DNA of 64,000 bases, taken from the NCBI GenBank assembly GCA_016930595.1, contig JAFGGJ010000074.1, forward strand, positions 1 through 64,000, given 5' to 3'. The translations under genes were made by a program, and so were the position numbers. This DNA comes from Planctomycetota bacterium. GTDB lineage: Bacteria; Planctomycetota; SZUA-567; JAFGGJ01. Positions 1 through 64,000 of the stretch are shown here, in pieces (the first letter of the stretch is position 1; each line of letters begins with the position of its first letter). A model generated the notes under the pieces. The model worked only from the letters and a program-made list of their open reading frames with translations, was not told the origin of the DNA and did no database searches.

Positions 1-228
1 AAGAATTTTTTTACCCCCCGGAATGCCCCCAAAACTCGCCAATTCCGCGCCAAACCCGCGCCGAATTGCGATCCTGTAGACGTTTTCAGGCCGTTTTCAC
101 GCGTGTGTCGTATACTCTTATAGTAGATTCGGACCTCTGGCACGGAATTTGCTGTACACCTGCCGGCCGGCGAGGGAGTATGTCGTTTGCGTGAAATGTC
201 CACGGCGGAAGACTATACGTATGTGACA

Positions 229-252
229 TGATCGCTCCGGCCTGAGCGATCA
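229..252 (-). terminator. Hairpin at the parA stop codon
   Basis: A perfect 8-bp inverted repeat (TGATCGCT and AGCGATCA) around an 8-nt loop overlaps the stop codon of parA. The minus-strand sequence that follows is not T-rich, so it is at best a weak or factor-assisted terminator. The rest of 1-228 holds no gene I can recognise; a TATACT at 111-116 could be a -10 box but has no convincing -35. Confidence 0.4.
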
Positions 253-1041
253 GGATGCTGCGGGAGGAGAGGTTTCCTGGGCGGCGATTTCGCGGGCGAG
301 TTCCCTGTATGCTTCGGCACCGTGGCAGGCGGGGTCGAAATGGATGACGGGGACGCCTGCGCCCTGGGATTCGGCAATCTTGATATTCTGGCGGACAACG
401 GTCTTGAGGAGATGCGGAGCGAGGCGGCCGTCGGACTGGAGGCGTTCCTGGACTTCACGCGAGATGTTGGTGCGGGTGTCGAACATGGTGATGAGGACGC
501 CGGCAAGGATGATGTCGGGGTTTATCTGCTCCTTGACGAGGGAGTAGACTTCGAGAAGCTTGTCGATGCCGTCGAGAGCGAAAGGGTGGGCCTGCATGGG
601 GACGATCATTTCGGTGGAAGCGGTCATGGCGTTGATGGTGAGAAGACTGAGGGAGGGAAGGCAGTCGATGAGGACGTAATCGTACTTCTGCGGGACGTCG
701 CCGAGAGCCCGCGAGAGGCGGGTTTCTCGACCGTACATGGAGACCATTTCGATTTCGGCGCCGGAGAGGTCGATGTGACTGGGAAGGAGGTCGAGGCGCG
801 GCCAGCGTGTGAGGCGGATGTAGGGGGCGACGACGCCGTGCTGGTTGACGAGGACGTCGTAAATGGAACCCTTGGAGGATATGTCGGACATGCCGAGGCC
901 GTGGGTGAGGTTGGCCTGGGGGTCGAGGTCGATGAGGAGGACTTTGCGGCCGAGCTCGGCGAGTGCTGCGCCGAGGTTGAGAGCGGTGGTGGTCTTGCCG
1001 ACTCCGCCCTTCTGATTGAGTATCGAAATGATGCGCGCCAT
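250..1041 (-). CDS. parA: ParA/Soj-family ATPase
   Basis: A 263-aa cytosolic P-loop ATPase of the ParA/MinD superfamily. The deviant Walker A motif KGGVGKTT is at residues 11-18, followed by the LIDLDPQAN switch segment and a Walker B-like VLIDCLP. Family members form ATP-dependent dimers that segregate DNA or position cell structures. The ATG shares its A with the TGA of the upstream tldE (TGATG), so translation is probably coupled. There is no parB alongside, which is odd for a chromosomal segregation locus; the partner may be beyond the left edge, or this may position something else. Length is typical for chromosomal Soj. The family call is firm; the specific role is not. Confidence 0.9.
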   Translation of the reverse strand: MARIISILNQKGGVGKTTTALNLGAALAELGRKVLLIDLDPQANLTHGLGMSDISSKGSIYDVLVNQHGVVAPYIRLTRWPRLDLLPSHIDLSGAEIEMVSMYGRETRLSRALGDVPQKYDYVLIDCLPSLSLLTINAMTASTEMIVPMQAHPFALDGIDKLLEVYSLVKEQINPDIILAGVLITMFDTRTNISREVQERLQSDGRLAPHLLKTVVRQNIKIAESQGAGVPVIHFDPACHGAEAYRELAREIAAQETSPPAAS

Positions 1042-2402
1042 CAGCTGCCGCCTGCGACTGTTAGGCCGTCAACGAGAACGCTGGGGGCGCCGAAACAGGT
1101 GGTGCCGCCCGGAGTGTCGAATTTGAAGTCGTCGGCGACGGAGGAAACGGAGTCGAGGAGGGAGAGGAAATTGCCGCTGACGGTGACGCCTTCGACGGGA
1201 CGCGAGCGTTTGCCGTTCTCGACAAGGAAGCCTTTGGCGCCGAGGGAGAAGTCGCCGTTGAGACCGTTGGCGCCGGCGTGGAGTCCTTCGAGCTGGACGA
1301 CCATTAGAGCCCTGGAGCAGGAAGAGAGGAAAGAATCGAGGGGTACGGCGGAGTCGCCTTCGACAAAACAATTGGACGGCGCGATGCCGAGAGGGCTCTT
1401 ATAGCCGCGGAAGGCGTGCCCGGTGCCTGGGACGCCGGCGCGCCTGGCGGTAGCGGAGTTGTGCATGAAGCCGTTGAAAAGGCCACCGGAAACCAACTCG
1501 AAGCGGGAGGTGGGATGGCCTTCAAAATCGAACGGGCGGCTGACGAAACCGCCGTCGAGGGTGGCGTCGTCGATGATGCGGATGCCGGGGCGGGCAATGC
1601 GTTCGCCGGAACGACCGGCAAGGACGGTACGGCCTTCTTCTGCGGCCTTGCCGCTGAACATGCCGATGAAGGTACTGAGCAGATCGCAGAAAGAGAGGTT
1701 TTCGAATACGACGGGGATGGAGCCGGTGTCGATGGGAGAGGCGCCGAGGAGGTCGAGAGCGCGCCGGGCGGATTCGGAGCCGACGGGTTTCTGTTTGAGC
1801 TCGGGGAAGGAGCGGCTGACTTCGACCTTGTACCCGGTCTGGCGGCTGTCGCCTTCGACGGCGAGGGGGACACAGTAGATGCCGGCGTAGTTGGCGCGGC
1901 GGGAGCGTTCGAGGCCGGCGGAGTTTGCGAGGAAGAGTTCGAAATCGCCTTCGTAGTAGCCGACGTGGGGGACGTTGACGATGCGGGGATCGGTGGAGCG
2001 TGCGTCTTCTTCGACTTTGCGTGCGAGATCGACCTTGTCGGAGAGCGGGACAGAAGCGAGTTCTTCGGTGAAGCTGGGAGCGATGGATGGGCCGTCGGGG
2101 AAGTCGGAGATGGCTGCGCCCTTGTCTTCGCGCCCGAGGGCGGCGTTCTGGACGGCCCATGAGGCGGCGGAGCGGATGCCGTCTTCGTCGAGGCGTTCGG
2201 TGTGGGCATAGCCTTCGCGGCCGTCGACGATAACGCGGAAGCCGAGACCGGAAGACTGTGAGTGTTCGAGGCTGTCCACCTGGCCTTCAAAGACCCTGAT
2301 GGAGACGGAAGTACCCTGGGAGAGGAGGACTTCGGCGGAAGAGGAGCCGGCATCGAGAGCAAGATCGACGGCGGCGGAAACGACGGAAGCTGGGGCGTCC
2401 AT
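1041..2402 (-). CDS. pmbA: TldE/PmbA metalloprotease subunit
   Basis: A 453-aa PmbA/TldE-family protein, the partner of TldD in a heteromeric zinc protease that degrades unfolded or modified peptides in the cytosol. It lacks the HExxxH motif found in TldD, as expected for the TldE subunit, and keeps the family's glycine-rich C-terminal half with conserved segments such as GANGLNGDFSLGAKG. Start and stop abut the neighbours exactly: its ATG overlaps the TGA of tldD and its own TGA overlaps the ATG of parA, giving a tightly coupled tldD-tldE-parA unit. The pairing with tldD supports the assignment. Confidence 0.93.
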   Translation of the reverse strand: MDAPASVVSAAVDLALDAGSSSAEVLLSQGTSVSIRVFEGQVDSLEHSQSSGLGFRVIVDGREGYAHTERLDEDGIRSAASWAVQNAALGREDKGAAISDFPDGPSIAPSFTEELASVPLSDKVDLARKVEEDARSTDPRIVNVPHVGYYEGDFELFLANSAGLERSRRANYAGIYCVPLAVEGDSRQTGYKVEVSRSFPELKQKPVGSESARRALDLLGASPIDTGSIPVVFENLSFCDLLSTFIGMFSGKAAEEGRTVLAGRSGERIARPGIRIIDDATLDGGFVSRPFDFEGHPTSRFELVSGGLFNGFMHNSATARRAGVPGTGHAFRGYKSPLGIAPSNCFVEGDSAVPLDSFLSSCSRALMVVQLEGLHAGANGLNGDFSLGAKGFLVENGKRSRPVEGVTVSGNFLSLLDSVSSVADDFKFDTPGGTTCFGAPSVLVDGLTVAGGS

Positions 2403-3790
2403 CAGGATCTTCCTCCTACGGTAAGATGGTCGACAAGGATGGTGGGCTGGCCAACGGTGGTGGGGACGGCACCGGAGACGGAGCCGCAGATGCCTTCGGA
2501 ATGTTCGAGGTCGGAACCGACGCGTGCGATGCGCAGGAGGACTTCCGGGCCGGAGCCGATCAGGGTGGCGCCGCGCACGGGTTCGGCGATCCTGCCGGAC
2601 TTGATGAGGAAGCCTTCGGCCACGGAAAAGTTGAATCGGCCGGTGGAAGGCTGGACGGAGCCGCCGCCCATGCGGAGGGCGTAAAGGCCTGAATCGACGG
2701 AGGAGATAAGGTCGTCGAGGGAGGCGTCGCCGCGGTCGATGTAGGTGTTGCGCATCCTGCTGGTGGGAGGATACCTGTAGGAGGAGCGGCGGCCGCTGCC
2801 GGACATGGGGTGGCCTGTCTTCATGCGGCCGAGACGGTCAACCATGAAAGCCTTGAGGACGCCGTTTTCGATGAGGACGGTGCGCTGGGTGGGGGAGCCT
2901 TCGTCATCAATGGCAGTGGAGCCCCAGAAGCCGGGCATGGTGCCATCATCGATCGCGGTAAGGCAGGAACGGCCGACTTCCAGGCCGAGCTTGTCGGTGA
3001 AAACCGAGGCCTTTTTGGCGACGGAAGTGGTTTCGAGAGCATGTCCGCAGGCTTCGTGAAAAATGACTCCGCCGAAGCCGTTTCCCACGACGACGGGCAT
3101 GTCGCCCGGAGGGGCGTAGCCCGCGTTGACGGAGCGGACGGCACTTTCCGCTGCGTCGGCGGCGATTGAGGGGATATCGAGGGAGCGGATGAATTCGAAG
3201 CCAGCATAAGCGCCTGGCCCGCGGTAGGCGTGTTCCTTTTCGGCGCCCTTCTGGGCAATGGCCGTGAGGCTGAGCCTGACGTAGGAACGGTGGTCGTCGG
3301 CCCAGACACCGTCGCTGTTGGCAATGGCAACGTCTTTAACAGTCTCCGAGATGCCGGCATCGACCTGGCTTACCTGTGAGGAGAAGGAGCGTGCGGAGGC
3401 ATCGGCGGCGGCAAGGAGATCGACACGTTCGCCGGAGGGGACATCATCGGGGGAGACAAGAAAGACGTGGGGGTTGTCAACGTCGACGGGGATGAGGGTG
3501 ACATGGGGTGCGTCGGAGGAAGCGGAGCCCGCCAGTGCAACGGCATCTGCGGCGCGCATGAGGGCATCGTCGGAGGTATCGGAGGTGTAGGCGTAGACCT
3601 GGTTGGTACCGAAGACGGCGCGCACGCCGGCGCCGCGGTCGATACCGGACATGGCGCGTTCAACAGAACGGTCAATGAAGCGGATGGAGCGGGAGCGGGA
3701 TTCTTCGGCGTAGATTTCGGCATAGTCTGCAGAGGACTGGAGGAGGCGGGAAACGACGGCGGAAGCGGAAGCTCTGGATAGTATGGACAC
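2402..3790 (-). CDS. tldD: TldD metalloprotease subunit
   Basis: A 462-aa catalytic subunit of the TldD/TldE protease. The zinc motif H-E-A-C-G-H is at residues 245-250. I start it at a GTG (3788-3790) with AAGGA eight bases upstream, which gives the usual family length. The open frame continues upstream to 4165, but those residues are low-complexity Ser/Pro/Arg sequence lying over fmdB in another frame, and a good promoter sits between fmdB and this GTG. In other bacteria TldD/E matures microcins and other modified peptides; nothing like such a precursor is visible here, so a general peptide-quality-control role next to the chaperone block is more likely. Confidence 0.93.
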   Translation of the reverse strand: MSILSRASASAVVSRLLQSSADYAEIYAEESRSRSIRFIDRSVERAMSGIDRGAGVRAVFGTNQVYAYTSDTSDDALMRAADAVALAGSASSDAPHVTLIPVDVDNPHVFLVSPDDVPSGERVDLLAAADASARSFSSQVSQVDAGISETVKDVAIANSDGVWADDHRSYVRLSLTAIAQKGAEKEHAYRGPGAYAGFEFIRSLDIPSIAADAAESAVRSVNAGYAPPGDMPVVVGNGFGGVIFHEACGHALETTSVAKKASVFTDKLGLEVGRSCLTAIDDGTMPGFWGSTAIDDEGSPTQRTVLIENGVLKAFMVDRLGRMKTGHPMSGSGRRSSYRYPPTSRMRNTYIDRGDASLDDLISSVDSGLYALRMGGGSVQPSTGRFNFSVAEGFLIKSGRIAEPVRGATLIGSGPEVLLRIARVGSDLEHSEGICGSVSGAVPTTVGQPTILVDHLTVGGRS

Positions 3791-3828
3791 GACGAGGGTC
3801 CTTTCCGTCCGGCGAAGGGTTTGAGTAT

Positions 3829-3856
3829 AATATAAGGGTGGGGGCGGACGGGTCAA
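3829..3856 (-). promoter_or_regulatory. Sigma-70-type promoter for tldD-tldE-parA
   Basis: Read on the minus strand: TTGACC, a 16-bp spacer, then TATATT, with an alternative TATTAT two bases downstream. It lies just after the fmdB stop and about 40 bp before the tldD GTG, so the protease/parA unit can be expressed independently of the chaperone operon upstream. Confidence 0.7.
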
Positions 3857-3884
3857 GGGGTGAGAATGGATTAGCGCAAGGAAA

Positions 3885-4175
3885 TTACGAATCAGTGGAA
3901 GGGGCGCCGGAGGAAGAGTCCTTGTTAGAGACGGGGCAATTGGAGCTCTTGTCGCACTTGTCGCACGCGGGTGCCGGGTCGGGCCTGGAGGATTTCTTGT
4001 AGTCCGTCTGGTAGAAGCCGGAGCCCTTGAAGAGGACTGCGCCGCCGGTACCCACGAGGCGGCGAAGCTTGAGCCTGCCGCAGGAGGGGCACTTGCGGAT
4101 CCGCGGGTCCTTGATGGACTGGAACTTTTCGAAGGAATGACCGCAGGCGGAACATTCGTAATCATAGGTGGGCAT
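3885..4175 (-). CDS. FmdB-family zinc ribbon protein
   Basis: A 96-aa protein with the N-terminal zinc ribbon of the FmdB/CxxC_CxxC family: MPTYDYECSACG, with Cys pairs at residues 8/11 and 29/32, then the usual G-S-G-F-Y-Q-T-D-Y segment. The C-terminal tail has extra cysteines (CDKC and a further C), perhaps a second metal site. FmdB proteins are called regulators from early work in Methylophilus, but their biochemistry is unsettled. It starts two bases after the grpE stop and is the last gene of the chaperone operon. Confidence 0.88.
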   Translation of the reverse strand: MPTYDYECSACGHSFEKFQSIKDPRIRKCPSCGRLKLRRLVGTGGAVLFKGSGFYQTDYKKSSRPDPAPACDKCDKSSNCPVSNKDSSSGAPSTDS

Positions 4176-4177
4176 GG

Positions 4178-4870
4178 CTAGGCCTCATTTCCAGGAGCAT
4201 CGACGGAAGCGGTACCGGACGGAGGTGAATCGGCGGACGGGGGCTGAGGGGGCGGAGGGTTTGCGACAACAACCTGCGCAGCGCGTATGACAAGACCTGG
4301 GACGGCGAAACCGGGCTTGAGGACTTCATGCACGAGGGGGGAATCGACGGAAGGATCTTCAAGACACATCACGGCTTCGTGACGGGCTGGATCGAACGGC
4401 TCGCCCGGGACGCCGGTGATTTCGAACTGCCACTTGAGGAGGAGGGAATCGAAATGGCCGCGGAGTATGGAGTAGGCGTCGCGCAGAGCGTCGAAGTCGG
4501 CATGATTGCGGAGGCCCTTATCGATATGGTGGAAGGCGTCGACGAGGTCGGCGACGTCGGCGATCATGAGCTTCTGTGCGGCGAGGGTGGATTTGAGGAT
4601 TTCCTGGTCCATGCGCCTTCGGTAGTTGATGAAGCTGGCGCGCTCGCGTTTGAGGTCGTTTTCGAGGGAATCGATTTTATCCTGCAGAGCAGCGACTTCT
4701 CCGGCGGTTTCGGCGACGGGTTCCCGGGCCTGGGAATCCTGCGGCATGGCGGAATCGGCAGCGCCTGCGTCCGCACGGGAGGAGGAACGCTTGTCGGTGA
4801 TCCGGTGGGAGGGGGGATCGGTCTCGCCGGGATCGCCGTTATCCGGATGCTGTATGTCAACTCGTACCAT
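4178..4870 (-). CDS. grpE: GrpE nucleotide exchange factor
   Basis: A 230-aa co-chaperone that releases ADP from DnaK. The first 55 residues or so are a disordered charged tail. A long helical region follows (DKIDSLENDLKRERASFINY and onward), then the beta domain with the conserved FDPARHEAV and KPGFAVPG-L-IRAAQVVVA segments. A Pro/Ser-rich tail ends the protein. It lies 19 bp downstream of dnaJ and 2 bp upstream of fmdB in the chaperone operon. Its partner dnaK is not in this operon but 8 kb away, under a similar promoter. Confidence 0.93.
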   Translation of the reverse strand: MVRVDIQHPDNGDPGETDPPSHRITDKRSSSRADAGAADSAMPQDSQAREPVAETAGEVAALQDKIDSLENDLKRERASFINYRRRMDQEILKSTLAAQKLMIADVADLVDAFHHIDKGLRNHADFDALRDAYSILRGHFDSLLLKWQFEITGVPGEPFDPARHEAVMCLEDPSVDSPLVHEVLKPGFAVPGLVIRAAQVVVANPPPPQPPSADSPPSGTASVDAPGNEA

Positions 4871-4889
4871 TGCGGGTTAACTCCACAGG

Positions 4890-6032
4890 TTACCTGAAAA
4901 AGTCCTTGATGCGATCGAAAATACCGCCTTCCTTGGTTGAACGGGGCTTGTTGACAGCCGGCCGTATCTGCTCAAATTCCCTGAGGATTTCCTTTTCGCG
5001 CTGGGAAATGTTTTTGGGGACTTCGACGATGGTCCTTACGTAGAGGTCGCCTTTGCCCTTGGCGTTGAGCCGGGGCATGCCCTGGTCGCGCAGGCGGAAA
5101 AGCTGTGAGTTCTGAGTGCCGGGAGGAATCTTGAGCCTTGCCTTGCCGTAGGGGGTGGGGACTTCAATATCGGCGCCGAGAACGGCCTGGGGGAATGAGA
5201 CGGGGAGCTCAAGGACGAGGTTATCGCCCTGTCTCTGGAAGACGTCATGGGGCTTGACGTGGATATAGACGAAGAGGTCGCCGCGCGGGCCGCCTTCCTG
5301 CGGGCTGGGCTCGCCTTCGCCCGCGATGCGGAGGCGGCTGTTGTCTTCGAGGCCCGGAGGGATGGAGACTTCGATCTTGGCGGGCTTGGTCACGTGGCCT
5401 TCGCCATGGCAGGTGGGGCAGGGTTTTTCGATAATGGTACCGGCGCCGTGGCAGTGGGGGCACGAAGTGGACATGGTGAAAAAGCCCTGTCGCTGCGTGA
5501 CGTGGCCGCTGCCGTGGCAGTAGGGACACTGCTGCATGGCGACACCCCGTTCAGCGCCGGTGCCGTGGCAGTCGGGGCAGCGCTCGTGGCGTTTAAGCTC
5601 GATGGTCTTCCTGGTGCCGGCAACGGAGGCTTCGAAGGGGATGGTGATGTCGACGCGGAGATTGGCGCCGGACCTTGGGCCCTGGTACATGCCGCCGAAG
5701 CCGGTGCCGAAAAGGTCGCCGAAGACGGAGCCTCCGCCGAAGACGTCACCGAAAGCGCTGAGGATATCTTCGATGGAGCCGAAGTGAGGTTCCTGGGCGC
5801 GACCCTTGAGGCCGGCGTGACCGAACTGGTCGTAGATGCGGCGTTTATCGGGATTGGAGAGGACTTCGTAGGCTTCGGCGAGTTCCTTGAACTTGTCTTC
5901 AGCGGACTTGTCGCCGGGGTTCTTGTCAGGGTGGTACTTCATGGCGAGCTTGCGGTAAGCGCGCTTGAGCTCGTCGGGGGAGGCAGTCCGCTCGACGCCG
6001 AGGATTTCGTAGTAGTCTCTGTCAGTGGGCAT
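4890..6032 (-). CDS. dnaJ: DnaJ (Hsp40) co-chaperone
   Basis: A 380-aa type I DnaJ. The J domain (residues 1-70) has the HPD motif in [11 protein letters not shown] Gly/Phe-rich linker follows. The zinc-finger region then has four CxxCxGxG repeats ([32 protein letters not shown]), and the C-terminal substrate-binding domain is complete. It delivers substrates to DnaK and stimulates its ATPase. A hairpin between groEL1 and this gene may lower its expression relative to the chaperonins. Length and domain order are canonical. Confidence 0.97.
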
Positions 6033-6054
6033 ATGCTATCCAGAGAAACAACGA

Positions 6055-6078
6055 GGGGACGGCGTTCGGGCCGTCCCC
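6055..6078 (-). terminator. Intercistronic hairpin between groEL1 and dnaJ
   Basis: A 9-bp GC-rich stem (GGGGACGGC with GCCGTCCCC) around a 6-nt loop. On the minus strand it is followed by TCGTTGTTTCTC, a moderately U-rich tract. It could be a leaky terminator or an mRNA-stabilising hairpin that keeps chaperonin message above dnaJ-grpE message. Confidence 0.55.
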
Positions 6079-6110
6079 CCGACAATTACGAAACAGGAAA
6101 CCGGTCCAGG

Positions 6111-7760
<1,650 letters not shown>

Positions 7761-7774
7761 CTAATGCAAGGGTA

Positions 7775-8086
7775 CTAATTCTCGACGCGGGCGAGTATAT
7801 CGCTTTCCCGCATGATAAGGAATTCCTCGTCGGCAATCTTGACGTCGGAACCGGAGTACTTGCCGAAGAGGACTTCATCGCCCTTCTTGACGGAGAGGGG
7901 CGCGCGTTCGCCGGAATCGAGGAGTTTGCCCGGACCGACGGAGACGACTTCGCCGCGCTGCGGCTTTTCCTTGGCGGTGTCGGGGAGGACAATGCCGCCC
8001 GGAGTGGTGTCTTCGACGTCAAGGCGCCTGATGAGGACGCGGTCTTCAAGCGGTTCGATAACGAACTTCTTTTCCTTTTTGGCCAT
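7775..8086 (-). CDS. groES: GroES co-chaperonin
   Basis: A 103-aa 10-kDa co-chaperonin that caps GroEL. It has the conserved [11 protein letters not shown] start, the mobile loop ([16 protein letters not shown]) and the GEVVSVGPG core. It is the only groES in the window and lies between two groEL genes, 32-48 bp from each, so it probably serves both. Start and length fit the family; the short N-terminal MAKKEKK is a few residues longer than usual. Confidence 0.97.
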
Positions 8087-8134
8087 TTTGGTAAAGCCTC
8101 CTTATCATAGGCTCCGGTGGTTAAATGCGTAGAA

Positions 8135-9739
8135 TCAATAGTCCGGCCCTGGGGCGGGCGGGGCTTTTTCCGGTATGCGTGCGATCAGGCATTGGGAAGT
8201 GAGAAGGACGCCTGCGATACTGGCGCCGTTGACGAGGGCATTCTTGGCGACCTTGGCGGGATCGATGACGCCCATGGCGAGCATGTCGCCGAATTCGCCG
8301 GTAAGTGCGTTGAACCCGAAGGGGCCGTCCGCCGAGCGGACTTTCTTGACGACAACCCCAGCATCGTAGTCGCCATTGGCGGCGATGAAGCGGAGGGGCT
8401 CGGAGAGAGCGTCCCTGACGACCTCCACACCGACGGATTCATCGCCGGAGGATTGGACGGCGTCAAGAGCGCCGGCGGCGCGGATGAGAGCAACGCCGCC
8501 GCCCGGGACCATACCTTCCTCGATGGCGGCCCTTGTGGCGTGGAGGGAATCTTCGACGCGCGCCTTTCGTTCCTTCATTTCGACCTCGGTGGCGGCGCCG
8601 ACGTATATTTCAGCAACACCGCCGGCGAGCTTGGCGAGGCGTTCCTGGAGTTTTTCGCGATCGTAATCGCTGGTGGTGGTTTCTATTTCGCGTCGGATGA
8701 GATCGATGCGGGCCTGGATTTCGGAGGACTTGCCGGCACCTTCGATGATGGTGGTGGTATCGGCGTCGATACGGACGCGCTTGGCGGTACCGAGGTCGGA
8801 AACCTTGATATCCTTGAGTTCCATGCCGAGGTCTTCGAAGATAGGTTTGCCGCCGGTGAGGACTGCGATGTCCTGGAGCATGGCCTTGCGGCGCTCACCG
8901 AAGCCCGGGGCCTTGACGGCGGCGCACTGAAGTATGCCGCGCAGCTTATTGACGACGAGCGTGGCGAGGGCGTCGCCGTCGATGTCTTCGGCGATGAGGA
9001 GGAGGGGCTTGCCGGCCTTGGAGATATTTTCGAGGAGGGGGACAAGGTCCCTGGCGTTGGAGATTTTCTTTTCGTGAATAAGGATAAGAGGCTGCTGGAA
9101 GTCAACGAGCATGTCATCCTGGTCGGTGACGAAGTGCGGGGAAAGATAGCCGCGGTCGAACTGCATACCTTCGACGACTTCGACGGTGGTTTCAACGCTT
9201 CTGCCTTCTTCGACGGTTACGACACCGTCCTTGCCGACCTTTTCGAGGGAATCGGCGATAATCGTGCCGATTTCGGTGTCGTTGTTGGCGGCGATGGTGG
9301 CGACTTGGGAAATGCGTTCCTTGTCCTTGACGGGGACTGACATGCGGTCAATTTCATCGACGACTGCCTTGACGGCGGTGTCGATGCCGCGCTTGACGAA
9401 CATGGGGTTGGCGCCGGCCGAAACAGCCTTGAGGCCGCCCAGGAAGACGGCTTCGGCAAGGACGGTGGCGGTGGTGGTGCCGTCGCCGGCTACGTCGGAG
9501 GTCTTGTCGGCGGCTTCTTTGAGAAGCTTGGCGGCCATGTTTTCAAACTCGTCATGGAGTTCGATTTCTTCGGCCACGGTGACACCGTCCTTGGTGATGG
9601 TGGGAGCGCCCCAGGATTTCTCGATTATGGCGTTCTTGCCTTTGGGTCCGAGGGTGGCTTTGACTGCGGAAGCGGTCTTGACAACACCTTCTCTGAGCGA
9701 TGCGAGGGCATCGTCTTCAAAAACGAGTTTCTTTGCCAT
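8135..9739 (-). CDS. groEL: GroEL chaperonin, copy 2
   Basis: A 534-aa chaperonin and first gene of the operon. I start at [11 protein letters not shown], seven bases after a strong AGGAGG; an in-frame upstream start at 9775 would place that ribosome site inside the gene. It has [22 protein letters not shown] and [10 protein letters not shown]. Like copy 1 it lacks a GGM tail and ends P-P-A-P-G-P-D-Y. It is preceded by a sigma-54-type element, a sigma-70-type promoter further up, and a palindromic motif upstream of both. Being promoter-proximal and closer to consensus, it is probably the main chaperonin, but expression data would decide that. Confidence 0.96.
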
Positions 9740-9794
9740 CCGGCTGCCTCCTTCCAGAAGGTCAGAATGGTACAAAGTGGATGTGGTGTAGAGT

Positions 9795-9808
9795 GCAAAC
9801 CTTGTGCC
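9795..9808 (-). promoter_or_regulatory. Sigma-54-type (-24/-12) promoter of the chaperone operon
   Basis: Read on the minus strand: AGGCACAAGGTTTGCACT, with GG and GC separated by exactly 10 bases as required by RpoN (consensus TGGCAC-N5-TTGCA). The GC is 55 bp upstream of the groEL2 ATG, so a transcript would start near 9784. The sequence AGGCAC-N3-GTTTGCACT recurs exactly upstream of the small membrane gene at 12548-12775. No gene for RpoN or an enhancer-binding protein is in the window, so this is motif evidence only. Confidence 0.68.
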
Positions 9809-9825
9809 TTGGCGAGGAATTTATC

Positions 9826-9854
9826 TTTATATTGTATAAGTGACGGAAATACAA
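9826..9854 (-). promoter_or_regulatory. Possible housekeeping promoter upstream of groEL2
   Basis: On the minus strand TTGTAT and TATAAA are separated by 17 bp. It lies upstream of the sigma-54-type element and would give a basal transcript. The surrounding AT-rich tract (about 9818-9855) could alternatively be a bend or IHF-type region between an upstream activator site and the -24/-12 promoter. Confidence 0.45.
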
Positions 9855-9905
9855 CGGGTTATGCGACAGGGTACGGGCACGAGAAAGGGATTGAAGAGAA
9901 GGTTG

Positions 9906-9918
9906 TGTCAGTATGACA
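9906..9918. promoter_or_regulatory. Candidate activator site upstream of groEL2
   Basis: A palindrome TGTCA-GTA-TGACA centred about 104 bp upstream of the -24 element, the usual distance for sigma-54 activator sites. A further AATGACA lies at 9955-9961, 43 bp (about four helical turns) away. A similar 13-mer, 10 of 13 bases identical, occurs at a matching distance upstream of dnaK. The motif is short and could be chance. Confidence 0.4.
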
Positions 9919-10005
9919 GCATTAGCGGCGCCATACAGGACCCCCAAGAGCTAAAATGACAGGCCGGCACAGCCGATAGTGAGAACAGGATCCGTGAGGG
10001 GAACG

Positions 10006-12531
10006 ATGTCCTGCAGAGAGAGCATGGTGCCGATGGCACTGGCCGCATGGCTGTTTATTGCGCCGATAGCGGCCGGAGCGGAAACCAGCAATATTGAAAA
10101 GGTGCTGGATTTTGAAGGTCCTACGTTCGTAACGCCGCAATCTCCCAGTCTGCCTGCAGGATGGGAAAGGGTGGTAACGTCCAGGAAAGTCGAATACGAC
10201 GTGATGCCGGACGGGGGAGAAAGTTACCGGCACAGGCTGAAGGTGGAAGGATACAGCCACGGGCAGTACCCAAGTTATCCGAGGGTAACGCACGTGAAAG
10301 GAGAGGGGGCGCTGAAAGGGAAGGGCTATATCCGGCTGCAGCTTTCGGGGGCGAACATATTGCTGCGTACGACGGAGCCGGTGAAGATAGACAGAAACCT
10401 GTCGTATGCCTTGGGGGGGCATTATCGTTCAGACATACCCGTGGAGTCGAGAATAGACCCGCGGCGGGAAAAGTCGAGCATCAAGCTATCGCTGGTGCTT
10501 TTGGACAAGGAAGGGAACGAGCTGGAAGACAGAAGACTCTTCAGCACGGCGGAGTTGGGCGACAAGAAAGGGGAATGGAAGAGATTTGAGGAAATACCGC
10601 TTGCGGAGGCTTCCGGAACGGCGGAGTATTTCCTCGTGAGCCTGGAACTGACGGCCCGGGACTATCACGGAACGGTGGATATAGACAATCTTTATGTAAT
10701 GCGCCGGCCATACATGAAAGTGAGCATGAAGAACGAAGGAGGCGACAGAAATCCCCCCACCGTTGTCATAGACGCTTTGGGAATACCGGCCGTGGATGCG
10801 GTCAATGTACGGCTGACGATAAGGGATTTCCGGGGCTCGGTGGTAGACAGCATGACGGTCGAGAGGAAAACATCGGCGGGCAGGAGCGACGCGGAACGGG
10901 AGTTGCACGCCGGGATCCTGCTGGAAGGGATGGGGTACGGGTTTTTCAGGGTGGATGCAGAAGTCCAGTACGGGGGCAAGGTAATCAGTTCGGGAGTGAC
11001 TTTCTGCGAGCGGAAAGCATTGCCGGCTATCCCGACGGGGGTCCGGGCGGGAAAAGTGATAGATCTGGAACAGGAAGTGCTGGAAGCACCTGGGAATGCG
11101 GGGGAAGGCTTCGTAGTGGTGCGGGTCCCGACGTCATGGGGCAGGGACAGGGAACGCGTGAAAGCGGCTGCGGAGGCTCTGAAGCCTTTTGAAGGCCGGG
11201 CGTACCTGTGGATAGCAAGCGACGAGAAGGGAAAGCCCCGTGACAAGGAGGAACAACTGCAGGTCATAGCGGCTGAAGCTGCTCCGTACGTAAGAACGTG
11301 GCTGATAGACGGCGAGATACCCCGCGCTGCGGTCGAGGCGGCGCTTGGGAAAGCCGGTTCACAGGCGGAGGTCCAGTGGGTCGATGTGAACGGGGCTGTC
11401 CTGCACGTGGGCAACAGGGATATGGAGACGATCGGGACGCTGCCGGCAACGGTGGAAATGGTGATACTGAGCGTACCGGCCACGGGATCGCTGCCGGACG
11501 TGTTGTGGCTGCTTGCCGAACTGCGCAGCAGGGGAGCAGAAAAGGTGGCGCTGCATTTCACGGATTCGTCCGGTGGGCAGGGATGGGCAAGGGGAGCGGC
11601 GGCGTACTGGGCGGACAGGATAATGCAGTCGCGCTTCGAGGGAGGCAGCGGGATAGCGGCCGGCGTCAAGACGATGCTGTTTTCAGAGCACGGGAAAGGA
11701 CTGCTCGTCTACAGATCGGTCGAGGGGGCAAGGGAGTTTTCAGCGGCGTTGGGGAGCCGGTTCGAACTTACGATAGTGGACCTTATGGGGAACCGCTACC
11801 GGCTGGTCCATCGAGGCAGGGGAGGAATGGAAGAAGCCCTGGACGTGACACTGAAAGCAGAAGAGTATTCCAGGGCGGTCGAGGGGGTGGACCTGGGCCT
11901 GTTGAAGACTTCGATGTCCGTAAGCGTGGACAAGGGGAAACGGGTCGCGAGCATCTACAGGTACCAGGACTATTCCGTATCTCTGGTGAATTACGGAACC
12001 GAGCCGCTGACAGTGCGCGTGGCGCCGAGGGGCCAGGAAGGGTGGCGCTTCCGGCCGATGATAACGACGCCGGCAAGGGTGATAGGACCGGGACTGCAGG
12101 AGACGTTCGAGTTTGAGCTGAGGCCTTCGTTCCTGGCGAAACCGGGGGTGAATCCGGTCGGGGTGGAGATCTTTCCGGAATCGCTGGGCCGGGGATCATT
12201 CACCGTGTGGAAAGAGATCGAACTCGTGAGCCCCATATCCGTAAAGCTGGACAATCTTCCTGCGGCGGACGGCAAGACGGCGGTAAATGTCGTGGCATGG
12301 CTGGACAAGGCCTACCCGGGGATAATACCGAGCCTTACAGTGGGAATGAGGCACGGGGACGGCACAATGCGGACGGTGATAAGATCCTTGGTGCCCGGCG
12401 GCAAGGCACGGGCGGAGTTTCCATTCATTCTGCCTGCGGGGCCGGGGGACGAAAGCGTGCAGGTCTGGATGAACGACCAGACGGAAGGCCTCTTCTATAA
12501 TGGGGAGTTCCTGGTGACCGGCAGCAATTGA
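10006..12531 (+). CDS. Large secreted protein of unknown function
   Basis: An 841-aa exported protein that I do not recognise as a named family. I start at the ATG at 10006, just after GAGGGG, which gives a good signal peptide (hydrophobic core PMALAAWLFIAPIAAGAE). A GTG at 9979 in the same frame would add nine residues. Residues about 30-240 look like a beta-sandwich, carbohydrate-binding-like region (FEGPTF...LPAGWERV, later VDIDNLYVMRRP). The middle has a possible TIM-barrel-like part (VVVRVPTSWG, VILSVPAT) and the C-terminal third has repeated beta-rich, NEW3-like domains. No catalytic motif is evident. It is divergent from groEL2 and convergent with the small membrane gene. A role with glycans outside the inner membrane is a guess. 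Confidence 0.8.
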   Translation: MSCRESMVPMALAAWLFIAPIAAGAETSNIEKVLDFEGPTFVTPQSPSLPAGWERVVTSRKVEYDVMPDGGESYRHRLKVEGYSHGQYPSYPRVTHVKGEGALKGKGYIRLQLSGANILLRTTEPVKIDRNLSYALGGHYRSDIPVESRIDPRREKSSIKLSLVLLDKEGNELEDRRLFSTAELGDKKGEWKRFEEIPLAEASGTAEYFLVSLELTARDYHGTVDIDNLYVMRRPYMKVSMKNEGGDRNPPTVVIDALGIPAVDAVNVRLTIRDFRGSVVDSMTVERKTSAGRSDAERELHAGILLEGMGYGFFRVDAEVQYGGKVISSGVTFCERKALPAIPTGVRAGKVIDLEQEVLEAPGNAGEGFVVVRVPTSWGRDRERVKAAAEALKPFEGRAYLWIASDEKGKPRDKEEQLQVIAAEAAPYVRTWLIDGEIPRAAVEAALGKAGSQAEVQWVDVNGAVLHVGNRDMETIGTLPATVEMVILSVPATGSLPDVLWLLAELRSRGAEKVALHFTDSSGGQGWARGAAAYWADRIMQSRFEGGSGIAAGVKTMLFSEHGKGLLVYRSVEGAREFSAALGSRFELTIVDLMGNRYRLVHRGRGGMEEALDVTLKAEEYSRAVEGVDLGLLKTSMSVSVDKGKRVASIYRYQDYSVSLVNYGTEPLTVRVAPRGQEGWRFRPMITTPARVIGPGLQETFEFELRPSFLAKPGVNPVGVEIFPESLGRGSFTVWKEIELVSPISVKLDNLPAADGKTAVNVVAWLDKAYPGIIPSLTVGMRHGDGTMRTVIRSLVPGGKARAEFPFILPAGPGDESVQVWMNDQTEGLFYNGEFLVTGSN

Positions 12532-12547
12532 CGCGCGGCCGGAAAAA

Positions 12548-12775
12548 CTAGATCAATCCCCATTCGACGGACAACGTCACGCAAATAACGATGAGGCCGG
12601 TAACAAGGTAGCCGCCGATGCAAAGAACGACCCCGGCCGAAAGAGATACCAGGGTCGCCAGGACGAGCAGAAGCCACGCCCCCCACAGAGCGGCCCTGCT
12701 CAGAAACCTGCAAAAGAAAACAAAAGGCGCCAGCAGCAGCTTGAGCAACGTTCCCGATGTGCTGCCGAGGTGCAT
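12548..12775 (-). CDS. Small two-TM membrane protein, likely stress-induced
   Basis: A 75-aa protein, mostly hydrophobic, with probable membrane segments at about residues 30-50 and 50-70 and a basic patch (CRFLSRA) before the first. I recognise no family. The gene looks real: GGAG lies seven bases before the ATG, a strong promoter region precedes it, and it fits exactly between the dnaK terminator and the convergent gene ending at 12531. It shares its AGGCAC-N3-GTTTGCACT element with groEL2, so it may be co-regulated with chaperones, in the way the small Psp membrane proteins are under sigma-54 in enterobacteria. That comparison is regulatory only; there is no sequence similarity I can see. 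Confidence 0.7.
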   Translation of the reverse strand: MHLGSTSGTLLKLLLAPFVFFCRFLSRAALWGAWLLLVLATLVSLSAGVVLCIGGYLVTGLIVICVTLSVEWGLI

Positions 12776-12795
12776 CTTTCTTCTCCGTCAAAAGA

Positions 12796-12834
12796 ATTAT
12801 ACAACACGAATGCACAAAGTGCAAACTGCGTGCC
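12796..12834 (-). promoter_or_regulatory. Overlapping sigma-54-type and sigma-70-type promoters
   Basis: On the minus strand the sigma-54-type element is AGGCACGCAGTTTGCACT, with GG-N10-GC spacing (12821-12834). Its TTGCAC also serves as a -35 with 17 bp to a perfect TATAAT (12796-12801). So either sigma factor could act here, and the two forms would be mutually exclusive. The GC is 46 bp from the start codon of the small membrane gene. Confidence 0.65.
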
Positions 12835-12866
12835 TGCGGGAGAAGAAAAAAACTGACAAAAGAACA

Positions 12867-12894
12867 CCGGGGCAGGCGATAACTCCTGCCCCGG
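12867..12894 (-). terminator. Rho-independent terminator of dnaK
   Basis: A perfect 10-bp stem (CCGGGGCAGG with CCTGCCCCGG) around an 8-nt loop, followed on the minus strand by GTGTTCTTTTGTCAGTTTTTTT. It lies 20 bp after the dnaK stop and separates dnaK from the small membrane gene. Confidence 0.85.
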
Positions 12895-12914
12895 CAAGAA
12901 GTTAGCGGCGAGTG

Positions 12915-14852
<1,938 letters not shown>

Positions 14853-14894
14853 TGTTGTTCCTCCAATAGTCAGAATGTGCCACCAGAAGTACAA

Positions 14895-14908
14895 GCAAAA
14901 TCGGTGCC
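14895..14908 (-). promoter_or_regulatory. Sigma-54-type (-24/-12) promoter of dnaK
   Basis: On the minus strand: CCGGCACCGATTTTGCTT, with GG and GC exactly 10 bases apart (consensus TGGCAC-N5-TTGCW). The GC is 43 bp before the dnaK ATG. A TATAAT is also present upstream at 14930-14935 but with a poor -35 (GTCCTG at 17 bp), so a weak housekeeping promoter is possible too. Confidence 0.65.
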
Positions 14909-15018
14909 GGAAGGGCGCCTGCAGGAAAGATTATATTGCGCGGCCATAACAACAGGACAGACAAGGTGTTACATGATGCGCTGAAGACAGTGGAAGACCC
15001 GAAGCTCCCGCCCGGACA

Positions 15019-15063
15019 TATCATTGTGACATGGCAAAAGCCCAAGAAGCTGAATTTGTGACA
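15019..15063. promoter_or_regulatory. Candidate tandem activator sites upstream of dnaK
   Basis: TTGTGACA occurs twice, at 15024-15031 and 15056-15063, 32 bp apart, close to three helical turns, which would place two dimers on the same DNA face. The first is within TATCATTGTGACA, which matches TGTCAGTATGACA upstream of groEL2 at 10 of 13 positions. It is centred about 117 bp upstream of the dnaK -24 element. This is the layout of an enhancer-binding-protein site, but it is inferred from two promoters only. Confidence 0.4.
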
Positions 15064-15069
15064 AGCGCG

Positions 15070-15087
15070 GCACCGGGCGGACGGTGC
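15070..15087 (-). terminator. Hairpin after the kinase gene
   Basis: A 6-bp stem (GCACCG with CGGTGC) around a 6-nt loop just after the kinase stop codon. The following minus-strand sequence is only weakly T-rich, so termination is uncertain. It overlaps the region upstream of dnaK that carries the repeated TTGTGACA. Confidence 0.35.
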
Positions 15088-15095
15088 GGAAGAAG

Positions 15096-16418
15096 CTACT
15101 TGAAGACAGGGAGAATGGATTCGGCCAGGGTCGAGCCCCATTCACTGATCCTGGCGAGAAGCCCTGCCGCCGCGCCGCGGGCGATTATCATATAACCGGC
15201 AACGGCGGCGGAAACAAGACCTGAGCCCAGGAGCGCGCCGGTAACGAGATGCCGGAATGAGCCGTCGACCCGGCCGGCCGAATAACGGCGGACTTTCTTG
15301 TGCGCCAGGTAACGTGCGCGGCGGCCGGCGAGGATATCTTCGATATCGCGCAGCAGTCTTGTTGCGCTCTGGTACCTGTCCCTGGGTTCCTTGGAAAGGA
15401 GTATTTCCACAAGGCGTTCAACCGTGGTCGGGATGGAAGGCATGAGCCTGCGTATCGGGGTATGGCGCGCGCTTACGTGCTTGCAGGCGATTTCGGCCGG
15501 AGTAGTGCCGTCAAACGGGGGATGCCCGCAGAGGAGGAAATAGAGGGTGGCTCCCAGAGAATAAAGGTCGGCCCTGTGATCAACCTTGCCGTGGCCCGTG
15601 GCCTGTTCCGGGCTTATGAAATGCGGGGTGCCCATGGCAACGCCCGTATTGGTGAGACGGCTGTCTTCGGAAAGATCCTTGATGAGGCCGAAATCCGCAA
15701 GCCGTACGAGGCCGCTCTTGTCGATTATGATGTTTGCCGGTTTGACATCGCGGTGCACCATGCCTCTGCGATGCGCGCAGGAAAGCGCCCTGGTGACTTC
15801 TGCGATGATCTTGAGGGCATCGTAAACATCGAAAGGGCCGTTTTCGCGAACGAGCTGATCGGTATCCTTGCCCTCGACGTAGTCCATGACGAAATAGTGA
15901 AAGCCGTTGTCTTCACCCACGTCAAGACCGCGGACGATATTGGGATGTCGCATGCTGAGAGAGGCTTCGGCTTCCTTGAAAAAACGCCTGAGGAAGTTGC
16001 GGTTACGTGCGAGACTTTTGCGGAGAACTTTTACGGCAACGCGCTCACCGGTGCGCTTGTCGAAGGCGGCATAAACGCCGCCCATGCCGCCTTCGCCAAC
16101 ACGGGCGATCAGTTCATAGTGGCCGAGAATAGTAGGCTTGTAAGTTGAGGCGACTTCACGCCGCAGGCGATCGGCATAAGCGCGGTCGATGAAACCGTCG
16201 AGGACCATCATGGAAGCAAGGTCGCGGGAAGCCTGGTAGCGCCCGTTGGGGCACATGGCTTCCAGGTAATAATTGAGCTTGGTGTGCGGGATAAGACGGC
16301 GGCGGGCGACGATGGCGGCGAGGATTTTTTCAGCGGGCGGGAGCTTGCGGTTGAGATGGGAGGGCATCTTCCATTCAGGCCCTTGACCAACTCGCCAGTG
16401 CCGCGCGGATCGACTCAT
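15096..16418 (-). CDS. Membrane-anchored Ser/Thr protein kinase
   Basis: A 440-aa Hanks-type (eukaryotic-like) kinase. Residues 1-95 form a basic helical N-terminal region of unknown role. The kinase domain (about 98-365) has the glycine loop GEGGMGGVY, VAVKVL with the ATP-binding Lys, the catalytic loop HRDVKPAN, the DFG motif in LADFGLIKD and GTPHFISPEQ in the activation segment. A single membrane helix follows near residues 391-413, with a short tail that is probably periplasmic and carries no PASTA or other sensor domain. It is monocistronic and lies upstream of dnaK on the same strand; whether it acts in stress signalling is unknown. A start at MPSHLNRK (16367) is possible, but the first ATG has a GGGGG seven bases upstream. 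Confidence 0.93.
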   Translation of the reverse strand: MSRSARHWRVGQGPEWKMPSHLNRKLPPAEKILAAIVARRRLIPHTKLNYYLEAMCPNGRYQASRDLASMMVLDGFIDRAYADRLRREVASTYKPTILGHYELIARVGEGGMGGVYAAFDKRTGERVAVKVLRKSLARNRNFLRRFFKEAEASLSMRHPNIVRGLDVGEDNGFHYFVMDYVEGKDTDQLVRENGPFDVYDALKIIAEVTRALSCAHRRGMVHRDVKPANIIIDKSGLVRLADFGLIKDLSEDSRLTNTGVAMGTPHFISPEQATGHGKVDHRADLYSLGATLYFLLCGHPPFDGTTPAEIACKHVSARHTPIRRLMPSIPTTVERLVEILLSKEPRDRYQSATRLLRDIEDILAGRRARYLAHKKVRRYSAGRVDGSFRHLVTGALLGSGLVSAAVAGYMIIARGAAAGLLARISEWGSTLAESILPVFK

Positions 16419-16615
16419 TTAACAGCCCCCCGGTCGTTCGCTACGAAGAGAGTTGTCGGCCCCGGAGAGCTTTCGCTTGCGGAAAGAAGGCATTGTCGGA
16501 CACTGTATTAGGGACGGGTAGGGGGGGGTTCGGGTAATGAGAGGGAAAATATTGAAATAGGGGGTGTCCGGGAGGCGGGAAGACGGTAGATTATCCCCTG
16601 GAGACCATTGGAGGC

Positions 16616-18769
16616 ATGACAGTGCGGAAAACGGCGGCAGGGCTGTTGTTCATGGCGGTATGCGGAGCGGCATATTGCCGATCGAATGCGCCCACGATTC
16701 ATGCACGGGCAGTGGGTGACGGACTGAGAGTCGAAGAACTGGCCGACAGCCTGACGGCTCTGAGCGACAAGGGCGTGATGTTCAGCGTACGTGTTCTTGC
16801 GGGCGGCAGGGCTTTGCGGCTGGAACACCGTGAAGAATACACCGTATGCGAATTGGCTGCCGATGCCGATGCGCTCGTGGAAGTGACGCCGGGACCGGGA
16901 GCGATGATCGACGGAAGCACCGGCACGTGGGGGAAAGAGATGTTGTTTCGCAGGGGTGCAGAGAGCGCCCGGCTGCTTCTGGATGGGACCGTGAACATAC
17001 GGAAAACACGAAACCTCGTGACGGGGGGGCCATTTACAGGAAGCCGGCTTGCGCTCGCGGTACGCAGCGGCAAGTGGCGGCGGCACCTTCTGGCTGCACA
17101 CGTGGAACCGGTCGGAAGGATGTGGGACGGCAAGGGCCCCGCGCAGTGGAACATCTATGCACTGGGGACGGGTACGGGAGAGCAGAAGTTTGCGATTCAC
17201 GTTCCGGCGGAAGGCCCGGGCAAGGGTGACGAAACGGTCGGATCGTTTACATGGCAGCCGGTCCGCGAAGAGAAGAAGCGTCCGGTACCCCACGGGCGCG
17301 GCTGTGAAGCGGTACGATACATGCCTCTGAACCGAAAGGCGGCGAAAAAGGCGGAAATCCGGGTGGTGAACGACAAGGGCGGCAAGGCAGACGTGGTTGC
17401 GGAAGTGGACGTATCCGGGATGAAACCAGAGACGGTACCGGGACTGGCGAAGGAAACATCCCGGTATTTTCGGATCGGAGAAGAGCCGTTCTATCCCATA
17501 GGCAAAAACGTGGCGTGGCTGAGCAACCCGGCGACTGAATACCCGGCAGTGTTCCGGAAAATGCGCCGGAGCGGGCAGAATACGTGCAGGATCTGGGCGG
17601 CATCGTGGCACGTGGGCCTGCACGGCCCGGATGGAAATGTGAATCATCTCAATGCGCACGTCTGGGACGGATTGTTCGAAGCGGCTTACCGGGAAAAGAT
17701 ATACATAATACCCGTTCTGGACAATGCATATGACGTTACGGAGAACGCGAAGAGGCATCCGCTGATGAAAAGCACCGGTGCGGGCGACGTAGGAGCATTC
17801 ATGCAATCCGAAGACGGCAAGGCTGCGATGAAAGCGTACGTGAGCGATTGCCGCGCCCGGTGGCAATGCATGCCATCGCTCCTGTCGCTGGAAGTGATGA
17901 ATGAACCGGACTATGCCCTGCTCCAGAAAAAGCCGGAGTGGCAGAAGAGGCTGGCGCTGGAAAAGACGCTTGTGCCCTGGGCAACGTCGGTTGCCGGAGA
18001 CGTGAAGCGGCCGGGCCTGACAATGGGTCTCTGGAGCGGGGCGGCATACCCACAACTCCTGAAACTGCAATACCTTACGCAGATACACGTATTTCTGCCC
18101 CCCGAAGAGGAGATCCGGGAAATAGAGGACTTCAACGCTGCCGACCTTGTGGTAAGAGAGTTGAGAGCGGCCGCGAGGTATGCAAAAGGGCCTGTAATCG
18201 TGGGTGAGTTCGGGTATCGTCCCCCGTCACAGGAGTCCTACAGCCCGGATGTGGCAAAGAACCACCTGGACAAGGAGGGGATAGCGCTGAGGAACGCCCT
18301 GTGGGCGTCTCTGGCGGGCGGAGCCGCCGGTCCGGCACTGCCGTGGTGGTGGGACAGCCATATTGAAAAATATGGCCTGGACGTGCGTATAGGGGCTTTA
18401 GGAAGGTTCCTTAAGCTGACGGACCTGGAAGGGCTGTGCGAAGAGCCCCTGCCGGCACCGGCGGGCATGGAGGTCAATCTTTACGGGATGCGCGGCGAAG
18501 AAGGCGCATTTCTGCTGCTGCTGGACCCGGATGCCACGGCCAGAAACATGTTGATGGGGGCGGTCCCGAAGCAGCGAGAGAGCCTGACCATGTCGCTGCC
18601 CGGCATGACCTGCGACAGGTACAACATAAGGTTCTGGGATATAAACACGGGGGAGATTGTGGGAGAATACGGGCAGGAACCGGCCCGGGACGGCTGGCTG
18701 TTCCTTAAGATACCGGCGTTTCGTGAAGGGCTCACTGTAACCATTAAAGCCGACAAATCCATGAAGTAG
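16616..18769 (+). CDS. Secreted clan GH-A-like glycoside hydrolase
   Basis: A 717-aa exported protein. The signal peptide (TAAGLLFMAVCGAAYC) may be a lipoprotein signal, as it ends in Cys. An N-terminal beta-rich domain of about 270 residues precedes a (beta/alpha)8-type catalytic region that begins YFRIGEEPFYPIGKNVAWLS. Glu430 in EVMNEPDY is the likely acid/base and Glu531 in VIVGEFGY the likely nucleophile, the clan-A arrangement seen in GH5 and related mannanases or cellulases. WWWDSHIEKYG follows. A C-terminal beta domain ends the protein. The substrate cannot be read from the sequence. TTGGAG lies just before the ATG. The 197 bp before it, shared with the divergent kinase gene, has no convincing promoter box. 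Confidence 0.85.
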   Translation: MTVRKTAAGLLFMAVCGAAYCRSNAPTIHARAVGDGLRVEELADSLTALSDKGVMFSVRVLAGGRALRLEHREEYTVCELAADADALVEVTPGPGAMIDGSTGTWGKEMLFRRGAESARLLLDGTVNIRKTRNLVTGGPFTGSRLALAVRSGKWRRHLLAAHVEPVGRMWDGKGPAQWNIYALGTGTGEQKFAIHVPAEGPGKGDETVGSFTWQPVREEKKRPVPHGRGCEAVRYMPLNRKAAKKAEIRVVNDKGGKADVVAEVDVSGMKPETVPGLAKETSRYFRIGEEPFYPIGKNVAWLSNPATEYPAVFRKMRRSGQNTCRIWAASWHVGLHGPDGNVNHLNAHVWDGLFEAAYREKIYIIPVLDNAYDVTENAKRHPLMKSTGAGDVGAFMQSEDGKAAMKAYVSDCRARWQCMPSLLSLEVMNEPDYALLQKKPEWQKRLALEKTLVPWATSVAGDVKRPGLTMGLWSGAAYPQLLKLQYLTQIHVFLPPEEEIREIEDFNAADLVVRELRAAARYAKGPVIVGEFGYRPPSQESYSPDVAKNHLDKEGIALRNALWASLAGGAAGPALPWWWDSHIEKYGLDVRIGALGRFLKLTDLEGLCEEPLPAPAGMEVNLYGMRGEEGAFLLLLDPDATARNMLMGAVPKQRESLTMSLPGMTCDRYNIRFWDINTGEIVGEYGQEPARDGWLFLKIPAFREGLTVTIKADKSMK

Positions 18770-18801
18770 CCGGGAGAAAAGTCACATTTTTGCCGAAATT
18801 G

Positions 18802-18830
18802 TTGTCGTATAATCTGTATATCGTTATACT
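18802..18830 (+). promoter_or_regulatory. Promoter of the pseudopilin gene
   Basis: TTGTCG and TATACT are separated by 17 bp, about 45 bp before the start codon. A perfect TATAAT (18808-18813) also lies inside the spacer but has no good -35. Confidence 0.6.
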
Positions 18831-18875
18831 TATGATAAGGGAGCGTATGCCGAATCCGAGGATAAGACCAGACAT

Positions 18876-19520
18876 ATGAAAAACCGTGGATTCACACTCA
18901 TAGAGCTGCTGGTTGTCATCACGATAATTTCAATACTGGCGGGACTTCTGATCCCGGTGTTGAACGGGTCCAGGGAGAAAGCACGCCGGACGCAGTGCAT
19001 GGCGAACCTGAGATCCCTGGGACAGGCAATAAGTTCGTATTCGAACGATTTTGAGGAATGTTATCCAAGCGTTACGGGACCGGCCACCGCTACATTCGCT
19101 CCTCCCGTAGGTGCCGGGGACGGAGTGAAATCGCTGGGGCTGTTATACAATACGTATGTGGACAGCGCCGGTGTTTTCGTGTGCCCTTCGGCACCGCCCG
19201 CGGTTGACCCGACCGACCCGGTGGCCGGAGTAAAGCCGGCGGTAGGGGGAGTAAGCGGTATGGTGGCGGCACAGTGTTCGTACGGGTACGATCCGACTCA
19301 CCGGGAGGGGCACAGCACGGAAGTCTGCCTGGCAGCGGACGCCCCCGGAACGGGTGCTCACAACGCCAGCAACAACCACATGGGGATGGGGCAGAACGTG
19401 CTGTATAATTTCGGCGGCGTGAAATGGGAGACTCTTACCGGCATCGGTCACCAGGGCGATGAGATTTACGAGGCGGGCGGCCTGGGGAACCCGACGTACC
19501 ACACCTACATCCTGCAGTAA
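18876..19520 (+). CDS. Type II secretion-like pseudopilin
   Basis: A 214-aa prepilin-type protein. The type III signal peptide is MKNRG cut before Phe6, followed by the hydrophobic helix [20 protein letters not shown], with the conserved Glu at mature position 5. The next part ([20 protein letters not shown]) and the C-terminal H-x-G-x-G-Q-N-V-L-Y-x-F-G-G-V-K-W signature resemble the large pseudopilin families (DUF1559-like) that are amplified in Lentisphaerota and Planctomycetota. It is monocistronic with its own promoter. In such genomes these proteins occur in many copies of unclear function rather than as one secretion operon, and no secretion genes are nearby. Confidence 0.92.
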
Positions 19521-19534
19521 AGTAAGGCGGGGTT

Positions 19535-21412
19535 CTAGAAGGCGTATTCCAGGGAAACGGCGAAACTTCTGCCGGGCAGGCGCGTGGTGATCCCGTTCTC
19601 ATAGATGGGGATATCTTCGTCAAACAGGTTCGTGACGCTCAGTGAAAGCGAGAGACCGTCCTGGAGGCGGAAGGAACAGGCCGCATCAACAGAGGAGTAG
19701 TCTTCCATATGGTAGACGAAGGTCCTGGTAAGGTCGGGACTGATACGTTCGGTCACGAGGTTCGCAAAAACCTTTAACGAGGCATTGCCGAAAGTAGTGC
19801 CGAGGCCCAGCCGGTACGTGTTTCTTGGCAGGTAGGAAGCCGGCATTTCCCAGGTATCTTCCTGGCTTTCGAGATTGACGTAGGAAAAGGACCACGTGAG
19901 CTTGGAGCCGCCTTCGATGTAGAAGGCAACAGCCTGCACGTAGGCATCAGGACCGTCGTACCATCTGTAGACGGGATCAAGATCCGGGCCGACTTCACCC
20001 GTGGGGGCAAGGCAGTTGAAGTCGTCAATGACGGTACGTGTCAGCGTCAGTCCGATCCGCAGTGAGTCGCCGAAGGACTTTTCCGTCTGAAGCAGGAAGG
20101 AAACACTTCGTTCCCTGTCCAGACCCGGATCGCCGTCACGGTAGTAGGTGCCCATGTCGAACATGGATTCATACATGGATATGAGGGAAGGAAAGCGGTA
20201 GGAACGTGCAAGGTTGGCCCGGACGGTAACGTCGTCGGTTTTCCACACGGCGCCGACGTGTCCGCCCATTTCGCTTTCGCCTTCGATGCTGGAGCGTTCA
20301 AGCGACAGGCCGAAGTCCAGGGTAACGTCCTGCCCTGCAGGGACCTCGTCGCGCAGGAAGACGCCGGTAAAGGAGCGGTCATAGACGCGTGCATTGATAA
20401 GAGTGACGTCTTCGCTCCTGTATGCGGCCTTGAGCATAAGGGTGGAATTGCCCACTGGGAGTTCATCGATGGCTGCGTTCAGATCCGTGCCGCCGTAGTT
20501 GATGCCTTCGTCATGCCCGCGGATATTGCGCTTGTATTCATATGAACCGACGAGGGCGGAAACGGGATAGAACGCGGTTTCGGGCGACTGGAAGCCGACT
20601 TTCCACAGGTGGTAGTCTTCATCGGTGTCGTCGTAGCTGTTCTGTCCGCCGAGGACAAGGGCGTCGAGGCTGCCGAAATCCTCGGGGTGCCAGATGCCTC
20701 TGAGGAAAAGAGCGTCCTGTTGTGAAACATAGTCGACGCCAGGACCCTGAGCGTACAGGCGCGCACCCGCAGCGGTGATGTCGCGCTGAGATGTGACGCC
20801 GGTAACCCGGAACATGTTCCCGACCCGGCCGTCGGACCCGGCAATCCCCGAAACGGTGCCGTGGAAGCCTTCATCAAGGACGTTCCGGCGGCCCGGCAGG
20901 AGCAGGTTGGCCACTCCGCCCATGGGACCGGAGCCGATTATGTCGGACGCTGCGCCGACGTACATTTCGATACCGTCAAGGAGCGGGAAAGGCACCAGGT
21001 TGAGGTTGGTGCCCAGAGCATCCCTGTCGCTGAAGAAACGGACGCCTTCAATGGAAGACGCCGTGTGCCAGGCCGGCATGCCGAGAAAAGAAACACTGTG
21101 ACGGGAAGGGACGCCGTCCGCATCGTTGCCGCCGGGCTGGACGTAATGAAAATGCGACAGGGCGGCGCCGGACCGGCTTGAGTCCCAGAGATTCATATCG
21201 GCGGCATCCAGCGCGAGGGCCGGTCCGGAAAGCGATACCGGCATGCGATGGAAAGGATAGGTCAGGGCCGGGACCACTTCAAGCCGGTAAACGGCCGGCT
21301 TGTCGTCGGGCGGCGTTTCATCGGCGAAGGCACCCGGATGGAGGATCGCGGGCAGAAAGACGGCGGCCGATACGGCCATGCAACGGCGGATATATGCAGG
21401 AGTTCTTCCCAT
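19535..21412 (-). CDS. TonB-dependent outer-membrane receptor
   Basis: A 625-aa outer-membrane beta-barrel with an N-terminal signal peptide (CMAVSAAVFLPAILHPGAFA), a plug domain of about 130 residues (IEGVRFFSDRDALGTNLN... then GSGPMGGVANLLLPGRRN), and a barrel ending in the C-terminal Phe of LEYAF. The layout resembles small BtuB-like transporters. No substrate can be assigned and no TonB or SusD partner is adjacent. The start is uncertain: I chose an ATG that leaves a normal signal peptide; an in-frame GTG at 21448 would add 12 residues, and neither has a clear ribosome site. It is convergent with the pseudopilin gene, 14 bp apart. Confidence 0.88.
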   Translation of the reverse strand: MGRTPAYIRRCMAVSAAVFLPAILHPGAFADETPPDDKPAVYRLEVVPALTYPFHRMPVSLSGPALALDAADMNLWDSSRSGAALSHFHYVQPGGNDADGVPSRHSVSFLGMPAWHTASSIEGVRFFSDRDALGTNLNLVPFPLLDGIEMYVGAASDIIGSGPMGGVANLLLPGRRNVLDEGFHGTVSGIAGSDGRVGNMFRVTGVTSQRDITAAGARLYAQGPGVDYVSQQDALFLRGIWHPEDFGSLDALVLGGQNSYDDTDEDYHLWKVGFQSPETAFYPVSALVGSYEYKRNIRGHDEGINYGGTDLNAAIDELPVGNSTLMLKAAYRSEDVTLINARVYDRSFTGVFLRDEVPAGQDVTLDFGLSLERSSIEGESEMGGHVGAVWKTDDVTVRANLARSYRFPSLISMYESMFDMGTYYRDGDPGLDRERSVSFLLQTEKSFGDSLRIGLTLTRTVIDDFNCLAPTGEVGPDLDPVYRWYDGPDAYVQAVAFYIEGGSKLTWSFSYVNLESQEDTWEMPASYLPRNTYRLGLGTTFGNASLKVFANLVTERISPDLTRTFVYHMEDYSSVDAACSFRLQDGLSLSLSVTNLFDEDIPIYENGITTRLPGRSFAVSLEYAF

Positions 21413-21464
21413 AAGGCGTATTTTACACATCAAAGAGAGGTAAGCCACAGGAAATTGCGATGGA

Positions 21465-22604
21465 TTACCAGTCTTTCTTGAGGACCAGAGCCGCGTTGGT
21501 GCCGCCGAAGCCGTAGGACATCTTGAGGGCGTATCGTACCTGGCATGACCTGGGGCCGTTTCGAAGATAGTCGAGCGTCAGTTCGGGGTCGGGTGGAAAG
21601 CTGTTCACGGTGGGGGGAAGAGTTTCTTCCTGAACGGCCTTTACCGTCGCGATGGTTTCAAGAGAGCCCGCGGCCCCCATGCAATGTCCCATGGCGCCCT
21701 TGTTGGACGATACGGGGATAGAAGGCGCCCTGTCTCCGAAGACGGCTTGAATGACGCGCGTTTCGTTGGCGTCGTTGTATGGCGTGCCCGTGGCGTGGGC
21801 GTTGATGTAGTCGATGTCATCCGGTGTGATACCGGCGTCTTCGATGGCCTTGCGGATCAGAACCTGTATCGGGACGCCGGTCTTTTCAGGAGCCGTAAGG
21901 TGATAGGCGTCATTGTTGAGATACGAACCTGCAATTGCGACAGGACGCTGTCCATATGGCTCAGGGCCCAGGAGAACGGCGCCGGCTCCTTCGGAAAAAA
22001 TGGTGCCGCTTCTGTCCGCGGCAAAGGGTTTTATGCCGTCGGCGCTTACGGCCCTGAGGGCAGAGAGGCCCACAAGAGCATAGGTGGACAACTCATCGTA
22101 TCCGCAGGCAAGAACGTAGCGGGAGCAACCGTGTTCTATAAGGCGCCTGGCAATATGCAGCGTAGCCGCTCCGGAGGCACAGGAAAGGGAAACGACCCTG
22201 TGCCGGCCGCCCAGGGCGAAATGCTCCGCGACGGCGGAGGCGGCGTATTGAAATTCATAACGGCCGATTTCCGCGGGTGCTTCGAAGAGGCCGGTCTCGG
22301 CCATTTTAACACCGCCGAAGTTGGTTCCGAGAACCAGGGAGGTGTTTTTCAAGGCCGTGGGGTCGTTAGACACCGGTGCCAGCGCTTCGGCCGCGGCATC
22401 AATAAGCATCCGCAGCGACCTGGGACGTTCGTGCTCGGGCGGGTAGCCTTCGACTTCTCCACCGGTGGAATTTCGCAGGCCGTCCGTCGGGATTACGGTG
22501 ATGGGCTTTATGGCGGATTTGCCGGCCAGCAGTCCCTGCCAGAGCGTGTCAACCCCTTTCCCGAACGGGCTGACCGCCCCCATACCTGTCACATACGCTT
22601 TCAA
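21465..22604 (-). CDS. Beta-ketoacyl-ACP synthase (KAS II/FabF-like)
   Basis: A 379-aa condensing enzyme of the thiolase fold that elongates ACP-bound acyl chains. The active-site Cys142 is in SLSCASGAATL; the two histidines are in NAHATGTPYND and GAMGHCMGAAGS, and the C-terminal SYGFGGTNAALV motif is present. It is shorter than housekeeping FabF (about 410 aa), and it lies with an SDR reductase and envelope proteins, without ACP, FabD or FabZ, so a specialised rather than general fatty-acid role is plausible. It is the last gene of the minus-strand run starting at icd. Confidence 0.92.
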   Translation of the reverse strand: MKAYVTGMGAVSPFGKGVDTLWQGLLAGKSAIKPITVIPTDGLRNSTGGEVEGYPPEHERPRSLRMLIDAAAEALAPVSNDPTALKNTSLVLGTNFGGVKMAETGLFEAPAEIGRYEFQYAASAVAEHFALGGRHRVVSLSCASGAATLHIARRLIEHGCSRYVLACGYDELSTYALVGLSALRAVSADGIKPFAADRSGTIFSEGAGAVLLGPEPYGQRPVAIAGSYLNNDAYHLTAPEKTGVPIQVLIRKAIEDAGITPDDIDYINAHATGTPYNDANETRVIQAVFGDRAPSIPVSSNKGAMGHCMGAAGSLETIATVKAVQEETLPPTVNSFPPDPELTLDYLRNGPRSCQVRYALKMSYGFGGTNAALVLKKDW

Positions 22605-22622
22605 CGCCTGGGCACCTTTCCA

Positions 22623-23378
22623 TCAAGACAGTATTGCCTGCGCTACAAGACCGCCGTCAACACGGAAGAAAGACCCGTTTATGGAACCAGCTTCGGCGGA
22701 TGCCAGGACGGCGACCGCATGCGCCACGTCGCCAGGTTCGATAAACCTGCCGGACGGCATGAGATCCAGCAATTGAGCGGCTTTCTCACCGTCCATGCCC
22801 GTAACGGCCGGCGTGCCGGAGACGTATCCCGGTAAAACGGCATTCACCGTAACGTTACCACTGGCCATGGCTGCAAGCCTGAGAGTAAGACCCAGCAGGG
22901 CGGCTTTGGCAGCGGCGTACGCGGAACGGCCCGTATCGCCGAGAATACCGGCGGGACTGGAGATGTTCACTATCCTTCCGGATCCGCGCTGGAGCATCCC
23001 GGGAAGGACCTTTTCGGATAGGAGCCGGGCAGCGCGGTATCCCACGTTGATAATCATTGCGGTGTCGCCGGGGGACGCGGCGAAAAGGGGCTTGCCGCCG
23101 ACAATGCCGGCATTGTTGACAAGTATGTCGATCGGACGGGATTCCGCCATGGAGGCGAGCATTTCCATCCCGGCTCCCGTGGAGAGGTCGGCAGTTACAA
23201 TGTCTGCGGAGCAGGCGGGGCCGAGCGATGAAACAAGCGCATCCAGCTTGTGGGCATTGGAGTTGCCGTGCAGGATCAGGCGCGCTCCAAGACGGTGCAG
23301 GGCGGATGCCGTCGCAGCACCGATGACGCCGCTGGCTCCGGTAACGAGCGCCAGCTTATTCTGCAGGGTAACCTCCAT
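22623..23378 (-). CDS. Short-chain dehydrogenase/reductase (FabG-like)
   Basis: A 251-aa SDR-fold oxidoreductase. The nucleotide-binding TGASGVIGAA is at the N-terminus, NNAG in the middle, the catalytic Ser in NISSPAG and the YxxxK motif in SAYAAAKAALLG. It closely resembles 3-oxoacyl-ACP reductases, and it lies 18 bp upstream of the ketoacyl synthase, so the two probably act on the same acyl-ACP. The substrate is inferred from that pairing. Confidence 0.9.
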   Translation of the reverse strand: MEVTLQNKLALVTGASGVIGAATASALHRLGARLILHGNSNAHKLDALVSSLGPACSADIVTADLSTGAGMEMLASMAESRPIDILVNNAGIVGGKPLFAASPGDTAMIINVGYRAARLLSEKVLPGMLQRGSGRIVNISSPAGILGDTGRSAYAAAKAALLGLTLRLAAMASGNVTVNAVLPGYVSGTPAVTGMDGEKAAQLLDLMPSGRFIEPGDVAHAVAVLASAEAGSINGSFFRVDGGLVAQAILS

Positions 23379-23407
23379 GCTGTTCCAATCACAATCCGGA
23401 GCGCCGG

Positions 23408-24388
23408 TCAGTGGCCGGCATCGGGCTGGGGCTCTGCCGGCTGAGCGGCCTGATCGCCATCCGATGCCGGCAGAAGCGCCGACGGGTTTATGATGCCTTT
23501 GTCGATAAGCGTCGAACCGGCCAGTTTGACAGGAGATTTTTTCAGCCCCTGGGGGATCAGCCTGCCCTTATAGGCCTCGTCAATGGGATAAGAAAAGGCC
23601 GTCTGGTCGGTTGGAGCGGGCTCGGCGATATGACAGGTGGTCAGCGGAAAGTGATTCAGGTCTTCGTAGAAGATATGGCTGCCGTTCGCGATGAAGTTGC
23701 ATTCGGTGATAGCGAGCTGGGCGCGCTGCTGGCGCATAGTACCTAACTTGATTGAAAAACCGACTGCGCAACCGGTGAATGAACAGCCCTTTACAAGAAC
23801 AGTGGGGTACTTGTCCGAACGGGTGACTTCGAGCCCGGTTCCGGCGGGATTGACGAAAGTGGATCTCGTGACGGCTGCTTTGCCGCCGTCCACTTCGACG
23901 GGCGAGTTGACGAAAACGCAGTTGTCGATAGCGACGGTACCATCGCGAACAACAAGCGGTGTGTTGATAAAGACGACATACCTGATGGAGCAACCGATGA
24001 GAGACGGGCGGGGCTTGAGATTGTCGCGCTGGGAAGTGTCGCCGATGACGATCCTGCCGGAGTTGAGTGACTGGACGGTAATGTACTTGCTTTCAGTGCC
24101 GTACAGGTTCAGGATACCCAGGATGAGAAGGCTCGAAGTGCCGTGAGCGGGATCTTCGCCGCCGGACTGGAGAGAAACACGGCTGCCGCCAGGAACTGAA
24201 AGCACTCCTCCCTGGCGCAGGCTGGCGCCGTATTTGACGGCCAGGAGCAGCGGGCTGCTGAACTGTATTCTACCTTTGAACTCGCCGGTAAGCGTCTTTT
24301 CTTCCAGGGTTTCTCCGCCGTGCAGGGCGCATGCGAACAGCAGACAAGCGGGCAGGAGAACCCTGTGGAGTTTCAACAAACCAGCCAT
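23408..24388 (-). CDS. Secreted beta-helix-like protein
   Basis: A 326-aa exported protein. I start at MAGLLKLHRVLLPA with GGAGGA six bases upstream, which gives a clear signal peptide; the longer frame from 24472 has an unlikely N-terminus. The body has short repeated beta strands with Asn/Val ladders (IRYVVFINTPLVVRDGTVAI, DNCVFVNSPVEV, TRSTFVNPAG, VKGCSFTGCAVGF), typical of a right-handed parallel beta-helix. No catalytic residues of pectate lyases are evident. It ends in a Pro/Gln-rich tail. Function unknown; surface or periplasmic location is inferred. Confidence 0.75.
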   Translation of the reverse strand: MAGLLKLHRVLLPACLLFACALHGGETLEEKTLTGEFKGRIQFSSPLLLAVKYGASLRQGGVLSVPGGSRVSLQSGGEDPAHGTSSLLILGILNLYGTESKYITVQSLNSGRIVIGDTSQRDNLKPRPSLIGCSIRYVVFINTPLVVRDGTVAIDNCVFVNSPVEVDGGKAAVTRSTFVNPAGTGLEVTRSDKYPTVLVKGCSFTGCAVGFSIKLGTMRQQRAQLAITECNFIANGSHIFYEDLNHFPLTTCHIAEPAPTDQTAFSYPIDEAYKGRLIPQGLKKSPVKLAGSTLIDKGIINPSALLPASDGDQAAQPAEPQPDAGH

Positions 24389-24482
24389 GTCATTCCTCCG
24401 ATCGGCCCATTCACGAAACGCGCCTTTGACGGGCCTCATTAATTTTAAACCGCCCGGACGGCACACAGGCACGCTGCAAAAC

Positions 24483-24674
24483 CTACCGGGAATCCGAATG
24501 CAGCTTTACAAAGCGCCGGAAGGATCTGTCGTACGTCGCTTCGACTTCCGGCGGGAAACAGCATGCCGGCAGTTCATTCCGGCGGAGATGGTAGCGCAGG
24601 CATTCGCAGCATCTGCCGTGCTTGTCGCATGGATATGTACAAGGGCATTCAGCCGTATTTGAACAATCAGTCAT
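24483..24674 (-). CDS. Small Cys-rich DUF6485-like protein
   Basis: A 63-aa cytosolic protein with nine cysteines (C-N[10 protein letters not shown] then H-G-R-C-C-E-C-L and PACCF) that looks like DUF6485, probably a metal-binding domain. I use the ATG at 24674 because it overlaps the stop of the upstream gene as ATGA; a longer in-frame start at 24725 lies well inside that gene. Function unknown. The 94 bp after it hold only a weak GC hairpin followed by TTTAAAATTAAT. Confidence 0.75.
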
Positions 24675-25240
24675 TCCGTATTTTCCCTTTCGTGCGGGTT
24701 CTCTCTCATGAAAAAAGGGGTCCATGAAACGGTATTGCTTTCCAGTTCCGTTTCAATGGCATAGCGTTCATGCACGTAGCCGGGCTGAAAACAAACGGAC
24801 ACATCGATCTTGTCCCGGTAGGGTTGCAGCAGGCCGAGCAGAGAAAGTTCCCTGTGATAGGCGGTGCCCGGCAGGAGCTCTATCCGGGCAATGCCGGCGG
24901 TACCGGGCTCCTTGAGCCCCAGGCTGCTCCTGTGCCTGAACCCCTTGACATCAGTGATAACGGCTGTGAAAGCAGACTTGCCGATATTGTCCGCCAGCAG
25001 GATTCTGCGCGGACCGTTATTGGTTATGGTCAGTGTCGCCAGGCCGCTTGGATGAAGGACAAGCGTCATTTTCAATGCATCGGGGGAAACGACTTCGACT
25101 GGACCGCCTGTGCTGTGTCCCGTATCGCCGTAATCGTAGGGAACCTTGGGCCAGGGATAGAACAATACGAAAGCCCATATGCAGAACACGACGACTATGA
25201 CGATGAAATACATAAGCTTCTTGTTCCGCCTAGCGGCCAT
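24671..25240 (-). CDS. Single-TM membrane protein of unknown function
   Basis: A 189-aa protein with an N-terminal basic segment (MAARRNKK), one membrane helix ([20 protein letters not shown]) and an extracytoplasmic beta-rich domain of about 140 residues. I recognise no family. The start at MAARRNKK overlaps the end of the upstream lipoprotein gene by 11 bp, with GGAG ten bases upstream. Coupling to both neighbours indicates a shared envelope function. Confidence 0.7.
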
Positions 25241-25478
25241 CGTCGTATTTCTCCATGAAGAACATGTCCGGAGCCGAAGGCCCGTCATCGCCGGCTGTCA
25301 CAGGCGGTGATTCACCCGGCGGCAATCCGGCGCCGCCCGTGGGCATCCCGCGGCGTTCCAGGCTGTCAACTCCCGGGTAGCGGGCGGCAGTGGTGCTCGA
25401 TCCCGCACAGCCGGAAAGCACCGCCGCCGCAAGCATGGCGGGATAGAGAATCGCATTCATGTCCAGGAACACTTTCAT
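25230..25478 (-). CDS. Small lipoprotein
   Basis: An 82-aa lipoprotein with a signal sequence ending in the lipobox L-S-G-C. The mature part is short, Gly/Pro-rich and probably disordered. It begins 19 bp after the amidohydrolase stop; an alternative start at MNAILYP (25460) is equally possible because neither has a clear ribosome site. No family recognised. Confidence 0.6.
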   Translation of the reverse strand: MKVFLDMNAILYPAMLAAAVLSGCAGSSTTAARYPGVDSLERRGMPTGGAGLPPGESPPVTAGDDGPSAPDMFFMEKYDDGR

Positions 25479-25497
25479 GAGTTACGGTACCGGTTTT

Positions 25498-26322
25498 TCA
25501 GGCATCGGTATCCCCCTGCGCATCGTTCGGCAGAAGACCGAGGCACCTTGCGGCATTTTCGCCCATGAGCGCCCTGCGTTCGTCATCGTCAAGCTTGAGC
25601 GTATCCATAAGACGCTGGTAGTCGTTCCAGACGTCCTCCATCATGTTTATGGATACGTCCGTGCCGAACAGCATTCCATGCCAGGGATTGTTGCCGTGGC
25701 CGTACTGTTCGTTGTCTTTCCACCACAGGAGATTGCCGAAAAATTCGGGCGGCTTGGCTTTGAGGGAAGAGCCGGAAAGATCGAAGTAGAGGTTGTTATG
25801 CCATCTTGCCAGCATGGCGGCCTGTTCGTACCACGGGTTTCCGAAATGAGCGCCCCATACGATCAGATCCGGGAAGGCTCTGAGTATCGAGTCCAGATAT
25901 ATCGGGTTCATCCTGGAGGTGTCTATATCATACATGTACTGCTGTCTCCGAACCGCCAGGATCCCCAGGTGAAACAATACCGGCACCCGGTAGTACTGTA
26001 TCCGCTGGTATATGGACCAGTACGTCCTGTCGTTCAAATTGGCGGAAGGAGCCAGCACCTTGAACCCCTTGAAGCCTTTCCTGACACACTTGTCGATCTC
26101 GATAGGATCGTCATAACCCAGTCTGAGATGGGCGAAGGGTATGATCCTGTCAGGATGGCGGGAAGCGGCTGCAAGGCATTCGTCGTTCCCCGGTCCATCA
26201 TAGTAAAAACCACCCGTGCCGAAAACGACAAGCTTGTCGATGCCAAGCCTGTCGGCTTCCTTGACCAGGGCGTCGCCGTTGACGTCGTCGCCGGACAAGT
26301 GAACGTGCGTGTCAATGATCAT
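25498..26322 (-). CDS. Amidohydrolase-family (TIM-barrel) metal hydrolase
   Basis: A 274-aa cytosolic protein of the amidohydrolase-2 family. The metal-binding HxH is at residues 6-8 (MIIDTHVHLSG); later candidates are the His in VLFHLGI, the His in VWGAHFGNP and the Asp in FGTDVSINMM. These enzymes hydrolyse or decarboxylate small carboxylic acids or lactones. It lies between lipoprotein genes in the icd-led operon, which does not indicate the substrate. Confidence 0.85.
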   Translation of the reverse strand: MIIDTHVHLSGDDVNGDALVKEADRLGIDKLVVFGTGGFYYDGPGNDECLAAASRHPDRIIPFAHLRLGYDDPIEIDKCVRKGFKGFKVLAPSANLNDRTYWSIYQRIQYYRVPVLFHLGILAVRRQQYMYDIDTSRMNPIYLDSILRAFPDLIVWGAHFGNPWYEQAAMLARWHNNLYFDLSGSSLKAKPPEFFGNLLWWKDNEQYGHGNNPWHGMLFGTDVSINMMEDVWNDYQRLMDTLKLDDDERRALMGENAARCLGLLPNDAQGDTDA

Positions 26323-26349
26323 GATTATTCCCCTTCATGGCCGTACATG

Positions 26350-27039
26350 CTACCTGCGTCTCCAAACTGGGGAAGGAAAGCTGTGAGACCTTCCCACACT
26401 CAGCGGCCACCACCAGATCCCGAAGTACGGATACGTGGCCCGGTAGTCGCCGTAATAAGAGTATTGCCCGTAACGCCGGCCGTAAGCGCCGTACCCGCGT
26501 ACAAATACCGTAGACGTCCCGTAGTGTTCTTCGCCGAGCATGTATTCCCAGTCGATGGTAACGGAGGATATCATGCCGACAAGCTGCGGGCGGCCCAGAA
26601 TGAAATAGATATCATAAGTGCCGTTCTTGCCTGCCGGGATTGTCTTTGCATCAAGACGATTATCGGCGGGGCGGACCCATGCTGGGCTGGCGGACTGGAT
26701 AACGGCAGGGGCCGTCGCAGCCCGGACAGACGATCCATCAAAAACGATATCGAGACCGGTACGGTTGACGAATGCAATTCGGACATGCAGCAAAGCCACC
26801 GGTATTCCATCCTGCAGAACAGCCCTGGCAACCCCTCCGCTGGTCAGGGAAACCGTGGCCGGCCCTCCAGGCGGATCGTGTTCAATCAACTTGTATTCGG
26901 CCGCTACGCCGCCTGCGACCGAGGCGGCGCTCCCGGGCTCCGGGACAAGCGATATGGCTGATGGAGAACATCCGGCTGCCGCAGAAAACAGCGATATTAT
27001 GAGAAGCCGTTGAACCGACATTCGCAAGGCCGCCGTCAT
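26350..27039 (-). CDS. Lipoprotein of unknown function
   Basis: A 229-aa lipoprotein. I start at MTAALRMSVQ because AAGGAGA lies six bases upstream. The signal ends in the lipobox S-A-A-A-G-C. The mature part is one beta-rich domain (roughly residues 50-170) followed by a Tyr/Gly/Arg-rich tail (GYGAYGRRYGQYSYYGDY) of low complexity. I recognise no family. It lies in the same operon as the other envelope proteins downstream. Confidence 0.7.
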   Translation of the reverse strand: MTAALRMSVQRLLIISLFSAAAGCSPSAISLVPEPGSAASVAGGVAAEYKLIEHDPPGGPATVSLTSGGVARAVLQDGIPVALLHVRIAFVNRTGLDIVFDGSSVRAATAPAVIQSASPAWVRPADNRLDAKTIPAGKNGTYDIYFILGRPQLVGMISSVTIDWEYMLGEEHYGTSTVFVRGYGAYGRRYGQYSYYGDYRATYPYFGIWWWPLSVGRSHSFPSPVWRRR

Positions 27040-27069
27040 GGATTGTCTCCTTACCCGCGACAAGCTGTG

Positions 27070-28290
27070 CTATCGCATGTTATCAATGATTCTAGCGGCG
27101 AATTCGCTCGTACTCGCTTTTGTGGCGCCTTTCATCTGCCGTTCAAGGTCATAGGTCACGTATTTCTGTTTTATCGTTTCGCCGAATGCAGCGGTGATCA
27201 GGGAAGCCGCCTCATCCCATCCCATGTATTCGAGCATCATCACGGCGGACAGTATGAGACTGCCCGGATTGACCATGTCTTTGCCGGCGTACTTGGGCGC
27301 GGTCCCGTGGGTGGCTTCGAAGAGCGCCACGTCGTCGCCGATATTGGCTCCGGGAGCCAGCCCCAGGCCGCCTACCTGTGCAGCACATGCATCCGAAAGG
27401 TAATCTCCATTCAGGTTGGGGGTAGCTATAACGTCGTATTCGTCGGTCCTCGTCAGGATCTGCTGCAGCATGCTGTCGGCGATACGATCTTTTATGACAA
27501 CCCTGTCGCCGGCATCCTGCGTGCCGAGTTCGTTTTCCGGAACGGTGCGGGAAGGGAAGTCGTCATGCGCCAGTTCGTAGCACCAGTCCCTGAACGCGCC
27601 TTCGGTGTATTTCATTATGTTGCCCTTGTGGACAATGGTCACGCTCTTCCTGCGATGATCGAGGGCGTACGCGACGGCCATCCGCATGAGGCGCCTGGTG
27701 CCAAACGAGCTTATGGGCTTTATGCCGATACCCGGCTGATGCTGTAAATCGGCACCAAGTTCGTCGCGAAGGAATGCGGTGAGACGTTCGGCTTCTTCGG
27801 TCCCTGCCGCCCATTCGATACCGGCGTAGACGTCTTCCGTGTTCTCCCTGAATATGACGACGTCCATTTTCTCGGGGTTCTTCACGGGGGAAGGGACGCC
27901 TTCGAAATACTTGACCGGGCGAACGCAGGCATAAAGGTCCAGGCACTGCCGGAGAGTAACGTTCAGGGAGCGGAATCCACCGCCGACAGGCGTCGTCAAC
28001 GGGCCTTTTATGGCCACCGAATATTCTCTTATTGCATCCACGGTCCGCCGGGGAAGATATTCGCCGCACTCGGCATAAGCTTTTTCTCCGGCCGGGATTT
28101 CCCGCCAGTGAATGGTTCTCCCCCCGGCATAAGCATGCTGAACGGACGCCGTAACTACGGCCAACATGGCCTTGGTAATATCGGGGCCTATGCCGTCGCC
28201 TTCAATATATGGAACAGTAACGGCATCGGGCACCGTCATTGTGCCGTTCTTGCGCGTGATCCTGCCTGGCTCCTGGGACATGGACTGCAT
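27070..28290 (-). CDS. icd: NADP-dependent isocitrate dehydrogenase
   Basis: A 406-aa TCA-cycle enzyme that oxidatively decarboxylates isocitrate to 2-oxoglutarate. It has the substrate-binding [13 protein letters not shown] with the phosphorylatable-type Ser, [29 protein letters not shown], and [17 protein letters not shown] near the C-terminus, where the Lys-Tyr pair indicates NADP rather than NAD. GGAAGGAG precedes the first ATG. It leads a long minus-strand gene run. The length matches the bacterial type. Confidence 0.96.
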
Positions 28291-28320
28291 AACTCCTTCC
28301 GGTATCTACCGCCGGTAATG

Positions 28321-28348
28321 ATTATAGGAGAGACCGGATTCAGAGCAA
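28321..28348 (-). promoter_or_regulatory. Promoter of the icd operon
   Basis: On the minus strand TTGCTC and a perfect TATAAT are separated by 16 bp, 31 bp before the icd start codon. Confidence 0.65.
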
Positions 28349-28402
28349 CGTCAACGAGGCGACTGCCTTACTGCCGGAAACCAGCAGCACTGCCGTGGCC
28401 TT

Positions 28403-31400
28403 CTATCCGACGAGTATCAACACGGCGAGCAGGATGAAAACAACTGCCAGCAGGAACCTGACAAGGGCGAGACGTCTTTTGAACAGGCCGGCTATCCTGC
28501 TTGAAGACGCGCCGGCATAAGTGACCACGAATACACCGAGAAGCGGGATTATGAAAGCGGTATTGTAGAGGAAAAGGTACGCCACGGAACGGCCCGTGTG
28601 TGTGCCGCTTCTGACGACGTAGACTATCGTGGGAGCATAGACCTGGCCCGTGCAAACCAGTTCCAGAAGCGACACGGTCGCTCCTGCGACAGCGGCCGCC
28701 AGAAATATCTTTGCCGAACGCGTGCTTTCACGTACGGCCGTTTGCACGTGTTCACGGAACAGCGGCGGAAGTTTGAGGAAGATGCGGCTGTTATTGCCGC
28801 GTGCCGCGTTCACGCCGTCCATGAAACTCAGCACGCCGGCAAGCGCCGCCATGCCGCCGGCAATCCAGCGGATTACGGTTGAAAGAAGGGCAAACACGGT
28901 CAGTCTGCGGACGATTTCCAGAAATCCCAGCCCGATGACGAAATAGGTCGCAAACACGGCGGCCGTGAAAGCCATGCCCGTCAAGGCGAGTTCGCTCCGG
29001 GTCCTTTTCCGCAACGCCAGGTACGACAAGAGAAACAGCATGGTCGTAAACGCGCAGGGATTCACGCCGTCCACAAGTCCAGCAACGACTACCGTAACAA
29101 AGGTCAATGATTTGAATCGTTTCAGGATGCTTTCAGCGGCTGCAGCGTCAGACGGCAGCGACTCGATATCCCACGGGGCCTGAAGCCCCTTTGAAGCGCT
29201 TACGAGGCGCATGATACTGTCCAGGTCGAAGTCACCTGCCACGGCGCCGTTCGACGTGAAGATCGCAGGTGCAGAAAGCCGCTTGCCCGCATCCACCCCG
29301 AGCGCTTCGGACAGGGATTCGTTGAACAGCACCGCGTCGGGATCGGATAAATCGTATTCTCTTGTCTCTACACGTCCCAGTTCGTTTTCAACGATGCCGA
29401 GAAGCGCCCTGGCCCTTTGGCAATTGGGGCATCCTGCAGACGTGAAGAAAGCCACGTGGCAATCATAGGTGCTGTCGGAAACACCGGTGTCACCGGATAT
29501 CGTTGAAGTGAGAAGGGCCCGGTACCATGATGCTACTGCAAGTTCCGTGGAAGCGTTCGAGCCCCACAAAAGAGCGCTGATCGTGTTTGCCGGACGCCCT
29601 GGTTCTCTGATACGATTCTGAAAAGTTCCCGCGAGCGTATCGGCGATAACCGTTCGTATCATTCCCGCCTCGGCGTGTTCGGATTGCACGGTACCGTGCA
29701 CGGCACGGATATTCTGGAGTTCATGCAGGATATCCTTGAGATACGCGTCCCCCGCATCCGTATCGCCGGCGCAGACGGCAAGCCCGGCCAAGCCGACAAC
29801 CCTGAATTGCGGATCGGCGGAATCGCGGGCTGTTTGATAGATCGAGGCCGAGCGCCGCGAAACGGACTGCTTCAGAATAAGGGCCGCGGTAATCTTCATC
29901 TTGAGCGCATCCGGTCCGGGGCGCCCGGCAAAATCCTGGAGCCTGGATTCCGGTATCAGCATCGCCAGCCGCCTCAAGGGCAGGGTCTGCAGGCCGATCA
30001 ACCCTGCTCCCTCGTCGCCGTCATTGACGAGGTACAGCGCCACTGCTTCCCGGGATGCCAGCATTTTCAACTCGATCGGATCGTCGCATGCCGAAACAAC
30101 ACGCGATATAAACTCACGGCTCAAAGGATACGTGGTTGCCGCGAGCACGTTGAATGCCATGGTGCGCTCCATGCCGCCGGCGGATATCATCTGCCCGAGA
30201 ACCGGCAGTGCATGCACGTCCTTGCCGACCAGCCCGGCTTCCAGCAACGTTCTTTTTTCGAAGCGGGCGGGGGAGCACAGGGTTTCGATGTGCGGCAGAA
30301 GGGCCCCTATGCGGTACTTTGCGCCCATAGCCAGCACCGTGGGGCGAAGACGTCGATCGGACGAGGAAAGAAGCCCGCTCAATGTATTTACAACGTTATC
30401 CCGTTCGGAGTGTTTTAGCGTCGGCCAGAGGGTATCCAGGCAGGAGACTGCGCAGTACCCGCTTTCCCCCTGATCGTGAAGCAGGGAGATTGTCGAAGAC
30501 GTTATCCCGGTCTTCCCCTGCCGGGCCAGTTCATCCAGAATGACAAGGCGTGCATCAGGGTCGCTTTCGACGTTCAGGGAATTCAACAACAGCCGGGATG
30601 AATCAATATCGTTCAGTTCCCCTGCAAGGCGGTAACCTGCTTCCCTTGCCCGGGGAGAAACACTTTCCGTTAATCCGCGTGCGCAAACCGCGGCGGCATC
30701 GGGATAACCGGTCATTTTCATCAGGTTGCAGCTCGGCGGCATCCCGGGTGCGCGGTCTTCACGCAGACACAGTACCGTGTGCGCCGCAAGGGCCAGCGGC
30801 TCCATGGTTTTCCCGGCGTCTTCGACACCGCCGGCATCCGTATTGTGCGCCGAAGCAATACTGTCGTCCACACCGAGAGACAGAAGGAATGCAACCGCCA
30901 TGAGCTGTTGAGAGTCCGCCAGCTCCGTGCCTCCGCAGCAACAGCATCCGGGGACTTTGGAGGAATCGTTCAATCCCACGTCGCAGTAGATGACTTTGGG
31001 ATCATTGCCTTGCATTAACACGACAAGGTGCCCGGCAGACGTATCGGCTGTTTCAGAAATACCTTCGAAGGTTTCCATGATGCGTCTGAAGCCGGCATGT
31101 TCTGAAAGCCGCACGGAAGCGTATCCAGGAAGGATTGCGCTGATTTCTTTCAGGAAGCATTCCATCCATGCGCCATCGCCGCAGGAAGGGGCGGCAAGCA
31201 GCATACCGCCCTGCTTCAGATATCCGCTGATATTATGCTGTTCTGCCGGCGACAGGGCGAAACAGCCTTTGCCGCCCATAATGATCATCGGATAGTGCTG
31301 CAAAGCACCGTCGGACGCATCACACGGTTCGAGGCAAGGAAAGATCCTGCGCCCGGTTCTCAGTACGGTCTCACGCAGAAACTCCCGCGAAAAACATTCG

Positions 31401-32275
31401 ACTGTCATGCCCGGGCCGTAGACAAGCCTGCCGCATTTAACGGGTTTGGACATCCGTGTCGACACGGATGGTGACGCTGTATCGCCATGTCCCTGCGCAG
31501 CCAGGCGACCGCCGGCCGCAGCCAGGACGTTGCTGCGAACGACGTTAAGCCTGGAAGGACAATTGTCTGAAGCTTCCGCAAAAACAACGCCGTTCTTCTG
31601 TGCCAGCGACCGGAACTGAACGGGTGTAATCGTCAGATCGGTGATAACGCGATGTTTTTCGGGGCCGGGCTGGACGGGCAGGAGGCAATCAGGCCGGCCG
31701 GGAATCCTGAGAACCAGTGCCAACGTCTGCAGACCGAAATCATCCGTTGCGCTGATCCGCAGCCCATGTCGCGTCTCATCGCCGTTAACGGCCGATTCGC
31801 TCACCGGTTCCAAACGGACTGCGGGCGGCGCGTCTTCCAGCACGCGCAACGAGAACCGTGTCTTGTCGGCAAGCGGCCTGTGAAACAAATCGCCGACTTC
31901 GATTTCGACTTCGGATGTTTCCTGCGCCCTGAAAGCGAGAAACAACTTGTCGGAAGACACTTTTTCGGCCTGAACGGTTCTGGAATGTTCTTCGCTTTCT
32001 AGCCTGCATGCGGCGCCGCCTGCGCGGCCGTCCGCCAGCAGGATAATATGGATGTCGGAGCCGGCCGGAGCGGACACGCTGTCGGGGATGCTCGTCATGA
32101 TCGTATCAGATAAACCCGTATAAGCCGGCGGCACCACGGTAATGCGCACGGCATATGTCCTCGCCTGCGTGCCATGCCGCAGAAAAAACCATGCTCCCGC
32201 CGCCGCAAGAAACAACATGAGCATGGCGGCAGGCATTACCGTCTTCAACCGGTATTTTTTCATGTTGTCGGACAT
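28403..32275 (-). CDS. Giant HEAT/thioredoxin/DsbD fusion membrane protein
   Basis: A 1290-aa envelope protein joining modules not usually found together. An N-terminal membrane helix (about 10-33) is followed by a beta region with the VVPPAYTGL motif of DUF4175-type proteins. A DUF4159-like domain (about 275-420) comes next, then four consecutive cysteines (444-447, PGCCCCGG). A long helical HEAT-like solenoid spans about 540-900. A thioredoxin-like domain has a CPNC pair (949/952) in FFTSAGCPNCQRAR. The last 240 residues are a DsbD/CcdA-type membrane domain with Cys1074 in GVNPCAF and Cys1208 in LELVCTGQVY. In DsbD those cysteines pass electrons from cytosolic thioredoxin to periplasmic partners, so a disulfide-reducing role is likely. 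The target is unknown. Confidence 0.85.
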   Translation of the reverse strand: MSDNMKKYRLKTVMPAAMLMLFLAAAGAWFFLRHGTQARTYAVRITVVPPAYTGLSDTIMTSIPDSVSAPAGSDIHIILLADGRAGGAACRLESEEHSRTVQAEKVSSDKLFLAFRAQETSEVEIEVGDLFHRPLADKTRFSLRVLEDAPPAVRLEPVSESAVNGDETRHGLRISATDDFGLQTLALVLRIPGRPDCLLPVQPGPEKHRVITDLTITPVQFRSLAQKNGVVFAEASDNCPSRLNVVRSNVLAAAGGRLAAQGHGDTASPSVSTRMSKPVKCGRLVYGPGMTVECFSREFLRETVLRTGRRIFPCLEPCDASDGALQHYPMIIMGGKGCFALSPAEQHNISGYLKQGGMLLAAPSCGDGAWMECFLKEISAILPGYASVRLSEHAGFRRIMETFEGISETADTSAGHLVVLMQGNDPKVIYCDVGLNDSSKVPGCCCCGGTELADSQQLMAVAFLLSLGVDDSIASAHNTDAGGVEDAGKTMEPLALAAHTVLCLREDRAPGMPPSCNLMKMTGYPDAAAVCARGLTESVSPRAREAGYRLAGELNDIDSSRLLLNSLNVESDPDARLVILDELARQGKTGITSSTISLLHDQGESGYCAVSCLDTLWPTLKHSERDNVVNTLSGLLSSSDRRLRPTVLAMGAKYRIGALLPHIETLCSPARFEKRTLLEAGLVGKDVHALPVLGQMISAGGMERTMAFNVLAATTYPLSREFISRVVSACDDPIELKMLASREAVALYLVNDGDEGAGLIGLQTLPLRRLAMLIPESRLQDFAGRPGPDALKMKITAALILKQSVSRRSASIYQTARDSADPQFRVVGLAGLAVCAGDTDAGDAYLKDILHELQNIRAVHGTVQSEHAEAGMIRTVIADTLAGTFQNRIREPGRPANTISALLWGSNASTELAVASWYRALLTSTISGDTGVSDSTYDCHVAFFTSAGCPNCQRARALLGIVENELGRVETREYDLSDPDAVLFNESLSEALGVDAGKRLSAPAIFTSNGAVAGDFDLDSIMRLVSASKGLQAPWDIESLPSDAAAAESILKRFKSLTFVTVVVAGLVDGVNPCAFTTMLFLLSYLALRKRTRSELALTGMAFTAAVFATYFVIGLGFLEIVRRLTVFALLSTVIRWIAGGMAALAGVLSFMDGVNAARGNNSRIFLKLPPLFREHVQTAVRESTRSAKIFLAAAVAGATVSLLELVCTGQVYAPTIVYVVRSGTHTGRSVAYLFLYNTAFIIPLLGVFVVTYAGASSSRIAGLFKRRLALVRFLLAVVFILLAVLILVG

Positions 32276-32325
32276 GTTTCGGATTCCGCTGCGCCCCGTT
32301 TCACAGCAAGGGTCGGGATATCTGC

Positions 32326-32331
32326 ATTATA
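32326..32331 (-). promoter_or_regulatory. Possible -10 box for the 1290-aa protein gene
   Basis: A perfect TATAAT on the minus strand, 50 bp before the start codon, in the gap after comM. The sequence 16-17 bp upstream (TACTTG) is a weak -35; a TTGAAC is present but only 13 bp away. Confidence 0.4.
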
Positions 32332-32392
32332 CTTGTCATTGGCTGTTCAAGTAGCGTTGACACAAGCGGCCGGGGGCGAAAAACGGCTTCGC

Positions 32393-33937
32393 CTAGAACA
32401 GGCCGAGCCTGTCGAGCGACCGATACTGCACGGCTTCTGCAATGTCTTCAACCTTTATATCTTCATGCACGGACATGTCCGCGATCGTGCGGGCCAGTTT
32501 CAGGATTCTTGTGTACGCACGGGCGGAAAGACCGAGTTCGGATATCGCATTCTTCAACAGACGTTCGGCCTCGGGCTCGAGCATGCAGTGCTGCGACATT
32601 TCTTTTTCGGTCATCTGTGCGTTGAATATCGTTCTTGTCCCATCGAATCTGGATGCCTGGACTGCCCGCGCCCGCATGACATCATCGCGCATCTGCCCGC
32701 TGGACATTCCGCTTCTCCCGCCGCGCAACTCGTCATATTCCACGGACTGCACTTCAATGTGCATGTCGATGCGGTCGAGCAGGGGGCCGCTGATACGCGA
32801 TACATATTTCTGTATCTGGGCTGAAGTGCAATTGCACCTGCGGCGGCTGTCGGTGTAGTACCCGCACGGGCACGGGTTCATGGCGGCGACCAGCATGAAC
32901 CTGGCGGGTATCTTTACGGAGTACGCCGCCCGGGTTATGGATATTTCCCTGCTTTCAACCGGCTGCCTGAGCGCCTCCCGCGCCCCGCGGCTGAATTCCG
33001 GAAATTCGTCCATGAAAAGCACACCGTTGTGCGCAAGGCTTATTTCACCGGGGCCGGGCGTCTTTCCGCCACCGACGAGTCCGACGTCGCTTATGGTGTG
33101 ATGCGGAGCCCTGAACGGCCTTTGCAGGATAAGGGGGCTTTCATTATCCAGCATCCCGGCGGCGCTGTATATGCGGCTGGTTTCGACGGCTTCGTCAAAT
33201 GAAAGCGGCGGCAGGATGGAAGGAAGACGTTTGGCCAGCATGGACTTGCCGGCCCCGGGCGGACCTATCATCAGGATATTGTGCCCTCCGGCCGCCGCAA
33301 TGCTCAGGGCGCGCTTGGCCAATTCCTGGCCTTTGACCTCGGCAAAATCCTCTTCAATGCGCAAAAACTGCTCATCAAGCGAAGCCCGGTCAAATCGCTG
33401 GGGAACAATGTCGATCGTACCGGCAAGAAATTCAGCTGCCTGCCGCAGGCTCGAAACACCTATGACGAAATTATCCCTTACAATCGCGGCTTCGCGGGCG
33501 TTCTGCTCCGGTACGAGGATTCCTTCGGCGCCGGCCTTGACGGCTTCCTGAACGGCACATATTGCCCCGCTGACGGGTCGAAGCGTTCCATCCAGGGCTA
33601 TTTCACCTATCAGGAAGTAATTCTTGCGGTTAAAACTCATCTGGCGGCCGGCGACCAGGATCCCGAGCGCAATGGGCATGTCGAAAGCGGCCCCGCGCTT
33701 GCTTTCTGCGGCAGGCGCCAGGTTCACGACTATCCGTCCGGTTGGAAAAGCATAGTCGCTCTGCACAATGGCGGACTTGACCCGGTCTTTGCTTTCCTTG
33801 ACGGCCTTGTCGGGCAGCCCGACTATCACGGTATCCGGCAGTCCGCCCTGGATACCGACTTCAACCTCGACGGCAAGGGGATCTATCCCCACAACATCCA
33901 CGCTTGATAATCTTGCTATCAAACGGTGTCTCCGCAC
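32393..33937 (-). CDS. comM: ComM/YifB-family Mg-chelatase-like AAA+ ATPase
   Basis: A 514-aa cytosolic hexameric helicase-type ATPase; ComM promotes branch migration during integration of incoming DNA. An N-terminal Lon-protease-like S5 domain (GLPDTVIVGLPDKAVKESKDRVKSA) precedes the AAA+ domain with Walker A GPPGAGKSMLAKRLP, Walker B VLFMDEFPEF, and the C-terminal zinc-like cysteine motif (NPCPCGYYTDSRRRCNCT). The start overlaps the preceding YkgJ-type gene by 19 bp. Domain order and length are canonical. Confidence 0.95.
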   Translation of the reverse strand: MRRHRLIARLSSVDVVGIDPLAVEVEVGIQGGLPDTVIVGLPDKAVKESKDRVKSAIVQSDYAFPTGRIVVNLAPAAESKRGAAFDMPIALGILVAGRQMSFNRKNYFLIGEIALDGTLRPVSGAICAVQEAVKAGAEGILVPEQNAREAAIVRDNFVIGVSSLRQAAEFLAGTIDIVPQRFDRASLDEQFLRIEEDFAEVKGQELAKRALSIAAAGGHNILMIGPPGAGKSMLAKRLPSILPPLSFDEAVETSRIYSAAGMLDNESPLILQRPFRAPHHTISDVGLVGGGKTPGPGEISLAHNGVLFMDEFPEFSRGAREALRQPVESREISITRAAYSVKIPARFMLVAAMNPCPCGYYTDSRRRCNCTSAQIQKYVSRISGPLLDRIDMHIEVQSVEYDELRGGRSGMSSGQMRDDVMRARAVQASRFDGTRTIFNAQMTEKEMSQHCMLEPEAERLLKNAISELGLSARAYTRILKLARTIADMSVHEDIKVEDIAEAVQYRSLDRLGLF

Positions 33938-34356
33938 ATGCGCGCCGCCGGGCGGCAGCCTTCCCAGAATAGCGGGTGATAAGAGTAGGGGATACCGTAA
34001 CGACGGCCCAGGGCTTTAAGCATCTTCAGATATCGTTCGTACCGCTCTTCACGCACGGCCCGCGGTTCTCTGCAGAAATACGTCCTGCAAGCCAGGGGAC
34101 GAACGTCCCTGGCGGTACACTTGCCCGCGACCATGAAAGGGCAAACGTCGGGAGGTTGACTGAATACGGGATACGCGGGAAAGCGGTCGGCAAATACAAT
34201 TCGTTCAAGTTCAGTCACAAACAGGATGTGGCCGGCATCCCTGAAGTTGCAGCACCTGCCGCATGCTTCGCACAGGTACCGCGGCAGTTCCTCATCCACA
34301 CGACGAAACAATTCCTGGATCTCGATCAACAGTCCGGTGTTTTCAGTTTCCGGCAT
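33919..34356 (-). CDS. YkgJ-family Cys-cluster protein
   Basis: A 145-aa cytosolic protein of the YkgJ family (zinc/iron-chelating domain). It has the signature C-x2-C-x2-CC in CEACGRCCNFRD, followed by CPFMVAGKCTARDVRPLACRTYFC, in which four more cysteines complete the cluster. I start at MPETENTG with GAGG six bases upstream; the longer frame from 34422 only reads through the end of the upstream gene, which overlaps by 14 bp. The biochemical role of the family is not established. Confidence 0.88.
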   Translation of the reverse strand: MPETENTGLLIEIQELFRRVDEELPRYLCEACGRCCNFRDAGHILFVTELERIVFADRFPAYPVFSQPPDVCPFMVAGKCTARDVRPLACRTYFCREPRAVREERYERYLKMLKALGRRYGIPYSYHPLFWEGCRPAARMCGDTV

Positions 34357-37300
34357 CCTGTCCCTCGTTGACCGGCACAAGTATGAGGTGCTGATTGTCC
34401 ATGTTGTCGATCCGGCGCGCAACCTTTGCCAGCCCGTCGTAGTCGGCGGGCGATATGGTGCCTGGCTCTGTGGTGAAAGTGCGTGACACCGTCAAAGTGC
34501 CCGCCTTTGCATCGAGCGCACAGACAAGGTTGTAGGTCAGGCAGTCAAAAACCACTGTCGCGCTTTCCGGAGCCCTCAGGATCCTCCACTTTGCCGGGTC
34601 GAACCGTATTACGACGTCGTCATGTTCTCCCTGGAATCCCGGTAACACCAGCGGATACTTGCGTTCAGGCACGGCGATCAGCCTGCGAACCATGTTGAGA
34701 GGCTGTATGCCGAGAGAAACCTCATACCCCCTTGGCCCGGGAGTCACCAGGTACCTGCTCTTGAAATCGATCGACAGTACGAACGGCTTGTTCCGGTCGT
34801 TATCGCCCGACACCGTCCACTTTGCCAGCTCCGCTCCCTTGATGAAATGGTTCGCTATCGATCTGGCCAGTATATTGCGCCGGTCTTCTTCGCTTTCCTT
34901 GAAGGCCCTCTTTATGCCGGCCGCCTGAGCCGACGTTGCGTCGATCATCAGAACGAGAGTGCCGGCGGTTTCCTCGAGATCAACGGACATGTCCAACCTG
35001 ATGCGGTCCGTGTATTTTACCGGTGGAGACGCGGGCATAGGCACAAAGCGGCCACCGGCCCCGGAGGGGATGAAGCCGACGCCGCCGTAAATATCGTCCG
35101 GCAGCACAAACGGCGGCAGGTAGCGGCTGTCCGCACGTAACCAGATATAGCCGCCGTCCTCGAGTTCCACGGCCACCGCCCTGTCGACGAAACTGGCCGT
35201 CGACGGGTTCAGCCAGTCGATCGGACCTCCGCTCATCAGCATCTGGTTTGTCCTGGATGGATACACAAACACGTCTTTCAATTTGAGCCCCGCCGCCCTG
35301 AGCATTGCCGACATCAACAGGAGCCGGTTGCCGCTTTTGGTCTGCAGAACAGCCACGGCGTCGTCTCCCCCTTTTTCACCGACGATTTCATCCGCGACGA
35401 AATTGTGAACGGCTGCCACGATGTCCCGGGGCGGCGCAGCGGTGTCTATCCCGGCGCGGGTGAGCGCTTCCTGCAGAGCCGACTTCACACTGTCTTCGGG
35501 CCTGGCGTTGGAATTGTTGCGGAGGTTCGAGTAATTGATATCGTTCCAGGTTTCCCTGTTGTCAATATGAACGACAGGCAGTATGTGCCCCGCTCCCGGC
35601 ATTCCCGGTTCGTCCTGCAGGCGGGGCATGTCCTTGGCCGTCCATCTGTAGACCAGATTATCCCTGTCGCCGCCGGGCTCAGGGTCGCTGATGTTCTCAA
35701 AGTTGGATTTGCGCACGTATATCCGCTCGGACAGAGTCTTGGGCACCATCAGAACATATTCACTGACGAGGAAAGGTTCGCTGAATTGAGGATCCTGAAA
35801 ATACCATCCGCCGGAGGGAATACGACCGTCGTTGCCTGCCACGAACTCTATGGACTTCGACTCGACTACGGCCCCCACCGACAAGCCGGGCATGGTGATG
35901 TTGCCGGATAGAAAAGTCGGTTCGAGCACTTCGCCGTCGGGTGTTATGGTCCTCACATCGAGAACCTTGCCGGAGATACGGCGGTTTTTGAGCCTGTTGA
36001 TACCGTCTGAATTGAGGATTTTGGACGCCTCATGATTATAGGATATCATGGTGCCGTCCGGAAATATCTTCGCGATTTTCTGGTCAATAATCCGGCAGGT
36101 GGATGATTCGGGATAGTCTTCGGCATCGCCGACATCTTTCATACGTTCTTCAACCGACATGACGTAGTCGGTATAGAAAGGCGGTGCCCCTTCGGTCTTT
36201 TCCCGGTAGGTGATTACCGAATATGCTCCGGGAGCCAGCGCAAGCAGTTTATCAAAGACAGTTTCAACATCTGCCAAGCGGTTCAGCCTTTTCAACATCG
36301 GCAGTTTTGTCTGAAAAAGGATGGCCGTATCATAGGGCCTGGCGTTGCAGACAGCTTCGATGCGTTCAAGCGCTTCTTCGACCTGGCCGGTGCTGAAAAG
36401 CAATTCTGACAGGCTGACCGCCGGATAGGACAACACCCCGCCGTCTGGCGTATATCCAGCCTTTTCCATTTTCCGGCCCAAGGTTATGGCGCCGGCAACG
36501 TTGCCGGTTGCAAGATACGCATCATAGCAGGACGACATGAGCCACGTTGTAGGCGACCTGGCCGCAGCCTTTTGCAGAATGCCCAGGGCAAGCCCCGGCT
36601 GCGAACGTCTCTGCCAGTAGCCAGCCCTGAGCGATGGCAGGGAAGGCAGCTCCGGCGACAGTGCTTCTATGGCGTCGAGCTGCGCACTTTCCAGGTCGAA
36701 CCAGCCGGCTTCCGGAATCTTGCCCCAGCCTTCCAGGTTCTCAGCCCTTCCACGAGACGTGCGGGCGCCGGAGCGCGCTATCAGGTCAAGGTAGTCCAGG
36801 CGCAGTTGAAGCGAGTCGGGATATTGCTTCAAGCCTTCTTCCATTACCGCGAATGCTTCCGGCAGCTTGTCTTCCGCGTAGTAGTCTTCGGCTACCGCCT
36901 CCCTCACCGCGGCGAACTCGGGCGTGTCCTCCAGTATCTTGCGAAGTACGTCTCTTGCACGGTTCTTGCGTTCCCCTTCCGCCATCCGGCTGTAAGCCAT
37001 AATTGATTTCGCATGGAAATACCTCACGACAGGCGACGACGGGTAAGCCGTATAGGCTTTCAGTGCGTACTTGTAAGCCTCCTCGTTCAGGCCCTGTATC
37101 GATGCGAGCATGGAATACACGCACTGGGCCAGCGCCGCCTCCTGTCTGTTCAAGAGGTCGCCGTCAGCCAGTCCGCGATAAAAAATCAATGCGTTTTTCG
37201 GAGCCATCGGTTCCGGCTGCGGAGTTGGCCCAGCTGTTTCATGGACAATCTTTCCGCTTTCCTCTTCCACAACCACGGGGGTGCCGTCCGGTTCCATCAG

Positions 37301-38131
37301 ACACACGCTCATGCCGGACCGGTTGCCAAGCATGGGTAGTTTTATCATCAGCCTGTTCCATCCTTCGGCAAGGGCCACCGGGACGAAGAGTGTACCGGGA
37401 ATCTCGCCGTCTTCAGGATCGACCGTGCTTACATGTACTCCGTTTACCCATACGGCCAGCCCGTTGTCGCCGGATGCACTGTATGCAATACACAACAGTC
37501 CCTTGCGCGGCTGGTTCAACCGGACCTGGGCCTGTATGTAGACGGTGTCATGCGGCAGCCCGGTCAGCTTCTCAAACGACAATGTCCCCATCCTGCCCGG
37601 TAAGTACAGGTCTTGCCACCCCAGCCTGCGCCATCCGAGATCGTATTCTTTTTCCAGGGACGAATCCTGCTCAGGGGCGTTTTCCAGGTAAAGCCTGCCG
37701 CGTGAAGACCTGGCGCCTGTCGGAACCGGAAGCGCCCACCAGTGTTCCAGCAGGGCCAAGGGTTCCAGAACCGCTTCCGCGTCGTTCTTGCGCAGGAGGG
37801 ACAGATAGCATTTCGCCAGCTGCACGCGCAGGTTACGCTCTACATACTTGTTTTTCAGCCCGCCGGCCAGAAGCGCTTCAAGCCGTGGGAGATAGTCCCG
37901 CCCCCAGTTCGGAAGCGACGTGAGTCGGTTGCCGAGCAGCTCGAGCATTACCTCCGACCGGTGGTCGTTGGGCGTCTTCTCGACCAGTGAAAGCACCAGT
38001 TGGGCCCAGGGTGCATGTTCCGATTTTATGAAGCTCCGGTCCGTTATGAACTCGTACCCGGGCGGATACGCCTCGTCTGCATACACGGCGGTGGCAAACA
38101 GGATTACGGCAAAGGCTGTCAGTCCCTTCAT
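34343..38131 (-). CDS. Periplasmic DUF3857/transglutaminase-like protein, active site lost
   Basis: A 1262-aa exported protein with a signal peptide (LTAFAVILFATAVYA). Order: helical region, PA14-like beta domain (about 190-275), TPR-like helices to about 640, DUF3857-like beta domain, then a transglutaminase-fold region (about 890-1000) and C-terminal beta region. In the transglutaminase region the catalytic Cys position holds Ser933 (TKSGNRLLLMSAML), the His position is Arg (VDRAVAVEL) and the Asp position is Arg (IWLRADS), so it should be inactive. Its ATG overlaps the stop of the upstream active-type paralogue as ATGA, so the two are translated together, which suggests a catalytic/pseudo-catalytic pair. 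Substrate unknown. Confidence 0.88.
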   Translation of the reverse strand: MKGLTAFAVILFATAVYADEAYPPGYEFITDRSFIKSEHAPWAQLVLSLVEKTPNDHRSEVMLELLGNRLTSLPNWGRDYLPRLEALLAGGLKNKYVERNLRVQLAKCYLSLLRKNDAEAVLEPLALLEHWWALPVPTGARSSRGRLYLENAPEQDSSLEKEYDLGWRRLGWQDLYLPGRMGTLSFEKLTGLPHDTVYIQAQVRLNQPRKGLLCIAYSASGDNGLAVWVNGVHVSTVDPEDGEIPGTLFVPVALAEGWNRLMIKLPMLGNRSGMSVCLMEPDGTPVVVEEESGKIVHETAGPTPQPEPMAPKNALIFYRGLADGDLLNRQEAALAQCVYSMLASIQGLNEEAYKYALKAYTAYPSSPVVRYFHAKSIMAYSRMAEGERKNRARDVLRKILEDTPEFAAVREAVAEDYYAEDKLPEAFAVMEEGLKQYPDSLQLRLDYLDLIARSGARTSRGRAENLEGWGKIPEAGWFDLESAQLDAIEALSPELPSLPSLRAGYWQRRSQPGLALGILQKAAARSPTTWLMSSCYDAYLATGNVAGAITLGRKMEKAGYTPDGGVLSYPAVSLSELLFSTGQVEEALERIEAVCNARPYDTAILFQTKLPMLKRLNRLADVETVFDKLLALAPGAYSVITYREKTEGAPPFYTDYVMSVEERMKDVGDAEDYPESSTCRIIDQKIAKIFPDGTMISYNHEASKILNSDGINRLKNRRISGKVLDVRTITPDGEVLEPTFLSGNITMPGLSVGAVVESKSIEFVAGNDGRIPSGGWYFQDPQFSEPFLVSEYVLMVPKTLSERIYVRKSNFENISDPEPGGDRDNLVYRWTAKDMPRLQDEPGMPGAGHILPVVHIDNRETWNDINYSNLRNNSNARPEDSVKSALQEALTRAGIDTAAPPRDIVAAVHNFVADEIVGEKGGDDAVAVLQTKSGNRLLLMSAMLRAAGLKLKDVFVYPSRTNQMLMSGGPIDWLNPSTASFVDRAVAVELEDGGYIWLRADSRYLPPFVLPDDIYGGVGFIPSGAGGRFVPMPASPPVKYTDRIRLDMSVDLEETAGTLVLMIDATSAQAAGIKRAFKESEEDRRNILARSIANHFIKGAELAKWTVSGDNDRNKPFVLSIDFKSRYLVTPGPRGYEVSLGIQPLNMVRRLIAVPERKYPLVLPGFQGEHDDVVIRFDPAKWRILRAPESATVVFDCLTYNLVCALDAKAGTLTVSRTFTTEPGTISPADYDGLAKVARRIDNMDNQHLILVPVNEGQDAGN

Positions 38132-41100
38132 GGCTGGCCTTCTTTCGCAGCAGCGGAACCCGCCGCGGGAATGATGAGCAACTCCTGCTTCTCACTTCTG
38201 CTTACCAGCAGCAGGTTGTTCCGGAAAACCGGATAGTCTTCCGGCTTGACGCGGCCGGTATCGATCAACAGTCTTTCCGTCATGATCGCTGTGGAACCGG
38301 CCTGCTGAAAACTGATATTGAAACGGATGCCGCCCTCGTCCAATTCCGTGTTCTCGGGCAGCTTGCCGAACGTGTAGCCTTGGGGCGGTTCCATGGTTAC
38401 GCGTATTTCGTATCCGATGAAAGAACCAAGTACCAGAGGATGTGTCCGCTTGTCCAGCGTAACGAGGTCGGCATAATCCCACGGCCGTAAAAACCCCCTG
38501 AAAACGGGTACGGTGAAATTGGCCCCTTCTTTTCGCCCCATGCGCGCGAATTGCAGGCCGTAGGAATAATCGCAATTCTCGTACATGTCGCTTAGATCGG
38601 GGAATTGATGCCATACCGCGGTGCACTTGCCATACCTTCTGGAATATACACGTTCCAGTATCTCTTTGGGTTTCGTGTCGAAATTGTGCCTTATGATCGC
38701 TTCGGCCTCCCCCCTGGCGATGCTCTTTATTTCGGCCGTGGCGGGCAGGCTGTCGCCCTGTGGCGCCTGAAAAGTAAAAAGGACGTTCATCGACAGATGG
38801 TCGCGGTCCGGGTCGGAAGGCGGTATGGTGCGCAGTACGCCTCCGCGGGTTTCTTCGATAACGCATGACTGACGGTCAGCGTCGCCTGTAGGATACATCC
38901 CGAACGGATAGAACTGCGCCGTGCCGTCCAGCCACATCTCAGGATAATCTTCTCCCTTGGGTACGTAACATATGGCATGGTTGAAGTGCCGGAAAAGCGG
39001 CAGGGTCATATCCTGCTTTATCCTGGTGTCCGACGACCTGACAAGGGCCTGGTACGCAGGCACGCCTATCTGGGCCAGCATTATTTTCAGCAGGGTCGCC
39101 TTGTCTTTGCAGTCTCCGAACTTGCGGTCGAGAACCGCTCCGGTATCGTAAGGCTTGAATCCATGCACCCCGAATTCCCATGCCACATACTCGATGTCGT
39201 TTGTCACAAAGTGATAGATGGCCCTTATCTTCTCAAGGGTTGTTTCTTTGTCATGCGTAACGGTTTCCACCTGTTTTTTTATGGCGGGGCTTGCCACCTC
39301 CTGATCCTTGACCAGTCCCCAGTACCACTTGCCGAACTCCTGCCAGTCGGTGAATTTCGATACGTACAAAGTCGGTACAACTTCAATCAGCGACGGCATT
39401 CCGGATTCGGAAACAACGGATGGTACGTTCTTGATGGTCCACTGGTATACCATGTTTTCGTGTACCTGTCGCTTGTGCAGGGGCACTTTGCCGTTGGCGA
39501 CATGATGTGAAATCGGGTACGCTTCCGGAACAATAAGCACGTACTCCGACATGTCCACCGGTACTGTTTCGCCGAAGAGATAGAGCTCTTCATAATGATT
39601 GCCGAAAAACGACAGCTTCCTGTCTTCTATCCTGACCCGGTATTCCACTATGTCCCCGGGGTTGGGATGCGGCGCCGAAATCGTGTATCCTACCCGTCCT
39701 CCTGTTCCGGACCGGGAACGTCCGGGGGCCGCCTGGGCGTCATCCACACGGCCGTCGGGGTGATAGGTCCTCGCCGCCAGCACCTTTACTTCCTGCTCTC
39801 CTGCGGCATACCCTATTGTAAAGCTTCCGAAACGGGATACGCCTTGCGGGTTTACAAGCCTTATGACCCTGTGGATGGTCGAGCTCGCTTTGCCGTCTTT
39901 GCCGACCCGGACAACCGCCTGGTCCAGCAGCACTTCGGCCGGATACTTGCCGTCCGACGGTTCCTTGTCGAAAGCTCCCCTGGCCAGATTCGCGGCATCC
40001 ACCAGGTACGGAGCGGCATAGTCATCGGGCGATTCGAATACTTCCAGGTATCTCATGATCGGCGTGTACGTTGGTTCGATCTCCAGGCCTTTCTTGTACG
40101 CCTCCAGGGCGCCTTCCTTGTCGCCGGCAAGCGACAGGTATCTCCCGAGATCCTCGTATAACGTGTGATCCTGCGGACATTGCCTGATCCGTTGCTCGAC
40201 AAGCGACAGCACTTTGCGGTAGTCCCGCGTGGATTCGGCGGCCAGCATGCCGGCGTGCATGACGTCACGGCTTTCAGGATAAAGAGCCTGTTCTATCTGC
40301 AGGAGCGCCGCCGCATCCCGTGCCCTGCCCCAGTTCAGCATCGTTTCGAACGCCGGTATCCATATGGAGCCCTGCGTATAGTTCTTCTTGAGTACCGCCT
40401 GCAAAAGCTTGTATTCCTCGTCAAAACGGCACTTCGCATGCAGCCTCTTCAACAGCATGCGTGCCGTGAAGACGCTTGTATTCTCGCCGTCCGCGTACTT
40501 TTCAAGGAGCGGGTCTATTTCCCATTCCCATCCCATCCCCTGGCTTGCCATTGCCATGAACATCGGCTTAAGCGGACTCTCTTCATGAATCGCTGAGGCA
40601 TATCGGTACGCCCTGTCGTCATTGCCTATGGTGCCGTAGTACAGCGTCAGGTTGCCTAAAGCTCCCGTATGGCCGGGGGCAAGTTCCGCCAGGCGCTTCA
40701 TTTCCTTGAGATATGGATTGTAGTTCTTCTCCGCCTCCATTTCTTTCACCGGGAACAGCGCCAGCGCATGCTCGTAGGCGATTGCGGGGTTGGACGGCCA
40801 CAGCCTGGAGGCTCGTGCGATAAGTTCCTTGGCGGGATTGTCGGACATGTAGGTGTCATATGCCGCGCGTCGCTTCAGTATGCAGCTTTTCAGAAAACAA
40901 TAGACCGCTACGTCCTTGTCGTCGATCGGCCTTACCGAGCCCCCGAGCTTACTCTGCCAGTAAGCAATGCCTTTCATCGCCAGCAGCAACTCCAGCCCGA
41001 GATCGATCTCCTCGCCGGCCTCGCCAAGCGCCTGTTTGGCCCTGGACTTGTCAAGACTCAGGTACATTGATTTTCCGTCGACATCACGGTATATCGACGC

Positions 41101-42111
41101 CAGCATCTCGTCCAACATCGCCGCACCGTCCGCCGGCGGAGTGTCCTCCAACAGCTCCGCCGTACCGGTCCTGGGCGAACCGTCGTAGTCTACGACTGAA
41201 AACGGTCTTGCTTCGTTGCCCGGCACGGGCACAAGTCTCGTTCTTATCTCCCATGCGCCTTTTTCCTGCAGCGTTTTCAACAGGATATCGTGCGTGCCTT
41301 CGGACAATTGCAGCATCGCCGTGTCCTGGTCCATCGTCATGCTGCGCCTGGACCTGTCCGCTACGGCCTTTACGCCGTCCACCCATATCACCACGCCGTC
41401 GTCACTGGCCGCCTTGAGCACGTATTGTCCCGCGCGCGACACTTCAATCCTTGTGAACAGGTACGCCGCGGTCCACTGGTTGGGATAGACGTAGTCGCAC
41501 AGGTTCACTGTCCCGTCGTATGCTCCCGTTGTAATTGCCCGCCACGACACATCGTGCCGGATCCCTTTGAAAGTCTCTTCGAGAGATACCTTTGCTTCTG
41601 GGCCGAAACTTCTTGTGAAAGCTCCTCCGCGCTCGTTGTCGAACGGCCCAACAAGGTGGAACGTCTTCAGAAGACCCTGCCGTGACATGACTGAAGCCGC
41701 TCCCCGGGCGTTGCCGCGGGCGGCCAGCGCTCTGGCATACAACTGGCTGGCAAGATCCTTCAGGCTTCCCTCTGGTGCCAGCTTTGATATCCTTGCGTAC
41801 AGAGATACGTATTCACCGTGAGCCACCACCCCCTCGTCTTCCATCTTGGCCGTGGATGAGACGAACGCTTCCGCCGCCGCCAGTGCCAACCGCTTCTGCT
41901 CGTTTTCCATCGGCAGCCTGGCGCTCTGTTCCAGCAATTCCAGCGCCGCATGCAAGTAGGTTTCCGGCCTGTCGACTGTAGCGAGCAGCTCCTTCTCGGC
42001 GAACTGTTGCAGATAATTGCGCAATGCCGCCATGTCCTGCGCTGCAACCATCCCGGCCGGCATGAAAAGGACAAACATAACTACGCTTGGCACCACGTAC
42101 TTGCGAAACAT
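38128..42111 (-). CDS. Periplasmic DUF3857/transglutaminase protein, active-type
   Basis: A 1327-aa exported protein, first gene of its operon. I use the ATG at 42111, five bases after GGGAGG; the frame continues two codons up to a GTG. The signal peptide (VVPSVVMFVLFMPAGMVAAQ) is followed by helical repeats, a PA14-like domain (about 205-300), more TPR-like repeats, a DUF3857 domain (about 700-880), then a transglutaminase-like domain with an intact triad: Cys1001 in FGDCKDKATLL, His1045 in FNHAICYV and Asp1062 in MWLDGTAQF. A DUF3858-like beta region ends the protein. Such proteins are abundant in Bacteroidota and PVC bacteria; their substrates are mostly unknown. Confidence 0.9.
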   Translation of the reverse strand: MFRKYVVPSVVMFVLFMPAGMVAAQDMAALRNYLQQFAEKELLATVDRPETYLHAALELLEQSARLPMENEQKRLALAAAEAFVSSTAKMEDEGVVAHGEYVSLYARISKLAPEGSLKDLASQLYARALAARGNARGAASVMSRQGLLKTFHLVGPFDNERGGAFTRSFGPEAKVSLEETFKGIRHDVSWRAITTGAYDGTVNLCDYVYPNQWTAAYLFTRIEVSRAGQYVLKAASDDGVVIWVDGVKAVADRSRRSMTMDQDTAMLQLSEGTHDILLKTLQEKGAWEIRTRLVPVPGNEARPFSVVDYDGSPRTGTAELLEDTPPADGAAMLDEMLASIYRDVDGKSMYLSLDKSRAKQALGEAGEEIDLGLELLLAMKGIAYWQSKLGGSVRPIDDKDVAVYCFLKSCILKRRAAYDTYMSDNPAKELIARASRLWPSNPAIAYEHALALFPVKEMEAEKNYNPYLKEMKRLAELAPGHTGALGNLTLYYGTIGNDDRAYRYASAIHEESPLKPMFMAMASQGMGWEWEIDPLLEKYADGENTSVFTARMLLKRLHAKCRFDEEYKLLQAVLKKNYTQGSIWIPAFETMLNWGRARDAAALLQIEQALYPESRDVMHAGMLAAESTRDYRKVLSLVEQRIRQCPQDHTLYEDLGRYLSLAGDKEGALEAYKKGLEIEPTYTPIMRYLEVFESPDDYAAPYLVDAANLARGAFDKEPSDGKYPAEVLLDQAVVRVGKDGKASSTIHRVIRLVNPQGVSRFGSFTIGYAAGEQEVKVLAARTYHPDGRVDDAQAAPGRSRSGTGGRVGYTISAPHPNPGDIVEYRVRIEDRKLSFFGNHYEELYLFGETVPVDMSEYVLIVPEAYPISHHVANGKVPLHKRQVHENMVYQWTIKNVPSVVSESGMPSLIEVVPTLYVSKFTDWQEFGKWYWGLVKDQEVASPAIKKQVETVTHDKETTLEKIRAIYHFVTNDIEYVAWEFGVHGFKPYDTGAVLDRKFGDCKDKATLLKIMLAQIGVPAYQALVRSSDTRIKQDMTLPLFRHFNHAICYVPKGEDYPEMWLDGTAQFYPFGMYPTGDADRQSCVIEETRGGVLRTIPPSDPDRDHLSMNVLFTFQAPQGDSLPATAEIKSIARGEAEAIIRHNFDTKPKEILERVYSRRYGKCTAVWHQFPDLSDMYENCDYSYGLQFARMGRKEGANFTVPVFRGFLRPWDYADLVTLDKRTHPLVLGSFIGYEIRVTMEPPQGYTFGKLPENTELDEGGIRFNISFQQAGSTAIMTERLLIDTGRVKPEDYPVFRNNLLLVSRSEKQELLIIPAAGSAAAKEGQP

Positions 42112-42143
42112 GCACACCTCCCAGGATCGATGTCTTCACAAAG

Positions 42144-42172
42144 ATTGTACCCCTGCAGCGAAACTACTGCAA
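42144..42172 (-). promoter_or_regulatory. Promoter of the transglutaminase-comM operon
   Basis: On the minus strand TTGCAG and TACAAT are separated by 17 bp, about 33 bp before the ATG at 42111. It is divergent from the rnf promoter in the same 216-bp intergenic region. Confidence 0.7.
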
Positions 42173-42227
42173 TTACACGCGGCGAACCGGCATCTCAGAA
42201 CCTCCCACCGCCACACATGCTTTTCTC

Positions 42228-42256
42228 TTGACTGCGATGGGATATGAGTATATTTA
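42228..42256 (+). promoter_or_regulatory. Promoter of the rnf operon
   Basis: TTGACT and TATTTA are separated by 17 bp, about 70 bp before the rnfE start. No sodium- or redox-responsive operator is evident in the leader. Confidence 0.68.
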
Positions 42257-42327
42257 TGTTGTTGATGCCCTGTTGCTGAGGGCATCCGCTATTCACCATG
42301 GAGCAGTTTGCTGCGAGAGGCTAGGTA

Positions 42328-43023
42328 TTGCATCTCCTGAAGGAAATAACAAAAGGAATCATCCGCGAAAATCCGGTCCTTGTGCTTCTCATAGGGCTGT
42401 GCCCTACGCTCGCGGTTACTTCCAGGATTACCGATGCTGTCGGCATGAGTATCGCCGCCGCATTTGTCCTCATTTGCAGCAATCTGATTATCTCGATGAT
42501 AAAAGACGTTATCCCCAAGAAAATACGAATCCCCTGCTATATCGTGGTTATTGCCACGTTCGTGACTCTTGTACAGATGTTCATGGCCGCTTATTTCCCC
42601 GACCTGAACGACTCGCTCGGCATCTTCATCCCTCTCATTGTTGTGAATTGCATCATACTGGGGCGCGCCGAGGCCTTTGCCGGCCGCAACGGTATTCTCG
42701 CCAGCGCCGCAGACGGTCTGGGCATGAGCATGGGCTTCGCTTTCGCTTTGCTCGTCATATCCTTTGTTCGTGAAGTGCTGGGCAGTTGGTCGATCGGAGG
42801 GATCCCTGTCTCCGACGGCGGCTTTGCCCCGATGGCGGTGATGATAATGGCGCCGGGCGCATTCGTCGTAGTGGCCCTTATCCTGGGCCTGATGAATGCT
42901 CTCCGCGATCGCAAAAGGACGTGTGCCGTTGCCGGTGCGCTGAACCGGGAAATAACCCTGTATGCGGCTTCCAAGCCGGAAGCCCTCAAGCTGGCCCGGG
43001 CCGATAATACGGATCCCGGCTGA
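42328..43023 (+). CDS. rnfE: Rnf complex membrane subunit E
   Basis: A 231-aa integral membrane subunit of the Rnf complex, the ferredoxin:NAD+ oxidoreductase that pumps Na+ or H+. It has six predicted helices and the conserved half-channel segments VLLIGLCPTLAVT and IPLIVVNCIILGRAEAFA, each with the buried Cys shared with RnfA/NqrDE. It begins at a TTG seven bases after GAGAGG; I see no ATG that would keep the conserved N-terminus. It is unusual as the first gene, ahead of rnfA, overlapping it by one base. Confidence 0.95.
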   Translation: MHLLKEITKGIIRENPVLVLLIGLCPTLAVTSRITDAVGMSIAAAFVLICSNLIISMIKDVIPKKIRIPCYIVVIATFVTLVQMFMAAYFPDLNDSLGIFIPLIVVNCIILGRAEAFAGRNGILASAADGLGMSMGFAFALLVISFVREVLGSWSIGGIPVSDGGFAPMAVMIMAPGAFVVVALILGLMNALRDRKRTCAVAGALNREITLYAASKPEALKLARADNTDPG

Positions 43024-43631
43024 TGCAGTACGTCAAACTCGTCATAGCCGCTGTTTTCGTCTCCAACTTCGTGCTCGCGCAGTTCCTGGGTTTGTGTCCC
43101 TTCATCGGCGTCAGCAAGAAGACAAGCAGTGCCGTCGGCATGGGCATAGCCGTGATCTTCGTGATGACGCTTGCAAGCTTCGTCACGTACCTCGTTTACT
43201 GGAAACTTCTCTACATGCCGCTCGGCATCGGTGTCGATGCCCGCGATTACCTGAATATCGTGGTGTTTATTGTCGTTATTGCCAGTCTTGTTCAGTTTGT
43301 CGAAATGGTCCTGCAGAAATCCATGCCGGCGCTCTACCGGGCGCTCGGGATATACCTCCCCCTTATCACCACGAATTGCGCGGTCCTCGGGGTTGCCCAG
43401 CTGAACATCAGCCGCTTCGGTTCCGGCGGATTTGCCGCGGGACTGCTCGGTGCGACACTTAACGGCTTCGCAAGCGGCCTCGGGTTTACGCTTGCGCTCC
43501 TCCTGATGAGCGCAATCCGTGAACGCCTCGATGAGGCTGACGTCCCGTTGCCGTTCAGGGGGGTCCCGATCGCTTTTGTAGTCGCGTCCGCCCTGGCCCT
43601 GGCATTCCTCGGTTTCAGCGGGATGGCCTGA
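43023..43631 (+). CDS. rnfA: Rnf complex membrane subunit A
   Basis: A 202-aa six-helix subunit homologous to RnfE and inversely oriented to it in the complex. Conserved segments are FVLAQFLGLCPFIGVSKK and YLPLITTNCAVLGVA, whose cysteines bind the intramembrane 2Fe-2S cluster shared with RnfE. It starts at the stop of rnfE and ends one base before the rnfB ATG, so translation is coupled throughout. Confidence 0.96.
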   Translation: MQYVKLVIAAVFVSNFVLAQFLGLCPFIGVSKKTSSAVGMGIAVIFVMTLASFVTYLVYWKLLYMPLGIGVDARDYLNIVVFIVVIASLVQFVEMVLQKSMPALYRALGIYLPLITTNCAVLGVAQLNISRFGSGGFAAGLLGATLNGFASGLGFTLALLLMSAIRERLDEADVPLPFRGVPIAFVVASALALAFLGFSGMA

Positions 43632-43632
43632 C

Positions 43633-44523
43633 ATGTGTCCCGTTCTTCCCGTCACGGTTGCTGCATCTGCGGGCGGATACACCCTGTTCGGCGTGCTCGT
43701 CATGCTGGTCATCGGCGCGGTTCTCGGCCTCGTTCTTTTCGCCGCGAGCCGCTTCTTCAAAACAGACGTCGATGAAAGAGTGGAGAAAATCCTCGACGTA
43801 CTGCCCAATGTCAACTGCGGCGCCTGCGGATTCGGCGGCTGCGCGGCCTATGCCGAAGCCGTCGTCTACAAAGGCAGCGCATGCTCGCTCTGCGCTCCCG
43901 GAGGCGCTGACGTCGAATGCAGGATCGCCGAAATAATGGGGGCTTCCGTCGGCGACAGGGAACCGCTGGTTGCCGTGGTCCACTGCGGCGGCGGGACCCG
44001 CTCCGCGCATTCCGCCGCCGGGTATTACGGCATCGCTTCCTGCCGAGCAGCTTCGGTGCCCGGCCTGAACTCCCCCAAGGCATGCGTCTTCGGCTGCCTC
44101 GGTATGGGTGACTGCGTCGCGGCATGCAAGTTCGACGCAATGGTCATGGGCGACGACGGCCTGCCGCTTGTGATCGAATCCAACTGTGTCGCCTGCGGCG
44201 CCTGTGTCAGGGCCTGCCCCAGGAACATCATTCAATTGCATCCCCTCAAATCCTTTGTCCACGTCTACTGCATCAACACGGATAAGGGCAGGGATGTCAG
44301 AAAAGCCTGCGACATTGGCTGCATAGCCTGCATGAAGTGCGAAAAGATCTGTCCGGTTGACGCCATACACGTTATCAATAACGTGGCCGTCATCGACTAC
44401 GACAAGTGCATATCCTGCGGCAAGTGCGTCAAGGAATGCCCGCAGGGCATTATCGTGAATATGCGCAAGACCCGCAAGGAAATCGACAGGCTGCGCCAGC
44501 CCGTTCCGGGAGGGACGTCCTGA
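43633..44523 (+). CDS. rnfB: Rnf complex iron-sulfur subunit B
   Basis: A 296-aa membrane-anchored ferredoxin-like subunit, the likely entry point for electrons from reduced ferredoxin. An N-terminal helix (about 15-38) precedes the 4Fe-4S domain NCGACGFGGCAAYAEAV, a central Cys-rich region, and two or more ferredoxin motifs (CVACGACVRACP, CIACMKCEKICP, CISCGKCVKECP). It ends overlapping the rnfC start as TGATG. The number of clusters fits longer RnfB forms. Confidence 0.96.
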   Translation: MCPVLPVTVAASAGGYTLFGVLVMLVIGAVLGLVLFAASRFFKTDVDERVEKILDVLPNVNCGACGFGGCAAYAEAVVYKGSACSLCAPGGADVECRIAEIMGASVGDREPLVAVVHCGGGTRSAHSAAGYYGIASCRAASVPGLNSPKACVFGCLGMGDCVAACKFDAMVMGDDGLPLVIESNCVACGACVRACPRNIIQLHPLKSFVHVYCINTDKGRDVRKACDIGCIACMKCEKICPVDAIHVINNVAVIDYDKCISCGKCVKECPQGIIVNMRKTRKEIDRLRQPVPGGTS

Positions 44524-45902
44524 TGCGATCATTCCGCGGCGGTGTCCATCCTCCTGATATGAAACACCTGTCGGCCGATGCCCCCATCGAAGTGCTTGCC
44601 GCCCCCGAGCAGCTCGTCGTCCCGCTTTCACAACACATAGGCGCTCCGGCCAGGCCAATTGTCCAGGCCGGTGACGACGTACGCGTGGGCCAGTTGATTG
44701 GCGAAGCTTCAGGATTCGTCTCGGCAGCGGTTCACAGCCCGGTCTCCGGCAAGGTCAAGGCCGTTACCAGGACCCGCCATCCCCTCGGTAATACGGTTGA
44801 CGCTCTTCTCATCGAAAACGACGGTCAGGACCGCATGGCGGAAAGAGTAGGGGAGGACAACCCCAATTGGCGGGACGTTTCACCCAGGGATATCGTGGAC
44901 ACCGCCATGAAAGCCGGCATCGTAGGCATGGGCGGCGCCACGTTTCCCACCCATGTCAAGCTCTCGCCGCCCGAATCCAAACACATCGATACCGTAATAC
45001 TGAACGCCGCTGAATGCGAACCCTACCTGACCTGTGACTACAGGCTGCTTCTCGAACGCACCGAAGACGTTATCGAAGGTCTCAAACTGCTTGTCCGCGC
45101 TCTCACCCCGCCGGATGCCCCGCCTAACAGGGTTTCGGGCATAATTGCTGTTGAAGCCAACAAGAAAGACGTGTTTCTAAAACTGCAGGACATGTTACAG
45201 GACAAGACCAACCTCCTGGCGCGCCTGATGCCCGTCAAGTACCCGCAGGGAGCAGAAAAACAATTGATTAAAACCGTGCTGAACCGTGAAGTCCCGCCGC
45301 AGTCCCAGCGCGGCCTCCCGATGGACGTCGGCGTGGTCGTCCAGAACGTCGGCACTGCACTGGCGCTCTATGAAGCGGTCCGTTTCAACAAGCCGCTCTA
45401 TGAGCGCGTGCTTACGGTCTCCGGCGACGCTATAGATACGCCGGGCAATCTTCTCGTCCGTGTCGGCACCAGTACGGAACATGTCCTGAAGGCCCGCGGA
45501 ATCACCGATTCCGCCTCTGTTGTAATCAGCGGCGGCCCCATGATGGGCATAGCCCTGTCCCGGTTATCCACGCCGGTCAACAAGGGCACCAGCGGTCTCC
45601 TGGCATTGTCGTCTTCGGAAAACTGGGAGACGATGCCATGTATCTCGTGCGGAGCGTGCGTCAGGCACTGCCCCATGCAGCTTATTCCGAGCAAGTTCAG
45701 CACGCTTGGCGACGTGGGCCGTTACGATGAAACCGAGCACTGGAACGTCATCGACTGTATTGAATGCGGTGTCTGCACGTACGTCTGTCCCTCCAGGCGC
45801 CCCATAGTCCAGCATGTTAAGATCGGCAAGGCGGTTGTCGTTCCGCTTATGAGAGCCCGGGCCGAAGAACTCCGCAGGCAACAGGAAAAGGAGCATGGTT
45901 GA
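44523..45902 (+). CDS. rnfC: Rnf complex NADH-binding subunit C
   Basis: A 459-aa peripheral subunit that carries FMN and NADH sites and two 4Fe-4S clusters, resembling NuoF. I start at MRSFRGGVHPPDMK, whose ATG overlaps the rnfB stop (TGATG); the frame opens 39 codons earlier but that part lies over rnfB. It has the N-terminal barrel-sandwich part (VHSPVSGKVKAV), GMGGATFPTHVKL, AAECEPYLTCDYRL, then ferredoxin motifs CISCGACVRHCPM and CIECGVCTYVCPS. Length matches the compact form without a C-terminal repeat region. Confidence 0.96.
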   Translation: MRSFRGGVHPPDMKHLSADAPIEVLAAPEQLVVPLSQHIGAPARPIVQAGDDVRVGQLIGEASGFVSAAVHSPVSGKVKAVTRTRHPLGNTVDALLIENDGQDRMAERVGEDNPNWRDVSPRDIVDTAMKAGIVGMGGATFPTHVKLSPPESKHIDTVILNAAECEPYLTCDYRLLLERTEDVIEGLKLLVRALTPPDAPPNRVSGIIAVEANKKDVFLKLQDMLQDKTNLLARLMPVKYPQGAEKQLIKTVLNREVPPQSQRGLPMDVGVVVQNVGTALALYEAVRFNKPLYERVLTVSGDAIDTPGNLLVRVGTSTEHVLKARGITDSASVVISGGPMMGIALSRLSTPVNKGTSGLLALSSSENWETMPCISCGACVRHCPMQLIPSKFSTLGDVGRYDETEHWNVIDCIECGVCTYVCPSRRPIVQHVKIGKAVVVPLMRARAEELRRQQEKEHG

Positions 45903-46976
45903 ATGCCTCCCGATCTACAGGTTTCGGTTAGCCCACACATCCGCTCGCAGGAAACGGTCCCGCGGATCATGTGGACCGTGGCCGGGGCGCTTGTGCCTGC
46001 CGGGCTTGTCGGCCTGTACGTTTTCGGCTGGCGGATACTGGTGGTCGTGTCTCTCTCCGTACTGTCGTGCATAGTCACCGAAGCCGCTTCACTCCGTGCC
46101 CGCAAGCTTCCACTGGCGCGGCTCCGGGATGGCAGTGCCGTCGTAACGGGTGTCCTGCTGGCCTTTGTTTTACCGCCTCACGCGGCCTGGTACGTTCCTG
46201 TTGTCGGCGGCATGGTCGCCATAGGTCTGGCCAAGCAGCTCTTCGGCGGACTGGGACACAACGTGTTCAACCCCGCGCTCATAGGCCGTGCGTTCCTTCA
46301 ATTCGCCTTCCCTTTGCAGTTGAATCATGCCGAATGGCCCTATCTGATCCGCAGACCGCTTCTTGAAATCTTCCGTGGAGACGTGGCCTCGGCCGACGCC
46401 ATCGCTGGCGCCACCCCCCTTGCCGTCCTCAAGGATGCTCCCGGCGAAGTCTTTTCCGGCGGATGGTCCTTCTGGGACCTGTTCTCCGGGTACATGCCGG
46501 GCTGCATAGGCGAAACATCGTCTGTTGCCATAATCCTCGGCGGCGCGCTGCTCATTGCCTTGGGTTACGTGAATTGGCGGCTGCCCGTCGCGTATCTCGC
46601 CGCTCTTGTTGCCGGTGTGCTGCTCTTCCCGGTAGCCGGTGCCGACGGCGCCCTGCGCGCAGGCCTTCCTGCAATCTTCGATGGCACATATCCCTGGCAG
46701 AATCTTGCAGTACACGTCTTTTCAGGCGGGCTCATGCTGGGCGCTTTTTTCATGATTACGGATATGGTCACCAGTCCCATGACCTCGCGCGGGCAGGTCA
46801 TTTACGGCGTAATCGGCGGAATCATGGTCGCCCTGATAAGACTCTACGGCGGCTATCCCGAAGGAGTCTGTTATTCCATCCTCATAGCTAACGGCTTCAG
46901 GCCGATGATAGACCGTTTCACCATGCCGCCCAGGGTTTTCGGACAACGTGATATAGCTGCGGGAGGCACTTCATGA
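45903..46976 (+). CDS. rnfD: Rnf complex membrane flavoprotein subunit D
   Basis: A 357-aa membrane subunit related to NqrB. It has about nine to ten helices, the conserved GGLGHNVFNPALIGRAFL segment, and DAIAGATPLAVLKD, whose Thr is the likely covalent FMN attachment site. FFMITDMVTSPMTSRG and YGGYPEGVCYSILIAN are also diagnostic. It begins at the codon after the rnfC stop and overlaps rnfG by four bases (ATGA). Confidence 0.96.
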   Translation: MPPDLQVSVSPHIRSQETVPRIMWTVAGALVPAGLVGLYVFGWRILVVVSLSVLSCIVTEAASLRARKLPLARLRDGSAVVTGVLLAFVLPPHAAWYVPVVGGMVAIGLAKQLFGGLGHNVFNPALIGRAFLQFAFPLQLNHAEWPYLIRRPLLEIFRGDVASADAIAGATPLAVLKDAPGEVFSGGWSFWDLFSGYMPGCIGETSSVAIILGGALLIALGYVNWRLPVAYLAALVAGVLLFPVAGADGALRAGLPAIFDGTYPWQNLAVHVFSGGLMLGAFFMITDMVTSPMTSRGQVIYGVIGGIMVALIRLYGGYPEGVCYSILIANGFRPMIDRFTMPPRVFGQRDIAAGGTS

Positions 46977-47725
46977 CCGGCCCCGGCAAAACCCTCCCCG
47001 AATATATCCGGTACCCGCTTGTTCTGGGTACTATCTGTCTCTTGAGCGGCGGCATGCTGGGGTACGTGTATTCACTTACCAAACCCGGCATCGACAAGAG
47101 CCGCGCCCGCAAGCTCCGGGACGCCTTCGCACGAATCGTCCCCGGTTTTGATTCCTTTGTCGATTCATCCGTCGACGGCGGTACGTTTTACAAGGTAAAA
47201 GACGGCACCGGCAAGGTCGTTGCCTTTGCAGCCAAGACTTCCGGCCGGGGCTCCTACAACACAATGGAGCCGATCCAGCTCATCACCGTTATGGACGTGG
47301 ACCTCCAGCAGATACTCGGCGTCCGGGTGGTTCAAAGCAGCGAAACACCCGGTCTGGGGGAACGGATCAAGGCCAGGCCCGCAAAAAATTCCATCCTCGG
47401 GACTATATCTTCCCGGCCGGACCGCCGTGTCGTCAGGCTCGCCGATGGCCGCAGAATTGTCGCTCCCGTTATGAAGGCCGATACCTCCGGCGTCACGGTG
47501 CTCGATGGCACCGGCAGCGTCTTCCATGAAAACGCCGAAGTCCTTGACGAGCCGTTCGCCCCCACGTTCCAGGCACAGTTCGCCGGCGTATCTCCCGACG
47601 AACTCGCCCTCGCGCGCGACGGAGGGCCCATTGATGCTCTTACCGGAGCCACCGTGAGCTCCACGGCGGTCCTCAACGCCGTAAAAGACGGAATAGCCCT
47701 TATCACGGCCAACGCTTCGAAGTAA
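46973..47725 (+). CDS. rnfG: Rnf complex flavoprotein subunit G
   Basis: A 250-aa subunit anchored by one N-terminal helix (YPLVLGTICLLSGGMLGYVY), with a periplasmic FMN-binding domain. It has SSETPGLGERI and the flavinylation motif in DALTGATVSSTAV, whose Thr carries the FMN. It is the last gene of the operon; the next gene, acpS, is convergent only 20 bp away and no clear terminator is visible between them. An ApbE flavin transferase, needed for attachment, is not in the window. Confidence 0.95.
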   Translation: MTGPGKTLPEYIRYPLVLGTICLLSGGMLGYVYSLTKPGIDKSRARKLRDAFARIVPGFDSFVDSSVDGGTFYKVKDGTGKVVAFAAKTSGRGSYNTMEPIQLITVMDVDLQQILGVRVVQSSETPGLGERIKARPAKNSILGTISSRPDRRVVRLADGRRIVAPVMKADTSGVTVLDGTGSVFHENAEVLDEPFAPTFQAQFAGVSPDELALARDGGPIDALTGATVSSTAVLNAVKDGIALITANASK

Positions 47726-47745
47726 ACAAGGCCCCCCTCCGGCCC

Positions 47746-48129
47746 TCAGCCGAGCCCTTCCAGTATCACCACCGCCGAAGCCATCGTGCTCTCGTGCGAC
47801 AGCGTCAGGTGCACCGTCACGGCGCCGATTTCCTCGATTACTTCCCGGGCGCGTCCGTCCAGTTCCAGGTACGGTTTCCCCGTCGCCTCCCGGCCGACCG
47901 CCACGTGCCGCCACGACATCCCCCCCGCCAGTCCCAGCCCCGTCGCCTTGAAAAAAGCCTCCTTCGCCGCGATCCTTCCCGCCACCTGCGGTGCCGGGTT
48001 CGTGTGCCTCTTGCAGTATTCAATCTCGGAATCCACGAGTATCCGCCGCAGAAACCTGTCGCCCCAACGCTCCAGGATCTTCCTCACCCTTTCCACTTCC
48101 AGCACGTCTATCCCCACACCGATTATCAT
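47746..48129 (-). CDS. acpS: Holo-ACP synthase
   Basis: A 127-aa phosphopantetheinyl transferase that converts apo-ACP to holo-ACP using CoA. It has the IGVGIDVLEVERV start with the metal-binding Asp, and RIAAKEAFFKATGLGL with the second acidic site, then VHLTLSHE. The ATG overlaps the stop of the lipoyl-domain gene (ATGA). Being the last gene of a four-gene operon with a lipoyl carrier protein is suggestive of a carrier-protein theme but not proof. Confidence 0.95.
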   Translation of the reverse strand: MIIGVGIDVLEVERVRKILERWGDRFLRRILVDSEIEYCKRHTNPAPQVAGRIAAKEAFFKATGLGLAGGMSWRHVAVGREATGKPYLELDGRAREVIEEIGAVTVHLTLSHESTMASAVVILEGLG

Positions 48130-48644
48130 TCCGTCCGCCTCTTCTCCATGTACGCACGCACGTGTTCCTCGCGCACGATCCCTTCCAGCCCCAGCGCTTC
48201 CCTTACCGCAGTCAAGTCGGCGCCTTCGCCCTTGGCGAGCCTCCGCGCACCCGGAGTAGCACGGACCTTCCCGCCGCCGGCAGGCGCCGCCTGCACTTTC
48301 TCTCCGGCGACCTCTTCGCCCGGCACGTCCATATCCATGCCTCCCGGATGAAACTCCGAGAGTATGCGCTGATTCTCCTCCCGCACCCCGTCCACCAGCC
48401 TTCGCTCGTCTTCGGCGCCGGTCGCCATAAGCGCGTAGCCGACCGGGACCTCGTCCTTGTCGCCGGCCAGTACGGCTATCACGCGCCCGGATATCGTACT
48501 CAGGTACTCGAACTCGGCCTTGTCGGTAACCATCTCGAAAACAACGTCCCCCACCTCGATACTGTCCCCCTCGTTGACCAGCGTTCGGACGATTGTCGCG
48601 CTTTCCATGTTTTCGTTGAAACGAGGCAGCCGTTCCGTTTCCAT
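48126..48644 (-). CDS. Stand-alone lipoyl and subunit-binding domain protein
   Basis: A 172-aa protein with a biotinyl/lipoyl domain (about 1-75; the modified Lys is in VTDKAEFEY) and a C-terminal peripheral-subunit-binding domain (ATPGARRLAKGEGADLTAVR). This is the N-terminal half of a 2-oxoacid dehydrogenase E2 without the acyltransferase domain. I start at METERLPRFNEN because its ATG overlaps the upstream stop (TGATG); a longer frame reaches 48758. No E1, E3 or full E2 is nearby. It could be a detached carrier for a distant complex or a relic; all its neighbours being intact argues against a relic. Confidence 0.85.
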   Translation of the reverse strand: METERLPRFNENMESATIVRTLVNEGDSIEVGDVVFEMVTDKAEFEYLSTISGRVIAVLAGDKDEVPVGYALMATGAEDERRLVDGVREENQRILSEFHPGGMDMDVPGEEVAGEKVQAAPAGGGKVRATPGARRLAKGEGADLTAVREALGLEGIVREEHVRAYMEKRRTE

Positions 48645-50158
48645 CAGTCGCTGCCCTGGTCGGGTTTCTGCATCGAGGCCTTCTGCTGGGCGTGTCTTAT
48701 CTGGCGGTTCAGCGACGTCTGGCGCGCCCAGTAGGCCTCCTTCTCCCGCTCGGTGCAAAGCTCTATCGCTTCGTTCATCAGGTCTACCGTCTTGAGATAC
48801 AGGGTTTCCGCCTTCTTGTATTCTTCGTCCTTCATCGCCTGTTCGGCGGCTTTTTCCGTCGATTCAATCCTCTTCATGACCGCCATCAGCTTCTTCTTGT
48901 CCTCAACCCACTGTTTCCACCCGTCAGGCGTCGTGGGACGTTTCCCCGACGCCAGCGCCGAAGCTATCTCCTTCGCCTTGTCGGACACTTCCTTGTCGGC
49001 GTCGAATATGACCGGCAGAAGCACTTCAACGACGGGGTACCTCTCCTCCATTTTCGTCAGTTTCAGGCTCAGGATCGTCCCCAGCGCCTTTATCCTGATC
49101 TCAGGCGTCTCGTCCTTCTTCAGCGCCAGCGCTATCACGTTGTCCTTGGCGGCGCGCAGGTTCAGCGGTCCCACGGTCTTCAGGGTCTTCTCTTTCACCA
49201 TGCTGGACGGTTCCGTCAACAGTCTTCCCGTCGCGGCAAGAGCCACTTTTCCGTCACGGCGGCACATCGCGTTCCATACCACCTCGTGCCTCACGTCCGC
49301 CGACGGGTCGTCCAGCGCTCTTATCAGCAGGTCGCTCGCCGTCGGACTGCCGGACATCGCTATCCCCACGATCGCCTCTTTGCGTACGTCCACCGACGCG
49401 TCCTTCAGAAAAGGCACGAACCCTGCGGCGCCCACTTCCATCGCCAGTTCCCTCTTGGCCAGAGCCCTGAGTATCGTTGCCTTCATCCCCACGTCGTCGG
49501 TCTTTGCCGCTTTGGCAAGGAGAAGCTCCGCCGCCGACGGCACGGCGATCTTCATCAGAGCGTCCGCCGAATTCCTCCTTACCTGGAGGTCCTTGTCGTC
49601 TATCCCCGCGAGCGCCACCTCCGCCGACACCTTGCTTTTCACGGTCAGGTTCGCCGCCACCGTCTGCCTTATCCGCAGGTCTTCGTCCTTGATCAGTAAC
49701 ATCAGGAGCCGCCGGTTCTCTTCGCTGAAATATGCCGTCAGCCCCATCGCACCCGCCAGCCTCTTCTCGGCGCTCTCGTCCTCCGCCCATCCTTCCGCTA
49801 TCCGCCGCACTTTCATCTTCATGTAGTCGGAACTTCCCTGCGGCGCCAGCTTTATCAGCGTTTCCATGTAATCCACCGCCGCCTCGGGCGGGCATTGGCC
49901 GCTTGCGACTACGAGAGGATCCAGCAGTTTCATGCTCCCGATCTCCAGCGCCTTGCCTTTCGCCGCAGCGCGGTCCTCGGCATTAGTGCTCATCAGCCCG
50001 CTTATCGTCGCGGCTTTTTCATACATCGGCAGGACCACCGCTATCAGTATCACGGCTATCACGCCGGCTATCGCTGCGCCTATCACCCAGCCCGGCACGC
50101 CCTTGCTTACCGGCTGGCGCATCCTGCTCGAACGGCGTCCGCTTGTTGTGTTTGCCAA
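48644..50158 (-). CDS. Membrane-anchored HEAT-repeat protein
   Basis: A 504-aa protein with one N-terminal membrane helix (WVIGAAIAGVIAVILIAVVLPM, residues about 23-45) and an extracytoplasmic alpha-solenoid of HEAT-like repeats (e.g. DLRIRQTVAANL, DLQVRRNSADALMKI, SVDVRKEAIVGIAMSG, ADVRHEVVWNAM). A charged coiled-coil end (about 430-504) follows. I start at a TTG seven bases after AAAGGGA, 20 bp after the upstream stop; in-frame codons before it read into that gene. Likely a scaffold for protein assembly; no enzyme motif. Confidence 0.75.
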   Translation of the reverse strand: MANTTSGRRSSRMRQPVSKGVPGWVIGAAIAGVIAVILIAVVLPMYEKAATISGLMSTNAEDRAAAKGKALEIGSMKLLDPLVVASGQCPPEAAVDYMETLIKLAPQGSSDYMKMKVRRIAEGWAEDESAEKRLAGAMGLTAYFSEENRRLLMLLIKDEDLRIRQTVAANLTVKSKVSAEVALAGIDDKDLQVRRNSADALMKIAVPSAAELLLAKAAKTDDVGMKATILRALAKRELAMEVGAAGFVPFLKDASVDVRKEAIVGIAMSGSPTASDLLIRALDDPSADVRHEVVWNAMCRRDGKVALAATGRLLTEPSSMVKEKTLKTVGPLNLRAAKDNVIALALKKDETPEIRIKALGTILSLKLTKMEERYPVVEVLLPVIFDADKEVSDKAKEIASALASGKRPTTPDGWKQWVEDKKKLMAVMKRIESTEKAAEQAMKDEEYKKAETLYLKTVDLMNEAIELCTEREKEAYWARQTSLNRQIRHAQQKASMQKPDQGSD

Positions 50159-50178
50159 GTTGTCATCCCTTTCCGTGC

Positions 50179-51372
50179 CTAGAACTCGATTCGAGCGAAC
50201 AGCTCCGGAGCATGGAACGTTCCGTACATGCATGCCCAGCTCGACGATTCCTGTATCTTGACGTAGTTGTTCCTGCAGAAGTTCACCCGCAGCTCTTTCA
50301 CGTCGTCAAAACTCTTGAGCCCCAGCGTGGCCGCGGGTATTGCTATCTCGGCCGTCCACTGGTTTTTACCCGTCGCCGTCTGCACCTGCCACTCGCCGTT
50401 CCAGCTGTCCTCCTGGTTGCGGGCATCCTGTATGATCCCCTTGCTCGACACCAGCAGGTGGTAGTACGCGTCCTTTTCCGTGGGCGACGTTATAAAGACT
50501 TCCACCGAATCATCCCGCCACACCGGATCGTCGCGGTTCTCGGCGTTTGCCACCAGCTCTTCGGGATTCTCCTGGTAGCACCTGAAAAATACGTACAGTG
50601 CAGAACCGCTCTTCGCCAGGCACACGTCGGTCTGCGGATCCGCCAGCTGCTCTCCGCCTTCCGCAATGAACCCCGTCAACATCGCCGCGTTGCTCTTCCA
50701 CGCCTCTTCCATCGTGCCGTCTATCGTCGGCGGCGTCGTCATGGTCGGCACTCTCGCACTCCGCATGAACTGCACCGCCAGCTGCCTCTGCTGCGATGTC
50801 AACACGTACTCGTTCATCTTCATCGTCGCATTCAGCGTCGGCAGCGGGAACGGGAACGCCTGCCCCGTCCTGGAAAGCGTTATCACCGACGCCACGTGTC
50901 CCTTGCTCCCGGGCTCGATCACCGTCTCGCCCTCGAGCGGCGCAACTTCCCAGGCGTTGCCGACCACGTCCCACTTCACGCTCAGCTTCACCGGCGATGT
51001 CAGCTTGTTCTCGTATTCTATTACGTGGCGCTGCGGGAACTGGTCCAGTGTGTACGTCCTTGACAGCAGCGGGTCCGCCGGGCTCTCCCTAGTTTCCCCT
51101 GCGACAGCGACGGTTTCCACGGCTGGCTTCTCCGCCGCCTCGCCCTCTTCGGCCTCCGATGCTTCGCCTTCGGCGGTTTCCGCCGGAGTAGGGGAGGGCG
51201 CCGCTTCCACGCTGTCCGCAGGCGCCGGCGCTTCCTCGATGACCGTGTCCGCCTCGGCCGGCGTCCGGCTTGCCTCTGTCCCGCCCTTCGATTCGTCCCC
51301 TGACGGAGCACATCCCGCTGCCGCCAGGAATACCGCCATGCCAAGCACCGTCACAAGACATTTCCTCGTCAT
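50179..51372 (-). CDS. Lipoprotein with a CBM9-like domain
   Basis: A 397-aa lipoprotein, first gene of the operon to acpS. The lipobox is L-A-A-A-G-C. A Glu/Ala/Pro-rich linker (about 25-100) follows, then a beta domain (about 105-200) and a CBM9-like domain from about 210: PTIDGTMEEAWKSN, then WRDDSVEVFITSP and WTAEIAIPAATLGL. CBM9-like modules bind sugar ends or lie on cytochromes and periplasmic enzymes. GGAGG lies six bases before the ATG. A cell-surface or periplasmic binding role is inferred. Confidence 0.82.
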   Translation of the reverse strand: MTRKCLVTVLGMAVFLAAAGCAPSGDESKGGTEASRTPAEADTVIEEAPAPADSVEAAPSPTPAETAEGEASEAEEGEAAEKPAVETVAVAGETRESPADPLLSRTYTLDQFPQRHVIEYENKLTSPVKLSVKWDVVGNAWEVAPLEGETVIEPGSKGHVASVITLSRTGQAFPFPLPTLNATMKMNEYVLTSQQRQLAVQFMRSARVPTMTTPPTIDGTMEEAWKSNAAMLTGFIAEGGEQLADPQTDVCLAKSGSALYVFFRCYQENPEELVANAENRDDPVWRDDSVEVFITSPTEKDAYYHLLVSSKGIIQDARNQEDSWNGEWQVQTATGKNQWTAEIAIPAATLGLKSFDDVKELRVNFCRNNYVKIQESSSWACMYGTFHAPELFARIEF

Positions 51373-51479
51373 GATCGTCCTCCGGCAATTCGCCTTTTCA
51401 CTCGACGGATACTTCTCTCACGGGCGCCGGTTCCAGTTTATCCATTCACACCCTTTTGTCCAGTATCCGGGTCTTCTCT

Positions 51480-51506
51480 TGACGCTGCCACGGCCGTGTT
51501 ATCCTT
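51480..51506 (+). promoter_or_regulatory. Weak promoter of the alpha/alpha-barrel gene
   Basis: TTGACG and TATCCT are 15 bp apart (short), about 40 bp before the TTG start. A perfect 10-bp palindrome, CACGGCCGTG (51490-51499), fills the spacer and could be an operator. Confidence 0.4.
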
Positions 51507-51546
51507 TCCATGGTTTCCCCCGCGCTGTTGAGAGGAGAATACCGCC

Positions 51547-52767
51547 TTGTTCGACGCCACCGAATGCTTCACGCTGAAAGAACGTTACCGTTTCTTTCAT
51601 CACTCGCGCCTCGCCGCCGCATGGTTCATGGCCAACCAGAACACCCCCGAACATCCCTGGGGAAACATCCATGACTCCGCAGACCTCGGACGTTTCGTTT
51701 ATGAATACCGCCTGCCGGGCTTCGCGGCACGCGGCGACGGCGTCTGGGGCCAGGCCACCGCCGTCATGGGGCTGCTGGCCCTCCACAAGCGCACCGGCGA
51801 CGCCAGGTATCTCAACAGTGCGCTCCTGGCCGGCGATTACCTCATGACACTCCAGTTCCTCGACCCCAGGGTGCCTTCCAGCGTGGGGGCCTTCAGGGAA
51901 CACAGCCCGCTTACCCCCTGGAGTTACCCGCGCGACGCCGCCACGGGCGTTTTCGGACTCCTCGCTCTCTACAAGTACACCGGCAACGAAGAATATCTCT
52001 ACCGCAGCCGCCTTTTTGCCGATTGGTGGCTCGCCTACGGCACCGACAGCGACAACTGGCCCTACGTTTCCTTCGATATCTCCAAGGGTAGGGGTACCAA
52101 CGTCCGCCACGCGGCCTCAGGCGAAGATGATACGCCGGTCGAATTCGTCAAAGGCGACTGGCAGGCCGGCGCTGGCCTTTTCCTTTTCTACCTGTGGAAA
52201 CTGACCGGCGAAACCCGTTACGTCGACGAAGGCCTCAGGCCCATGCTTGACCGCGCGATAGAGTTCTACGCCCGCAACCCTGTCTCCGACGTCGTGGAAG
52301 GCTTCCACGGTCATGTTGAAGTCTCCTATGGCAACGACGACTTCGCCCTTACCGCCCTCCTGGCCGGCTACCTCGCCTTCGATGACCGCAGGTACCTCGA
52401 CGCCGCTGCCGGGCGCATCGTCTCGACCACTTCCATCATGGACGCTGACGGCAGCTTTCCGAGTTACGGGGGCACCTTTGTCTGCGGCATAAACATGGCC
52501 AACCTGCACGAAATGAACTCCTCCCTGAACCTCGGCCTCGATATCGGCCCCGTCCAGGACTCCATCAGGAAAAACGCCCTCTTCGGCCTGACCCTTCAGG
52601 AACAGACCAACACCGATTACCGCCTTTTCGGCGGATGTTACGGCCAGAACGACTTCGGCGTCGCCAGGGACTGGATCCACCAGCGTTCCACCTCGTACTC
52701 CATTGCCTACTACATGCGCCTTGAAGGGAAAACCGATGTCCCGTATTTCCACTGCCTCCACTGGTAG
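51547..52767 (+). CDS. Alpha/alpha six-barrel protein, glycosidase-like
   Basis: A 406-aa protein made of repeated helical hairpins (e.g. GQATAVMGLLALHKRTGDARYL, TGVFGLLALYKYTGNEEYL, GAGLFLFYLWKLTGETRYV), typical of (alpha/alpha)6 barrels in the six-hairpin glycosidase superfamily. No signal peptide, so probably cytosolic. The start is a TTG eight bases after GAGGAGA. I cannot assign a family or catalytic residue with confidence; a role in degrading imported oligosaccharides would fit the sulfatases to the right. Its stop leads into the dif-like region. Confidence 0.75.
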   Translation: MFDATECFTLKERYRFFHHSRLAAAWFMANQNTPEHPWGNIHDSADLGRFVYEYRLPGFAARGDGVWGQATAVMGLLALHKRTGDARYLNSALLAGDYLMTLQFLDPRVPSSVGAFREHSPLTPWSYPRDAATGVFGLLALYKYTGNEEYLYRSRLFADWWLAYGTDSDNWPYVSFDISKGRGTNVRHAASGEDDTPVEFVKGDWQAGAGLFLFYLWKLTGETRYVDEGLRPMLDRAIEFYARNPVSDVVEGFHGHVEVSYGNDDFALTALLAGYLAFDDRRYLDAAAGRIVSTTSIMDADGSFPSYGGTFVCGINMANLHEMNSSLNLGLDIGPVQDSIRKNALFGLTLQEQTNTDYRLFGGCYGQNDFGVARDWIHQRSTSYSIAYYMRLEGKTDVPYFHCLHW

Positions 52768-52834
52768 CATGTTTCTGCCGGCACACGGGGAGGGTCTTTC
52801 CTCTTTGCGTCGCAATCGGGCGCCCGTACACTTA

Positions 52835-52862
52835 ATGTCTGATAATGTATATTATGTCAGGT
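52835..52862. other. dif-like XerCD recombination site
   Basis: A 28-bp site in a convergent intergenic region. The XerC-type arm is ATGTCTGATAA, the 6-bp centre TGTATA and the XerD-type arm TTATGTCAGGT. The core ATAA-TGTATA-TTATGT is identical to that of E. coli dif (ATAA-TGTATA-TTATGT), the outer parts differ, and the arms form an imperfect palindrome (CTGA...TCAG). dif is where XerC/XerD resolve chromosome dimers near the terminus. No xer genes are in the window. Confidence 0.85.
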
Positions 52863-52876
52863 TCGCTCTCACAACC

Positions 52877-52892
52877 TAACCCGTAAGGGTTA
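52877..52892. terminator. Small hairpin next to dif
   Basis: TAACCC and GGGTTA form a perfect 6-bp stem around GTAA, between the dif-like site and the HAD gene stop. It is not followed by a T-run on either strand, so it may be a weak bidirectional terminator between convergent genes or an accessory structure. Confidence 0.35.
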
Positions 52893-52915
52893 TGTCTGCC
52901 TTCACCCCGAAGTTT

Positions 52916-53629
52916 TCACCCGCAGATGAACTCTGCCGCCTCCTGGCTTTCCTCGAATTCGAAGTCAGCTAATCCCCCCGATCCCTTCCCGCCGCTCCTG
53001 CGGAATGCCGCATCCCATCCGACACCCTTGGCTCCTTTGATATCGCAGCGTATGCTGTCGCCTACGTACAGGATCCTGGCGCCGTCTTTCAGCCGGGCTT
53101 TTTCCAGCGCAATTCCGAATATGCGTGCATCCGGCTTTTCGCACCCCTCGTCGCAGGATATCGTCATTGAATCGAAATACATGCAGATCCCCGCCCCGGA
53201 ATACGCCGTCCGCATCGCGAACTCCGGCCATGCCGTGTTCGCTATCAGACCCACGTATATTCCCGCTTCTTTTATGGATTTCAGCATCTCCGGCACGCCT
53301 TCAAAAAGCCAGTGTTTATACCGGGGACCGGCGTACACCGCGGTCAATACGGCCGTATCTTCGTCCGCAAGCTCTATCTTCAGTTCCCGCACCAGGCTCT
53401 TCATCAATTCGTAAAAACTGTATTTCGCGCCCATTTCCTCCTTCAGGGCTGTTTCAAGCACCCCCAATTTGGCCTCCAGATCCGGCCTTTTCACGTCAAA
53501 TCCATATCCTTTAAGCACGGCTTCCAGCATGAATGGCCTTTTTTTCTCCATTTCACGCGGCGTCGGCGATTCCGTCTCGCTCTTGAAAAGCGTTCCCCCC
53601 GAATCAAAAAACACAGCGTCGTATTTCAT
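52916..53629 (-). CDS. HAD-superfamily hydrolase
   Basis: A 237-aa HAD-fold hydrolase. Motif I is FFDSGGTLF, with the nucleophilic Asp, but the usual second Asp (DxD) is Gly, as in dehalogenase-type and some atypical HADs, so ordinary phosphatase activity is uncertain. A helical cap (about 20-100) follows. Motif II is absent in clear form; the Lys of motif III is in CEKPDARIFGIAL and the acidic motif IV in YVGDSIRCDIKGAKGVG. It is the last gene of the rnpA-to-HAD run and ends 50 bp from dif. Confidence 0.85.
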   Translation of the reverse strand: MKYDAVFFDSGGTLFKSETESPTPREMEKKRPFMLEAVLKGYGFDVKRPDLEAKLGVLETALKEEMGAKYSFYELMKSLVRELKIELADEDTAVLTAVYAGPRYKHWLFEGVPEMLKSIKEAGIYVGLIANTAWPEFAMRTAYSGAGICMYFDSMTISCDEGCEKPDARIFGIALEKARLKDGARILYVGDSIRCDIKGAKGVGWDAAFRRSGGKGSGGLADFEFEESQEAAEFICG

Positions 53630-53644
53630 GCTTTTTAATCCCCG

Positions 53645-54367
53645 TCAGATATCAAGGTCTATCCACACCGGCAGGTGGTCCGAAAGATACCGGCCGTCAT
53701 CCACGGTGAAATCTCCCGCCTCCGCAACGCAATAGTGCCTCAGCGATCCCAGCAGCCTCTCGTGCACGAATATATAATCCCCACGACCGGTCCCTTCGGC
53801 CCCGGTTGCAATCGCACCCATCCCGAAAACCTCCGCGCTGTCCCGGAAGCCTCTTTCCACCCAGAAATTGCCCACCGGCCCACCAGGTTTTTCGTTCATG
53901 TCCCCTGCACCGATGGACACATTATCGGACGTTGTAAATATGTTTTTCAACTCCTCTGTCCGCAGCGACGCGGCTTCTTCCGCCCCAACCTGCCGCCCGG
54001 AAGGAAGATGGATGTTCGCTATCGTAACCCCTTGCACGTCAACTACTTGAAACGCCCTCTGCGGCCTTGCGGCCAGGTCCGGAGTGTGCGCCAGGACTCT
54101 CATGCGATGCTTTGACATTACCGCCGTCCCGTATTGAGGATAATGCGCCCCCGGCGAGTAGTGCGTGTGCGGATGTTGTGGGAATTCTTCGGCCGCGACC
54201 TTCATCGCCTCCGCCGACTGTATTTCCTGCAGGCAGATTACATCCGGCTCGATTCGCTTCAGGAACCCGGCCAGTTCATGCAGGATGCGCCTGTCCGGCA
54301 GCCCCGGATTCGTACCGGTGAACGCCGACCCCTGCAGCCAGTAGGCGTTTTGCGTCAGTATCCGCAT
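53645..54367 (-). CDS. Endonuclease/exonuclease/phosphatase family protein
   Basis: A 240-aa cytosolic member of the EEP (exonuclease III/DNase I-like) superfamily. It has ILTQNAYWL at the N-terminus, the metal-binding Glu in VICLQEIQ, ANIHLPSG, a GAGDMNEKPG motif (Asp-x-Asn) and SDHLPVWIDLDI at the end, all signatures of the fold. Members hydrolyse phosphodiesters in nucleic acids, lipids or sugar phosphates, and the substrate here is unknown. It is 15 bp upstream of the HAD gene and shares its run. Confidence 0.88.
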   Translation of the reverse strand: MRILTQNAYWLQGSAFTGTNPGLPDRRILHELAGFLKRIEPDVICLQEIQSAEAMKVAAEEFPQHPHTHYSPGAHYPQYGTAVMSKHRMRVLAHTPDLAARPQRAFQVVDVQGVTIANIHLPSGRQVGAEEAASLRTEELKNIFTTSDNVSIGAGDMNEKPGGPVGNFWVERGFRDSAEVFGMGAIATGAEGTGRGDYIFVHERLLGSLRHYCVAEAGDFTVDDGRYLSDHLPVWIDLDI

Positions 54368-54443
54368 GTGGCTCGCCTGTCCGAATCCCGGCCCGGCACG
54401 CCCCGCATGGATTGCTTCCCGGCCTCCCCTGCTCTTCTCCCGG

Positions 54444-54462
54444 GGCGCCGCCGGGCGGCGCC
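54444..54462 (-). terminator. Strong hairpin after yidC
   Basis: GGCGCCG and CGGCGCC form a perfect 7-bp GC stem around a 5-nt loop, extendable to a near-perfect palindrome. It lies about 14 bp past the yidC stop but is not followed by a T-run. It may limit read-through into the EEP gene. Confidence 0.5.
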
Positions 54463-54475
54463 GCAGGACCGGATG

Positions 54476-56521
54476 TTACTGGTTCTGCCGGCGTTTCTTC
54501 CGCTCGTCGCGCTTCTGCCGCTCACGCTCATCGCGCTTCTTTTGCCTGTCCCACGCGGTCTCCCTGTCGCCGCCGGCGTCCAAAGATTCCCCCGCCGGGA
54601 TTCCCGCGGCCTCCTTCATAGCGAGGATCGCAGGGTCGCCGGCAAGCTGCCGCCTGATGAGCCACTGCTCCCCCAGCGTCATGGCGTTGGACACCACGAA
54701 ATACAGCACCAGCCCCGAAGGCATGCTGTAGAAGATGAAAAAGAACATTACCGGCATCAGCATCATCATTTTCCGCTGTTGCTGCTGCTGCGGGTCGTTC
54801 GACTTCGGCTGCAGTTTCTGCTGTATGAATATCAGCGCCATGTACAGGATCGGCAGCAGGTTGAACGTCGTCCACTGGAAGTACGGTACCGTGAACGGAA
54901 GGTTGAAGAGCTCGTCCGGCTTCGTCAGGTCGTCTATCCACAGAAACCCTTTCTGCCTCAGCTCAAAGGCGGTCCTCAGGGCCCCGTACAACGCAACGAA
55001 CATCGGCAGCTGCACCAGCATCGGCAGGCATCCGCCCAGCGGGCTGACGCCGTGCTTGCGGTAGAGTTCCATCGTTTCGGCGTTCATCCGCCGCATCGCT
55101 TCCGTCGAATTGTCCGCCTTGTAACGCGCCTTTATCTCCGCTATCTTCGGCGCCAGCACCTGCATCTTGTGCATGCTTACCCCAGACTTCCTCGTCATCG
55201 GGTGCAGCGCCACCTTCACCACGAGCGTCAGCATCGTTATCGCTATCCCGTAGCTGGGTATCAGCCGGGCAAAGAAATTCAGCACGTACACGAGTATCGC
55301 GCTCAGCCAGTCGAACTTGGAGAAGAATCCCCACCCGTACACCACTATGTCGTCGAAATCGTGGTCCCGCCCGTCTTCTGTTACGCTTGCCTCCGCCAGC
55401 AGTTGACCGCTCTTGGGGCCGGCATACACCAGGTACGACAGTTCCCTCGTGTCATCCGGCGCCACGTTCCCAAGGTCGCCTTTCACGTACAGCGCCAGGT
55501 TGGGGATGAGGTAATGAGGCGTCTCAACCAGTATTTCCGGCGTCGGCGCCACCGGCGACACGTACATCGCGGTCACCGGCCCGTCCGGAGCGGTGATCGC
55601 CGTAAAGTACCGGTTGGTCAGCCCCTCCCATTCGTTCACGATGCTCGACATCCGCAGTTCGTCGGCCTTCATGTCCGATGCCTTCGCCGAATTTATCTTG
55701 CTCAGCATCAGGTCCGCCGTGTCGCTTTCCCTCCCCGCCAGCACCGCCTGCATGATGAAGAACCTGTTCGGCACGTCGTCCGGCAGGATGCCGGGCAGCG
55801 TCAGCATCGTGTAGCCCCCGGTCCGAGCCTTCCCAGACGCGTTCTCTATCCGCACGTTCACGGTGAACACGAGGCCGCTCGCCGGGAACACGTACTCCTT
55901 CGTGACCTTCCAGCCCCCCTTCGCCGCGGACATCACCACCTTTGTCCCTGATTCGCCGGTCGCCCTGGACTCGACCTTCCAGTTCCAGTAGGCAAAATCG
56001 TTCGGCTCGTCCAGGGAAAGCATGAACCCGTTCTCCGCCTCCCCCTGCTCCGTCCGTTTCAGCGTTCCAACTATGGGCAGGGACGCGGGGTCGTCGGGCG
56101 TAAAATGATAATTCCGCAGTCGCAGGCTCTTCAGGCACCCGCCCCTGCTTGCGAGTACGACTTCGAACTCTTCCGTCTCGAACGTTATGTCGGGAACCGC
56201 CGCCGGCTCGATTTCCGCTCCCGCTTCCGGCCCGTCCCCGCCGGCAGGCCCTTCTTCAGGTTCTTCCCCCTCTTCCTCGCCAGGCCCCGCCGGCTCTTCT
56301 TCGCCCGCCACCGGCCCTCCTGCAGGCTCAGGCCGTCCCGCGGCTTCCTCCCCGGGTTCTTCCACGGCTCCGCCCGCCTCGGCGCCGCCCGTGGCCGGCG
56401 GCGGAGCCGCAAACCGCGGCCCGATGTACTTTCCCCACAGGAGCAGCACCAGCAGCGCCCCCGCCAGGCCGGCCATCTGCGACCATCCGAACGTCTTCGC
56501 CTTGGGCTCGTAGAATTCCAT
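54476..56521 (-). CDS. yidC: YidC membrane protein insertase
   Basis: A 681-aa inner-membrane insertase, working alone or with SecYEG. The N-terminal helix is AGLAGALLVLLLWGKYI; a long Glu/Pro/Gly-rich linker (about 38-110) follows, then the periplasmic beta-supersandwich domain (about 110-380) and the conserved five-helix Oxa1 core (GIAITMLTLVVKVALHPMTRKS, SPLGGCLPMLVQLPMFVALY, YSMPSGLVLYFVVSN). In the first core helix the usual conserved Arg is Lys (VVKVAL). The acidic linker and the basic tail are unusually long. It is linked to yidD and rnpA as in most bacteria. Confidence 0.97.
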   Translation of the reverse strand: MEFYEPKAKTFGWSQMAGLAGALLVLLLWGKYIGPRFAAPPPATGGAEAGGAVEEPGEEAAGRPEPAGGPVAGEEEPAGPGEEEGEEPEEGPAGGDGPEAGAEIEPAAVPDITFETEEFEVVLASRGGCLKSLRLRNYHFTPDDPASLPIVGTLKRTEQGEAENGFMLSLDEPNDFAYWNWKVESRATGESGTKVVMSAAKGGWKVTKEYVFPASGLVFTVNVRIENASGKARTGGYTMLTLPGILPDDVPNRFFIMQAVLAGRESDTADLMLSKINSAKASDMKADELRMSSIVNEWEGLTNRYFTAITAPDGPVTAMYVSPVAPTPEILVETPHYLIPNLALYVKGDLGNVAPDDTRELSYLVYAGPKSGQLLAEASVTEDGRDHDFDDIVVYGWGFFSKFDWLSAILVYVLNFFARLIPSYGIAITMLTLVVKVALHPMTRKSGVSMHKMQVLAPKIAEIKARYKADNSTEAMRRMNAETMELYRKHGVSPLGGCLPMLVQLPMFVALYGALRTAFELRQKGFLWIDDLTKPDELFNLPFTVPYFQWTTFNLLPILYMALIFIQQKLQPKSNDPQQQQQRKMMMLMPVMFFFIFYSMPSGLVLYFVVSNAMTLGEQWLIRRQLAGDPAILAMKEAAGIPAGESLDAGGDRETAWDRQKKRDERERQKRDERKKRRQNQ

Positions 56522-56548
56522 CGTCCCTCACGTCGCCTGCTGATACAT

Positions 56549-56803
56549 CTATTTCACCGGGTCATATCCGCCCCTGGACCAGGGGTTGCATCTCATTATC
56601 CGCCATATCCCCATCAGCGTTCCGACAAATACGCCCTTCACACGAACGGCTTCCACAAAATACGCACTGCATGACGGCGTGTACCGGCACGCAGGCGGCA
56701 TCCATGGCGACACGCATTTCCTGTACGCGTGCACCGGCAGCAGGTATGCCTCCCGCAGAACGCGCATGCAGGCCGCGTATGCTCTGCCGATCTTTCCCGG
56801 CAT
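56549..56803 (-). CDS. yidD: YidD membrane-insertion factor
   Basis: An 84-aa amphipathic membrane-associated protein that assists YidC-dependent insertion. It has the diagnostic CRYTPSCSAYFVEAV and MRCNPWSRGGYDPV segments. It lies between rnpA and yidC, 27 bp before yidC, the common bacterial arrangement. Confidence 0.96.
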   Translation of the reverse strand: MPGKIGRAYAACMRVLREAYLLPVHAYRKCVSPWMPPACRYTPSCSAYFVEAVRVKGVFVGTLMGIWRIMRCNPWSRGGYDPVK

Positions 56804-56840
56804 GCCTTATCGGCTCCATTCCGCCGTACTGCAACGGCGT

Positions 56841-57194
56841 TCACTTTCCGGTGCGGTTCAGAGACTCCCCTGTAAGCCGCATGAACGCTTCTTCCAATTC
56901 GCCTGCTGAAAGGTCCGCGGCGCACGCACGTGCCACCACGACGATATCAGCCGCCGGCAGCCGTGACGCATGCCTGCGAAAAATCGCACGCAGGCGTCTC
57001 TTCAGGCGGTTGCGCTCTACCGCCCCTCCGGCTTTCCGCCCCACCGCAAGTCCCAGTCTCGGTGTGCCGGCAGCGCCGTTCCTCAGCGCAAAAATCACCA
57101 GCGCCGCATTCGAAGCCGGCAGGGCCCTCTTGAAAACCTCCTGGAATCCCGACGCCTTCCTCAGTCGATTGGCCCGGCTCAAACATTCGCTCAA
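56841..57194 (-). CDS. rnpA: RNase P protein subunit
   Basis: A 117-aa basic protein that binds the RNase P RNA and pre-tRNA leaders. It has the conserved RLGLAVGRKAGGAVERNRLKRRLRAIFR region, the RNR motif included. It starts at a TTG with GGAG ten bases upstream. The rpmH gene that normally sits immediately upstream is missing: 57195-57271 holds no L34-like frame, and a promoter lies there instead. The RNA partner is encoded 1.1 kb away on the same strand. Confidence 0.96.
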   Translation of the reverse strand: MSECLSRANRLRKASGFQEVFKRALPASNAALVIFALRNGAAGTPRLGLAVGRKAGGAVERNRLKRRLRAIFRRHASRLPAADIVVVARACAADLSAGELEEAFMRLTGESLNRTGK

Positions 57195-57221
57195 ATCCGC
57201 TCTTCTCCGCTGAAAAAACGC

Positions 57222-57249
57222 ATTTAACCATAAGAACGCCGGAAGTCAA
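57222..57249 (-). promoter_or_regulatory. Promoter of the rnpA-yidD-yidC run
   Basis: On the minus strand TTGACT and TTAAAT are separated by 16 bp, about 28 bp before the rnpA start codon. It sits where rpmH would be expected. Confidence 0.65.
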
Positions 57250-57271
57250 GTCACCGCAATGAAATACGGCT

Positions 57272-57772
57272 TCAGGAATCCAGTTCCCGAGTCAGCGAAT
57301 CCAGGAAGGACCCGAAACGTTTCATGTTCCGTTTGTCGACGTCCATGAGATGCTCGTGGGCCCTCCTGATTACCGCCAGCCGCTCTTCCTGCGTGACGGC
57401 GTCGATATCCAGGGGCTCCATTTCCAGGTCGCGGAACTTTATCGCCGTCTTGAACCGCAGAAACGCCGCCGCACCAAGGTTCTGCAGCGACAGGTCCAGT
57501 TTCTCCGAAGTGTTCACCATGCACACCCACCCGTCCTCGAACCTCCCCGACAGTTCCTGCGCCAGAGCCACCAGCGTCCCCATGAACGTCGAATCCATCC
57601 CGCTGCACCGGCTCATGTCGAACGCAAACTTGTGCACACGGGCGCGCATCTCGCGTTCAGCCAGCGCCATTATCGCCGGGCTCACCGCCACGCTCCCAAG
57701 CCCGGTTATTCTGAAAAGAACCGTGTCGCCGATTTGCGCCACTTCGACACGCTGGATAGCAGCGGCACACAT
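57272..57772 (-). CDS. STAS-domain (anti-sigma factor antagonist-like) protein
   Basis: A 166-aa protein with a STAS domain (about 8-110): VEVAQIGDTVLFRITGLGSV, then FDMSRCSGMDSTFMGTLVALAQ, in which the Ser of D-S-T is the likely phosphorylated residue, and NLGAAAFLRF. A helical C-terminal extension of about 55 residues is unusual. In the SpoIIAA/RsbV scheme such a protein would titrate an anti-sigma kinase or phosphatase, but no RsbW-like kinase is nearby. It lies between the tRNA-binding protein and rnpA. Confidence 0.85.
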   Translation of the reverse strand: MCAAAIQRVEVAQIGDTVLFRITGLGSVAVSPAIMALAEREMRARVHKFAFDMSRCSGMDSTFMGTLVALAQELSGRFEDGWVCMVNTSEKLDLSLQNLGAAAFLRFKTAIKFRDLEMEPLDIDAVTQEERLAVIRRAHEHLMDVDKRNMKRFGSFLDSLTRELDS

Positions 57773-57824
57773 TCTGGGTTGTTACCTCCAACGGTGAATT
57801 CGGCCATATCGACCGCACGGGCCC

Positions 57825-58172
57825 CTATGACACCACGCTCCCGGGGGCGACTTCCATGTGCGTCGTAAGCAACGCAACCTTGTCTCCATCACTCGCTGCC
57901 AGCAGCATGCCTTCAGAACGCTCGCCCCGCAGCACCGCCGGCTTCAGGTTGTCCGCCACGATTATCAGCTTACCATTGATGTCGGCGGCGGCAACCAGCC
58001 CCTTTAGACCCGCCACCAGCTGCTTTATCCTGCCGTTTCCCATGTCCACCTTCAACAGGTACAGCTTGTCCGCACTGGGATGGTCGGCCACGTCTATCAC
58101 TTTCCCCACCACCAGCCGCATCCGCTTGAAATCTTCGAACGATACCACCTCGTCTTCGCCGACGCCGGGCAT
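57825..58172 (-). CDS. Stand-alone tRNA-binding domain protein
   Basis: A 115-aa OB-fold protein of the EMAP-II/CsaA/MetRS-C family: FKRMRLVVGKVIDVADHPSADKLYLLKVDMG, then VAGLKG and the characteristic LKPAVLRGERSEGMLLAAS. It most resembles the C-terminal dimerisation domain of methionyl-tRNA synthetase, here as a separate gene. It could work with a truncated MetRS elsewhere or as a CsaA-like chaperone. AAAGGA lies seven bases upstream of the ATG. It is the gene immediately downstream of rnpB on the same strand. Confidence 0.9.
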   Translation of the reverse strand: MPGVGEDEVVSFEDFKRMRLVVGKVIDVADHPSADKLYLLKVDMGNGRIKQLVAGLKGLVAAADINGKLIIVADNLKPAVLRGERSEGMLLAASDGDKVALLTTHMEVAPGSVVS

Positions 58173-58266
58173 CTGCAGATCCTTTCACCACGCACACTGG
58201 ACAATCTACAATCACCGGCGGCGTTTGTCCAACAGAAAACTTTTGCCTCCGCACGATCATGGGGCT

Positions 58267-58631
58267 GGTAGCGGACCTGTAAGCCGGCTTCTGTACCGGA
58301 CGGTGGCCCCACTACCGGCCGGCGGCGGTTATGCATCCGGGACGCAGGTTGCCCTGCGCCTCATGCGCCCAACCCGGGGATTCTGGCGACGCGGGCAGCG
58401 TCATCTCCCCCTATGCGGGCTTGCTCCGGGCGGGGTTTGCCGTGCCTCGCCTGTCGCCAGGCGAGCGGTGGGCTCTTACTCCACCTTTTCACCCTTGCCG
58501 GCCGAAGCCGGCGGTTTCTTTTCTGTGGCACTTTCCCTGGGGTCGCCCCCGGTCGCCGTTAACGACCGCCCTGCCCTGCGGAGGCCGGACTTTCCTCGAC
58601 GTTTTACGCCGCAACTGCCCGGTCCGCTACC
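58267..58631 (-). ncRNA. rnpB: RNase P RNA, type A
   Basis: The catalytic RNA of RNase P, which matures tRNA 5' ends. On the minus strand it begins GGTAGCGGACC and ends GGTCCGCTACC, pairing as P1. Diagnostic segments in order are GAGGAAAGTCCGG, AGGGTGAAAAGGTG, GGCACGGCAAACCCCG then CCCGGAGCAAG, and ACAGAAGCCGGCTTACA (P4 3' side). About 365 nt, normal for type A. A TTGACG (58656-58661) and TATGAT (58638-58643) precede it, but the spacer is only 12 bp, so the promoter is uncertain. Boundaries are set by P1 and may be off by a few bases. The flanks 58173-58266 and 58632-58692 hold nothing else I can see. Confidence 0.97.
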
Positions 58632-58692
58632 ATCTACATCATACACCCGTCCACCCGTCAAATCCAGCGCGCTCCGCGGCCGCCCGCCGGAA

Positions 58693-59448
58693 TCACTTCC
58701 CCTCGGCCAGCCGCAGGCCCGAACGGTCGTCCAGGCAGTCGTTCGCCTTTATCTTCGCTATCGTCGTCTCGATGTCGTATTCCACCCGCCGCCAGATCAC
58801 TTCACGTTCACTCATCAGCACGTAGCACGATCGCGGGTCCCGGTCACGCGGCTGTCCCACGGAACCTATGTTCACCACCGCCTTCGCTTCACCCTTCGCG
58901 TAACGGTAATCCATGTCCTCCACCCTGTGGAACTTTTCCTCCCCCTCCACTATGACGCCGGGGAAATGCGTGTGCCCCACGTAACATGTGTGCTCTATCC
59001 GCTCGAATATGTCCGCCAGTTTCTCGGGATGGTATTCCGGGTCCGACGGCACTATGTATTCGCGTATCGGGTCCCGGGGAGACGCGTGCACGAACAGGTC
59101 GTGTCCCTCGCGGCGGCTGAGACGCAGGTCCCCCAGGAATTCCCACCGCCGTCTTTTCCACGGCATGCTGTATACGCCGGGTTCCATCCGGGCGCGCAGG
59201 CATGATATCGCGCCCGCGGCAATCGGGTTGAATCCCACCGGCGCCGTCAGCATCGCGAAATCATGGTTCCCCACGAGCTGCACGGAACAGTGCTCCGCCA
59301 CCAGGTCTATGCACTTTTCCGGATCGGGACCGTACCCCACGACGTCCCCCAGGAAGTACACCGCGTCAACGTCGTGCCGCTTCACGTCCTCCAGGACCGC
59401 CGTCAGGGCTTCCAGGTTGCCGTGGATATCCGATATCAGCGCTATCAA
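58693..59448 (-). CDS. Metallophosphoesterase
   Basis: A 251-aa calcineurin-like metallophosphoesterase. All five metal motifs are visible: SDIHGN near residue 7, FLGDVVGYG, LVGNHD, FVHASPRD and VGHTHFP. It resembles YfcE/diadenosine-tetraphosphatase-like cytosolic phosphodiesterases. NIGSVGQPRDRDPR is a typical late segment. The natural substrate is unknown. It lies directly upstream of rnpB on the same strand. Confidence 0.92.
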   Translation of the reverse strand: MIALISDIHGNLEALTAVLEDVKRHDVDAVYFLGDVVGYGPDPEKCIDLVAEHCSVQLVGNHDFAMLTAPVGFNPIAAGAISCLRARMEPGVYSMPWKRRRWEFLGDLRLSRREGHDLFVHASPRDPIREYIVPSDPEYHPEKLADIFERIEHTCYVGHTHFPGVIVEGEEKFHRVEDMDYRYAKGEAKAVVNIGSVGQPRDRDPRSCYVLMSEREVIWRRVEYDIETTIAKIKANDCLDDRSGLRLAEGK

Positions 59449-59516
59449 GCGTCGCCTCCCTCGGGCTTCGCGCCTATTTTCCCCGGGCGCTTTTCAAAAG
59501 TCAAGAAACCTCCGGC

Positions 59517-59545
59517 TTCGCCGCTCCCGGCGCTTATGATATAAT
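59517..59545 (+). promoter_or_regulatory. Promoter of the pyroglutamyl-peptidase-like gene
   Basis: TTCGCC and a perfect TATAAT are separated by 17 bp, about 25 bp before the start codon. The -35 is poor, the -10 good. Confidence 0.5.
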
Positions 59546-59569
59546 ACCTTTCTGACCGAAAGGTTCCCC

Positions 59570-60346
59570 ATGTCTCAAACACGGCTGATGCTCCCCCTGG
59601 CGGCCTTATGGCTCGCCCTTGCGGCCGGCTGCAGCAGGCCCGCCGCTCCCGTCCGGCGTGACGCCACGAATGCTTCCCCTTCCCCCGCGGCCGTTCAGCC
59701 CGGCGGTCCGAAACCGGCCGATATCACCCCTCCCCGGCCCGAACCGGCTTCCCCGCCGAAGATCGGCGTTCTGCTCACCGGATACGAGCCTTTCGGCGGC
59801 GCCCCTTTCAACACCTCCTGGGAAGTCATCCGGGACCTGGACGGCGAACAGGTGGCCGGCCGTACCGTCAGGACGCTCCGCCTCCCGGTCGTCTGGCAGA
59901 AAGCCTCCGATGTCCTTTCTCAAGCAATAGCCTCTTACTCTCCGGAAGTCGTCATATGCCTGGGTATGGGCACGGAAACCGTCCAGGTCGAACGCGTCGC
60001 AAGGAATGAACGCCGCCGTTACCGGGACAACAGCGGCGACTTCCCCGCCGACGCCGTCATCCGGCCGGCCGGTCCGCAGACATACCGCACCACGCTCCCC
60101 GTGTCCGCTGTCGTTGACGCCTTTGCCGCGCAGTCGCTTGTATGCAGGCAGTCCGACGATGCGGGAGGATACCTGTGCAACGAAGCCTTCTACACGTGCA
60201 TGGCCGAATCGTCCGGACACGGCGCGTCCGTTGCGGGGTTCATCCACGTCCCCGTCATCCCGCCGGACAGCCCGCTCTACCCGGAATTCGAACGCAGGAC
60301 GCATGCCGCCATCCGCCAGATACTCCGCGGCGTGTTTTCACACTGA
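59570..60346 (+). CDS. Exported lipoprotein of the pyroglutamyl peptidase I family
   Basis: A 258-aa lipoprotein with signal and lipobox L-A-A-G-C, a Pro-rich linker to about residue 60, then a peptidase C15 fold. The family motifs are LLTGYEPFGGAPFNTSWEV, VICLGMGTETVQVERVARN with the catalytic Glu, GYLCNEAFYTCM with Cys203, and GFIHVPVIP with the His. Pyroglutamyl peptidases remove N-terminal pyroglutamate and are normally cytosolic and about 210 aa; a lipid-anchored form is unusual. Activity on surface peptides is inferred from the intact triad. Confidence 0.88.
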   Translation: MSQTRLMLPLAALWLALAAGCSRPAAPVRRDATNASPSPAAVQPGGPKPADITPPRPEPASPPKIGVLLTGYEPFGGAPFNTSWEVIRDLDGEQVAGRTVRTLRLPVVWQKASDVLSQAIASYSPEVVICLGMGTETVQVERVARNERRRYRDNSGDFPADAVIRPAGPQTYRTTLPVSAVVDAFAAQSLVCRQSDDAGGYLCNEAFYTCMAESSGHGASVAGFIHVPVIPPDSPLYPEFERRTHAAIRQILRGVFSH

Positions 60347-60378
60347 ACGTTCCCGAACCACCCCGCCCGCCGCTGTCG

Positions 60379-60572
60379 CACGGAGACGGCGCTTCCCCGC
60401 CGAAGGCGGGCGGGCCGCAGGCAGCGGGGGTGTTCAATGTCTTTGTCCCTGCACGGAGACGGCGCTTCCTCGCCGAAGGCGGGCAGGCCGCAGGCAACAG
60501 GGGTGTTCAATGTCTTTGTCCCTGCACGGAGACGGCGCTTCCTCGCCGAAGGCGGGCAGGCAGCAGGGGTGG
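60379..60572. repeat. Three tandem 73-bp repeats
   Basis: Copies start at 60379, 60452 and 60525; the first two are 73 bp and the third is truncated at about 47 bp. They differ at few positions. Each contains the inverted repeat CCCGCC-GAAG-GGCGGG or a one-base variant, and full copies end in GTTCAATGTCTTTGTCCCTG. The unit is not a multiple of three and no gene crosses it. It lies between convergent genes, so each hairpin may act as a terminator. Confidence 0.92.
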
Positions 60573-60577
60573 GTGGG

Positions 60578-61990
60578 TTAGCGCCAGGCGTCTATCAGTT
60601 TGTCTTCCGTTCCCCATTCCTCCAGCAGTTTCACGAACTGCTCTTTCAGTCCCTGGTAGACGTTGTTGTTCTCCTTGATTGCGTTTGTTTCTTCGCGGGG
60701 GTCGTTTTCCCGGTCATAGAGCAGCGCTTCGTACTGTCGGCCGTATCCTTCTTTTTCGAGGCCGTCGACGGCACGGTCAGTGCCTTCGCCCAGCTTTTTC
60801 CCGGTAAGGTGGGCGGCCCATTTGCCGTCGGTGACGGCGGGCTGAGTGTCCGCGGCGCCGCCACGGATTATCGTCGGTGACGACACGGCCGCTTCCCGGT
60901 GTTTCTTCTTCTTCCCTTCCACCACTCCCTTGAAAGACTTACCGTCCATTCCCCCGGGAGGATCTATTCCCGCGGCGTCGGCGAACGTCGCCATGATGTC
61001 CGGCGCCTGTACTATCGCCTCGGTGCGGCCAGGTTTTATCCCGGGCGCGCTCACTATCCACGGCACGCGGCTTATCTCAGAATACAGCGGTATGTACGAA
61101 AACTTCCTCCCCTTCTCCGTGTACTCTATCAGTGCCTTCCCGATTATCTCGTGCTCACCCAGCAGAAAACCGTGGTCCGCCGTGAATACTATCATCGTGT
61201 TGTCCAGAAGCCCCAGGTCCTCCACTTTCTGGAACAGCCTCCCCACCCACCTGTCCACCAGCGTCACCTCCGCCGCGTACAATGCCCGGCAGTGCTTCAG
61301 TTCCTCCGCCGCCAGAAAATCCGTGTAACTGTACTGCGGGTAGTCCACCACCTCGCCCTCGTATCCAGGGTCGTACATGTCTATGAAATACTGCGGCGCG
61401 TCCCACGGCTCGTGCGGATCGAACGTGTCCACGTACAGAAAGAAATTCTCCCTGTAGTTGTCCTCCAGCCACCGGCACGCCTCCGACATCGTCCTCGCGG
61501 CGAACCTGTCTTCCTCGTATCTCCACCAGCTCACGTTTCTCCTGTGATGCCTCGTCAGTCCCCTCGCGCTCCTTATCTTGCTTTCGTCGCAGGGGGATTC
61601 CGGCTCCGCCGGCGACGTCTTCCACCGGTCGCTTTCCTGCCCCCTTATCCATTCCCACCCGTCGAACCCCTTGTCGAACCAGAACCCGTTCTCGATTATG
61701 TGCGGGCAGTCCGCCACCAGCATCGTCGTGTATCCCGCCTTCCCGAACATCTCCGCCATCACGGGCTCTTCCGGCGTCATGCGCGCCCAGTCCGTGTACT
61801 TGAACGTGTACCTTCCGGTCATCACGTCCCGCCTGTGCGGCACCGTGGGGAACGATCCCGAATACGCCCTGTCGAACACCAGGCATTTTTCGGCGAACCT
61901 GTCTATGTTCGGCGTGCTTATCCAGTCGTTCCCGTAGCAGCCCAGAAAATCCCGCCTCAGCGTGTCCGATATCACGACCATGAAATTCAT
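60578..61990 (-). CDS. Sulfatase-fold hydrolase with Thr at the nucleophile position
   Basis: A 470-aa alkaline-phosphatase-superfamily enzyme. Metal ligands are in VVISDTLRRD and FTADHGFLLGEHEI. The position that holds formylglycine-forming Cys or Ser in sulfatases (C/S-x-P-x-R) is Thr49 in FPTVPHRRDVMTGR. Thr cannot be converted to formylglycine, so this is more likely a phosphoesterase-type enzyme, such as phosphodiesterases with Thr nucleophiles, or an inactive homologue. No signal peptide, so cytosolic. GGGAGA lies five bases before the ATG. It is divergent from a Cys-type sulfatase of the same length. Confidence 0.88.
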   Translation of the reverse strand: MNFMVVISDTLRRDFLGCYGNDWISTPNIDRFAEKCLVFDRAYSGSFPTVPHRRDVMTGRYTFKYTDWARMTPEEPVMAEMFGKAGYTTMLVADCPHIIENGFWFDKGFDGWEWIRGQESDRWKTSPAEPESPCDESKIRSARGLTRHHRRNVSWWRYEEDRFAARTMSEACRWLEDNYRENFFLYVDTFDPHEPWDAPQYFIDMYDPGYEGEVVDYPQYSYTDFLAAEELKHCRALYAAEVTLVDRWVGRLFQKVEDLGLLDNTMIVFTADHGFLLGEHEIIGKALIEYTEKGRKFSYIPLYSEISRVPWIVSAPGIKPGRTEAIVQAPDIMATFADAAGIDPPGGMDGKSFKGVVEGKKKKHREAAVSSPTIIRGGAADTQPAVTDGKWAAHLTGKKLGEGTDRAVDGLEKEGYGRQYEALLYDRENDPREETNAIKENNNVYQGLKEQFVKLLEEWGTEDKLIDAWR

Positions 61991-62094
61991 TCTGTTCTCC
62001 CGTCCGTTGTTTCCTTTTACTTACCACTGCCTCCGCCGAGCGCAAGCCGCTTTGCCCCCGATATCCCCCTTCTTCTTTTTACCCCCCGCCGGCA

Positions 62095-62122
62095 TTTGCA
62101 TTCCGCGGCTTGCCGTTACACT
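62095..62122 (+). promoter_or_regulatory. Possible promoter of the Cys-type sulfatase
   Basis: TTTGCA and TACACT are separated by 16 bp, 19 bp before the GTG start. The rest of 61991-62141 is C-rich and shows nothing else. Confidence 0.4.
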
Positions 62123-62141
62123 CTTCTCAAGGAGACAAGCC

Positions 62142-63554
62142 GTGAACATTCTGCTGGTAATGGCTGATCAGCTTTCCTTCGCCGTCCTCCCGCCGTACGG
62201 CGATACCGCCGCCGTCGCCCCCAACATCGATCTCCTCGCACGCTCCGGCACCGTGTTCGAAAACGCCTACTGCCCCTCCCCCCTCTGCGTCCCTTCGCGC
62301 GCCTCCATGCTCACCGGCCGCCTCACCACTTCCATAGCCTCCTATGACAACGGTTCGGAACTCCCGGCTTCCGTCCCCACCTTCGTCCATCATCTGCGGT
62401 CGGCGGGCTGGCGCACCGTTCTTTCCGGCAAGATGCACTTCATCGGCCCGGACCAGCTACACGGTTTCGAAGAACGCCTCACCCCGGACATCTACCCCTC
62501 CGACTTCGGCTGGACACCCGACTGGTCCGCCGGCCCTCGCCTCAACAACGGCTCCAATATCGGCGAATTCACCCTGGCCGGCCCCGTCACGTCGAATGAA
62601 CAGATCGTCTACGACGATAACGTCCACGCACGCGCTCTCCGCCGCATACGGTCCTTCTCCGGCGACGCCCCCTTCTTCCTCTGTGTTTCCTACAGCCACC
62701 CCCACCGTCCCTTCCAGACCTCCCCCGAATACTGGGACCGCTACGCCGGCGTCGACATCCCTCTCCCGGCCGCGCCTCCACGCCCGTTCGAAGAAATGAA
62801 CCTCTACGAGCAGTGGATACAGGTTCATCACGGGGTGGATAAGGGGCACCCCGATGAAGCTTCCGTATTGCGCGCGCGGCGGGCCTATTATGGCATGGTG
62901 AGTTACGTGGACGACAGGCTCGGTGAACTCATGCGCGCCCTCCATGACTCCGGTCTCGCCGACGACACCCTCGTCATCTTCACTTCCGACCACGGCGAAA
63001 TGCTCGGCGAACACGGCATGTGGTTCAAACGCACCTACCATGAATGTTCCTCCCGCGTGCCCCTCATCGTCTCACGCCCGGGGACGCCGCCGCGGCGCGC
63101 CGCCGAAGTCGTTTCGCACGTGGACCTCTTCCCGACCGTCCTGGATCTCGCCGGCGTCGACCCGCCCGCCTCCGGCATCGACGGGGATTCCTTCGCCGCC
63201 GCTCTCGACGGTCCCGTCCCAACGTGGAAAAACACCGCCGTCCTGGACTACTGCGGCGAAGGCCCCGTGCGTCCCATGCGCATGCTCCGTTCGGGTCCCT
63301 TCAAATACGTCCACGTCGACGGTATGCCTCCCCTCCTCTACAATATCGCGGAAGACCCCCTTGAACTGCACAACCTCGCCGCCGATCCCGCTTGCGCCGA
63401 CACGGCGCTTTCGCTTAAAGCAAAGCTTTTTGACGGCTACGACCCCGCCGCCCTCCACGCCGCCGTCCTCGCAAGCCAGCGGGAACGCATTTTCATGTAC
63501 CGCTCCCTCCGGCAAGGCTCCGTTCATTCATGGAATTACATCCCCCCGCAATAA
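62142..63554 (+). CDS. Type I sulfatase, choline-sulfatase-like
   Basis: A 470-aa sulfatase. I start at a GTG six bases after AAGGAGA; the frame is open 60 codons further up but without a ribosome site or conserved sequence. NILLVMADQLS carries the first metal ligand. Cys49 in CVPSRASMLTGR is the formylglycine residue matured by FGE or anSME. TSDHGEMLGEHGMWFK is the second metal site. The end, HSWNYIPPQ, recalls the C-terminal H-x-W-D-Y-x-P segment of choline sulfatases. No signal peptide, so probably cytosolic. The next gene follows by 12 bp. Confidence 0.92.
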   Translation: MNILLVMADQLSFAVLPPYGDTAAVAPNIDLLARSGTVFENAYCPSPLCVPSRASMLTGRLTTSIASYDNGSELPASVPTFVHHLRSAGWRTVLSGKMHFIGPDQLHGFEERLTPDIYPSDFGWTPDWSAGPRLNNGSNIGEFTLAGPVTSNEQIVYDDNVHARALRRIRSFSGDAPFFLCVSYSHPHRPFQTSPEYWDRYAGVDIPLPAAPPRPFEEMNLYEQWIQVHHGVDKGHPDEASVLRARRAYYGMVSYVDDRLGELMRALHDSGLADDTLVIFTSDHGEMLGEHGMWFKRTYHECSSRVPLIVSRPGTPPRRAAEVVSHVDLFPTVLDLAGVDPPASGIDGDSFAAALDGPVPTWKNTAVLDYCGEGPVRPMRMLRSGPFKYVHVDGMPPLLYNIAEDPLELHNLAADPACADTALSLKAKLFDGYDPAALHAAVLASQRERIFMYRSLRQGSVHSWNYIPPQ

Positions 63555-63566
63555 GGATGGGATCCC

Positions 63567-64000
63567 ATGCAGTCTCTCCTGCAGGTTCAGCGTTCCTATG
63601 AAATCCCGCATACCAGGCTGCCCTTCGTCAACGCCGAAATCGCCTCCGTCGATTTCGGCGGCGTCCCCCACCTGGCCAGCAGCGTCTGGGGGGGGGCCGC
63701 GGGAAGCCGTCTTTACTTCTGGAACCCGGATACCGGCTCCAGCGACTTCCGGCCTTTCCCTGACGGCATCCCCGGCGCCTACATGCTCAAGACCGGGCCC
63801 GACGGCCTCCTCTATGCCGGCTGCGGCAACGGCGACCTCATCCGCTACGACCCGGCCGCCGACGGCTTCGACTCCCTTGTCTCCGGCGTCTTCTCTTCCA
63901 TTACCTGGGGCGGCTGCGTTACCGACAGGTTCGTCGTCTGGGCGGCGTCCCCGGGCGAAGCCGCCGTCTACGACCGCACGACCGCATCCCTCGTCAAAGT
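63567..64000 (+). CDS. Beta-propeller-like protein, truncated by the window edge
   Basis: An open frame of 144 codons from an ATG at 63567 to the end of the window, with no stop. It has repeats typical of blades: SRLYFWNPDTGSSDF, then GLLYAGCGNGDLIRYDPAADGF, each with an x-Y-D/N-P-x-T/A-D-G motif as in NHL- or kelch-like propellers. AAGGATGG lies upstream. No signal peptide. It is 12 bp after the sulfatase stop, so the two are probably co-transcribed. Confidence 0.8.
   Translation, partial: MQSLLQVQRSYEIPHTRLPFVNAEIASVDFGGVPHLASSVWGGAAGSRLYFWNPDTGSSDFRPFPDGIPGAYMLKTGPDGLLYAGCGNGDLIRYDPAADGFDSLVSGVFSSITWGGCVTDRFVVWAASPGEAAVYDRTTASLVK

Follow-up and report, generated by a model that had tools for sequence, protein, structure and literature searches.

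Chaperone genes of the window

Which sigma factor drives the main chaperone genes of planctomycetes, and which regulator acts with it? The question is raised by a locus of a Planctomycetota bacterium (assembly GCA_016930595.1), a metagenome-assembled genome of 3.4 Mb that is 82 percent complete and whose closest named groEL relatives belong mostly to the Planctomycetota. The stretch analyzed here, called the window, comprises the first 64,000 nucleotides of contig JAFGGJ010000074.1. A preliminary description of it had proposed that a sigma-54-type promoter drives the chaperone operon. The genes concerned are the following:

8135..9739, minus strand: groEL2, first gene of the operon (Pfam Cpn60_TCP1, 1e-73)
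7775..8086, minus strand: groES (Pfam Cpn10, 9e-35)
6111..7742, minus strand: groEL1 (Pfam Cpn60_TCP1, 3e-72)
4890..6032, minus strand: dnaJ (Pfam DnaJ, DnaJ_C and DnaJ_CXXCXGXG)
4178..4870, minus strand: grpE (Pfam GrpE, 1e-22)
2402-4165 and 1041-2402, minus strand: two TldD/PmbA metallopeptidase genes (Pfam PmbA_TldD domains), on the same strand with a short gap or overlap
12915..14852, minus strand: dnaK (645-aa DnaK-type translation; orthologues in 55 of 60 relatives)

From their common strand and the short gaps between them, groEL2, groES, groEL1, dnaJ and grpE would form a single transcript, and both TldD/PmbA genes are probably co-transcribed behind grpE. A ParA-like gene, also on the minus strand, comes after the TldD/PmbA genes. 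The sole Rfam match in the window is RNase P RNA class A (58264-58630, minus strand).

Sigma-54-type elements upstream of the chaperone genes

Three elements of the sigma-54 type were located in the window, the third of them, absent from the preliminary description, ahead of a short ORF:

9794..9809, minus strand: sigma-54 -24/-12 element before groEL2, AGGCACAAGGTTTGCA, with AGGCAC and TTGCA boxes (16.7 bits in the weight matrix; orthologous sites in relatives)
14894..14909, minus strand: sigma-54-type element before dnaK, CGGCACCGATTTTGCT, with CGGCAC and TTGCT boxes (kept before dnaK in relatives)
12820..12835, minus strand: third sigma-54-type element, AGGCACGCAGTTTGCA, with AGGCAC and TTGCA boxes (behind the dnaK terminator)
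12548..12775, minus strand: 75-aa hydrophobic ORF downstream of the third element (no Pfam match)

The GG-N10-GC arrangement with GGCAC and TTGCA boxes that had been described before groEL2 reads in the bases as stated, on the minus strand from 9809 to 9794: the GG occupies 9808-9807 and is followed by ten bases and by the GC at 9796-9795. The element has one mismatch to TGGCAC-N5-TTGCW, at -26, a position where the T is replaced by A or C in all three elements of the window. It ends 54 bp before the groEL2 ATG (9739), and the transcript start is predicted near 9783. That the same element type precedes dnaK was also correctly noted, the site reading from 14909 to 14894, 41 bp before the dnaK ATG (14852). 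Outside the window, the third chaperonin unit of the genome (groES-groEL3, contig C86) shows a near-match, TGGCACGGTTTTTGTT, which is a GG-N10-GT variant located 80 bp before groES; all three chaperone units of the genome, this one, the groEL2 operon and dnaK, carry a site.

Two further observations concern these upstream regions. The groEL2 and dnaK 5' leaders share ATTCTGAC just before the ribosome-binding site (9760-9775 and 14860-14875, minus strand), and ATTCTG-like strings are also found in the leaders of some relatives. In addition, several planctomycete chaperonin promoters (eight loci) combine a strong TGGCAC -24 box with a -12 box that reads TTGT rather than TTGC, which may point to a lineage-specific form of the sigma-54 consensus.

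Chance matches and a dispersed repeat

The number of matches in the genome was rejected as evidence. The pattern GGCAC-N5-TTGCW matches 37 times genome-wide, against 20 for a reversed control pattern, and roughly 19 of these matches are copies of a single 15-mer at contig ends, which represents a dispersed repeat; the remaining unique sites occur at background frequency. One could argue from these counts that the GG-N10-GC matches arise by chance, or reflect some other conserved DNA feature without a promoter role, as unique matches are no commoner than those of the control pattern and the dispersed repeat accidentally carries a perfect one. We consider this very improbable, because what sets the window sites apart from chance is their placement and their conservation across the phylum, not their number. 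Around 0.0005 matches are expected on the coding strand of any given 200-bp upstream window, and three unique sites lie here within 5.1 kb, on one strand, all of them intergenic and before ORFs. Furthermore, the conservation is specific in strand and position across many families and absent in other phyla (see below), and it is coupled to an upstream repeat. Another unique match precedes a glutamine-synthetase-like ORF, identified from its N-terminal sequence only, which is what a functional sigma-54 system would lead one to expect.

The dispersed repeat itself is near-identical over several hundred bases, is found at many contig ends, among them positions 1-153 of the window and ten other loci, where it interrupts the assembly. 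On the right it ends in exactly TGGCACGGAATTTGCT, which matches the sigma-54 consensus perfectly, with unrelated unique DNA beyond it, and in some copies a gene preceded by a ribosome-binding site starts about 100 bp downstream of this end. Its left end, beginning with TTGCACAATGTGCGGACGAAATTGCATCATGCAG, is common to other contig ends (four loci), including the far end of the window's own contig. Whether the perfect match at 138-153 could drive the ParA-like gene was considered, and the idea was discarded, since the match points away from this minus-strand gene and corresponds to the conserved end of the repeat.

Conservation of the site in Planctomycetota

Upstream regions were scored at a threshold of 11.5 bits with a sigma-54 matrix whose weights are our own approximation of the published consensus, and both the reverse strand and dinucleotide shuffles served as controls. 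Sites reaching this threshold were detected in 31 of 47 groEL-operon upstream regions of relatives (none on the reverse strand, 0.7 in shuffles) and in 14 of 29 dnaK upstream regions (none and 0.2, respectively), as well as in 11 of 28 further named Planctomycetota groEL loci (none in reverse). By contrast, none of 52 groEL loci from other phyla reached this score. Families differ in the positions and spacers of their sites but retain the GG and GC boxes, and about a third of the groEL-operon regions and half of the dnaK regions had no site above the threshold. Taken with the placement of the sites, this conservation marks the window element as a real site of the sigma-54 type.

Sigma-54 machinery and other control systems

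A search of the assembly for rpoN and for enhancer-binding proteins had been proposed, with absence of rpoN to count against the promoter. RpoN is encoded in the genome, on contig C44 (PF04552, 184.8 bits), together with nine strong sigma-54 activators (above 210 bits to PF00158).

The systems that commonly govern chaperones were also searched for. HrcA (PF01628) was found in none of 60 genomes, this one being 82 percent complete, and in 7 of 14 controls; for RpoH (TIGR02392, RpoH_proteo) none of the 60 genomes, and 2 of the 14 control genomes, scored above the cut-off. The best match to the CIRCE element (TTAGCACTC-N9-GAGTGCTAA) before groEL2 has mismatches at 8 of 18 positions. In other bacteria the arrangement met most often is classical heat-shock control through HrcA/CIRCE or sigma-32. 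Applied to the window, with the sigma-54 match taken as incidental, we hold this reading, in view of these searches, to be the least probable of all. An RNA thermometer was likewise set aside, with no Rfam match near the operon.

An inverted repeat in the position of an enhancer

An inverted repeat recurs in the DNA upstream of the sigma-54-type elements of chaperone genes, and in the window it lies before both groEL2 and dnaK:

9906..9918, minus strand: candidate enhancer for groEL2, TGTCATACTGACA, with TGTCA and TGACA arms (96 bp upstream of the -24 element)
15019..15031, minus strand: candidate enhancer for dnaK, TGTCACAATGATA, with TGTCA and TGATA arms, one mismatch (about 110 bp upstream of the -24 element)

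The repeat, TGYCA-N3-TGRCA, was first picked by eye from sigma-54-positive promoters, and the same promoters were those then counted: it is exact in 23 of the 59 sigma-54-positive regions (0.15 in shuffles) and present within one mismatch in 45 of them (1.6 expected). Among 105 sigma-54-negative regions it was never found exact, and 3 had it with up to one mismatch (2.25 expected). Its usual position is 60-140 bp upstream of the GG. The repeat is placed like an enhancer and may be regarded as a putative one; the groEL2 copy lies in the range of about 80-150 bp upstream that is typical of activator-binding sites.

When 23 genomes were scanned with CTGYCAN3TGRCAG, about half of the roughly 37 sites fell at chaperone loci. 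Targets beyond those used to define the motif also combine the repeat with a sigma-54 site, namely groES-groEL3 units, an hsp20 pair and small receiver proteins ahead of groES-groEL; the hsp20 pair, in one relative, has a perfect sigma-54 site. The repeat is absent at several relatives' groEL genes that do have a sigma-54 site, at the third chaperonin unit of this genome (groES-groEL3) and at the third element of the window (12820-12835). The genome has 8 exact sites, and the groEL2 copy (9906-9918) is among them. Other exact copies (contigs C9, C37, C48, C57 and C86) have no adjoining high-scoring sigma-54 site, and a wider regulon is not claimed from them. In several planctomycete families (four loci), the gene before the third groES-groEL unit encodes a small stand-alone receiver domain and carries the same sigma-54 site and repeat; a role as a feedback component is possible.

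A candidate activator linked to dnaK

In eight relatives, the gene of an NtrC-type regulator is found 160-430 bp upstream of dnaK, and in another two it is within about 3 kb; the direct adjacency extends over at least eight planctomycete families. In several relatives the repeat is located between the regulator gene and dnaK. In the five cases checked, the regulator is preceded by the gene of a partner histidine kinase, a short protein with HisKA and HATPase domains and no recognised sensor domain. The genome studied here encodes a homologue of the regulator, L033 (contig C54, 3928-5322), also with a partner histidine kinase, at a place not adjacent to dnaK. Its domains are a receiver, a Sigma54_activat domain with the GAFTGA loop and a Fis HTH. 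In the phylogenetic tree, the dnaK-linked regulators that were included cluster with one protein of genome G030 (support 99/96), and L033 joins this group (94/93). The recognition helices are similar, with a slight difference (GIGERTLYRKI in the dnaK-linked form, GIGLKTLYRKL in L033). Linkage and phylogeny make an L033-type NtrC regulator the leading candidate activator, and we put the odds that it binds the chaperone repeat at about even.

Autoregulation of L033-type regulators was considered and dropped, as 30 orthologue loci had no exact repeat except beside the dnaK of one relative (G058); only in G050 does one lie upstream, 95 bp before such a regulator gene.

A working sigma-54 promoter could also depend on another of the nine activators. 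Two examples are L035, an orphan receiver-AAA-Fis protein, and L036, which has an FHA-GAF-AAA-Fis architecture and might be under the control of a Ser/Thr kinase. In favour of this alternative, a gene for such a kinase (15096-16418) immediately precedes dnaK in the window, nine strong activators are available, and the assignment of the repeat to any one protein is putative. We rate it as somewhat less probable than the involvement of L033, since only the L033-type regulator repeatedly adjoins dnaK across families and the tree places none of this genome's other activators with the dnaK-linked regulators.

Proposed circuit

The repeat also bears on a further alternative, in which a housekeeping or ECF sigma promoter drives the operon and the sigma-54 element is secondary or conditional, for instance responding to nitrogen limitation. 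Chaperonins need basal expression, tandem promoters exist in many bacteria, and the A+T-rich region upstream of the element contains a TTGTAT...TATAAA-like sequence, so an additional basal promoter of the groEL2 operon is possible. However, no sigma-70-like promoter was detected at the scan threshold upstream of groEL2 and dnaK, and the concentration of the conserved repeat at chaperone genes points to a chaperone-specific signal rather than to nitrogen. As the main source of the transcript, such a promoter seems to us unlikely.

The best explanation, to which we assign a probability of about 0.8, is that a sigma-54 promoter transcribes groEL2-groES-groEL1-dnaJ-grpE, with sister promoters on dnaK and groES-groEL3 and with a dedicated activator; both the activity of the promoter and its inducing signal are what we infer. 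The initial proposal of a sigma-54-type promoter driving the operon finds support in the presence of RpoN and activators, in the failure to find HrcA, CIRCE, RpoH or a sigma-70-like promoter, and in the conservation of the sites and of the repeat. According to this sigma-54 model, the element would be the -24/-12 core of the operon promoter, at which sigma-54 RNA polymerase would wait. The activator, most likely an NtrC-type response regulator (receiver, AAA+ and Fis HTH) acting with a short histidine kinase, would bind TGYCA-N3-TGRCA about 100 bp upstream, loop onto the polymerase and, at times of demand for chaperones, open it through ATP hydrolysis. The circuit would take the place that is held elsewhere by HrcA/CIRCE or sigma-32.

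A broader version is more tentative, and we give it slightly less than even odds: the core heat-shock regulon of Planctomycetota (groEL operon, dnaK, groES-groEL and hsp20) would be run by a dedicated two-component system, in which a soluble histidine kinase senses folding stress and an NtrC-type regulator acts through the TGYCAN3TGRCA enhancer and sigma-54, replacing HrcA and sigma-32.

Discussion

Direct sigma-54 control of a main chaperone operon had been called unusual in the preliminary description. Compared with the textbook cases from proteobacteria and Gram-positive bacteria it is so, but not in view of reports on Flavobacterium psychrophilum (PMC9723704) and on Planctomycetota (PMC12316311). 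In F. psychrophilum, sigma-54 (SM4) promoters with mapped transcription start sites are described on groESL, dnaK and grpE-dnaJ (PMC9723704), promoters of the same -24/-12 type as those considered here. That bacterium belongs to another phylum, and its promoters are backed by mapped transcript starts, whereas those of the window are predicted from sequence. The available portion of that report names three candidates for the activator and describes no enhancer motif or two-component regulator such as those proposed here.

In Planctomycetota and Bacteroidota, Carrera-Reyna et al. (2025; PMC12316311) found predicted sigma-54 promoters enriched on the GroEL, GroES, GrpE, DnaJ, DnaK and IbpA groups, with the strongest enrichment in Planctomycetia and a smaller one in Phycisphaerae. 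The window is a further case of this predicted planctomycete regulon. Their study scores the core promoter by gene group, and its text makes no mention of HrcA, CIRCE, UAS or an inverted repeat; the present analysis adds the enhancer repeat, the dnaK-linked regulator and the lack of HrcA and RpoH. The open-access literature searched yielded no description of either the enhancer motif or the dnaK-linked regulator. While sigma-54 chaperone promoters had already been predicted in Planctomycetota, the enhancer and the candidate two-component activator appear to be new.

NifA is the activator of groESL3 in Bradyrhizobium japonicum. This chaperonin operon, like the one studied here, has a sigma-54 promoter and is RpoN-dependent (PMC4842269), but it is one specialised copy among several and is tied to nitrogen fixation, whereas the window carries the main chaperone set. 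The candidate activator resembles NtrC and ZraR in having a receiver, a sigma-54 AAA+ domain, a Fis HTH and a partner kinase, and differs from them in its putative TGYCAN3TGRCA target, its linkage to dnaK and a kinase with no recognised sensor domain.

In Rhodopirellula baltica, heat induces groEL, dnaJ, grpE, dnaK and hsp20, and rpoN mRNA is unchanged (PMC2754498). An unchanged rpoN mRNA is expected if control is exerted via an activator, but it lends no support to that idea. The same paper states that rpoH is present in R. baltica, which differs from our cut-off-based result on the relatives searched.

Chaperones are heat-induced in R. baltica, but in the genomes searched here HrcA was missing and no RpoH could be recognised. 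A circuit made up of a sigma-54 promoter, a dedicated enhancer and a candidate kinase-regulator pair beside dnaK would be concrete and open to testing in culturable, genetically tractable planctomycetes. If this is true, essential chaperones would be under activation-only control through an ATP-driven activator, unlike the textbook schemes based on repressors or alternative sigma factors.
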